From: Bacteroidota bacterium
GTDB lineage: Bacteria; Bacteroidota; Bacteroidia; Chitinophagales; Saprospiraceae
Assembly (NCBI GenBank): GCA_029567325.1
Contig: JAKQLF010000007.1
Location: 1-32,024, forward strand
Length of the DNA stretch: 32,024 bases
Direction of reading: 5' to 3'
Under the pieces are notes generated by a model. That model was not told where the DNA came from, made no database searches, and saw nothing but the letters and a program-made list of their open reading frames with translations. The position numbers and the translations under genes are program-made. Positions 1 through 32,024 of the stretch are shown here, in pieces (positions within the stretch are counted from its first letter, which is position 1; each line of letters opens with the position of its first letter).

Positions 1-997
1 CCTCACTAATGATGACATCCATACCTCCGATCACTTGCTTTCCTTCAATTTCTGATCGGTTACCTTTTACTAATGTGCTGTCTACCAAACTTTCACAGTA
101 TTTCAGTTTAATTTTTGCTTTATCTCCTTTGCTAATCGTCAATATAGGATAGGCATTTGTCAAATGTCCTTGATCAACTAAAAAGGTTACTTTAGAGCGA
201 GCTGGGATTAAACATGATTCACCTTTGAGAAAGTTACCTTTCAGCGGAACACTACTTCTTCTTATTGTAGAAAATGATTGATTATATTCTTCCATAAAGG
301 GTATCGTCCTCGGTACTAAAATTCTGTCTGGACCTTGGCCATAAGCTGAAATAGCTTTCAGAGGAATACCACGATTACCAAGCTTTACATTGGAAAAGGA
401 CTTGTTCAATGGAGTGGTTTTCCAACCGAAATCATGTTTGCTAGCATCAAATAATTCGCCTGGCCCTACAACATAATATGTGTTTAAGTTTACTCGAATG
501 GGTGAATAGGATTGGTCAATTTTGACCTTGTAAGTTGAATCTGTAGTGAGCAATTTTTCATCACTCAAATCTTGGATAATCAAACCTGTCTTAGTGGTCA
601 TTTGAAAAACTGGTCTATCTTGACCAAAATTCCAAACCACAACTCTTAAGAAATTCAGACCATCTTTCAAATGTTTGGCAATATCATAGGTGTCATATCT
701 CCAATTGTTGAGTTCACCTCTGGCAGGGCCATTGCCAACATAAGTGCCATTGATGTACAATTTGTATCTATTATCTGCAGAAATTGCTATTGGATATGTG
801 CTAGGAATTTTTGTTAAGTTAAAATCTTTGCCGAATTGGAGCACAGTGTATTCATCACCCTTTAATGCTCCATGACTGACCCAGGAAGCTTCCCATATAT
901 GATTGATGATGTCAATTTTATGCTGGCAGAATAATGTTTCATTAATGTGTACAAGGATAATAACAAGAACACCTATTGTAGTGTAAAATCTCTTCAT
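1..997 (-). CDS. Secreted alpha-L-rhamnosidase-like glycoside hydrolase, N-terminal part (cut by window edge)
   Basis: The frame is open from an ATG at 997 down to base 1, so 332 codons are visible and the C-terminus, including any catalytic barrel, lies outside the window. The protein starts with a signal peptide (MKRFYTTIGVLVIILV, cleavage probably near residue 25). It continues with the beta-sandwich typical of bacterial alpha-L-rhamnosidases (GH78-type): a WEASWVSH segment, then ISADNRYKLYINGTYVGNGPARGE, of which the INGxxVGxGPARGE core is the family hallmark, then YDTYDIAKHLKDGLN and VVVWNFG. These domains usually bind sugar or pack against the catalytic domain. The expected role is release of rhamnose from plant or algal glycans or glycosides outside the cytoplasm. 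It is divergent from the gene at 1113, with 115 bp between them. The family call is fairly sure; catalytic competence cannot be judged. Confidence 0.75.
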   Translation of the reverse strand, partial: MKRFYTTIGVLVIILVHINETLFCQHKIDIINHIWEASWVSHGALKGDEYTVLQFGKDFNLTKIPSTYPIAISADNRYKLYINGTYVGNGPARGELNNWRYDTYDIAKHLKDGLNFLRVVVWNFGQDRPVFQMTTKTGLIIQDLSDEKLLTTDSTYKVKIDQSYSPIRVNLNTYYVVGPGELFDASKHDFGWKTTPLNKSFSNVKLGNRGIPLKAISAYGQGPDRILVPRTIPFMEEYNQSFSTIRRSSVPLKGNFLKGESCLIPARSKVTFLVDQGHLTNAYPILTISKGDKAKIKLKYCESLVDSTLVKGNRSEIEGKQVIGGMDVIISE

Positions 998-1074
998 AAT
1001 GTCTGTATTGAATTTCATTTTTCCAAAAATCATCAAGTGGCATTCTAAAAGTATAAATAAATCATACAACTTTA

Positions 1075-1082
1075 TATCTTTG
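1075..1082 (+). promoter_or_regulatory. Candidate Bacteroidota -7 promoter box (TATCTTTG)
   Basis: TATCTTTG fits the Bacteroidota -7 consensus TAnnTTTG exactly and lies 30 bp before the first start codon of the LTD-cupredoxin gene. I see no good TTG element at the expected -33 spacing, so this is a single-box match. Confidence 0.5.
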
Positions 1083-1112
1083 AAATTATTGACTATGAAA
1101 TTTTAACCATTC

Positions 1113-2246
1113 ATGCACAAAATGCACTACAAAATGACCAAATTTTCAAAAATAATCCTCGCTGTTCTTTTTGCTTTTATGTTGAATGTTTGTTCAGCAC
1201 AACTTACAATTACAGAGATTAGTTATAATCCACCGGAAAGTGGAACTGACTCTTTGGAGTATATCGAGGTTTTGAATACTTCAGGAGCAACCTTAGATTT
1301 GACTGGATATACTTTTTCCGCGGGTGTAGAATATAACTTTGAAGGCACATTGGCAAAAGATGATTATTTAGTTATCAGTAAAAGCGCAACAGCGATGCTG
1401 CTAAAATTTGGAGTAGAGGCTGTTTCATGGACAGATGGTTCACTGAATAATGCAGGAGAATCAATTACTATCGTAAATGGTTCGGGTGATACCATAGATC
1501 ATGTAAACTATGACGATGTAAATGGTTGGCCAAATGAAGCTGCTGGAACAGATGGAGCTGGTGCTTCTATTGAACTTTGTGACCCATTGTCTGACAATAC
1601 ACTGGCGGCATCATGGAGGGTTTCTAGAAAGTCAGCTGGAGTTTTAATCAATGATCTGGTACTTTATGGAACTCCAGGGCAAAATGCACAATGTGAAATT
1701 ATACCGTCAGCGACAGTAATTTCAAGTTTTGAAAAAACTTTTACACCTCAAAATGTGACAATTTTTGTCGGTGAAACTGTTTTGTGGAAAAATGAAGGTG
1801 GCCATCATAATGTTAATGGATCAATTACAAAATTCCCCAATAATCCTGACAGTTTTGGTTTTTCTGTAGCTTCAGATACCATGTGGACATATCAATTCAC
1901 CTTCACAAAAAAAGGTGCTTATGATTACGTTTGTGATCCTCATGAAGCAGAAGGCATGGTAGGCAAAGTCATAGTCGTAGAGAAGGAAATAACTACGGGT
2001 TTTAAAAGAGAGATCCTAGTACAGCACGTAGATGTATATCCAAATCCAACTTCAGGATTGGTGCGATTTGACAATCCCATTCAAATATCCTCTGGTGTAA
2101 TTTTCAATATACAGGGTCAAATAATTTCGACTTTAAAAAGTGGGCAATATGATCAAATTGATTTCACAGAGATGAAAAGTGGGTTGTATTTCATTGAGAT
2201 GCTGAGTAAAGAAGGAATGTATCTTACCAAAATGGTCAAAGAATAA
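1113..2246 (+). CDS. Secreted lamin-tail / cupredoxin protein with type IX secretion tail
   Basis: A 377-residue exported protein of unknown exact role. Residues 10-30 are a signal peptide (KIILAVLFAFMLNVCSAQ). Residues 31 to about 140 look like a lamin tail domain (ITEISYNPP, then YIEVLNTSG and LDLTGYTF). Residues about 203-292 are a plastocyanin-like cupredoxin: VGETVLWKNEGGHHNVNG supplies a His ligand, and YVCDPHEAEGMVGKV supplies Cys, His and Met, the full type 1 copper set. Residues about 305-377 form a Por-type sorting tail (VDVYPNPTSGLVRF, ending in KMVKE), so export to the cell surface or medium by the type IX system is expected. Start codons are possible at 1113, 1122 and 1134; the last still leaves a good signal peptide. 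The gene ends exactly where the convergent glycosyltransferase ends, with no base between the stop codons. Confidence 0.8.
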   Translation: MHKMHYKMTKFSKIILAVLFAFMLNVCSAQLTITEISYNPPESGTDSLEYIEVLNTSGATLDLTGYTFSAGVEYNFEGTLAKDDYLVISKSATAMLLKFGVEAVSWTDGSLNNAGESITIVNGSGDTIDHVNYDDVNGWPNEAAGTDGAGASIELCDPLSDNTLAASWRVSRKSAGVLINDLVLYGTPGQNAQCEIIPSATVISSFEKTFTPQNVTIFVGETVLWKNEGGHHNVNGSITKFPNNPDSFGFSVASDTMWTYQFTFTKKGAYDYVCDPHEAEGMVGKVIVVEKEITTGFKREILVQHVDVYPNPTSGLVRFDNPIQISSGVIFNIQGQIISTLKSGQYDQIDFTEMKSGLYFIEMLSKEGMYLTKMVKE

Positions 2247-3131
2247 TTATGATTTTTCTTTGATTTTGGAACAGAACAAGGACAATTTCCAAACGTCAAA
2301 TGCCCAAAGACTGGGTCTTGATTCTTTAATCTTCATAGAAAAATACCCTTGACTTTCAGCAAGATAGGTAATCATCGTTGAACCAAAAGGTAAGGATTCA
2401 ATGCGTTGAAAAGCCTTTATCAAAGAAGTGTTTTTTATTTTCTGACCTCGATACATCATTGCTAAATTTTCAATAGCTTTGGATGTATCCTGAATGAAGA
2501 CTGCATTTTCTTTCAGCCCGTCATGTTGAACAGGATTGTCAATATGTGTAATTTTAATGCCTTTTTCAAAAAGACGCTCAGCGAACTCAGCATCTTCATA
2601 TCCATAACCTGAAATCCCCTCGTCAAAAATATTATTCGAAAAAATGGATGACTTGATCATGAAGTTGCTACTGAAAAATAGTGGCGTTTTACTTGAGGCT
2701 CTTTTTGATGCTTTGATTTCTTCCTTATTTTTTCCAACTTTCCAATGTAAGGAAAAGGATGGTGATGGTATTTGACTTTGGTACTTTATTCCACCACAAA
2801 CACAATCGTGCGCAATATTATCGTGATAGTTTTTTATAAATTGATTGTCTATCAAGGATACATCGCAATCCAGGAAAATTAAATGATCATATCTTGCAAG
2901 TCTTGCCAATCTGTTTCTGATTTTTGACCTACCTACATTTTCAGACAATTCAATATAACTTACATGCATGATTTCCGAAACTGCGGAATTTTGTTTTCGG
3001 TAATGTTCGTCTGATAGATCATCTAAAACTATGATCTGGAAAGGAACTTCAGCATTTTTAAGCTGTCCTTGGAGTCGCTCAACTAAAGGAGTTATTAATT
3101 CATTGAAAACAGGAATGAGGACAGAGAACAT
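2247..3131 (-). CDS. Family 2 glycosyltransferase
   Basis: A 294-residue cytoplasmic-facing GT-A fold glycosyltransferase. The N-terminus FSVLIPVFNE is the usual GT2 nucleotide-sugar start. IIVLDDLSDE follows, then SENVGRSKIRNRL (the N-x-G-x-s-x-x-R-N motif) and the metal-binding DxD in LIFLDCDVSL near residue 94. GYGYEDAEFAERL around residue 175 matches the ED acceptor or catalytic-base motif. No membrane segment is seen. The acceptor and donor sugar cannot be told from sequence. It is the last gene of the arginine cluster: its ATG directly follows the TAA of argH (TAAATG), which suggests translational coupling although no link to arginine is known to me. No clear terminator follows; the gene runs tail to tail into the copper protein gene. 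Confidence 0.85.
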   Translation of the reverse strand: MFSVLIPVFNELITPLVERLQGQLKNAEVPFQIIVLDDLSDEHYRKQNSAVSEIMHVSYIELSENVGRSKIRNRLARLARYDHLIFLDCDVSLIDNQFIKNYHDNIAHDCVCGGIKYQSQIPSPSFSLHWKVGKNKEEIKASKRASSKTPLFFSSNFMIKSSIFSNNIFDEGISGYGYEDAEFAERLFEKGIKITHIDNPVQHDGLKENAVFIQDTSKAIENLAMMYRGQKIKNTSLIKAFQRIESLPFGSTMITYLAESQGYFSMKIKESRPSLWAFDVWKLSLFCSKIKEKS

Positions 3132-4445
3132 TTATCTTTTTTTATAAAATCCACTCATAACGTCTTCCATCATTTTACTTATCTCATCATTGCAGAGGTT
3201 GTAAATACTGCCTTCATGCGCTTTGTCTTCATCTATAGCAAGGTTTGGTTTGGTGTAATTTCCATTGTTTACATCATTTCCCACTTGCTTGTATGCATCT
3301 CTGAAAGGGATACCTTTCATCACCAATTCATTCACAGATTCTACAGTGAACAGCAATTTGTATTGATCATTATCCAGAATTCCTGTAGTGATTTTGATAT
3401 TTGATAACATCAAAATGACCATTTCTATACATGCTTTCATTTCTTCTATGGCAGGAAATAACATTTCTTTGGTGAGCTGCATTTCACGGTGATATCCAGA
3501 AGGTAAATTGGTCATCATCATGGTCATCTCATTTGGCAAAGCCTGGATTCGATTACACTTACCTCTTACCAATTCGAAAACATCAGGGTTCTTTTTATGA
3601 GGCATAATAGAGCTACCTGTAGTCAAATGATCTGGAAAAGTTATAAAACCAAAGTTTTGATTCATATATAAACAACAATCCAAACTGAGTTTAGCTAAGG
3701 TTGCTGCCAGATAGGATAGGGAAGTGGCTACAGTTTTCTCAGCCTTACCTCTTGTCATTTGTGCGTAGACTGCATTCCAGTTTAGTTGATCAAACTCCAA
3801 AAGCTCTGTGGTTCGTTTTCTGTTTAAGGGAAAAGTAGAACCATAACCTGCACCTGAACCCAGAGGATTTTTATTTACAACTTTATAAGCAGCAAGCAAC
3901 ATTTCAGTATCATCAATCAAAGACTCTGCATAAGCTCCAAACCATTGCCCAAAACTCGAAGGCATTGCCAATTGTAAGTGCGTATAACCAGGCAACCCAT
4001 AAGATTTATATTCCTCACTTTTCTCGATCAATAAATCAAAGAGCTTTTTAACCTGGTCTTTTAATGACAATATCTCTGCCCTTAAATATAATTTGATGTC
4101 AACTGCTACTTGATCATTTCTTGACCTGCCACTGTGTATCATTTTACCAACTTCGCCAATGTTTTGGGTCAATTGCATTTCTACTTGAGAATGCACATCC
4201 TCCACATGATCATCGATGGCAAAATTACCTGCTTCGATTTCATGCAAAATCTTTTTTAAACCAACAACTGCTTGCTCTGATTCTGCCTGAGTCATCAAAC
4301 CAACTTCTCCAAGCATCGTAACGTGTGCAATGGAGCCAAGTACATCATACTTTGCTAACAGTACGTCAAACTCTTTATCTCGACCTACCGTGAAACGTTC
4401 AATTGTTTCATTTACAGAAGCACCTTCTTTTTGCCAAAGTTTCAT
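3132..4445 (-). CDS. argH: Argininosuccinate lyase
   Basis: Splits argininosuccinate into arginine and fumarate, the last step of arginine synthesis. The 437-residue length is slightly short of the common 460. The aspartase/fumarase superfamily signature GSSIMPHKKNPD is present in the last third and carries the mobile catalytic loop serine. The other family blocks are visible: SRSRNDQ-type GRSRNDQVAVDIKL near residue 108, and LPGYTHLQLAMPSSFGQW containing the catalytic-base region around TH. The N-terminus MKLWQKEGASVNETIERFTVGRD is the usual opening for Bacteroidota ArgH. There are 12 bp between this start and the argE stop upstream, and its own stop abuts the glycosyltransferase start, so it belongs to the long arg operon. 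Confidence 0.95.
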   Translation of the reverse strand: MKLWQKEGASVNETIERFTVGRDKEFDVLLAKYDVLGSIAHVTMLGEVGLMTQAESEQAVVGLKKILHEIEAGNFAIDDHVEDVHSQVEMQLTQNIGEVGKMIHSGRSRNDQVAVDIKLYLRAEILSLKDQVKKLFDLLIEKSEEYKSYGLPGYTHLQLAMPSSFGQWFGAYAESLIDDTEMLLAAYKVVNKNPLGSGAGYGSTFPLNRKRTTELLEFDQLNWNAVYAQMTRGKAEKTVATSLSYLAATLAKLSLDCCLYMNQNFGFITFPDHLTTGSSIMPHKKNPDVFELVRGKCNRIQALPNEMTMMMTNLPSGYHREMQLTKEMLFPAIEEMKACIEMVILMLSNIKITTGILDNDQYKLLFTVESVNELVMKGIPFRDAYKQVGNDVNNGNYTKPNLAIDEDKAHEGSIYNLCNDEISKMMEDVMSGFYKKR

Positions 4446-4457
4446 ATTGTTACTGTA

Positions 4458-5561
4458 TTATTTTGGACTTGCGACCATTTTTATCAAAGTTATATAATCT
4501 TCAATTCCCTTGGTGATTTCATCTAAATAAATAAACTCATTTGGAGAATGTGACCTGGCAGAATCCCCCGGACCCATTTTTAATGCAGGGAAAGGCATTA
4601 AAGCTTTATCTGAAGTAGTTGGTGAACCATAAGTTGTATTCCCCATTTCAATACCCGCCTTTACAATTGGATGACTTTCATGGATGATAGACGATTTTAA
4701 TCGTGTACTTCTGGGGGTTATTGTAGCTCTCAAATTTTCTCTTAAGATTTTCAGCACTTCTTCAAAAGTGTACAACTCATTGATTCTACAATCCAAAACA
4801 TAATTACAAGTTGCAGGAACCACATTGTGCGCCTTATTTTCAGTTTGAATGACTGTTGGGGTTATTTTTACTGGACCCAAGAAATCAGAAACTTTTTCAA
4901 ATAATTTGGCTGCATTCAAGTTTGATAAATCTTGAATGGTTTTTACTAATGCATTATCTCCTTCTTCTCTGGCTGCATGTCCAGCCTTACCTTCTGTGAC
5001 CGCGTCAATGACCATCAAACCTCTTTCAGCAATGGCCAGATTCATCAAAGTAGGTTCTCCAACGATACCGAAATCATCACCTTTTCCAGTAAAAGGGAAA
5101 ATAGAAGCATCTTGAGCCAACAGATATTCTATTCCATTTTTCCCCGAGATTTCTTCCTCAGCTGTTGCTGCGATGATTAAGTTATAAGTAAGTGCTTTAT
5201 CATTTAAGTACAAAAAAGTGCAAATCAGAGAAACTAACGGGCCACCTGCATCATTGCTTCCCAAGCCATAAAGTTTGCCGTCTTCAACTAAAGCTTTAAA
5301 TGGATCTATGGTATAATTGCTATTCGGTTTTACGGTATCATGGTGGCTATTAAGTAAAATGGTCGGTTTATTTGGGTCAAAATTTTTGGAAACGGCAAAT
5401 ACATTATTCAAAACACGCTGAGGATTGGCCTGGTGTTTATCGAAAAAGTTAACCAATACTTCTGCAGTTTGATCTTCCTCTTTACTGAATGAAGGTGTTT
5501 CAATTAACTCCTTTAATAAAGTAATTGCCTCGTTTTGCCAATATGTAATTTCCTTATCCAA
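4458..5561 (-). CDS. argE: M20-family N-acyl-citrulline/ornithine deacylase (ArgE type)
   Basis: A zinc-dependent M20 peptidase of 367 residues. Metal-binding and catalytic motifs are in order: NSHHDTVKP (His73 and Asp75), GLGSNDAGGP (bridging Asp105), AATAEEEISG (Glu136-138, general base and ligand), and a C-terminal GPGDSARSHSPNEF His. In organisms with an ArgF'-type carbamoyltransferase this enzyme removes the acyl group from N-acyl-citrulline rather than from N-acyl-ornithine; given its neighbour, that is the likely reaction here. The only usable start is TTG at 5561, which overlaps the last 8 bases of argB and has AAAGGA about 9 bases upstream. No ATG occurs before conserved sequence. 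It may instead be annotated as a generic M20 peptidase or DapE; the arg context argues against DapE. Confidence 0.88.
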   Translation of the reverse strand: MDKEITYWQNEAITLLKELIETPSFSKEEDQTAEVLVNFFDKHQANPQRVLNNVFAVSKNFDPNKPTILLNSHHDTVKPNSNYTIDPFKALVEDGKLYGLGSNDAGGPLVSLICTFLYLNDKALTYNLIIAATAEEEISGKNGIEYLLAQDASIFPFTGKGDDFGIVGEPTLMNLAIAERGLMVIDAVTEGKAGHAAREEGDNALVKTIQDLSNLNAAKLFEKVSDFLGPVKITPTVIQTENKAHNVVPATCNYVLDCRINELYTFEEVLKILRENLRATITPRSTRLKSSIIHESHPIVKAGIEMGNTTYGSPTTSDKALMPFPALKMGPGDSARSHSPNEFIYLDEITKGIEDYITLIKMVASPK

Positions 5562-6333
5562 TGGTGGTTCCTTTAATACCCGTTATCAGCATATCTAAGT
5601 GATCTGCATTCCCAATGATCACACTTTTCAAACCTTTTTCAATAGCCATAAAGGCATTATCCAGTTTAGGAATCATACCGGCAAAAATTTTACCTGCTGA
5701 TTTAAGATCATTATAATAATCGAGATCAAGTTTAGATATTACTGAGTCTTCATCATTCACATCCAAAAGCACTCCTTCTTTTTCAAATGAGTAAATAAGA
5801 GTTGTGTCATAAATCGATGCCATTGCACACGCAACTTCTTGTGCGACAGTATCAGCATTGGTATTAAGTAAGGTTCCTTTTTGGTCGTGTGTAATCGGAG
5901 CAATAATAGGCACAACCTCTTGATCCAGAAGTTGATTTAATAACCTTTGATTGACTAAATCAACATCACCTACGAACCCATAATCAATGTTTGCCCCAGT
6001 GCGTTTATGACTTTTGATGAGATTTCCATCGGCACCGCACAATCCTAAGGCATTGCAAGACAAAGACTGCAATTTTGCTACTATTTTTTTATTGATGAGA
6101 CCTACATAAACCATGGTTACAATTTCCAACGTTTGTGCATCCGTTATTCTTCGTCCATTGACCATTGTTTGTTCAATGCCCATTTTTTCTGCAAGACTGG
6201 TAGCAATTTTTCCACCGCCATGGATCAAAATTTTTGAACCTTCAATTTTTGCAAATTCTGTCAGAAAATGGTTTAATTTATCAACATCATCCACGATGTT
6301 GCCACCTATTTTGACAACGTGAAGTCGATTCAT
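5554..6333 (-). CDS. argB: N-acylglutamate kinase
   Basis: Amino-acid kinase family enzyme that phosphorylates N-acetyl- or N-succinyl-glutamate. With the start at 6333 the protein has 259 residues, normal for the family. VVKIGGNIVDD (residues 6-16) is the phosphate-binding K-x-G-G block, LIHGGGKIATSLAEK (about 37-51) the second glycine-rich block, and GMIPKLDNAFMAIEKG the C-terminal ATP/acylglutamate block with its conserved Lys. The reading frame extends upstream to 6372, but ATG 6333 gives MNRLHVVKIGG and overlaps the argF' stop as ATGA, the standard coupled arrangement, so I choose it. It overlaps the TTG start of argE by 8 bases at its end. No feedback-type N-terminal helix extension is seen. 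Confidence 0.93.
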   Translation of the reverse strand: MNRLHVVKIGGNIVDDVDKLNHFLTEFAKIEGSKILIHGGGKIATSLAEKMGIEQTMVNGRRITDAQTLEIVTMVYVGLINKKIVAKLQSLSCNALGLCGADGNLIKSHKRTGANIDYGFVGDVDLVNQRLLNQLLDQEVVPIIAPITHDQKGTLLNTNADTVAQEVACAMASIYDTTLIYSFEKEGVLLDVNDEDSVISKLDLDYYNDLKSAGKIFAGMIPKLDNAFMAIEKGLKSVIIGNADHLDMLITGIKGTTIG

Positions 6334-7280
6334 CTTTTCAAAATATTGGAAATGACAGCTTGTGCAGCCCAAACCCTATTTCCAGCCTGATGTGTCACGA
6401 TGCTATTGGGGCCGTCTAAAACTTCGCCGCTCAATTCTATATTTCTTCTTACTGGTAGACAATGCATCACTTTTGCATCATTGGTTTTTTCAAGGTGTTT
6501 TTGAGTCAACATCCATGATGAGTCATAACTCAAAAGTGCTCCATAATCTTTATAACTCGACCAGTTTTTTACATAAACAAAATCAGCTCCTTCCAAAGCT
6601 TCATCTTGATTGTGGGTGATGGTTGCTCCGTTTGTATAATCCTCATTGAGCTCATATCCCTCGGGATGGGTGATGACAAAATCAGCTTTTCCCCACTTAT
6701 TAACCCATTGCGCAAAACTATTTGATACACAATGTGGAATGGATTTGATGTGAGGGGCCCAAGTAAGAACAACTTTTGGTCTTCTAATAGTTGACCCCAA
6801 TTCGGTCATGGTCACGATGTCGGCCAAACTTTGCAAAGGATGTAAAGTGGCGCTTTCCAAACTGATCACAGGAATACCAGAATATTTGATTACTTGTTTA
6901 ATGATGTGTTCACTGTAATCATCTTCTCTATTTTTGAATGCAGGAAAGGATCTCAAAGCCAAGACGTCAAAATATTGGCCGAAAACCCGAGCTGCGTCTT
7001 TTATATGTTCTACCGTCGTACCATTCATAATGGCGTCGTCCTCAAATTCCAAGGCCCATCCTTCACTTCCTGCATTCAGGACGATGGCTTCCATACCCAA
7101 GTTCTTCGCAGCGATTTGTGTGCTGAGTCTTGTCCGCATGCTTGGATTCATGAAAATACATCCAATCCTTTTTCCACTGCCAAGTGTATTATTTTTGAAT
7201 GGGTTTGCTTTGTAAGCAAGAGCAGTCTGAACCAAACTTTCTATGTCAGGAACATCATGCGCCGATATGAACTGCTTCAT
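6330..7280 (-). CDS. argF': N-succinyl- (or N-acetyl-) ornithine carbamoyltransferase
   Basis: Transfers the carbamoyl group to an acylated ornithine, giving acyl-citrulline. At 316 residues it aligns without gaps through residue 90 with the Bacteroides fragilis enzyme as I remember it. The carbamoyl-phosphate loop is NPSMRTRLSTQ (residues 45-55); HPLQSLAD (about 147) and HCLPVRRN near the C-terminus are the other active-site blocks. The long GWALEFEDDAIMNGTTVEH loop is the acyl-ornithine hallmark absent from ordinary OTC. Residue 90 is Val, where Pro marks the succinyl enzyme and Glu (residue 92 in Xanthomonas) the acetyl enzyme. Published single mutants, as I recall, place Val with the succinyl group. 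It overlaps argD by 26 bp and argB by 4 bp. Confidence 0.93.
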   Translation of the reverse strand: MKQFISAHDVPDIESLVQTALAYKANPFKNNTLGSGKRIGCIFMNPSMRTRLSTQIAAKNLGMEAIVLNAGSEGWALEFEDDAIMNGTTVEHIKDAARVFGQYFDVLALRSFPAFKNREDDYSEHIIKQVIKYSGIPVISLESATLHPLQSLADIVTMTELGSTIRRPKVVLTWAPHIKSIPHCVSNSFAQWVNKWGKADFVITHPEGYELNEDYTNGATITHNQDEALEGADFVYVKNWSSYKDYGALLSYDSSWMLTQKHLEKTNDAKVMHCLPVRRNIELSGEVLDGPNSIVTHQAGNRVWAAQAVISNILKR

Positions 7281-8418
7281 CTTTTGTTACTTGTAATTCT
7301 TGAGAAATCGCAGCCAAAAATTGGTTGCATTCGTTTTCGTTGATGGCTAATGAAGGAAGAAGTCGGACAACATTTGGTTTTGCTGAACCCGTAAAAATGT
7401 GTCTGTTGTTCAACAGTTTTGATCTAATGTCCTTGTTTTGGTCATCTGGATCCCAACCAATCATTAAACCCTTGCCTCTGAGATTATTAATCCCTGGTAG
7501 CTGACTCAAACCTTTCATCAAAAGTGCACCCATTTGTAAGGTGTTTTCCAGTAAATTTTCGTCTCTAATCACTTCCAATACTGCAATCGCAGCCGCACAT
7601 GCTAAATGGTTTCCGCCAAAAGTGGTGCCCAACATACCATGTTTTGGCTTCAAATGTGGTGCAATAGAAATTGCGCCAATAGGAAAACCATTGCCCATTC
7701 CCTTAGCCATTGTATAGATGTCGGCATTGACACCTGCACTGTCGTGGGCGTAAAATAAACCAGATCGACCGTATCCACACTGAACACTGTCAGCTATATA
7801 AACACTTCCATATTGGTCACATAAAGATCTGATTGCCAATAGAAATTCGTCGGTGCAAACATGTATGCCTCCTATTCCTTGAATGCCTTCCACAATGACA
7901 GCAGCTATTTTATCACCTTGATTTTTGAAAATATCAGTGAGTGCTTCAATATCATTGAGGTCTGAAAAAATAATGTTATCAGTTTCATTGATTGGCGCTA
8001 CCAAAGCTGGATTGTCTGTTGCAGCTACCGCCAATGAAGTTCGACCATGAAATCCCTTCCTAAATGCCACTACTTTTTTTCTTCCTGTATGAAACGAAGC
8101 AAGTTTAAGTGCATTTTCGTTAGCCTCAGCGCCACTATTCACCAAAAAAAGTTGATAATCTTCCTTTTTTGAAATTCTACCAAGCAAATCAGCAAGTTCT
8201 TCTTGCAGTGATATGATGATGGAATTCGAATAGAAAGCCAATGTTTCTGTTTGATGTTGCAATTTCCTTACCCAATGAGGATGACAATGGCCAATACTGA
8301 TGACAGCATGACCGCCATACATGTCCAAGTATTCAACTCCATTTTTGTCCCAAACGAAACTGCCTTTTCCTTTGCTGATTTCAATTTGGTTGATAGGATA
8401 TACATCAAATAGTTTCAT
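7255..8418 (-). CDS. argD: Acylornithine aminotransferase
   Basis: Class III PLP-dependent aminotransferase (387 residues) that converts N-acylglutamate semialdehyde plus glutamate to N-acylornithine. NSGAEANE (94-101) is the phosphate cup, KGFHGRT (121-127) the usual family segment, and TMAKGMGNGFPIGA holds the Schiff-base Lys239. The PLP-nitrogen Asp210 is in IADSVQCGYGRSG; most relatives have DE(V/I)Q here, so the Glu to Ser change at 211 is slightly unusual. There is a 62-bp gap to argC upstream, the longest inside the operon, with no promoter box that I can recognise. The gene overlaps the argF' start by 26 bp. In a succinyl pathway it would act on N-succinylornithine. Confidence 0.92.
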   Translation of the reverse strand: MKLFDVYPINQIEISKGKGSFVWDKNGVEYLDMYGGHAVISIGHCHPHWVRKLQHQTETLAFYSNSIIISLQEELADLLGRISKKEDYQLFLVNSGAEANENALKLASFHTGRKKVVAFRKGFHGRTSLAVAATDNPALVAPINETDNIIFSDLNDIEALTDIFKNQGDKIAAVIVEGIQGIGGIHVCTDEFLLAIRSLCDQYGSVYIADSVQCGYGRSGLFYAHDSAGVNADIYTMAKGMGNGFPIGAISIAPHLKPKHGMLGTTFGGNHLACAAAIAVLEVIRDENLLENTLQMGALLMKGLSQLPGINNLRGKGLMIGWDPDDQNKDIRSKLLNNRHIFTGSAKPNVVRLLPSLAINENECNQFLAAISQELQVTKDEAVHIGA

Positions 8419-8480
8419 TTTATTTTTATTTTGATGGTTTAATATTGGTGAGTCAATTTATTAAATATCAACATATTAGC

Positions 8481-9464
8481 TTAAAATAGATTTGCTTTTA
8501 AATTCAAACCAAGCGTTTCTTCTTGTCCAAAAATTAAGTTCATATTTTGAATGGCCTGACCGCTTGCTCCTTTGACTAAATTGTCAATGATACTGTGAAT
8601 AACCAATTGGTCACCATTTTTTTCTAATTGAATATTGGCATAATTGGTATTGACCACCTGTTTTAAATGAATGTCACTTTGGGAAAGATAGGTGAATGGA
8701 TGGTCTTTATAAAAATCAACATACATTTCTGTAAGTTCATCAAGTGAAACATTACAATTTATTTGAGAAGAAATAAATATTCCTCGTGTGAAATCACCCC
8801 TCCAAGGCACAAAATGAATGCCCGGTTTATTGCCATTTTGTAAAACAGATAGTGATTCTCCAATTTCACCAACGTGTTGATGTGTCAGCGTTTTGTAGGC
8901 TTGGATATTGTTTGCCCTCCAAGAAAAATGACCCGTTGCGGAAAGAGATTGCCCAGCGCCTGTTGAGCCAGTAATCCCAGTCGTGTATACATCATTCAAT
9001 AAATTATGAGCTGCCAGAGGAAGTAAACCAAGCTGAATGGCTGTAGCAAAACAGCCAGGATTGGCAATATATTGGGCTTCTTTAATTTTATCTCTATTCA
9101 TTTCTGGAAGGCCATAGATGAATTGTTTATCTCCTGATTTTGATTTTTCAGCTAGTCTGAAATCATGGGAAAGGTCGATGACTTTTAATCGGTCGGGTAG
9201 TTCATGCTGTTCCATAAATTTGACAGCTTCTCCATGACCAGTTGTGAGGAACAAAACATCGCACTCACTCCAGGCTTCTGAATCTGTAAAATATAACTCC
9301 GAATAAAAAAGGTCTTGATGTACACTACCTATGGGTTTGCCCGCATTACTTTTACTATTGATCAAATCAATTGAAACTGCTGGATGATTGATGAGTATTC
9401 TCAATAGTTCGCCACTGGTGTACCCAGCGCCGCCAACAATTCCTACTTTGATCTTTTCTGACAT
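8481..9464 (-). CDS. argC: N-acyl-gamma-glutamyl-phosphate reductase
   Basis: NADPH-dependent reductase of the acylglutamyl phosphate made by ArgB. With ATG at 9464 it has 327 residues. VGIVGGAGYTSGELLRIL (residues 7-24) is the nucleotide-binding glycine motif and ANPGCFATAIQLGLLPL carries the catalytic Cys138. The later HQHVGEIGE segment holds the conserved His region. The frame runs upstream to 9545, but those 27 extra residues lie inside argG and lack family similarity, while MSEKIKVGIVGG is the expected start. Only 4 bp separate the argG stop from this ATG. It is a confident member of the arg operon. Confidence 0.95.
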   Translation of the reverse strand: MSEKIKVGIVGGAGYTSGELLRILINHPAVSIDLINSKSNAGKPIGSVHQDLFYSELYFTDSEAWSECDVLFLTTGHGEAVKFMEQHELPDRLKVIDLSHDFRLAEKSKSGDKQFIYGLPEMNRDKIKEAQYIANPGCFATAIQLGLLPLAAHNLLNDVYTTGITGSTGAGQSLSATGHFSWRANNIQAYKTLTHQHVGEIGESLSVLQNGNKPGIHFVPWRGDFTRGIFISSQINCNVSLDELTEMYVDFYKDHPFTYLSQSDIHLKQVVNTNYANIQLEKNGDQLVIHSIIDNLVKGASGQAIQNMNLIFGQEETLGLNLKANLF

Positions 9465-9468
9465 CGGT

Positions 9469-10674
9469 TTAGTTTTTGTTATCTTCTTGTATTTTATGAT
9501 AAATACCCGTCTGATTGCCAAAAATTTTGCTGAAGCCACGCACATCTGTTCCAGTCCAGCCGGTGTTCATCTCACCATAGCTTCCAAACTTTTTACTCAT
9601 CAAATCAAAATCAGATTGGATGCCAATCATTTGATATCTGTATGGATTTAGTTGAATGAAAACATCACCAGTAACATTCTTTTGAGAAGAAGTAAGTAAT
9701 GCTTCGATGTCTCTCATAACTGGGTCCATGATCTGGCCTTCGTGAAGCCAAGTGCCATAAAACATAGACAATTGGTCTTTCCATGACAATTGCCATTTGG
9801 TAAGCACATGTTTTTCTAATGCGTGGTGGGCTTTGATGATCAAAATTGGTGCAGCGGCTTCAAAACCTACTCTTCCTTTGATGCCGATGATCGTATCCCC
9901 CACGTGAATGTCTCTGCCTATACCATAAGGTCCCGCAATTGCTTGAAGGGCATATATTGCATCTACTGGATGGTCATATGTTTGGCCATTTACAGCAGTA
10001 AGTTCACCTTTTTCAAAATGTAAAACGACCTCTTCAGTAGTAGTTTTGGTAACTTGAGTAGGCCATGCTTCCTCAGGCAGAATACCTTTTGAATTTAGAG
10101 TTTCTCTTCCTCCAACACTTGTTCCCCAAAGGCCTTTGTTGATAGAGTAGGCTGCCTTTGCAAAATTCATAGAGACACCGCGCTCAGTTAAATATTCTAT
10201 TTCTGCTTCTCGGCTTAGTTTTAGATCTCTGATGGGTGTGATGATTTCTACATCCGGTATCATGATGTGAAAAACCATATCAAATCTTACTTGATCATTT
10301 CCCGCACCTGTGCTTCCATGGGCAACGGCTGTTGCACCCATTTTTTTCACATGTTCAGCAATGTGTAAAGCTTGAATTAATCTTTCAGCGCTCACACTGA
10401 GTGGATAAGTATTGTTTTTTAATACATTGCCAAAAATTAAATATTTGATGATGTCCTCATAATAGGTTTTGGTTGCATCGACACTAGTGTGGCTCACAAC
10501 ACCAAGTTTGTAAGCATGAGCTTCTATCTTTTTTAGTTCTTCTTCATCAAAACCACCTGTATTCACTACAATGGAATGTACGTCAAACCCTCTGTCTTCA
10601 GTAAGGTATTTTACGCAAAAAGATGTATCGAGGCCTCCGCTAAATCCGAGTACAATTTGTGGTCTTGCAGACAT
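9469..10674 (-). CDS. argG: Argininosuccinate synthase
   Basis: Joins citrulline and aspartate using ATP. The 401-residue protein opens with the N-type ATP pyrophosphatase P-loop FSGGLDTSF (residues 10-18), followed by HGSTGAGNDQVRFD and SVGGRETLNSKG blocks that bind citrulline and aspartate. Residues HEGQIMDPVMRDIEALL lie toward the C-terminus. Start ATG 10674 gives MSARPQIVLGFSGG, matching family openings. It is the second gene of the operon, 36 bp after the GNAT gene and 4 bp before argC. Placement of argG ahead of argC is typical of Bacteroidota arg clusters, to my knowledge. Confidence 0.95.
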   Translation of the reverse strand: MSARPQIVLGFSGGLDTSFCVKYLTEDRGFDVHSIVVNTGGFDEEELKKIEAHAYKLGVVSHTSVDATKTYYEDIIKYLIFGNVLKNNTYPLSVSAERLIQALHIAEHVKKMGATAVAHGSTGAGNDQVRFDMVFHIMIPDVEIITPIRDLKLSREAEIEYLTERGVSMNFAKAAYSINKGLWGTSVGGRETLNSKGILPEEAWPTQVTKTTTEEVVLHFEKGELTAVNGQTYDHPVDAIYALQAIAGPYGIGRDIHVGDTIIGIKGRVGFEAAAPILIIKAHHALEKHVLTKWQLSWKDQLSMFYGTWLHEGQIMDPVMRDIEALLTSSQKNVTGDVFIQLNPYRYQMIGIQSDFDLMSKKFGSYGEMNTGWTGTDVRGFSKIFGNQTGIYHKIQEDNKN

Positions 10675-10710
10675 TTATTTTTAATTATTGACTGTTATTA
10701 AAATATAAGT

Positions 10711-11445
10711 TTAGTTAGAGAAAACAAGTTTACTCGATTGCACTGCCATATTCCTAAGTCCAGTGCTTATTCTCATGTGTTTGTTTTTGACGGCACTTCC
10801 TTTTTTTGAAAATGGACGCAACATTTTTAATTTTTTGAGACGCATAAACCGGTCATAAATTTCTGCATTTTCTTTGAAGTCTTGTTTGGTTTCTTCAATT
10901 GTAAAATGATCTTCAGGATCATAAAGCATTGCAGTGCACATGCAGTTTTTATGTTCTTTTGAAACCAAGATGTCATAATTCACGCAGCTTTTACATCCGT
11001 TCCAAAACTTTACATCTTTGGTTAATTCAGAATAGGTAACAGGCTCATATCCCAAATCACTATTGATCTTCATAACAGCGAGACCGGTGGTAAGTCCAAA
11101 AATCTTTGCTTGTGGGTATTTTTCTCTGGATAAATTGAATATTCGTTGTTTGATAGACTTTGCAATTCCTGTTTTTCTAAATTCAGGCGCTACAATCAAA
11201 CCAGAGTTTGCTACATAGTCTCCATCCCAGGTCTCGATGTAACAAAAACCAACCCATACCAGATCGTCAGTAAGCGCAATTACTGCTTTGCCTTCCTCCA
11301 TTTTTTGTTGTATGTATTCTGGAGATCTTTTAGCAATTCCGGTACCTCTTGCCTTGGCAGAAGCTTCCATTTCATTGACTATTGTTTCTGCGAATGCTAA
11401 GTGGTTTGAGTCGGCAATCAAAATATTGATGTCTTGATGTCTCAT
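10711..11445 (-). CDS. GNAT N-acyltransferase, probable N-acylglutamate synthase
   Basis: First gene of the arg operon and the only candidate for the first committed step, acylation of glutamate. The 244-residue protein has a GNAT fold: GFCYIETWDGDYVANSGLIV forms the central strands, and VAPEFRKTGIAKSI (85-98) is the CoA pyrophosphate loop of the R-x-x-G-x-A type. After the GNAT core there is a Cys cluster, FWNGCKSCVNYDIL then NCMC (Cys151, 154, 168, 170), and a basic helical tail. No amino-acid kinase domain or ArgJ is present, so it differs from classical ArgA/ArgJ. I recall genetic work in Bacteroidota assigning acylglutamate synthase to GNAT proteins in this position; here that is inferred. 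Acyl donor (acetyl- or succinyl-CoA) is open. Confidence 0.78.
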   Translation of the reverse strand: MRHQDINILIADSNHLAFAETIVNEMEASAKARGTGIAKRSPEYIQQKMEEGKAVIALTDDLVWVGFCYIETWDGDYVANSGLIVAPEFRKTGIAKSIKQRIFNLSREKYPQAKIFGLTTGLAVMKINSDLGYEPVTYSELTKDVKFWNGCKSCVNYDILVSKEHKNCMCTAMLYDPEDHFTIEETKQDFKENAEIYDRFMRLKKLKMLRPFSKKGSAVKNKHMRISTGLRNMAVQSSKLVFSN

Positions 11446-11481
11446 TTATAATTTGAACGTAAATAAATTGTTATATTAAAT

Positions 11482-11532
11482 AAAAAAATTATATGACCGA
11501 AAAGTATTCGGCAGATGCAAAAATAAACATCT
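11482..11532 (-). promoter_or_regulatory. Two tandem stem-loops in the arg operon leader, with U-tract (possible attenuator)
   Basis: Read on the minus strand just after the leader peptide stop. Hairpin 1 is AGATG-N10-CATCT (11532-11513, perfect 5-bp stem). Hairpin 2 is GCCGAA-N5-TTCGGT (11512-11496, 5 pairs plus one G-U). A run of seven T follows at 11488-11482, seven bases past the stem. Hairpin 2 therefore resembles a weak intrinsic terminator or a translational attenuator, placed 37-50 bp before the GNAT gene. The loop of hairpin 1 also reads TATTTTTG (11525-11518), an exact TAnnTTTG box, so a second promoter here is the alternative explanation. Confidence 0.45.
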
Positions 11533-11548
11533 TTGGAAGTGGTAAATT

Positions 11549-11680
11549 CTAACGCCTATGCCTGATGGCAACAGGGATTGCTGTAAAAACTGTATTGGGC
11601 AATACAGAAAAAACCCCACGCAATATAGCCCTTGTAGTAACAAGAGCATCAGCGATGATTATGGTGAGATTTTTATTCAT
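11549..11680 (-). CDS. Arginine-operon leader peptide (43 aa, Arg-rich C-terminus)
   Basis: A small ORF too short for routine calling. ATG 11680 gives MNKNLTIIIADALVTTRAIL, and the peptide ends AIPVAIRHRR followed by TAG at 11551-11549. Five of 43 codons are Arg (AGG, CGT, AGG, AGG, CGT), three of them in the last four codons, an arrangement expected of a leader whose translation senses charged arginyl-tRNA. An exact TAnnTTTG box sits 35 bp upstream, and the two stem-loops described at 11482-11532 follow. The next gene, GNAT-argG and the whole arginine pathway, starts 103 bp after its stop on the same strand. The sequence is not a known toxin or membrane peptide that I recognise. The opposite strand is also open here by chance, but lacks such context. 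The reading frame is seen; the regulatory role is inferred. Confidence 0.65.
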   Translation of the reverse strand: MNKNLTIIIADALVTTRAILRGVFSVLPNTVFTAIPVAIRHRR

Positions 11681-11714
11681 TATCTTTAATGATAAATTTG
11701 TTTAAAAAGTGGGA

Positions 11715-11722
11715 CAAATGTA
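11715..11722 (-). promoter_or_regulatory. Probable arg operon promoter, -7 box TACATTTG
   Basis: On the minus strand TACATTTG matches TAnnTTTG exactly. Transcription would begin near 11708, giving about 28 untranslated bases before the leader peptide ATG. No well-spaced TTTG at -33 is seen; an ATTG occurs only 11 bases upstream of the box. The box lies in the 412-bp gap between the GNAT and lycopene cyclase genes, of which the leader peptide and stem-loops occupy the arg-proximal part. Confidence 0.55.
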
Positions 11723-11857
11723 TAAACTTTATTCAATTTTTCTGAGTTTCAATTGGAATGATTTTAAAAGAATCTAAAATATTCACAATTTAATTCAAAT
11801 TATTTCAAAGTTATTGCTTTTGTTAGCACCACAATTAGTTGTATTTTAACGTAGAAT

Positions 11858-13021
11858 TTGACGAAAGTATTGGAAAAAAGTTACATTGATTATGATATTG
11901 TTATCGGTGGAGGCGGTGCTGCGGGACTGAGCTTAGCCTATAGATTGGCAAATTCCGCTTTCAGCCATTTAAAAATTCTGATAATAGAACCTGATTCCAA
12001 ACAAGGAAATGACCATACTTGGTGTTCTTGGTTGGAAGGAGAGCATATTTTTGATGAATGCGCAACAACGTTTTACTCAAACATCATATTCAAATCAAAA
12101 TATTTAACTAAGTCTTATCCCATATTTCCTTACCGTTATCGCCTGATCTCTGCTGATAAGTTTTACAATTATGTTTTGGAGGAAATTTCAAATTGTGATC
12201 ACATTTCCATAAAGCAAGGGAAAATCGAAAGTTTTGAAGAAACGGCAAATTGCGTTCAATTGAAAATGGAAGATCAAACTTCCTATCAATGTAGACAGTT
12301 TTTCAAATGTTACATCGATCATCTGCCTTCAACAAAGGATTGTTTATACGTTGATCAACATTTTAAAGGTTGGTGGATTGAAACCCAAGGTGAGGAGTTT
12401 GAAACAGAAACTTGTACTTTGATGGACTTTAAAATTGATCAGGCAGGCGAGGTAAGATTTATGTATGTTTTGCCTATTTCAAAAACTAAAGCGCTTGTTG
12501 AAGTTGCCATTTTTTCCAATAACTTATTATCCCAAGAAGCTTATGATCATATTTTGGGAAAATATATTGAAGACCATTTAAGCCTGAAGCAATATCATAT
12601 TACAGAAAAGGAGTTTGGTGTCATTCCAATGACAGATTATGATTTTAAAAAGTACAACACCCAAAAGGTTATAGCGATTGGTTCTGCAGGTGGAGCAATA
12701 AAGCCCTCAACAGGATATGCTTTTAGTCAGATACAGGTACAGTGTGACTACATCGTTAATTGTCTGAATGAAGGAAAGGAAATTGATATGCGAAAAACGA
12801 AACCGCTCAGGCAAATTATGTATGATAAAACCTTTCTATCGGTTTTATTATTTGGCGATGTTCCTGGAGACAAAGTTTTTTCTGACCTTTTTGAAAAGAA
12901 TAAACCTCAGCAGATTTTTAAATTTCTTGATGAACGGACAAACATTTTGGAAGAGCTTAAAATCATGTCTACCTGCGATATTGGTTTATTTACCAAGGCT
13001 TTGATTAGGATAATGAAGTAA
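11858..13021 (+). CDS. crtY: Lycopene beta-cyclase (CrtY/CrtL family)
   Basis: Flavin-dependent cyclase that would close the ends of lycopene to make beta-carotene at the membrane. Residues 13-29 (DIVIGGGGAAGLSLAYR) are the dinucleotide-binding fold. NDHTWCSW (51-58) is the conserved post-fold motif of CrtY-type enzymes. FMYVLPISKTKALVE and, near the C-terminus, IAIGSAGGAIKPSTGYAFSQIQ (the KPSTGY motif) are strong family marks. The length of 387 is typical. No ATG is available: an in-frame TAG stands two codons before TTG 11858, so TTG 11858 or TTG 11870 must be the start. No other carotenoid gene is in the window; the gene is divergent from the arg operon. The product name is secure, the substrate inferred. 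Confidence 0.9.
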   Translation: MTKVLEKSYIDYDIVIGGGGAAGLSLAYRLANSAFSHLKILIIEPDSKQGNDHTWCSWLEGEHIFDECATTFYSNIIFKSKYLTKSYPIFPYRYRLISADKFYNYVLEEISNCDHISIKQGKIESFEETANCVQLKMEDQTSYQCRQFFKCYIDHLPSTKDCLYVDQHFKGWWIETQGEEFETETCTLMDFKIDQAGEVRFMYVLPISKTKALVEVAIFSNNLLSQEAYDHILGKYIEDHLSLKQYHITEKEFGVIPMTDYDFKKYNTQKVIAIGSAGGAIKPSTGYAFSQIQVQCDYIVNCLNEGKEIDMRKTKPLRQIMYDKTFLSVLLFGDVPGDKVFSDLFEKNKPQQIFKFLDERTNILEELKIMSTCDIGLFTKALIRIMK

Positions 13022-13038
13022 ATTCTTCCCCTCAATTC

Positions 13039-13060
13039 AAAAAAAAAGGTACCAACTTTT
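13039..13060 (-). terminator. Possible terminator after the BON-LysM gene
   Basis: On the minus strand AAAAG-N7-CTTTT leads into a run of nine T. The stem is only five A/T-rich pairs around a GGTACC palindrome. It lies in the short convergent gap between the lycopene cyclase and LysM genes and could serve both. Confidence 0.35.
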
Positions 13061-13096
13061 GCAAATTGATACCCTCTATAAATCTTTTCCTAAATC

Positions 13097-13582
13097 CTAT
13101 AACTTAGGTATTCTCAACATTTGTCCTGGATAAATTTTATCAGGATCAGAAAGCATTGGCTTATTTGCTTCGAATATAGTAGGATACTTCATAGCATCGC
13201 CGTAGTAAACTTTAGCAATTTTAGAAAGTGAATCACCACTTTTAACTTCATAAAAGTCAGACTCAGGCTCTTGGACAGCTACAGACATTCTGTCATCAAC
13301 AGAAGCTACACCATCAATGTTACCTAGCATCAAAACAACTTTTTCTTTGTCAGCAACGTTTGCAGCCTGACCATAAACAGTGACAGTGTCACCATCAAAA
13401 TCCACGCTCAAACCATCTATTACTATTCCAGAACCTTCAACAACTGTTTTTAGTAAGTTAGCTTTAGCAACTTTGGCAGCAGCAGCCTCTTCAGGAGTTA
13501 CTTCTACTACTTCGTCGTTTTTCTCTGCGGTTTTTCCTAAAAGTTTTTGACCTGCACTTTTCAAAAAAGAAAACAATCCCAT
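13097..13582 (-). CDS. BON and LysM domain protein (Kbp/YgaU-like)
   Basis: A 161-residue protein with the architecture of E. coli Kbp (YgaU), a cytoplasmic potassium-binding protein. The N-terminus MGLFSFLKSAGQKLLGK is amphipathic and lacks a signal peptide. Residues about 40-105 form a BON domain (VDFDGDTVTVYGQA, then GNIDGVASVDDRM). Residues about 112-160 are a LysM domain (YEVKSGDSLSKIAKVYYGD, then IYPGQMLRIPKL). In Kbp the BON domain binds potassium and LysM stabilises it; whether that holds here is inference from architecture. It stands alone between convergent crtY and the carboxylase gene, 124 bp downstream of the latter. Confidence 0.88.
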   Translation of the reverse strand: MGLFSFLKSAGQKLLGKTAEKNDEVVEVTPEEAAAAKVAKANLLKTVVEGSGIVIDGLSVDFDGDTVTVYGQAANVADKEKVVLMLGNIDGVASVDDRMSVAVQEPESDFYEVKSGDSLSKIAKVYYGDAMKYPTIFEANKPMLSDPDKIYPGQMLRIPKL

Positions 13583-13706
13583 TGTGTTACATTTAAATTA
13601 TATGATAAAAATTTTTCGATGACAAGGTATTAATTCTACTATAATTTCGCAACATCTGTTAAAGAAATTATCTCAGAATTAAAATACGCAACGATTTGGT
13701 CATGGA

Positions 13707-15341
13707 CTATGTTTGAATAACTCCCACATTAAACTGTTCTATCTGAGCGTGATCTGCCATTTCTATACCCATGGATAAAATTTGTCGTGTTTTCCTTGGG
13801 TCAATTACTGCATCAACCCACAGTCGTGCCGCTGCGTAAGTCGGACTAGTCTGCTCTTCGTATCTGAGTTTAATTTCATCAACCAAATTGATTTCTTCTT
13901 CCTTTGAATATATTTTCCCTTTTGCTTTTTGCGAATAAATTTGAATTTGAGCTAAAACACTTGCTGCTTGGTTGCCCCCCATAACTGCAATTTTAGCGCT
14001 CGGCCAAGCAATAATCAAACGGGGATCATAAGCTTTTCCACACATGGCGTAATTTCCTGCTCCAAAAGAATTTCCTACGACGACGGTAAATTTTGGTACT
14101 GTAGAATTGGCCACTGCATTGACCATTTTTGCTCCGTCTTTGATGATGCCGCCGTGTTCTGACCTGGTACCTACCATAAACCCAGTGACATCATGTACAA
14201 AAACAAGTGGGACCTTTTTTTGATTACAATTCATGATAAACCGTGTTGCCTTGTCCGCGGAATCTGAATAAATCACGCCACCAAATTGCATTTCACCTTT
14301 TCCGTTTTTGGTGATCAACCTTTGATTGGCAACAATACCTACTGCCCAACCATCAATTCTGGCATAACCGCAAACGATGGTTTGACCATACTCTGCTTTG
14401 TATTCATTGAAGGAGTTGGCATCTATGATGGCTTCCAATAGCGTGCGCATGTCATAAGGTTTCAATCCTTTTTCAGGAAAAATGCCAAATAAGTCGTTTT
14501 CTGATGCGCTAGGTTTTACAGATTTGATTCTATCAATTCCAGCCTTTGGCTGTGCACCGATTAAACCGATTAAATCTCTTATTTTATCCAGACATGCTTT
14601 ATCGTTTGGCAACTTGTAATCTGTCACTCCACTTATTTCTGCATGTGTGGTTGCACCACCGAGTGTTTCTGAATCTACGTCTTCACCAATTGCAGCCTTC
14701 ACCAAATAAGGACCAGCCAAAAATATTGACCCAGAACCTTCAACAATCAGCGCTTCGTCAGACATGATAGGTAAATAAGCACCTCCAGCAACACATGAAC
14801 CCATGACCGCGGCAATTTGTGGGATACCCATGCTGCTCATCTTAGCGTTGTTTCTGAAAATTCTCCCAAAATGTTCTTTGTCGGCAAAAATTTCGCCTTG
14901 GAGTGGGAGGTATATTCCTGCACTATCAACTAGGTAAATGATTGGAATTTTATTTTCCATAGCAATTTCCTGCGCACGTAAATTTTTCTTTCCAGTAATC
15001 GGAAACCAAGCCCCTGCCTTTACGCTCGCGTCATTGGCAACAACAATACAAAGTCTGTTTTTGATGTAACCTATGATGACAACTACTCCTGCCGAGGGAC
15101 ATCCACCTTCCTCTTCATACATATCTGTGCCAGCGAGAGCGCCTACTTCAAATTGAGGTTTATCTATGTCCAAAAGGGCTTCAATTCTTTCACGTGCTGT
15201 CATCTTTCCCTGTGAGCGGATCTTTTCCAATCGACTATGGCCACCGCCTTGCGCGGCGTGTTCTATCTTTTTGTTGATTTGCGCCCAGAGTAATTTGTTG
15301 GCGTCTTCATTTTTATTATAGGTAATGTCTGCTTCGCTCAC
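13707..15341 (-). CDS. Acyl-CoA carboxylase carboxyltransferase (beta) subunit, methylcrotonyl/propionyl type
   Basis: The carboxyltransferase half of a biotin-dependent acyl-CoA carboxylase, 544 residues. The two crotonase-like halves are clear: GGCPSAGVVVIIGYI, VDSAGIYLPLQGEIFADKEH and VMGSCVAGGAYLPIMSDEAL in the first, QFGGVIYSDSADKATRFI, FVHDVTGFMVGTRSEHGG and VVVGNSFGAGNYAMCG in the second. The LPLQ-x-x-IFADKEHFGRIF stretch is closest to methylcrotonyl-CoA carboxylase beta, which would put it in leucine breakdown, but propionyl- or geranyl-CoA remain possible. No biotinylated alpha subunit is in the window. The start is GTG at 15341; no ATG occurs before conserved residues. Upstream, 15342-15545 holds only a TATTGTT-GAT-AACAATA dyad (15479-15495) of unknown use. 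Confidence 0.9.
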   Translation of the reverse strand: MSEADITYNKNEDANKLLWAQINKKIEHAAQGGGHSRLEKIRSQGKMTARERIEALLDIDKPQFEVGALAGTDMYEEEGGCPSAGVVVIIGYIKNRLCIVVANDASVKAGAWFPITGKKNLRAQEIAMENKIPIIYLVDSAGIYLPLQGEIFADKEHFGRIFRNNAKMSSMGIPQIAAVMGSCVAGGAYLPIMSDEALIVEGSGSIFLAGPYLVKAAIGEDVDSETLGGATTHAEISGVTDYKLPNDKACLDKIRDLIGLIGAQPKAGIDRIKSVKPSASENDLFGIFPEKGLKPYDMRTLLEAIIDANSFNEYKAEYGQTIVCGYARIDGWAVGIVANQRLITKNGKGEMQFGGVIYSDSADKATRFIMNCNQKKVPLVFVHDVTGFMVGTRSEHGGIIKDGAKMVNAVANSTVPKFTVVVGNSFGAGNYAMCGKAYDPRLIIAWPSAKIAVMGGNQAASVLAQIQIYSQKAKGKIYSKEEEINLVDEIKLRYEEQTSPTYAAARLWVDAVIDPRKTRQILSMGIEMADHAQIEQFNVGVIQT

Positions 15342-15545
15342 ACGTTTTGATTTATCAAGTGGTGAAATTATTTTCTAAAGAAAGAATTAGTTCATGTCCA
15401 TTATTTAAACTTGGATAATTCACGTTCTGTTCGTTAGATTAATGCCAAAAGTCAGAAAATTATTCCAAATTCTAAGTCTATTGTTGATAACAATAAATAA
15501 ATGGTGAATTTTTATAACATGGAATTGAATATGGTAAAAGTTTTC

Positions 15546-15995
15546 CTACAATAGTCTCGCATCCCAAATAAAATCTTTGATTTCTTTTAAATGTATTTTA
15601 GTTTGGAAATCAGGGTGTTTGGTATTGATTATATAATTGTTTTCTTCTTCAATGATGATGGATGGAACTTTTAGAACTGCGGATTCTTGAGATTGGTACC
15701 AATTAGAACCAAGAGATTGGAGTTTTATATATGCTTCCGGTATTTTCCAATTATTTGGTAATTGAGTTCTGTCAATAGATTTTATTTCTATATCCTTACC
15801 AATTTCTATACTTAAAATTTTAAAATCATTCTTTATATTAAAACTTGCTCTATGTACTATCAATTCAAGTGCTGATAATGCTCTACTTTCTCCAGCATAA
15901 ATGACATATTCATCATCTTTATTCCATCTATTTGCTTTGCCAGAAGCTTGCAGTGAAGTCGCATATTTACTAAGGCAAATCCTGAAAACATTCAT
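15546..15995 (-). CDS. RES-domain toxin (NAD+ phosphorylase type)
   Basis: Toxin of a type II toxin-antitoxin pair. RES toxins fold like ADP-ribosyltransferases and destroy NAD+. The 149-residue protein begins MNVFRICLSKYATSLQASG and carries the three name-giving residues: Arg23 in ANRWN, Glu36 in VIYAGESRAL, and Ser105 in QESAVLKVPS, followed by the C-terminal NTKHPDF (usual form NP.HP). ALSALELIVHR is the family helix. All expected active-site residues are present, so it appears intact. It starts 2 bp after the antitoxin stop, in the usual antitoxin-first order. The specific biochemical activity is inferred from family. Confidence 0.88.
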   Translation of the reverse strand: MNVFRICLSKYATSLQASGKANRWNKDDEYVIYAGESRALSALELIVHRASFNIKNDFKILSIEIGKDIEIKSIDRTQLPNNWKIPEAYIKLQSLGSNWYQSQESAVLKVPSIIIEEENNYIINTKHPDFQTKIHLKEIKDFIWDARLL

Positions 15996-15997
15996 TT

Positions 15998-16405
15998 TTA
16001 CACGTTGTCACCATATTCCATGGCGGTGAGTCTATCATCAATAAATTTTATTCCTGAAATGGTTTCCAGGAAATTTTTTGGTTGCTCATTCCCAAGTAAT
16101 AAGTTTTCAGTCAATAACCAGTTATTGAAATCTTCTTTAGAATCAAAAACATCTATACCGTGCTCGAATAATGAAATCAAATAGACGAGGTGTTCTTTAA
16201 TGTTTCCTCTCAGTGTGATGTTTAATTTTCTATATGACCGTAATGTCTTGGAGCTTATATTTAAGATATCTGAAGTCTGCTCATCATTGAGGATTGTAAG
16301 ATCGTCTAAATAATTGATGTAGGTAGCATCAATTTCACCATTCTTAATATAGAAAAGCATTTCTGAAGAATTAACAATGCTTGGTATAGGTATTGATTTG
16401 TTCAT
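15998..16405 (-). CDS. Xre/ParS-MbcA-like antitoxin (DUF2384)
   Basis: Antitoxin and probable autorepressor for the RES toxin. In 135 residues, a helix-turn-helix is centred on SDILNISSKTLRSYRK (45-60), and the C-terminal DUF2384 toxin-binding region is FNNWLLTENLLLGNEQPKNFL then ISGIKFIDDRLTAMEYG. The order and length match Xre-RES modules. Start ATG 16405 lies only about 10 bases from the predicted transcription start, so the message is nearly leaderless. The palindromes immediately upstream are the obvious operator. Confidence 0.88.
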   Translation of the reverse strand: MNKSIPIPSIVNSSEMLFYIKNGEIDATYINYLDDLTILNDEQTSDILNISSKTLRSYRKLNITLRGNIKEHLVYLISLFEHGIDVFDSKEDFNNWLLTENLLLGNEQPKNFLETISGIKFIDDRLTAMEYGDNV

Positions 16406-16421
16406 TCCAGTATTCTTTCCA

Positions 16422-16429
16422 CAAAAATA
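16422..16429 (-). promoter_or_regulatory. Toxin-antitoxin promoter -7 box (TATTTTTG)
   Basis: On the minus strand TATTTTTG is an exact TAnnTTTG match, 17 bp from the antitoxin ATG. It directly abuts the palindromic operator on its upstream side. Confidence 0.6.
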
Positions 16430-16462
16430 GGAAATATTTCCGAATCTGGTCGGAATATTTTC
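16430..16462. promoter_or_regulatory. Palindromic operator of the RES/Xre module
   Basis: GGAAATATTTCC (16430-16441) is a perfect 12-bp palindrome. It overlaps a second dyad, TTCCGA-N6-TCGGAA (16438-16455), whose right arm continues as TCGGAATATTTTC. Thus two related half-site pairs lie beside the -7 box, where a bound Xre-type antitoxin would block RNA polymerase. Binding is inferred. Confidence 0.6.
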
Positions 16463-16525
16463 TTATTTTTCCTTAGAGAAGAATATTTATTTGACATGTT
16501 ATATTAAATCTTCATTTTTGGGCAT

Positions 16526-16553
16526 AAAAAAAGCCATCCGAAATTCGAATGGC
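16526..16553 (-). terminator. Intrinsic terminator after rpmA
   Basis: On the minus strand a hairpin with GCCAT/ATGGC arms (one mismatch, then CGAA/TTCG) is followed by seven T. It lies 28 bp past the rpmA stop and also faces the toxin-antitoxin promoter, separating the two units. Confidence 0.75.
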
Positions 16554-16581
16554 CTTTTATGCTATTTGCAAAATAAATTGC

Positions 16582-16941
16582 TTATTCCTCTTCTTCGCTA
16601 GTTGCTTGAACTGGAGCTGCTGCAGGTGCTGCTGGAGCAGGACTTGCTTTTACTGCTACAGGAACATCAGAAGTTTCTTCTACTGCTTCAAAAGCTGAGA
16701 TAGAAACAATTCTTCTGTCATCCTTAGTTTTTTTGAAAACTACTGTACCGTCAACTTGTGCATGCAAGGTAAAGTCTTTACCCATGTATACATTTTTGCC
16801 AGCATGAAACTTAGTTCCTTTTTGTCTGATGAGAATGTTTCCTGCAATTGCAGTTTGACCACCAAACAATTTTACGCCTAGTCTTTTACTTTTACTATCC
16901 CGTCCGTTGTCCGAACTACCGGCTCCTTTTTTGTGTGCCAT
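16582..16941 (-). CDS. rpmA: 50S ribosomal protein L27 with acidic C-terminal tail
   Basis: Large-subunit protein whose N-terminus reaches the peptidyl-transferase centre. [22 protein letters not shown] is the conserved start, with no cleavable N-terminal extension of the Firmicutes kind. [15 protein letters not shown] and GKDFTLHA follow. The usual L27 is about 85 residues; this one has 119 because of a low-complexity tail rich in Ala, Pro and Glu (residues about 92-119, ending SEEEE). The gene follows rplU after 28 bp and ends before a clear terminator. Confidence 0.97.
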
Positions 16942-16969
16942 GACTTATACTTTTTTTTTGGTGATGAAA

Positions 16970-17281
16970 TTAAGCAGTAATAGAATCAATCTTGATCTTA
17001 GTAAAAGATTGTCTGTGGCCATTTTTCTTCTTGTAGCCCTTTCTTCTCTTTTTCTTGAAAACGATGACTTTGTCACCTTTCTGGTTGCCCAAAACTGTAG
17101 CTGATACCAATGCACCACTTACACTCGGCTTGCCTACGATAGTTGAAGCAGCGTTGATGACCATATTTACGTGGTCAAATGTTACTGCGTCGCCTTCGTT
17201 AGCTTCTAACTGGTGGACGAAGATCTCTTGACCCTCTGTCACTTTAAACTGTTGACCAGCGATTGTTACGATTGCAATCAT
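16970..17281 (-). CDS. rplU: 50S ribosomal protein L21
   Basis: A 103-residue L21 of standard length. MIAIVTIAGQQFKVTEGQEI is the usual opening, and FKKKRRKGYKKKNGHRQSFT is the conserved basic rRNA-binding block. It is first in the rplU-rpmA operon, with a strong two-element promoter about 35 bp upstream. Confidence 0.97.
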   Translation of the reverse strand: MIAIVTIAGQQFKVTEGQEIFVHQLEANEGDAVTFDHVNMVINAASTIVGKPSVSGALVSATVLGNQKGDKVIVFKKKRRKGYKKKNGHRQSFTKIKIDSITA

Positions 17282-17314
17282 TGTTAATTAATTTAAGTAT
17301 TTCAAAATGAGGTG

Positions 17315-17346
17315 CAAAGGTAGTGTAAGTTTTTAAGAATTCCAAA
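17315..17346 (-). promoter_or_regulatory. rplU: rplU-rpmA promoter (TTTG-N20-TACCTTTG)
   Basis: On the minus strand TTTG (17346-17343) and TACCTTTG (17322-17315) are separated by 20 bases, the expected arrangement for the Bacteroidota primary sigma factor. It is the best promoter in the window and supports the reading of the single-box candidates elsewhere. Confidence 0.75.
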
Positions 17347-17494
17347 AATATGTTTACAAAGTATTTAAATATTAATATTATCATCATTTGTAATCTCATA
17401 TTTTTTACCTTTTTAAAGCTAATGTCTTGAAAAATATGGTTTTGCTAGCAAATTTTAAATTATTTTGTGGCAAATCTAAACAAGTCAATCAGCA

Positions 17495-18283
17495 TTGCAA
17501 AATCAACATTTTTATTACTACTGTAAAGTTTCGGCTATCGAAAGAGGAACACTTTACATCGGAGAATCATTGGCAGATAGGGTAGAATCTTATGCCAATG
17601 ACGATGAGTTTTTAGATAGCTTAGTGCAAAGTTTGGAATCTGGGGGTGGGTTAAGACCTTTGTTTGTATTTATACATGGTTATATGGCTGATGTGACACC
17701 CGTCAATAAGGTGATGAGTTTTGTCATAGCAAAGGAAATATTTACGGGCCAAGATCAAGTAGTCTTACACTTACACTGGCAAGGGAAGTTATTATACAGT
17801 TCAACTCAATTGCATGTCTCAGATGTTGTAGGTCCCATGTTTGGGAAACTTTTGCAAGATTTGGATAATAAACTTGATGGTAAAGCAACATTCAATATTC
17901 TGGTTCATTCAATGGGTGGTTTTGTATTGCAACATTTATTGAAGGAAGTCAATATTTCAAATAAAATAAATGAATGCATCATGGCCGCACCTGATGTGGA
18001 AACAGAAGCTTTTATTCAATCAGATTATTTTGGCATTGACCCCAAAAAGTTACTTGTTCTTACATGTAAGGATGATAAAACTCTTGCTTTGGCAAATTTC
18101 ATGAATCCTTATCCGAGGTTAGGTGTTTCTGGCCACTTACTGGCGGAACATTCAATTCCTCATCATGAAATAAGCGATTTTTCTGATGATGATTTATTGG
18201 TTGGCAAAATCATGAAGCATCGGTACTTTTATACCAATCAGAAAATCAGAGCATTGATCGCTGAGCAATTGGCAAAATGTTAA
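17495..18283 (+). CDS. Alpha/beta hydrolase
   Basis: A 262-residue cytoplasmic alpha/beta hydrolase of unknown substrate. The oxyanion region is VFIHGYMAD (58-66), and the nucleophile elbow is VHSMGGFVLQ with Ser139. A late Asp/His pair is possible in TCKDDKTL and HSIPHHEISDF. The FIHGY and HSMGG pattern recalls the DUF900 group of esterase-like proteins. No signal peptide is present. The start must be TTG 17495: an in-frame TAA stands at 17477 and no ATG lies before conserved sequence. It ends sharing the palindromic bases TTAA with the stop of the convergent gene at 18280. Confidence 0.75.
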   Translation: MQNQHFYYYCKVSAIERGTLYIGESLADRVESYANDDEFLDSLVQSLESGGGLRPLFVFIHGYMADVTPVNKVMSFVIAKEIFTGQDQVVLHLHWQGKLLYSSTQLHVSDVVGPMFGKLLQDLDNKLDGKATFNILVHSMGGFVLQHLLKEVNISNKINECIMAAPDVETEAFIQSDYFGIDPKKLLVLTCKDDKTLALANFMNPYPRLGVSGHLLAEHSIPHHEISDFSDDDLLVGKIMKHRYFYTNQKIRALIAEQLAKC

Positions 18284-18693
18284 GCATCGGTGCTGCTTCT
18301 GATGGAAGTTATTCTTGCGAAGTGACTCACTCCGTCTTTTGCATTTAAAAACATCATCGCTCCTTTTTCAAGATTTGGAAAGAAAATGGTGACTCCATAA
18401 AATTCAGGAGTGACAATCATTCCATGCACAAAGTTTTGAGGCGGATAATAAAAAAACTTGATGCTTTCAACAAATTCCCAGTCATTGAGATTCATTTTCG
18501 AAGCTATTTGGATCAAAGAAGCTTTATAAATTGGAAACAATTTGTTCACTATTGCAACAGGAGGGTTAATTGATTGACTCATAAGTTCAGAATTGACTCC
18601 CAAATTGTCCATAAAATACCTCATAGCAACATCATAATCATCAGCAGAGTAAAGCAATTTTACCAACTCTTCAAAGTGTTTTTTATCTATCAT
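18280..18693 (-). CDS. Hypothetical protein, 137 aa
   Basis: I do not recognise the family. The protein is acidic to neutral with no signal peptide or membrane segment. The N-terminal half is helical (KKHFEELVKLLYSADDYDVAMRYFM), with a middle segment KFFYYPPQNFVHGMIVTPEFYGVTIFF that alternates like beta strands and a short tail. It could be a small cytosolic domain. ATG 18693 is the first in-frame start. It overlaps the convergent hydrolase by 4 bp at the stop and precedes the esterase stop region by about 40 bp, so it is the downstream neighbour of nothing on its own strand except possibly msrB-side genes. Confidence 0.6.
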   Translation of the reverse strand: MIDKKHFEELVKLLYSADDYDVAMRYFMDNLGVNSELMSQSINPPVAIVNKLFPIYKASLIQIASKMNLNDWEFVESIKFFYYPPQNFVHGMIVTPEFYGVTIFFPNLEKGAMMFLNAKDGVSHFARITSIRSSTDA

Positions 18694-18734
18694 TTTTTGT
18701 TTTATTAAAGTTATTACAATTGTAGCCCACGATT

Positions 18735-19739
18735 TTATGGATTTATTTTAAGTTGACCAGACTCAAGTATGATTCTGCCACCATTATAAAGGTGTAATCT
18801 TTTTGTATGCGCAATGCTATTTATTTTCACTGGATTATTCCGATCAATTACGGTTTCTGAGCTGAGATTTGGAACAAATCCGCGACTCCAATAAATACTA
18901 TTTTCCCACGCTCCATTTGATGGGCCAAGCCAATAATTGAAAATTGGTCTTTTATGTGTCAATAACCATTCGTATACGTTGAGCCCATTTGGTCTGAAAG
19001 TCAGGTTATAAGTAGCTGACCACGCGTTGTGACTGTTTGAAATAAAGGTTGTTTTGATGGCCATTGGCAAAGGAGCTGGTTTATTGGCATTGATAAAGTT
19101 TACCATATTGGTTGTTGTGGAATCTGGCACTGTAGGATCACCATTGTTGTGCGTCGCCCAAACAGGTAACCTGGCCACTGCCATTATCTTTGCGCGATAG
19201 GTATTTGCACCTGTTGCACCACACACTGGGACAATAGCAGCTATTCTTCTACACTTTTTATAACTATCTGCAGCGTAATTCCAGGTAATGCCACCACCCA
19301 TACTCAATCCAGTGAGGTAAATCCTAGAAGTGTCAACTTTGTAATTCGCAATTGCATAATTGATGAGGGTATCCATGTGACCGACTGATGGCCATGCCAC
19401 ATACTGTGGAGACAGAACAATGAATTTATAGTGTTGTCCATTCACAAAAAAGGAGTCGGGGAATATCCCATCTTTTATTTGTTTGGGAGTACCATTGGCA
19501 AGTACTTTTGGCAAATTGGCAGCGCTTCCATTTCCAGTTTCTCCAGCACCATGGGAAAAAATGATGAGTGGGTAAAGAACGGTGTCTCCTGCTTGATAGC
19601 CTTTGGGTAAATACTCGTAAAAACCCTTGATATTTGAGCAGACGGTGATATATTTTGGAGTATGCGTTTGTGCAAATAAAGTAAAGGGAAATAGAATGAA
19701 AATTAATAGTGAAATGGAAATGTAAGAATGAAATTTCAT
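18735..19739 (-). CDS. Secreted PHB-depolymerase/esterase-like alpha/beta hydrolase
   Basis: A 334-residue exported esterase, chosen from ATG 19739 rather than the in-frame TTG 19745. Signal peptide MKFHSYISISLLIFILF ends near FAQ (residue 24). LIIFSHGAGETGNG (58-71) is the oxyanion loop, GLSMGGG holds Ser146, HNNGDPTVP suggests acid Asp201, and SNSHNAW supplies His237: a complete triad of the LpqC/PHB depolymerase-like family. After about residue 265 a beta-rich tail begins (YWLGPSNGAWENSIYWSRGFVP, then LHLYNGGRIILESGQLKI), resembling the exposed beta-repeat modules found in Bacteroidota surface proteins. No sorting tail is seen. The substrate is unknown; short-chain ester or polymer is possible. 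Confidence 0.8.
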   Translation of the reverse strand: MKFHSYISISLLIFILFPFTLFAQTHTPKYITVCSNIKGFYEYLPKGYQAGDTVLYPLIIFSHGAGETGNGSAANLPKVLANGTPKQIKDGIFPDSFFVNGQHYKFIVLSPQYVAWPSVGHMDTLINYAIANYKVDTSRIYLTGLSMGGGITWNYAADSYKKCRRIAAIVPVCGATGANTYRAKIMAVARLPVWATHNNGDPTVPDSTTTNMVNFINANKPAPLPMAIKTTFISNSHNAWSATYNLTFRPNGLNVYEWLLTHKRPIFNYWLGPSNGAWENSIYWSRGFVPNLSSETVIDRNNPVKINSIAHTKRLHLYNGGRIILESGQLKINP

Positions 19740-19847
19740 AGTCAAGCAATTGAAAAAGTTTGTAATTTGGGAGAGAACCTTTGCATTGCCAGACGTAAAA
19801 TTACAATTTTTTAATGAATAGCAACTTTATTTTGTCCCGCTTAACCC

Positions 19848-20405
19848 TTAATTATTGCTCTTTACAAAGCTCAAAGAAACGCCGTTGATACAATATCTCA
19901 AACCAGTCGGTTGAGGGCCATCGTCAAAAACATGACCTAAATGACCACCACATTTTGCACACATCAATTCAGTCCTAGGATAGTCCAAAAGATGATCCGT
20001 GTCTTTGATGATGTGCCGATCGTCAGCAGTTTTCCAAAAACTCGGCCAGCCAGTTCCCGATTCAAATTTTTCTTCGCTTCGGAATAAGGGCAAACCGCAA
20101 GCTGCACAAGCGAAAATGCCCTCTCTTTTTTCATTCAGTAAATCACTAGTAAATGACCTTTCTGTACCTTTTTCTCTCAAAACATAATACTGTGCAGGTG
20201 ACAATTCTGCTTGCCATTTTTCTACGGATTTTATCACTGTTTTTATAGTGTCACCCAAACTGTTGACAAAGTAGGATGGCATATTTTCAGCATAGTTTTT
20301 GACCACTTGAGCATTTTCATCAACAGTTTTAGATTGCGTTGATTTGCAGGTGAGAAACAGAGCCACCATTCCAAAAAATATGAAGTTACTTTTTATAAAA
20401 TTCAT
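19848..20405 (-). CDS. msrB: Peptide-methionine (R)-S-oxide reductase, lipoprotein
   Basis: Reduces methionine-R-sulfoxide in oxidised proteins. The 185-residue protein begins with a hydrophobic export signal and Cys20 (ALFLTCKS), an imperfect lipobox, so it is probably a periplasmic or outer-membrane lipoprotein. The catalytic domain spans about 58-185. Cys100/Cys103 and Cys149/Cys152 bind zinc, FESGTGWPSF is the hallmark, and RYCINGVSL carries catalytic Cys172. It starts 20 bp after the stop of the AAA+ gene on the same strand, so the two may share a transcript. Confidence 0.93.
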   Translation of the reverse strand: MNFIKSNFIFFGMVALFLTCKSTQSKTVDENAQVVKNYAENMPSYFVNSLGDTIKTVIKSVEKWQAELSPAQYYVLREKGTERSFTSDLLNEKREGIFACAACGLPLFRSEEKFESGTGWPSFWKTADDRHIIKDTDHLLDYPRTELMCAKCGGHLGHVFDDGPQPTGLRYCINGVSLSFVKSNN

Positions 20406-20425
20406 AAAATCGTATCAATAAATTA

Positions 20426-23056
20426 TTAAGAATTGGAATAGCCAATGCCTTTCGGTTGGTAAAAGTTGTCAACTTCGTTTTTAGGAGCTTTGGCTACGTC
20501 TTCTGCTGTGATGATGAAAGCAGCCCGTGGTTTTATTTCTTCTTCATCTGCAATCCTCAAATTTTGAGTCCTGATGATGCTTTGAATGAGTTTTCTCACC
20601 GTTCGCGCATTTCCAAAATATTTATCTCTTGATGAAAACATCTTGGCAACCAATTCGCCAATCATTTGTGCTGCGCCTGTACTGAGTTTCATTTTATATT
20701 CGCGAGCGGTAGTATTTGCGATTTCCATCAATTGCTCGACTTTATAATCTTCAAATTTCAAAACTCTGTCAAACCTGCTCGAAAGACCTGGGTTCATTTT
20801 GATGAAGTTGTTCATGTTTTCTGGATATCCGGCCACAAATACAAAGAATTTTCCTCTATCGTCTTCCATCCTTTTGAGCAAAGTCTGAATGGCTTCATTT
20901 CCAAAATCGCCTTGGTGAGATCCACTATTTGCCAAAGCATATGCTTCATCGATAAATAAAACCCCACCCATGGCTTCATCAATTTTTTCAGAGGTTTTGA
21001 TGGCAGTCTGGCCAACATATCCTGCAACCAATCCTTGTCTATCAGTTTCAACCAAATGTCCTCGCTCTATGATGCCAAGGGATTTATAAATTTTTGCAAG
21101 GATGCGCGCAACAGTTGTCTTACCGGTTCCCGGATTCCCAATAAATATGGTGTGCAAATTATAGGAAGACAATACGTTTTTACCAATGCTTTTATGATAC
21201 TGTACTATCTTTACAATTTCCAATATCTCGCGTTTCACCTCTTCCATTCCGATTAATTGCTCTAATTCAGAGATGGCTTCTTTTAATAAAACTTGATCTA
21301 CTGGAATATTTGGTATTTCTGATTTGAACTTGCTACCCAGTCCCACTACATCAGAAAATATGACTGTTTGTAATTTTTTATTGGTGAGTTTATTGAAATT
21401 GCTGCCTTGCATGAGCCTCAAACCCATATTCATTTTGGATTGCTCAATGAGATCAAAAACAAATCTTGCGTTTCCAAATGACTTATCTCTATTTCTATAT
21501 GCTTCGACAATGATCTCGTTGAGTCTTGATTTTGCAGATTCGTCTAACGTAACTTGTTTTTCATTGGCTGCTAAATCGGCAATTTCCTGAAGTTGCTGAG
21601 GCAGGTAATCCACGAAATTATACACATTTTTAAACCTGGAATTAAGGCCAGGATTTGATTCTATGAATGTCTTCATTTCTTTGGGATAGCCAGCTACAAT
21701 TACGGCCATATCCTCATTATTTTCAGACATTTCTTTGACCAATAGTTCAATGACCTCTCGACCAAAATCCTTGGTGTCTTCTTGAGATCTCGCTAAACTA
21801 TAAGCCTCATCTATGAAAAGGACTCCTCCTTTTGCTTTTTTGATGGCTTCTTTGACTTTTGGCGCAGTTTGGCCAATGTATTCACCTACCAAATCACTGC
21901 GATCAACTACATGTACATGACCCAAACTGAGCAATCCCATTTTGTGATAGAGTTTCCCCATCAATTTTGCAACGGTTGTTTTACCAGTTCCAGGGTTGCC
22001 AATGAATACAGAATGAATCTCAAAATGTTGCTTGTCGCTAAAGCCTTTGTCTTGCCTTAATTTTAAAAATTTCAAATACATGGCGTGATCATAGACCTTT
22101 TGTTTGATTTCAGTCAAACCAACCAAGCCAGTCAATTTCATCATGACGTCTTCAAAACTTTCATTGTTGGGATCAATAATGGTTTGAGGAAGCAATTGTC
22201 TGGAGTCAGGAAGTAACACTGCGGGAATACCTTTTACCAATCTCTTGGAAACTTCAAAATGACTGACTGCAATGATTTTGTCGAGGAATGAAATTTCAAC
22301 TCTGTACTTACCCAAATGCCACGAACCTGGAGTATTGGCCCCATAACCACTGAGAATGCTGAAAAATTCTTCTTCTGCCTTCACAGTCTGGAGTCGGGTA
22401 GTGCTCGCTTTTAATTCACCTGCTTCATTGTAATATTTGATGAATAATTCACACTGCCATTCTCGGCTACGGTAAGCATTTTTAAAATAAGCTTCTGTGA
22501 ATATATACTTGGTCTGTTCTACGTCAAACTCGATGAGAAAGTTTCTTTCCGTACTCATCATTTCATCATAATGGCCTTCATAAAATTTCAAGGCTTGAAT
22601 TTGAAGGTAATTCTCGGGACTGAGATTATTAGATCCAGTGTCTTCGATGTAAAAATATTTCGTGGCTATAGCTTCGCCATTGATGAAAGCTTGCCAATAA
22701 TATGAACCTTTTTTCCAGAACGAACCTTCTTTTTTATTTCCCCAACCTTCTCTGATGTACACAATGGGGTCGTATTTACTCACTTTTTTTCTAAAGGACA
22801 AATTGCAAATGGACTTCTGGGTTTTATCTGCTTCAAAACACTTGAGCATGATGTCTACATCCCAGCTGTCAATGTCAAAAAATTTATTGTAGAGAGACAA
22901 TTCCACGTAGATGTAATCAGTCTCTATGCGATCAAATACTTGTCGGTATTTCTTTCTATTATCATATAACCATTCGATTGAAGTGTATACCTTCAGTTCT
23001 TTAAATTTAAATTTAGACTGTTGGTTTTCACTTGCGTTGAGGCTTACTTCTTCCAT
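20426..23056 (-). CDS. Double CbbX/SpoVK-type AAA+ ATPase with duplicated N-terminal beta domain
   Basis: An 876-residue cytoplasmic protein. Residues about 20-140 and 150-270 look like two copies of one beta-rich domain: YIYVELSLYNKFFDIDSWDV matches YIFTEAYFKNAYRSREWQCE, and GEAIATKYFYIED matches DKIIAVSHFEVS. Two AAA+ domains of the CbbX/CfxQ family follow. Walker A is GNPGTGKTT at 353-361 and at 640-648; Walker B is LFIDEA at 413-418 and 700-705. NPGLNSRF and NPGLSSRF carry the arginine-finger region, and RNRDKSFGNAR and SSRDKYFGNAR the sensor-2-like end. Both ATP sites look intact. The family remodels or activates partner complexes (for example Rubisco activase CbbX, type VII EccA); the partner here is unknown. 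MsrB follows after 20 bp. Confidence 0.88.
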   Translation of the reverse strand: MEEVSLNASENQQSKFKFKELKVYTSIEWLYDNRKKYRQVFDRIETDYIYVELSLYNKFFDIDSWDVDIMLKCFEADKTQKSICNLSFRKKVSKYDPIVYIREGWGNKKEGSFWKKGSYYWQAFINGEAIATKYFYIEDTGSNNLSPENYLQIQALKFYEGHYDEMMSTERNFLIEFDVEQTKYIFTEAYFKNAYRSREWQCELFIKYYNEAGELKASTTRLQTVKAEEEFFSILSGYGANTPGSWHLGKYRVEISFLDKIIAVSHFEVSKRLVKGIPAVLLPDSRQLLPQTIIDPNNESFEDVMMKLTGLVGLTEIKQKVYDHAMYLKFLKLRQDKGFSDKQHFEIHSVFIGNPGTGKTTVAKLMGKLYHKMGLLSLGHVHVVDRSDLVGEYIGQTAPKVKEAIKKAKGGVLFIDEAYSLARSQEDTKDFGREVIELLVKEMSENNEDMAVIVAGYPKEMKTFIESNPGLNSRFKNVYNFVDYLPQQLQEIADLAANEKQVTLDESAKSRLNEIIVEAYRNRDKSFGNARFVFDLIEQSKMNMGLRLMQGSNFNKLTNKKLQTVIFSDVVGLGSKFKSEIPNIPVDQVLLKEAISELEQLIGMEEVKREILEIVKIVQYHKSIGKNVLSSYNLHTIFIGNPGTGKTTVARILAKIYKSLGIIERGHLVETDRQGLVAGYVGQTAIKTSEKIDEAMGGVLFIDEAYALANSGSHQGDFGNEAIQTLLKRMEDDRGKFFVFVAGYPENMNNFIKMNPGLSSRFDRVLKFEDYKVEQLMEIANTTAREYKMKLSTGAAQMIGELVAKMFSSRDKYFGNARTVRKLIQSIIRTQNLRIADEEEIKPRAAFIITAEDVAKAPKNEVDNFYQPKGIGYSNS

Positions 23057-23221
23057 AATGTATCGGTTATTCCTAGGGTAATATAATATTATATGAATAT
23101 GATTTCCAAAAATTTCGAATTAAATATTAAAAGTTGATAGATTGGAGATAGGAAATAGGAAAAGGTAAAATGAAGAACTAAGACAGAAAATGGTGAAGTT
23201 TCATGATTTTAGCTATCGTTG

Positions 23222-23293
23222 GCCACGAGCTTCGAGCCACGAGCGATAAGTCTTTTGTGAATTAGTTTTCAGCTTTCAGCAATCAGCAATCAG
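23222..23293. repeat. Short direct repeats in intergenic DNA
   Basis: GCCACGAGC occurs at 23222-23230 and 23236-23244, flanked by TATCG and CGATA. Farther on, AGCTTTCAGC is followed by two CAATCAG-like units (23271-23293). They resemble short interspersed intergenic elements common in Bacteroidota genomes. No coding potential is seen from 23057 to 23340. Confidence 0.5.
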
Positions 23294-23355
23294 TTTTTGC
23301 ATTTTTTTATAATTAAGACTTTTAAGTAGGCTTTCAAGACTAAATGTGGATTTGA

Positions 23356-23545
23356 GCAGAACCCGAACAATGTTTTACTATTGGTAGGATGGCTTCAGAA
23401 ATAATAGGGCCTTCAATCATAAACCTACAAACATAGTTTTTTGCAGAACCCGAACAGGGTTCAATTTGAATAACCATGGGTGAAACCCGGGTATAAAAAA
23501 TAAAGATCTTGCAACCCCGAAGTGGCCTAAAGTGAGTTGAATAAA
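23356..23545. repeat. Intergenic repeat, copy 1 (with a truncated start fragment)
   Basis: Bases 23370-23540 match 23576-23745 at about 206 bp offset with only scattered changes: GTTTTACTATTGGTAGGATG, then GGCCTTCAATCATAAACC, AACCCGAACAGGGTT and ACCATGGGT. A fragment GCAGAACCCGAACA (23356-23369) repeats bases 23443-23456, as if a third copy were truncated. Internal stem-loops such as AACCC-N5-GGGTT are present. Apparent reading frames through it are shadows of the repeat. Confidence 0.8.
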
Positions 23546-23575
23546 ACACCAACCAAGTTTTTGGATAAAAATCGT

Positions 23576-23745
23576 ATGTTTTACTATTGGTAGGATGGCT
23601 CCAGAAATAATATGGCCTTCAATCATAAACCTACAAACATAGTTTTTTGAAGAACCCGAACAGGGTTCAATTTGAATAACCATGGGTAAAACCCGTGGAA
23701 AAAAGAATAAAAGTGTAGCAACCCCGAAGCGGGTTGAATTGAACA
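23576..23745. repeat. Intergenic repeat, copy 2
   Basis: Second copy of the unit at 23370-23540. It contains CCATGGGT-AAA-ACCCGTGG (one wobble pair) and AACCC-N6-GGGTT near its end, so the transcript could fold into a chain of hairpins. It ends about 28 bp before the strong terminator. No transposase or target duplication is visible. Confidence 0.8.
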
Positions 23746-23772
23746 CGATGTTGGTTTTACACTGAAATATTA

Positions 23773-23812
23773 AATAAAAAAGGCCAACATAAATACATTG
23801 GCCTTTTTTATT
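23773..23812. terminator. Strong bidirectional intrinsic terminator
   Basis: AATAAAAAAGGCCAA and its perfect complement TTGGCCTTTTTTATT enclose a 10-base loop. The 15-bp stem with A and T runs works in both directions; the nearest user is the ChlI-like gene, whose stop is 18 bp away on the minus strand. Confidence 0.9.
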
Positions 23813-23829
23813 ATTCACCTATTGAAAGA

Positions 23830-25314
23830 CTATTTCAAATAATCATCCATATCATCGTCATCATCTGCATCATCATCAAAAATACCTGAGATCGGATCTT
23901 TAAACAAAAATTGTTGATCCAAGTATTTGCGACCTATGATTTCATATTCGGTCAGACCATGAACGATCAGTTCCATGAAAATCAATTTGTCATCACCTTT
24001 TATGCCTCGTTCAGCAGCCAAACGCTCAAGGCCAGAAACTTTTTGCAATTCTTTTGTATAATCTTCATCGGAAGCTTCAAGGAGTAAATTGATTTCATTT
24101 CCAGCTTGGAACCACATTTTTGTTGCCCCGTAAGGATCTTTGCCTTTTGTTTTCTCAGGATTTTGGAAGTAAGTGTCAAAGACATTCTTCACTGCTTTGC
24201 CAAGTAATTTCATGGCCACATTATGAATGCCTTCTTGTTCACCTTCGTAGACCAATTCTACTTTGCCAATGATTGCAGGTACAACTCCCCAGAAATCTGT
24301 AATTCTGGTTACGGTTTTTGTTTCACCGTTGATCAAGCGACGTCTTTCGGCACTACTGACTAAGTTTTCAATAGCAGAGATACTCATTCTGGCAGAAACA
24401 CCAGACTTCTCATCTGTATAGTCACTGCTTCGAGCCAGGGCAACCATTTGTTCCAAAATGTCCCTGTGCAACTCAGGAATAGTGACCGTCGTCAATTGGT
24501 CGGGGTGAATTTTGGCTTCGGATCTGGTAATTTCTTTTGCAATATCAACCGTTTTTGGATAGTGGGTCAATATCTGACTTTGAATTCTATCCTTCAAAGG
24601 TGTGATGATGCTTCCTCTGTTGGTATAATCTTCTGGGTTAGCTGTAAATACAAATTCTACATCCAAAGGCAATCTCAATTTAAAACCTCGTATTTGCAAA
24701 TCTCCTTCTTGCAAAATATTAAATAAACTCACCTGAATCCTGGCTTGTAAATCTGGCAATTCATTGATTACAAAAATGCATCGGTTTGCTCTTGGCACCA
24801 ATCCAAAGTGAATGACTCGTTCATCTGAATAGGGTAGCTTCAACGTTGCAGCTTTGATGGGGTCAATGTCGCCAATCAAATCGGCAATACTTACGTCTGG
24901 TGTCGCCAACTTTTCCACGTATCTCTCAGACTTCTGCAACCAGGCAATCGGAGTTTTATCGCCATGCTCTGCTATGAGGTCTTTGGCAAATTTTGAAAGC
25001 GGATTCAATGGGTCGTCATTGATTTCAGATCCAGAAACTATGGGAATGTATTCGTCCATCAAATGTGTGAGCAATCTAGCAATTCTAGTCTTAGCTTGTC
25101 CTCTCAAACCCAGTAATAATATACTGTGACGAGAAAGAATGGCTCTTTCGATATCAGGAATGACGGTGTCGTCAAATCCAATGATTCCTTCAAATACTTT
25201 CTCTTTTTTGGTGATTTTTTGAATCAGATTTTGGCGTAATTCTTCTTTTACTCCTTTAGAAACGTAGCCGGCTTTTTTTAATTCACCGAGGGTTTTTATA
25301 TTACTAATGTCCAT
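23830..25314 (-). CDS. Magnesium-chelatase-I-like AAA+ ATPase
   Basis: A 494-residue AAA+ protein of the ChlI/MoxR relatives that pair with VWA proteins. Walker A is GLRGQAKTR (69-77), where Ala replaces the usual third Gly. Walker B reads CIFVINELPDL (179-189) with Asn in place of Asp before Glu185; ARIQVSLFNILQEGDLQIRG and ANPEDYTNRGSIITPLKDR follow, a block I remember as conserved in this subfamily, so these departures are not decay. The C-terminus is very acidic (DDDADDDDDMDDYLK). It would act with the VWA protein encoded just upstream (30 bp away) as a chaperone or metal-insertion machine. There are no chlorophyll or cobalamin genes nearby, so true magnesium chelation is unlikely. Confidence 0.85.
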   Translation of the reverse strand: MDISNIKTLGELKKAGYVSKGVKEELRQNLIQKITKKEKVFEGIIGFDDTVIPDIERAILSRHSILLLGLRGQAKTRIARLLTHLMDEYIPIVSGSEINDDPLNPLSKFAKDLIAEHGDKTPIAWLQKSERYVEKLATPDVSIADLIGDIDPIKAATLKLPYSDERVIHFGLVPRANRCIFVINELPDLQARIQVSLFNILQEGDLQIRGFKLRLPLDVEFVFTANPEDYTNRGSIITPLKDRIQSQILTHYPKTVDIAKEITRSEAKIHPDQLTTVTIPELHRDILEQMVALARSSDYTDEKSGVSARMSISAIENLVSSAERRRLINGETKTVTRITDFWGVVPAIIGKVELVYEGEQEGIHNVAMKLLGKAVKNVFDTYFQNPEKTKGKDPYGATKMWFQAGNEINLLLEASDEDYTKELQKVSGLERLAAERGIKGDDKLIFMELIVHGLTEYEIIGRKYLDQQFLFKDPISGIFDDDADDDDDMDDYLK

Positions 25315-25344
25315 AAATATTTTTCTGTTTTTGAATGCTCTTGA

Positions 25345-26448
25345 TTAATTTCTTGATTTTCGTTTATTGGTTTTGTAATCCATAAAAATGAATTCGCCCA
25401 ATCCTTGCAATGAACTGTAAAACGCTTTACCACCATTTGCCAGGGTAAATTGGTCTACAAAATTGACTAAATAAGGATCACGCGCGATCATGAAAGTCGT
25501 CACTGGAATGTGTAACTTTTTTGCTTTTAATGCCAATGCCAATGTACGATTGACGATGGTGCGATCTAGTCCAAAACTATTTTTGAAATACTTTTTTCCT
25601 TTTTTGATACACGTAGGTTTTCCATCGGTGATCATCATGATTTGTTTGTTTGGATTTTTGCGCCGTTTCAAAATGTCCATAGCCAATTCCAAACCAGCTA
25701 CTGTATTGGTATGATAAGGGCCTACTTGCAAATAAGGCAAGTCTTTTATTTGAATTTCCCATGCGTCGTCTCCAAATACAATGATATCCAGCGTATCCTT
25801 CGGATATTTGGTGATGATCAATTCGGATAAAGCCATCGCAACTTTTTTCGCGGGCGTGATCCTGTCTTCTCCATACAAGATCATGGAATGCGAAATATCA
25901 ATCATCAAAACCGTGCTTGTCTGGGATTGGAAAAAGGTTTCATGAATGGCAAGGTCGTCTTGCGTTATTTGAAATTCTTCAATTCCGTGATTGATATGCG
26001 CATTTTTGATGGTTTCTGAGATCGAAATATTATCCAATTTATCACCAAATTCATAAGGACGCATTTCACTCGTAAATTCATCTCCCTGACCAGTTGACTT
26101 TGTATGGTGCTGACCACTTTTTGATTTCTTGAGTTGGTCAAAAATATCATCCAATGCTTTTCTCCTCAAAGCAATTTCCATCTTTGAAGTAGGTACAAAA
26201 CTTGGAGACTGTGGATTGTCTGACTTTCCGATAAAACCTTTGTCCATCAAGTCTTGGATAAAATCACCAACGCCATAATCCGGGTCTGTCAATTTGTACT
26301 GTTTGTCCAATTGGGTCAGCCAGGATAAAGCTTCTTTCACATCACCTGAAGTATGCAGTAGCAACTCTTTGAAAAGATCCAAGAGTTTTTCGAATGGGTC
26401 TTGCCCATTTTGTTCCAGGTTATGTTCACTAAAATTAAAGCCGATCAT
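25345..26448 (-). CDS. VWA-domain protein, partner of the ChlI-like ATPase
   Basis: A 367-residue cytosolic protein. The first 170 residues are helical and charged with a basic linker (KKSKSGQHHTKSTG). The VWA domain spans about 175-350, with a complete MIDAS metal site: DISHS (184-188), Thr in TNT (247-249), and TDGKPT with Asp275. GKKYFKNSFGLDRTIVNRTL lies beyond. This matches the von Willebrand partner found beside ChlI/MoxR ATPases (ChlD-like, but with no AAA domain of its own). It is first in the two-gene unit, with the ATPase 30 bp after it. The client is unknown. Confidence 0.85.
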   Translation of the reverse strand: MIGFNFSEHNLEQNGQDPFEKLLDLFKELLLHTSGDVKEALSWLTQLDKQYKLTDPDYGVGDFIQDLMDKGFIGKSDNPQSPSFVPTSKMEIALRRKALDDIFDQLKKSKSGQHHTKSTGQGDEFTSEMRPYEFGDKLDNISISETIKNAHINHGIEEFQITQDDLAIHETFFQSQTSTVLMIDISHSMILYGEDRITPAKKVAMALSELIITKYPKDTLDIIVFGDDAWEIQIKDLPYLQVGPYHTNTVAGLELAMDILKRRKNPNKQIMMITDGKPTCIKKGKKYFKNSFGLDRTIVNRTLALALKAKKLHIPVTTFMIARDPYLVNFVDQFTLANGGKAFYSSLQGLGEFIFMDYKTNKRKSRN

Positions 26449-26493
26449 TTGTTGTTCCTATATTTTGTGGACGTCAAGTGTTTAAGTTATTGA

Positions 26494-26523
26494 CAAAATA
26501 CACCGAGTCTGTGTAACAACAAA
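26494..26523 (-). promoter_or_regulatory. Possible promoter of the VWA-ATPase pair
   Basis: On the minus strand TTTG (26523-26520) and TATTTTG (26500-26494) are separated by 19 bases, about 46 bp before the VWA start. The -7 element has one base fewer than TAnnTTTG, so this is a weak match. Confidence 0.4.
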
Positions 26524-26539
26524 ATAAGTGTCAGACGGT

Positions 26540-27076
26540 TTATGATTTTTTAACATACTTTGTCAAGATGACAATTTGTTGCCCCTCAACCTTACCTTCT
26601 ATCTGTTCTGCATTGTCAAATACCAATCTTATTTTGCGCACCGCAGTTCCCCTTTTTGCAGTAAAGTTTGCACCTTTTACATTCAAATCCTGGATCAAGG
26701 TAACAGTATCTCCATTTTCCAAAACATTGCCATTGGTATCTTTGTGTATGAGTTGCGTTTGTTCTGTTTCTGCCCAAGCCAATGTTTCTTCATCCAAATA
26801 AAGCATTCCAGCCAAGTCATTTGCCCACTCCTCAGCAGACAATTTCTTCAAAGTACGATAGGCTACTACTTGCACCGCAGGCACTGTACTCCACATGCTT
26901 TCCGTAAGACATCTCCAATGATTGACATCAGCCGTAACGCCATTTTCCAACAAGTCAAGACAAGTCGAACAAACTACTATTTCTTCATTTTTAGGACTTA
27001 CCGCAAAAGCCGTAAGATTATCAGCATTGGCACATAGTTCGCAAACATTGCCCGCTCTTTGTAATAGATCTTTCAA
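26540..27076 (-). CDS. PhnA/YjdM-family zinc-ribbon protein
   Basis: Long form of the PhnA (YjdM) family, 178 residues. The name comes from the phosphonate operon, but its real role is not settled. CELCANADNL and VVCSTCLDLL form a four-Cys zinc ribbon near the N-terminus. The C-terminal domain DTNGNVLENGDTVTLIQDLN then GANFTAKRGTAVRKIRLV is the KOW-like PhnA hallmark. The start is TTG 27076 (TTG-AAA-GAT), supported by a TAnnTTTG box 22 bp upstream and by the usual distance from the start to the R-A-G-N-x-C-E-L-C motif. It stands alone, so no phosphonate use can be inferred. Confidence 0.9.
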   Translation of the reverse strand: MKDLLQRAGNVCELCANADNLTAFAVSPKNEEIVVCSTCLDLLENGVTADVNHWRCLTESMWSTVPAVQVVAYRTLKKLSAEEWANDLAGMLYLDEETLAWAETEQTQLIHKDTNGNVLENGDTVTLIQDLNVKGANFTAKRGTAVRKIRLVFDNAEQIEGKVEGQQIVILTKYVKKS

Positions 27077-27098
27077 AAATTGATATTTTAATGAGGTG

Positions 27099-27106
27099 CA
27101 AATGTA
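27099..27106 (-). promoter_or_regulatory. Promoter -7 box (TACATTTG) of the PhnA-like gene
   Basis: Exact TAnnTTTG match on the minus strand, 22 bp before the TTG start, so the untranslated leader is about 15 bases. Identical in sequence to the box before the arg leader peptide. Confidence 0.55.
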
Positions 27107-27205
27107 GAATTATTCTGGAGGAAATGGGGGATGATCTTGGTTGGGGCTTATGTTAGAGATAATAGTCAAGGTAAAGGTATATGTGAAAACGCAAAATGAA
27201 TTAAG

Positions 27206-28165
27206 TCATTTCCCCCCCAAATACCCCCTCAAAATCCCAAAAAAAGCATCAGCCTGCTCCTCCAATATCTCATGCCCACATTGCTCAATCACATGCATCT
27301 CACTGAAAAGTAAACTTTCTTTTTGTAGATAAAAAGTGGATTCTCCTTGGTCGTCTTGCCGGCCGTAGACAATGAAGGCAGGGATCTTTAGCTTTTTGAG
27401 TTTTGCGGTGATGTCCCATTTGGTTTCCAGAACCTCTTGGTCGATGATGGGAATGGGTTGGAAATTGAAGTTGTAAAAGAGGTCATTTATATTTTTAGGA
27501 GATATTTTGGATCGGTCATAATACATGGCTCTGACGTGGATATCGATGAAGGTCTTGTAGGCTAGGACTTCTTTGCTGTTTGGGTTTACCCTTTTCAAGG
27601 AGTCCAATTCTTTTTCTGTTTTGGTGGAGAATATCTTTTGCAATAGATACAGAGAATCAAGTTCTGATTGGGATCTTCTCGCGTATTGATTGTCAAACAA
27701 AACATTCCAGACTTTATGAGAGGGTGGTGCTGAACTAACCAATAGGAGATTGGAAATATGCTCTGGAAAATGGGCGGCATAATTCATGGCCAATAGCCCT
27801 CCCCAGGAAATTCCCATTAAAATGATTTTTTCGTCTCCTCGTTTTTGACGCAACAATTCAATATCTTCGGTATATTTCCCAATGTTTATGGTTGATTTAT
27901 TGATAGGCATATGCCTGGATTTTCCAGATCCTCGTTGGTGCAGTAAAACACAAGTATAACGTGATTTGAGGCTGTCAATGATTAAATGATAGGGGTGGTC
28001 TGGCGCTTCACCTGGCCCTCCTGATAAAATGTAAAGGGCAGGCCCACTACCATGGGTTTCATAAAATAACTGGATGGAATCGTTATAAAAACTCTTCAGT
28101 TCTTGCGCTGAACCTATAGTAAAAGCCCATATCAAAAAAGCAGTAGATAAAAGTGTACGTAACAT
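27206..28165 (-). CDS. Secreted proline-iminopeptidase-like alpha/beta hydrolase
   Basis: An S33-type hydrolase of 319 residues from ATG 28165; an upstream in-frame GTG (28192) would spoil the signal peptide. MLRTLLSTAFLIWAFTIGSAQ is the export signal. LSGGPGEAPDH (48-58) corresponds to the HGGPG oxyanion motif of prolyl aminopeptidases with Ser for His, LLHQRGSGKSR is the DQRGxGxS block with His for Asp, GISWGG holds nucleophile Ser120, and EQCGHEILEEQ near the end supplies the His. Family members trim N-terminal proline from peptides or hydrolyse esters; the substrate here is not known. The gene is divergent from the phosphatase gene, with 263 bp between the two starts in which I find no exact promoter box. 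Confidence 0.85.
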   Translation of the reverse strand: MLRTLLSTAFLIWAFTIGSAQELKSFYNDSIQLFYETHGSGPALYILSGGPGEAPDHPYHLIIDSLKSRYTCVLLHQRGSGKSRHMPINKSTINIGKYTEDIELLRQKRGDEKIILMGISWGGLLAMNYAAHFPEHISNLLLVSSAPPSHKVWNVLFDNQYARRSQSELDSLYLLQKIFSTKTEKELDSLKRVNPNSKEVLAYKTFIDIHVRAMYYDRSKISPKNINDLFYNFNFQPIPIIDQEVLETKWDITAKLKKLKIPAFIVYGRQDDQGESTFYLQKESLLFSEMHVIEQCGHEILEEQADAFFGILRGYLGGK

Positions 28166-28428
28166 TGGAATCGGATTTAGGGGTGTCAACACTTATTAAA
28201 TTACAAGGTGGATTTTCAGTGACTCCAAATATAAGAACTGGCCAACTTGTTTTTGATTTTTTCTTATAAAATGCTCTTTGTCCAATTTTGTGAATTAAAA
28301 GTATTTCTGCGAATATCACCAAAACAAAATATATTCTTAACTTCCAATTAATATCCTTTTTAGAGCATTGCAGCATGAGAAGATGAGGTTTTCCCATATC
28401 CAAGCAATTTTTCAATTAACATTTCAGC

Positions 28429-30327
28429 ATGTTCTATATGAAACTAAAATTTAGCTTTTTTCTGCTTTTATCAATCATTAGCAATTATTCAATAAATGCT
28501 CAAATTGTAGATACATTTTTGGTGAAACCTTATCTTCAATATGGTACGAAAACAGGTATGTACGTTCTTTGGGAGACAGGCAGACCTTCTGTGGGTGAGG
28601 TAGAATTTACCAAGGCTAAATTGGGTACAGACAGCCTGGTATTTGACCAGAAAGTGACTTCAGCAGCTTTCAAAAATATCCATGAAGTCGCCATTGATAA
28701 TCTTGAAGTGAACACCAAATATATTTATCGGGTAAGTTCAACAGATGATCAAGGAAAGAAAATCAATGGCGAAACAAGCACTTTTAAAACAGCTGTGAAT
28801 GATGATGATTCCTTCAAATTTGTGATGATTGGTGACACTCAACGCAATGGACGTACTCCTTGGGCTTGGGAGAAAATAGCGCAGAAAGCATGGGAAGCAA
28901 GGCCTGATTTTCTGGTATTGGCTGGAGATTTGGTTGACCAAGGAAATAAAAAAACAGACTGGACAGAACACTTTTTTCCTTACGGAAATGTGGTCATGAA
29001 ACGATATCCTGTTTATTCTGTTTTGGGTAATCACGAACAAGATTCACCAAATTATTATGCTTACATGCACAATCCGGAACCTGAGTATTATTATGCTTTC
29101 AAGTACGGAAATGCAGAATTTTTCATGATTGACACCAACAGAGATGTAACTGAAAACTCTGAACAATATAATTGGTTGGAGTGGGCATTGTCCAAAAGTA
29201 AAGCCAAATGGAAGTTTGTCATACACCACCATCCGCCTTATTCTAGTGACAATGATGATCATGGTGATACCAATATTGGATTATCGACTACTGGGACTAA
29301 TGCAAGAAACTTGGTACCTTTATTAGAAAGATATGGGGTTGATTTTTGTTTATTTGGGCACACACATCTATACGAAAGAACTTTTCCAATTTTGAAGGAT
29401 CAAATCAATATGAAAAATGGAGTGGTTTATATCAATTCTGGTGGAGCTGGCGGTGGCCTCGAAGATTTTGATCCTGTGCGCAATTGGTTCAGCGCAGAAT
29501 TGAGGTCGACTCACCACTTTTGTACATTTTCGGTTTTTCAAGATCAAATTGAATTTAAAGCCATTGACTATGAAGGTCATGTCTTTGATCAGATACAATT
29601 CAAAAAAGATGAGCAAAAGATAACAGTGGCAGTTCCACCAGCTCCAAGAATTAAAAGTCAAAAACCAATATTCCAACATGAAACGGAAGTGAGTATGAAT
29701 GCCATTGATGAAAATTATACCATTCGTTATACCTTGGATGGCAGCAATCCTGAAATGAATGATCTTCTTTATTCTGCGCCAATTAAGCTAAAAGAATCTA
29801 CAAATATTAAAGCCAGTGCATTCGACCAAAAAGGAAACCAGAGTAGGGTAGTCAGTTTGTCCTTAAAGCAAATGGAACCATTACCTGCCATTAAATTAAA
29901 GAAACCGCAGAAAGGAATTTTATATACGTATTACGAAGGAAAATGGAAGGAATTACCCGACTTTTCAAAACAAAATAAAATCTCTGAAGGAAAAAGTAAT
30001 TTGATTCAACTAGAAGGAATCAAACACAGAGCTGACCATTTTGGATTAGTTTATGACGGTTACATACAAATAGATGAAACTGATTCCTACACATTTTATA
30101 CCTATTCGGACGATGGAAGTAGGCTTTTTATTGATGATCAGTTAGTGGTTGATGCCAATGGAAATCACAGCATGTCCTATTATTATGGTACAACCATTCT
30201 TGAAAAAGGATTTCATAAAATCAAAGTGGAATATTTTGAATCGACAGGATCGGAAGGTATTACTGTTGGGACTATGCATGGGGAAGAAAAAATGCCCATT
30301 CCTCCATTTAAGTTGTTTACAGAATAG
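28429..30327 (+). CDS. Secreted purple-acid-phosphatase-like metallophosphoesterase with CHB-HEX and PA14 domains
   Basis: A 632-residue exported enzyme. Start ATG 28429 or 28438, then signal peptide to about residue 25 (YSINAQ). Residues 30-123 are an Fn3-like N-terminal domain of purple acid phosphatases (KPYLQYGTKTGMYVLWET). The metallophosphatase domain (128-400) shows all metal ligand blocks: GDTQ (135), AGDLVDQG (165), GNHEQ (200), HHHPPYS (266) and GHTHLYER (310). Residues about 410-480 are a chitobiase C-terminal-like domain (IRYTLDGSNPE), and about 495-630 a PA14 domain (YDGYIQIDETDSYTFYTYSDDG), which likely binds carbohydrate. Phosphate scavenging at a polymer surface is plausible. 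No sorting tail is seen. TTAAACA-N3-TGTTTAA at 30337-30353 follows the stop. Confidence 0.9.
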   Translation: MFYMKLKFSFFLLLSIISNYSINAQIVDTFLVKPYLQYGTKTGMYVLWETGRPSVGEVEFTKAKLGTDSLVFDQKVTSAAFKNIHEVAIDNLEVNTKYIYRVSSTDDQGKKINGETSTFKTAVNDDDSFKFVMIGDTQRNGRTPWAWEKIAQKAWEARPDFLVLAGDLVDQGNKKTDWTEHFFPYGNVVMKRYPVYSVLGNHEQDSPNYYAYMHNPEPEYYYAFKYGNAEFFMIDTNRDVTENSEQYNWLEWALSKSKAKWKFVIHHHPPYSSDNDDHGDTNIGLSTTGTNARNLVPLLERYGVDFCLFGHTHLYERTFPILKDQINMKNGVVYINSGGAGGGLEDFDPVRNWFSAELRSTHHFCTFSVFQDQIEFKAIDYEGHVFDQIQFKKDEQKITVAVPPAPRIKSQKPIFQHETEVSMNAIDENYTIRYTLDGSNPEMNDLLYSAPIKLKESTNIKASAFDQKGNQSRVVSLSLKQMEPLPAIKLKKPQKGILYTYYEGKWKELPDFSKQNKISEGKSNLIQLEGIKHRADHFGLVYDGYIQIDETDSYTFYTYSDDGSRLFIDDQLVVDANGNHSMSYYYGTTILEKGFHKIKVEYFESTGSEGITVGTMHGEEKMPIPPFKLFTE

Positions 30328-30336
30328 AATTATCTT

Positions 30337-30353
30337 TTAAACAGATTGTTTAA
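30337..30353. terminator. Weak stem-loop after the phosphatase gene
   Basis: TTAAACA-GAT-TGTTTAA is a perfect 7-bp inverted repeat 10 bp past the stop. No U-run follows, so it may be a folding end or nothing. Confidence 0.3.
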
Positions 30354-30432
30354 GTATAAAATGAGCATATATCACTAAATTAAAATATGAAAAAGTTGTT
30401 ATTGAATAATAATGCCCTAGGAAACCATTTTA

Positions 30433-30449
30433 AAAGGTCAATTACCTTT
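30433..30449 (-). terminator. Possible terminator after the C1q-like repeat gene
   Basis: AAAGGT-N5-ACCTTT forms a hairpin 31 bp after the minus-strand stop, followed by TTAAAA. The stem is short and the T-run weak. Confidence 0.35.
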
Positions 30450-30479
30450 AACAACCTTTCCTATATCTGCCATTTAATT

Positions 30480-32024
30480 TTATAATTTTATAACTGTCAC
30501 TCTTCCAGAAGTTATGCCTCGTTTTATACCACCTGCAATACAGACCGGAGGGTCAAGGCAATGTTCATGATATGCCTCCACAGTTATAATTTCATTCCTA
30601 TTACAATATATATAGCAATGGTCTTTAATATCTAAACCACTGATAAAGTCCCTACGCGTGCCACCATTTACTTTTATACGTATGCGACCATTTCTGAGTC
30701 CTCCTCCACCAATAATTCCTATATCAGCCCAATTCACGATAAATTCAACAAGATAAATTCCTTCCACTGGGGCAACAAACTGGTTTGTTGTTTCATTTAC
30801 AAATTCTTGCTCATTTGCGTCACCCAAATCATCAGTTTTATTGGAATGATCAAAGACAATATAAGTAAATTCGAGACGAGTATCGGAAGCATAAGGGATT
30901 TCTTGATCTACAGTTTCAATTTCAGCACCAATATTATCAAAACCCCATTTACCAAGTTTAGTGTCTCGATCAGTATTTAAAAGCACCATCCCTGGCTCTG
31001 ATAATGAAGAGGTTTCTATATTTAAACCTTGGTCACTAACTGCAAAAATATCAGAGTCTCCTATCTCTGAATCAGAGTTTCTTACTCTAAATATCTTTCC
31101 AGGATTATCAGATAATATATCTAAATTTACTTGAGGATCTTTCCTACCAATTCCAACATTTCCATCATTGGTTATGACCATCCGTTCAGTAAGTGCATTC
31201 ATACCTAAAGTGGTGCTACCTGTAAAAAAACTTAAGCGGGCTTCATTGGAATTTTCACCAATTGTACCTATTCGTCCTGTCAGGAAGTTATTGGATGCGC
31301 CAAATAGAAGGGAAGTTCTTGCTCCTGTTTGAAGAGGTGAAATAGAAAGGATGGTCATGTTTTCTTTTGCTCTTAAGCTGTTTTCAAAAATTCCTCCGCC
31401 AGTAAAAAAAGTTCCTGCATCTGCCCACATTTTTATTTTTCTGTCTTGTCCAAACTCATCTAATCCACCACCAACAATACTCAGTGTATTTATGTCCCCA
31501 AAGACATCCATACCAATTTTGCCGTTATCCTCATTAGTCACCCCAGGTAAATATTTACCAAATTTTATTGTTCCGTGATTCATAACTGCCATATTGCCAT
31601 TTAATTCTAGCTTTTCATTTGGTTGTGTGGTTCCTATTCCAACATTTCCATCATTTAAAATTGAAATATGTTCGGTCAATGCAGGAATTCCTCCCTCTTC
31701 AGAAGTAAAACCTGTTGAAAATCCCATTCTTGCAGTATTGGCGCTTTCGCCTATGGTTTTGATTTCTCCAGTTATGTAATTTGGCCCTCTGAATTGTAAA
31801 ATTGGCGATACCCCTAGTGCTAATGGACCAGTATTTTGGATTTCTATTTTATTTTTTACTTTGATTTCTTTTTCGAAACTTGCATTTCCTGTAAAAGCTG
31901 TTCCACCATCTGCCCAAATTTTCACTTTCCTGTCTTGCCCAAGAATATTGGTGCCTCCACCAACAATACTCAATGTATTAGATTCGCCAAACACATCCAT
32001 ACCTATTTTACCATTGTGATCGTT
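30480..32024 (-). CDS. GNVGIG-repeat protein with C1q-like C-terminal domain (N-terminus outside the window)
   Basis: The frame is open to the window edge, so 514 codons of a longer protein are visible; the Met at 32000 is internal to a repeat, not a start. Two repeats of 163 residues are seen, beginning GKIGMDVFG at about 32009 and 31520 and containing NTLSIVGGG, GQDRK-x-K-x-WAD and NDGNVGIG. The last motif is common in large Bacteroidota and phage-tail-fibre-like surface proteins. After residue 300 of the visible part comes a linker and then a C1q/TNF-like beta-sandwich (about 365-506: FTYIVFDHSNKTDD, FVAPVEGIYLVEFIVNW, GRVTVIKL at the end). Exported adhesin or trimeric fibre is likely; no sorting tail is visible. 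Confidence 0.8.
   Translation of the reverse strand, partial: NDHNGKIGMDVFGESNTLSIVGGGTNILGQDRKVKIWADGGTAFTGNASFEKEIKVKNKIEIQNTGPLALGVSPILQFRGPNYITGEIKTIGESANTARMGFSTGFTSEEGGIPALTEHISILNDGNVGIGTTQPNEKLELNGNMAVMNHGTIKFGKYLPGVTNEDNGKIGMDVFGDINTLSIVGGGLDEFGQDRKIKMWADAGTFFTGGGIFENSLRAKENMTILSISPLQTGARTSLLFGASNNFLTGRIGTIGENSNEARLSFFTGSTTLGMNALTERMVITNDGNVGIGRKDPQVNLDILSDNPGKIFRVRNSDSEIGDSDIFAVSDQGLNIETSSLSEPGMVLLNTDRDTKLGKWGFDNIGAEIETVDQEIPYASDTRLEFTYIVFDHSNKTDDLGDANEQEFVNETTNQFVAPVEGIYLVEFIVNWADIGIIGGGGLRNGRIRIKVNGGTRRDFISGLDIKDHCYIYCNRNEIITVEAYHEHCLDPPVCIAGGIKRGITSGRVTVIKL

Follow-up and report, generated by a model that had tools for sequence, protein, structure and literature searches.

The papers that we searched do not say by what means Bacteroidota that lack ArgR might regulate arginine synthesis, and the locus described here offers an answer. 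A search for the ArgR domain (PF01316) in 80 genomes, that of the window (G000) included, detected it in none; in the control set it was present in 9 of 14 named genomes, E. coli, B. subtilis and a Bacteroides being three of them. The window, by which we mean the whole stretch of 32,024 nt that was analysed, carries a short ORF ahead of an arginine operon. We propose, with a probability of roughly 80%, that this ORF encodes an arginine leader peptide and acts by ribosome-mediated attenuation driven by the supply of arginyl-tRNA.

For this minus-strand ORF the first-pass annotation had claimed 43 codons, an IRHRR end, an upstream TAnnTTTG box and a position 103 nt ahead of a complete arg operon, and all of this was borne out when the sequence was re-read (Table 1). 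The ORF is translated as MNKNLTIIIADALVTTRAILRGVFSVLPNTVFTAIPVAIRHRR, starting with MNKNL and ending with RHRR (peptide ends are given up to the stop codon throughout), and closes with the codons AGG CAT AGG CGT TAG. The box, TACATTTG, fits TAnnTTTG, which we take to be the consensus of the promoter -7 box, and leaves 34 nt to the ATG; the leader stop lies 103 nt from the start of the acetyltransferase gene. Among the 50 leaders of the window's type described below (type A), TTTG is present 25-50 nt 5' of the ATG in 49, compared to 5.0 in shuffles, and the full TAnnTTTG box in just seven. Pfam supports argG, argC, argD, a carbamoyltransferase gene, argB, argE and argH behind the leader, and the GNAT match of the operon's first gene is weak (PF00583, 20.1 bits vs. 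a cut-off of 20.7). Searches with the leader peptides gave no match in Pfam (window peptide and one type-A relative, PF10940/DUF2618 included) or in NCBIfam (five peptides). On the plus strand a gene at 11858-13021, which by eye presumably resembles a lycopene cyclase gene, diverges from the leader, with its listed start less than about 200 bp from the leader start.

Table 1. Features of the leader region and of the arg operon in the window
Feature	Position	Strand	Basis
Putative promoter -7 box TACATTTG (fits TAnnTTTG)	11715..11722	-	sequence; type-A TTTG counts
43-codon leader ORF MNKNL...RHRR	11549..11680	-	50-sequence alignment A3 and codon test
P1 5' arm AAAAAUCUCAC, just inside start codon	11664..11674	-	helix pairing over 50 sequences
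P2 hairpin, enclosed by P1	11628..11647	-	MFE fold; cross-species conservation by eye
P1 3' arm GUGGGGUUUUU, encodes ..RGVF	11609..11619	-	helix pairing over 50 sequences
P3 hairpin CUGUAUUGCCCAAUACAG, within ORF, 5' of Arg codons	11590..11607	-	pairing and covariation
U-run directly after P3, terminator-like or pause-like	11585..11589	-	TTTTT in 46/50
Proposed sensor codons AGG CAT AGG CGT (Arg-His-Arg-Arg)	11552..11563	-	tail counts; Arg enrichment
Small hairpin after stop, position of relatives' P5	11514..11531	-	predicted fold
Candidate terminator stem GCCGAA-UACUU-UUCGGU	11496..11512	-	scan of 801 bases and fold
U7 run downstream of candidate terminator stem	11482..11488	-	sequence
GNAT acetyltransferase, first gene of operon	10711..11445	-	three GNAT models, best E 0.0002, all under Pfam cut-offs
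argG, argininosuccinate synthase	9469..10674	-	Pfam
argC (semialdehyde dehydrogenase domains)	8481..9545	-	Pfam
argD (class-III aminotransferase)	7255..8418	-	Pfam
argF' carbamoyltransferase	6330..7280	-	Pfam
argB (amino acid kinase)	5554..6372	-	Pfam; listed start may be too far upstream
argE (M20 peptidase family)	4458..5561	-	Pfam
argH, argininosuccinate lyase	3132..4445	-	Pfam

The first-pass annotation had let its reading stand or fall in part with the conservation of the frame and of the Arg tail in related species, and both are conserved. In 298 genomes of the order, 63 gave a match at E<=1, mostly partial chance matches; six full-length relatives besides the window (E 1e-7 to 0.009) all belong to the Chitinophagaceae (family f20 of our set, f1 being the window's own family) and each lies before GNAT-argG. 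Two congeners in f1 (G865, G927) also carry the window's leader type, and a third genome of the genus (G176) has no match to the leader or to the acetyltransferase. For the alignment A3, 50 distinct type-A leaders were chosen by a pattern search upstream of the acetyltransferase. Their position before this gene is therefore given by construction, and the independent test is provided by 47 loci fetched through the leader (some of them the same genome twice). In 46 of these the leader is followed by the acetyltransferase and argG, and the remaining one, L069, is cut by the contig end. L069, type A by eye, was left out for this reason, and L062, also type A by eye, was missed by the pattern and is one of the 66 other f20 leaders in the counts below.

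All 50 type-A leaders share start and frame, and their lengths of 126 to 135 are all multiples of three. An Arg-Arg pair near the end is kept in 50/50, across Chitinophagaceae and the window's genus, the last four residues being RVRR (29), WVRR (7), LVRR (4), HVRR (3), VVRR (2) and, in single cases, RHRR, QVRR, YRRF, HRRF and WLRR. Single-base codon differences, counted over pairs that are not independent, amount to 1129 synonymous to 1084 nonsynonymous in the true frame, compared to 498:1626 and 397:1786 in the shifted frames. In 17 non-overlapping pairs of 34 representatives the true frame gives 72:87, and the shifted frames give 50:136 and 25:149. Judged by these substitution patterns, the window's leader ORF is a real gene under coding constraint.

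Since the leader is of a type found in Chitinophagaceae and the window belongs to f1, contamination of the contig was considered. It is unlikely, given that two congeners carry the same leader type. Their acetyltransferases are 81% and 71% identical to that of the window, and in a GNAT tree of 72 rows, drawn at random within groups and leaving out the window's own GNAT, both congeners are placed on the Chitinophagaceae side, away from most f1 rows. The tree suggests that the operon (window 3132-11680) moved together with its leader by transfer, which fits better than contamination. The leaders of the congeners (L105, L106) are one codon longer, ending RYRRF and RHRRF; the stop has moved and the Arg pair has stayed.

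Arg tails are not limited to type A. Across the phylum the acetyltransferase was used as bait, so that the leader had no part in the choice of loci; it matched in 124 of 296 genomes of the phylum, 89 of 199 of family f1 and 225 of 288 of family f20 (the sets overlap). The part of these matches that was read gave 207 distinct upstream regions, fetched only via the acetyltransferase. At 89 of the 207 loci, four or more of the last ten codons of a small upstream ORF encode Arg, compared to 4 loci for the reverse strand and 2.1 for dinucleotide shuffles; with a threshold of at least three Arg the numbers are 162, 42 and 14.5. The four-Arg tails are distributed over f1 (42/70), f20 (31/97), f28 (6/7), f23 (4/7), f43 (5/6) and f59 (1/1), the single f59 case being a GC-rich ORF 245 nt upstream that may be due to chance; none was seen in f25 (six loci), f24 (three loci) or the ten remaining loci. 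A set of 236 loci, which takes in fifty loci fetched through the leader (L002-L007, L031-L074) that are absent from the 207, and to which eight loci were added after removal of identical sequences, has 96 Arg tails (reverse strand 4, shuffles 2.0). Highest among the other 19 amino acids is Leu, with 9 tails vs. 17.4 in shuffles. Reduction to 143 cluster representatives leaves 62 Arg tails, vs. 4 and 1.5. This comparison of loci shows that, at the level of sequence, the Arg tail is favoured as an amino acid and is tied to this operon.

The peptides that carry these tails are dissimilar. Sorted by eye, which is also the basis for calling them unrelated, the leaders fall into at least five families with little in common except the Arg tail. 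Type A ends mostly in VRR, other Chitinophagaceae leaders in SRPRRRPVF, PRPRRGC or RPVRRPRI, f1 leaders for example in RRRFPRRP or FRRRRTSRRRP, and those of f23, f28 and f43 in SRRRVYSPRV, SPVRRRRYFFRV and FRIPRRR, respectively. The absence of ArgR is not a perfect complement of the leaders, because f25 and f24 genomes without ArgR show no leader here. At two f25 loci (L275, L279) a common short ORF without Arg tail, MNKISLHITSLSRT..., lies upstream of the acetyltransferase.

According to our model, transcription would start upstream of the ORF, and a ribosome would load on the nascent leader and trail RNA polymerase. With plentiful arginyl-tRNA the ribosome would pass the Arg cluster and reach the stop, and transcription would mostly end before the acetyltransferase gene. 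If arginyl-tRNA is short, the ribosome would be held on the Arg codons, the RNA around and after the stop would refold and the arg genes would be transcribed. The arginyl-tRNA sensor half of the model is well supported by the tails and the coding constraint; for the other half we infer both the direction of control and termination as the read-out.

Candidates for such a read-out follow the stop codon. At the window the scan gave one terminator site in 801 bases (shuffles 0.4, sd 0.6), with a U-run starting 7 nt after the stem, and a post-stop terminator scan across 184 leaders did not return this stem. The small hairpin P5 between stop and stem is partly conserved in relatives; for each of its pairs, 24 to 38 of 39 to 46 are paired. 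Beyond the stop, type A (23/50 vs. 3.1 in shuffles) and f1 (24/49 vs. 6.0) have an excess of terminator-like hairpins, as do, in small sets, f28 (3/7 vs. 0.4) and f43 (2/6 vs. 0.2); no such excess exists in the other f20 leaders (2/66 vs. 4.9) or in f23 (0/5). The predicted terminators hardly respond to the ribosome. When the RNA was masked up to a ribosome at the first tail Arg or at the stop, in a simple calculation that ignores kinetics and the RNA behind the ribosome, the mean terminator probability in 21 type-A leaders was 0.55 for a stalled ribosome, 0.63 for one at the stop and 0.55 for a stalled one when a segment was shuffled, and in 19 f1 leaders 0.48, 0.56 and 0.47, respectively. 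Stalling lowered it by at least 0.3 in 2/21 type-A leaders (control 1) and 2/19 f1 leaders (control 0). A simple trp-type switch, as far as ribosome-edge folding can represent it, thus brings about no more change than the shuffled control. Of the attenuation proposed in the first-pass annotation, the leader peptide with its conserved frame and Arg tail stands, and the refolding on an Arg pause is not supported by this test. Since the position of the ribosome hardly shifts the predicted terminator, the read-out may lie in intrinsic termination, in Rho or in the stability of the mRNA.

The alternative that survives best keeps the same Arg-codon sensor and dispenses with an intrinsic terminator, the position of the ribosome setting the access of Rho or the decay of the mRNA via a hairpin after the stop. 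We consider it a serious possibility that nevertheless falls clearly short of even odds. In 45 of the 66 other Chitinophagaceae leaders CUGAYAGG overlaps the stop and pairs with CCURUCAG (in 99.7% of the cells counted), and the group of 66 shows no excess of terminators after the stop. A precedent is Salmonella orf34 (speFL) of speF: as far as the available part of that report goes, this leader ORF senses arginine through consecutive Arg codons, its translation is needed to avoid early termination, a post-stop hairpin competes with the ribosome at the stop, and Rho and RNase G provide the read-out, with the Arg codons at positions 12-13 mattering and the one at the stop not (PMC6386406). The same source places orf34 in a gammaproteobacterium and in control of an ornithine decarboxylase, not of arginine synthesis (PMC6386406), and the window leader, with no PF10940 match and arg genes behind it, does not belong to this family. 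The enrichment of post-stop terminator-like hairpins in type A and f1 speaks against a read-out by Rho or decay, and the stop hairpin is nearly invariant and therefore covaries in one of nine pairs only. After the stop hairpin, some of the other Chitinophagaceae leaders (for example L158, L167 and L186) show by eye a GGAYUGGU motif and a weak hairpin.

Both this alternative and intrinsic termination read the Arg tail through tRNA supply. An arrest by the nascent peptide, as in TnaC and the fungal arginine attenuator peptide, would instead have the conserved end (VRR in type A) stall the ribosome at the stop on binding arginine or a related metabolite. VRR is indeed kept in 46/50 type-A leaders while the preceding residue varies (R, W, L, H, V, Q), and its Val codon changes synonymously (GTA/GTG in A3). 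However, the window leader ends RHRR and its congeners RYRRF and RHRRF, and apart from Arg no peptide motif is seen by eye to recur in the other families. In addition, most groups prefer Arg codons that are uncommon nearby, which points to tRNA supply, and altogether we regard arrest as unlikely.

This codon preference was seen in five of six groups, whose tail Arg codons are enriched for ones that the GNAT and argG segments at these loci seldom use. CGA makes up 53/159 tail Arg codons in type A and 112/227 in the other f20 leaders (vs. 5% in the segments for both), and 13/19 in f23 (vs. 3%); AGG accounts for 16/29 in f28 (vs. 6%) and CGG for 21/25 in f43 (vs. 10%), and the effect is weaker in f1 (CGT 81/224 vs. 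15%; CGC 81/224 vs. 33%), all counts being non-independent because related sequences share codons by descent. The window tail uses AGG, AGG and CGT, and the commonest Arg codon in 18 window genes is AGA (117/244). Sensor codons are in theory those whose tRNA charging drops first and not necessarily the rare ones; the available part of the source calls the rule of rare sensor codons an oversimplification and stresses selective tRNA charging (PMC1183508).

The most conserved structure of the type-A leaders lies within the ORF, before the Arg codons, and was absent from the first-pass annotation. Helix P1 is paired to 92.7% over 50 sequences with both-side changes in 3/11 pairs, and P3 to 98.3% with both-side changes in 6/6 counted pairs. 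The covariation score of P1 and P3 is 0.250 vs. 0.138, with 0/500 shuffles as high and slid controls far lower, and the window leader folds better than its own shuffles (z -3.77). A terminator-like hairpin within the ORF is present in 48/50 type-A leaders (vs. 9.7 in shuffles) and 25/66 other f20 leaders (vs. 9.4), and f1 shows no excess (5/49 vs. 5.4). P3 is made before the Arg codons, so these cannot control it. R21, which precedes P3, is missing from L221 and L222, and control by this residue was therefore discarded. In the window type P3 and its U-run may perhaps be a pause or checkpoint: they would hold RNA polymerase until the ribosome arrives, or would end untranslated transcripts. The in-ORF hairpin would be a new way, open to testing, of arranging a leader so that ribosome and RNA polymerase are kept in step.

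Strong covariation in P1 and P3 and the z of the window leader could also be expected from a structured RNA, a riboswitch or a protein-binding leader, that contains the ORF incidentally. We hold this to be very unlikely, as it has to account for the synonymous excess in the true frame, for 50 lengths that are all multiples of three and for the excess of Arg alone among 20 amino acids. Rfam moreover gave no match in the window nor over the leaders of 18 further loci, the one match among these 19 loci being an SRP RNA away from the leader. Most improbable of all is a leader gene that does not sense arginine and has the sole role of supplying the following gene with re-initiating ribosomes, which the available part of one paper proposes for leader genes 10-14 bp before the gene in several phyla including Bacteroidetes (PMC4833913). 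The window has a gap of 103 nt, type A and other Chitinophagaceae leaders have gaps of mostly about 80-140 nt, and the Arg tails are left unexplained.

Returning to the arginine leader peptide with ribosome-mediated attenuation, we tentatively extend it, at odds that we place a little below even, to the sampled families without ArgR. Arg leader peptides would govern arginine synthesis there and would have arisen or been remodelled several times, dissimilar peptides and folds converging on an Arg tail tuned in each family to particular, often uncommon codons. The window type would work in two stages: the in-ORF hairpin and U-run would test for a trailing ribosome, and the Arg tail would then test for arginyl-tRNA. 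The convergence of dissimilar leaders on one kind of tail, written in Arg codons that differ between them, provides a natural experiment on the arginyl-tRNA that is limiting in each lineage.

Amino-acid leader attenuators are represented by trpL, hisL, leuL, thrL and pheL in Proteobacteria and by trp, ilv and leu leaders in Actinobacteria. In its sequence features the window leader is of this kind: both sensor features that were tested, a coding-constrained ORF and the enrichment of end-product codons, are present, and a short end-product-rich ORF stands before a biosynthetic operon, accompanied by hairpins that overlap the ORF and come after it. It differs from the known cases in the amino acid sensed, arginine, in its Bacteroidota host and in the terminator-like hairpin that the window type has within the ORF before the sensor codons. 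In known attenuators the position of the ribosome sets the alternative pairing, whereas the predicted folds gave no such effect here. The fungal arginine attenuator peptide, an uORF peptide, represses arginine synthesis when arginine is high; unlike our model, it is a eukaryotic translational arrest by free arginine via the nascent chain and not transcription attenuation.

Our search of the open-licence literature found no leader peptide for arginine biosynthesis. Trp-codon ORFs are carried by the Bacteroid-trp motif. This motif (RF01692) is a 5' element in the same phylum (PMC2864571, available part), and for Flavobacterium psychrophilum the available part of one study describes hints of leader-peptide attenuation ahead of amino-acid operons; it names elements before pheA and hisG, among others, and none for arg (PMC9723704). 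Both resemble the window leader in phylum and in their place 5' of amino-acid operons. In 2010, according to the available portion of a paper that added its own Firmicutes case, no leader-peptide system was known outside Proteobacteria and Actinobacteria, ermC apart (PMC2965389). The Arg-tailed leaders would add arginine biosynthesis to the pathways with amino-acid leader peptides, and would do so widely in a phylum for which the sources at hand give clues only for other operons.

Among the listed ORFs of the window genome no obvious cognate leader was seen by eye for hisG and ilvC. Elsewhere in this genome (L286, G000:C230, minus strand) the ORF MINQSWWWRIEITYNGIE contains three consecutive Trp codons and ends 96 nt before trpE; an Rfam search with it gave no match up to E 1. 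To judge from its codons and position, it is likely a tryptophan leader peptide, and this suggests that leader-peptide control in this genome is not confined to arginine.
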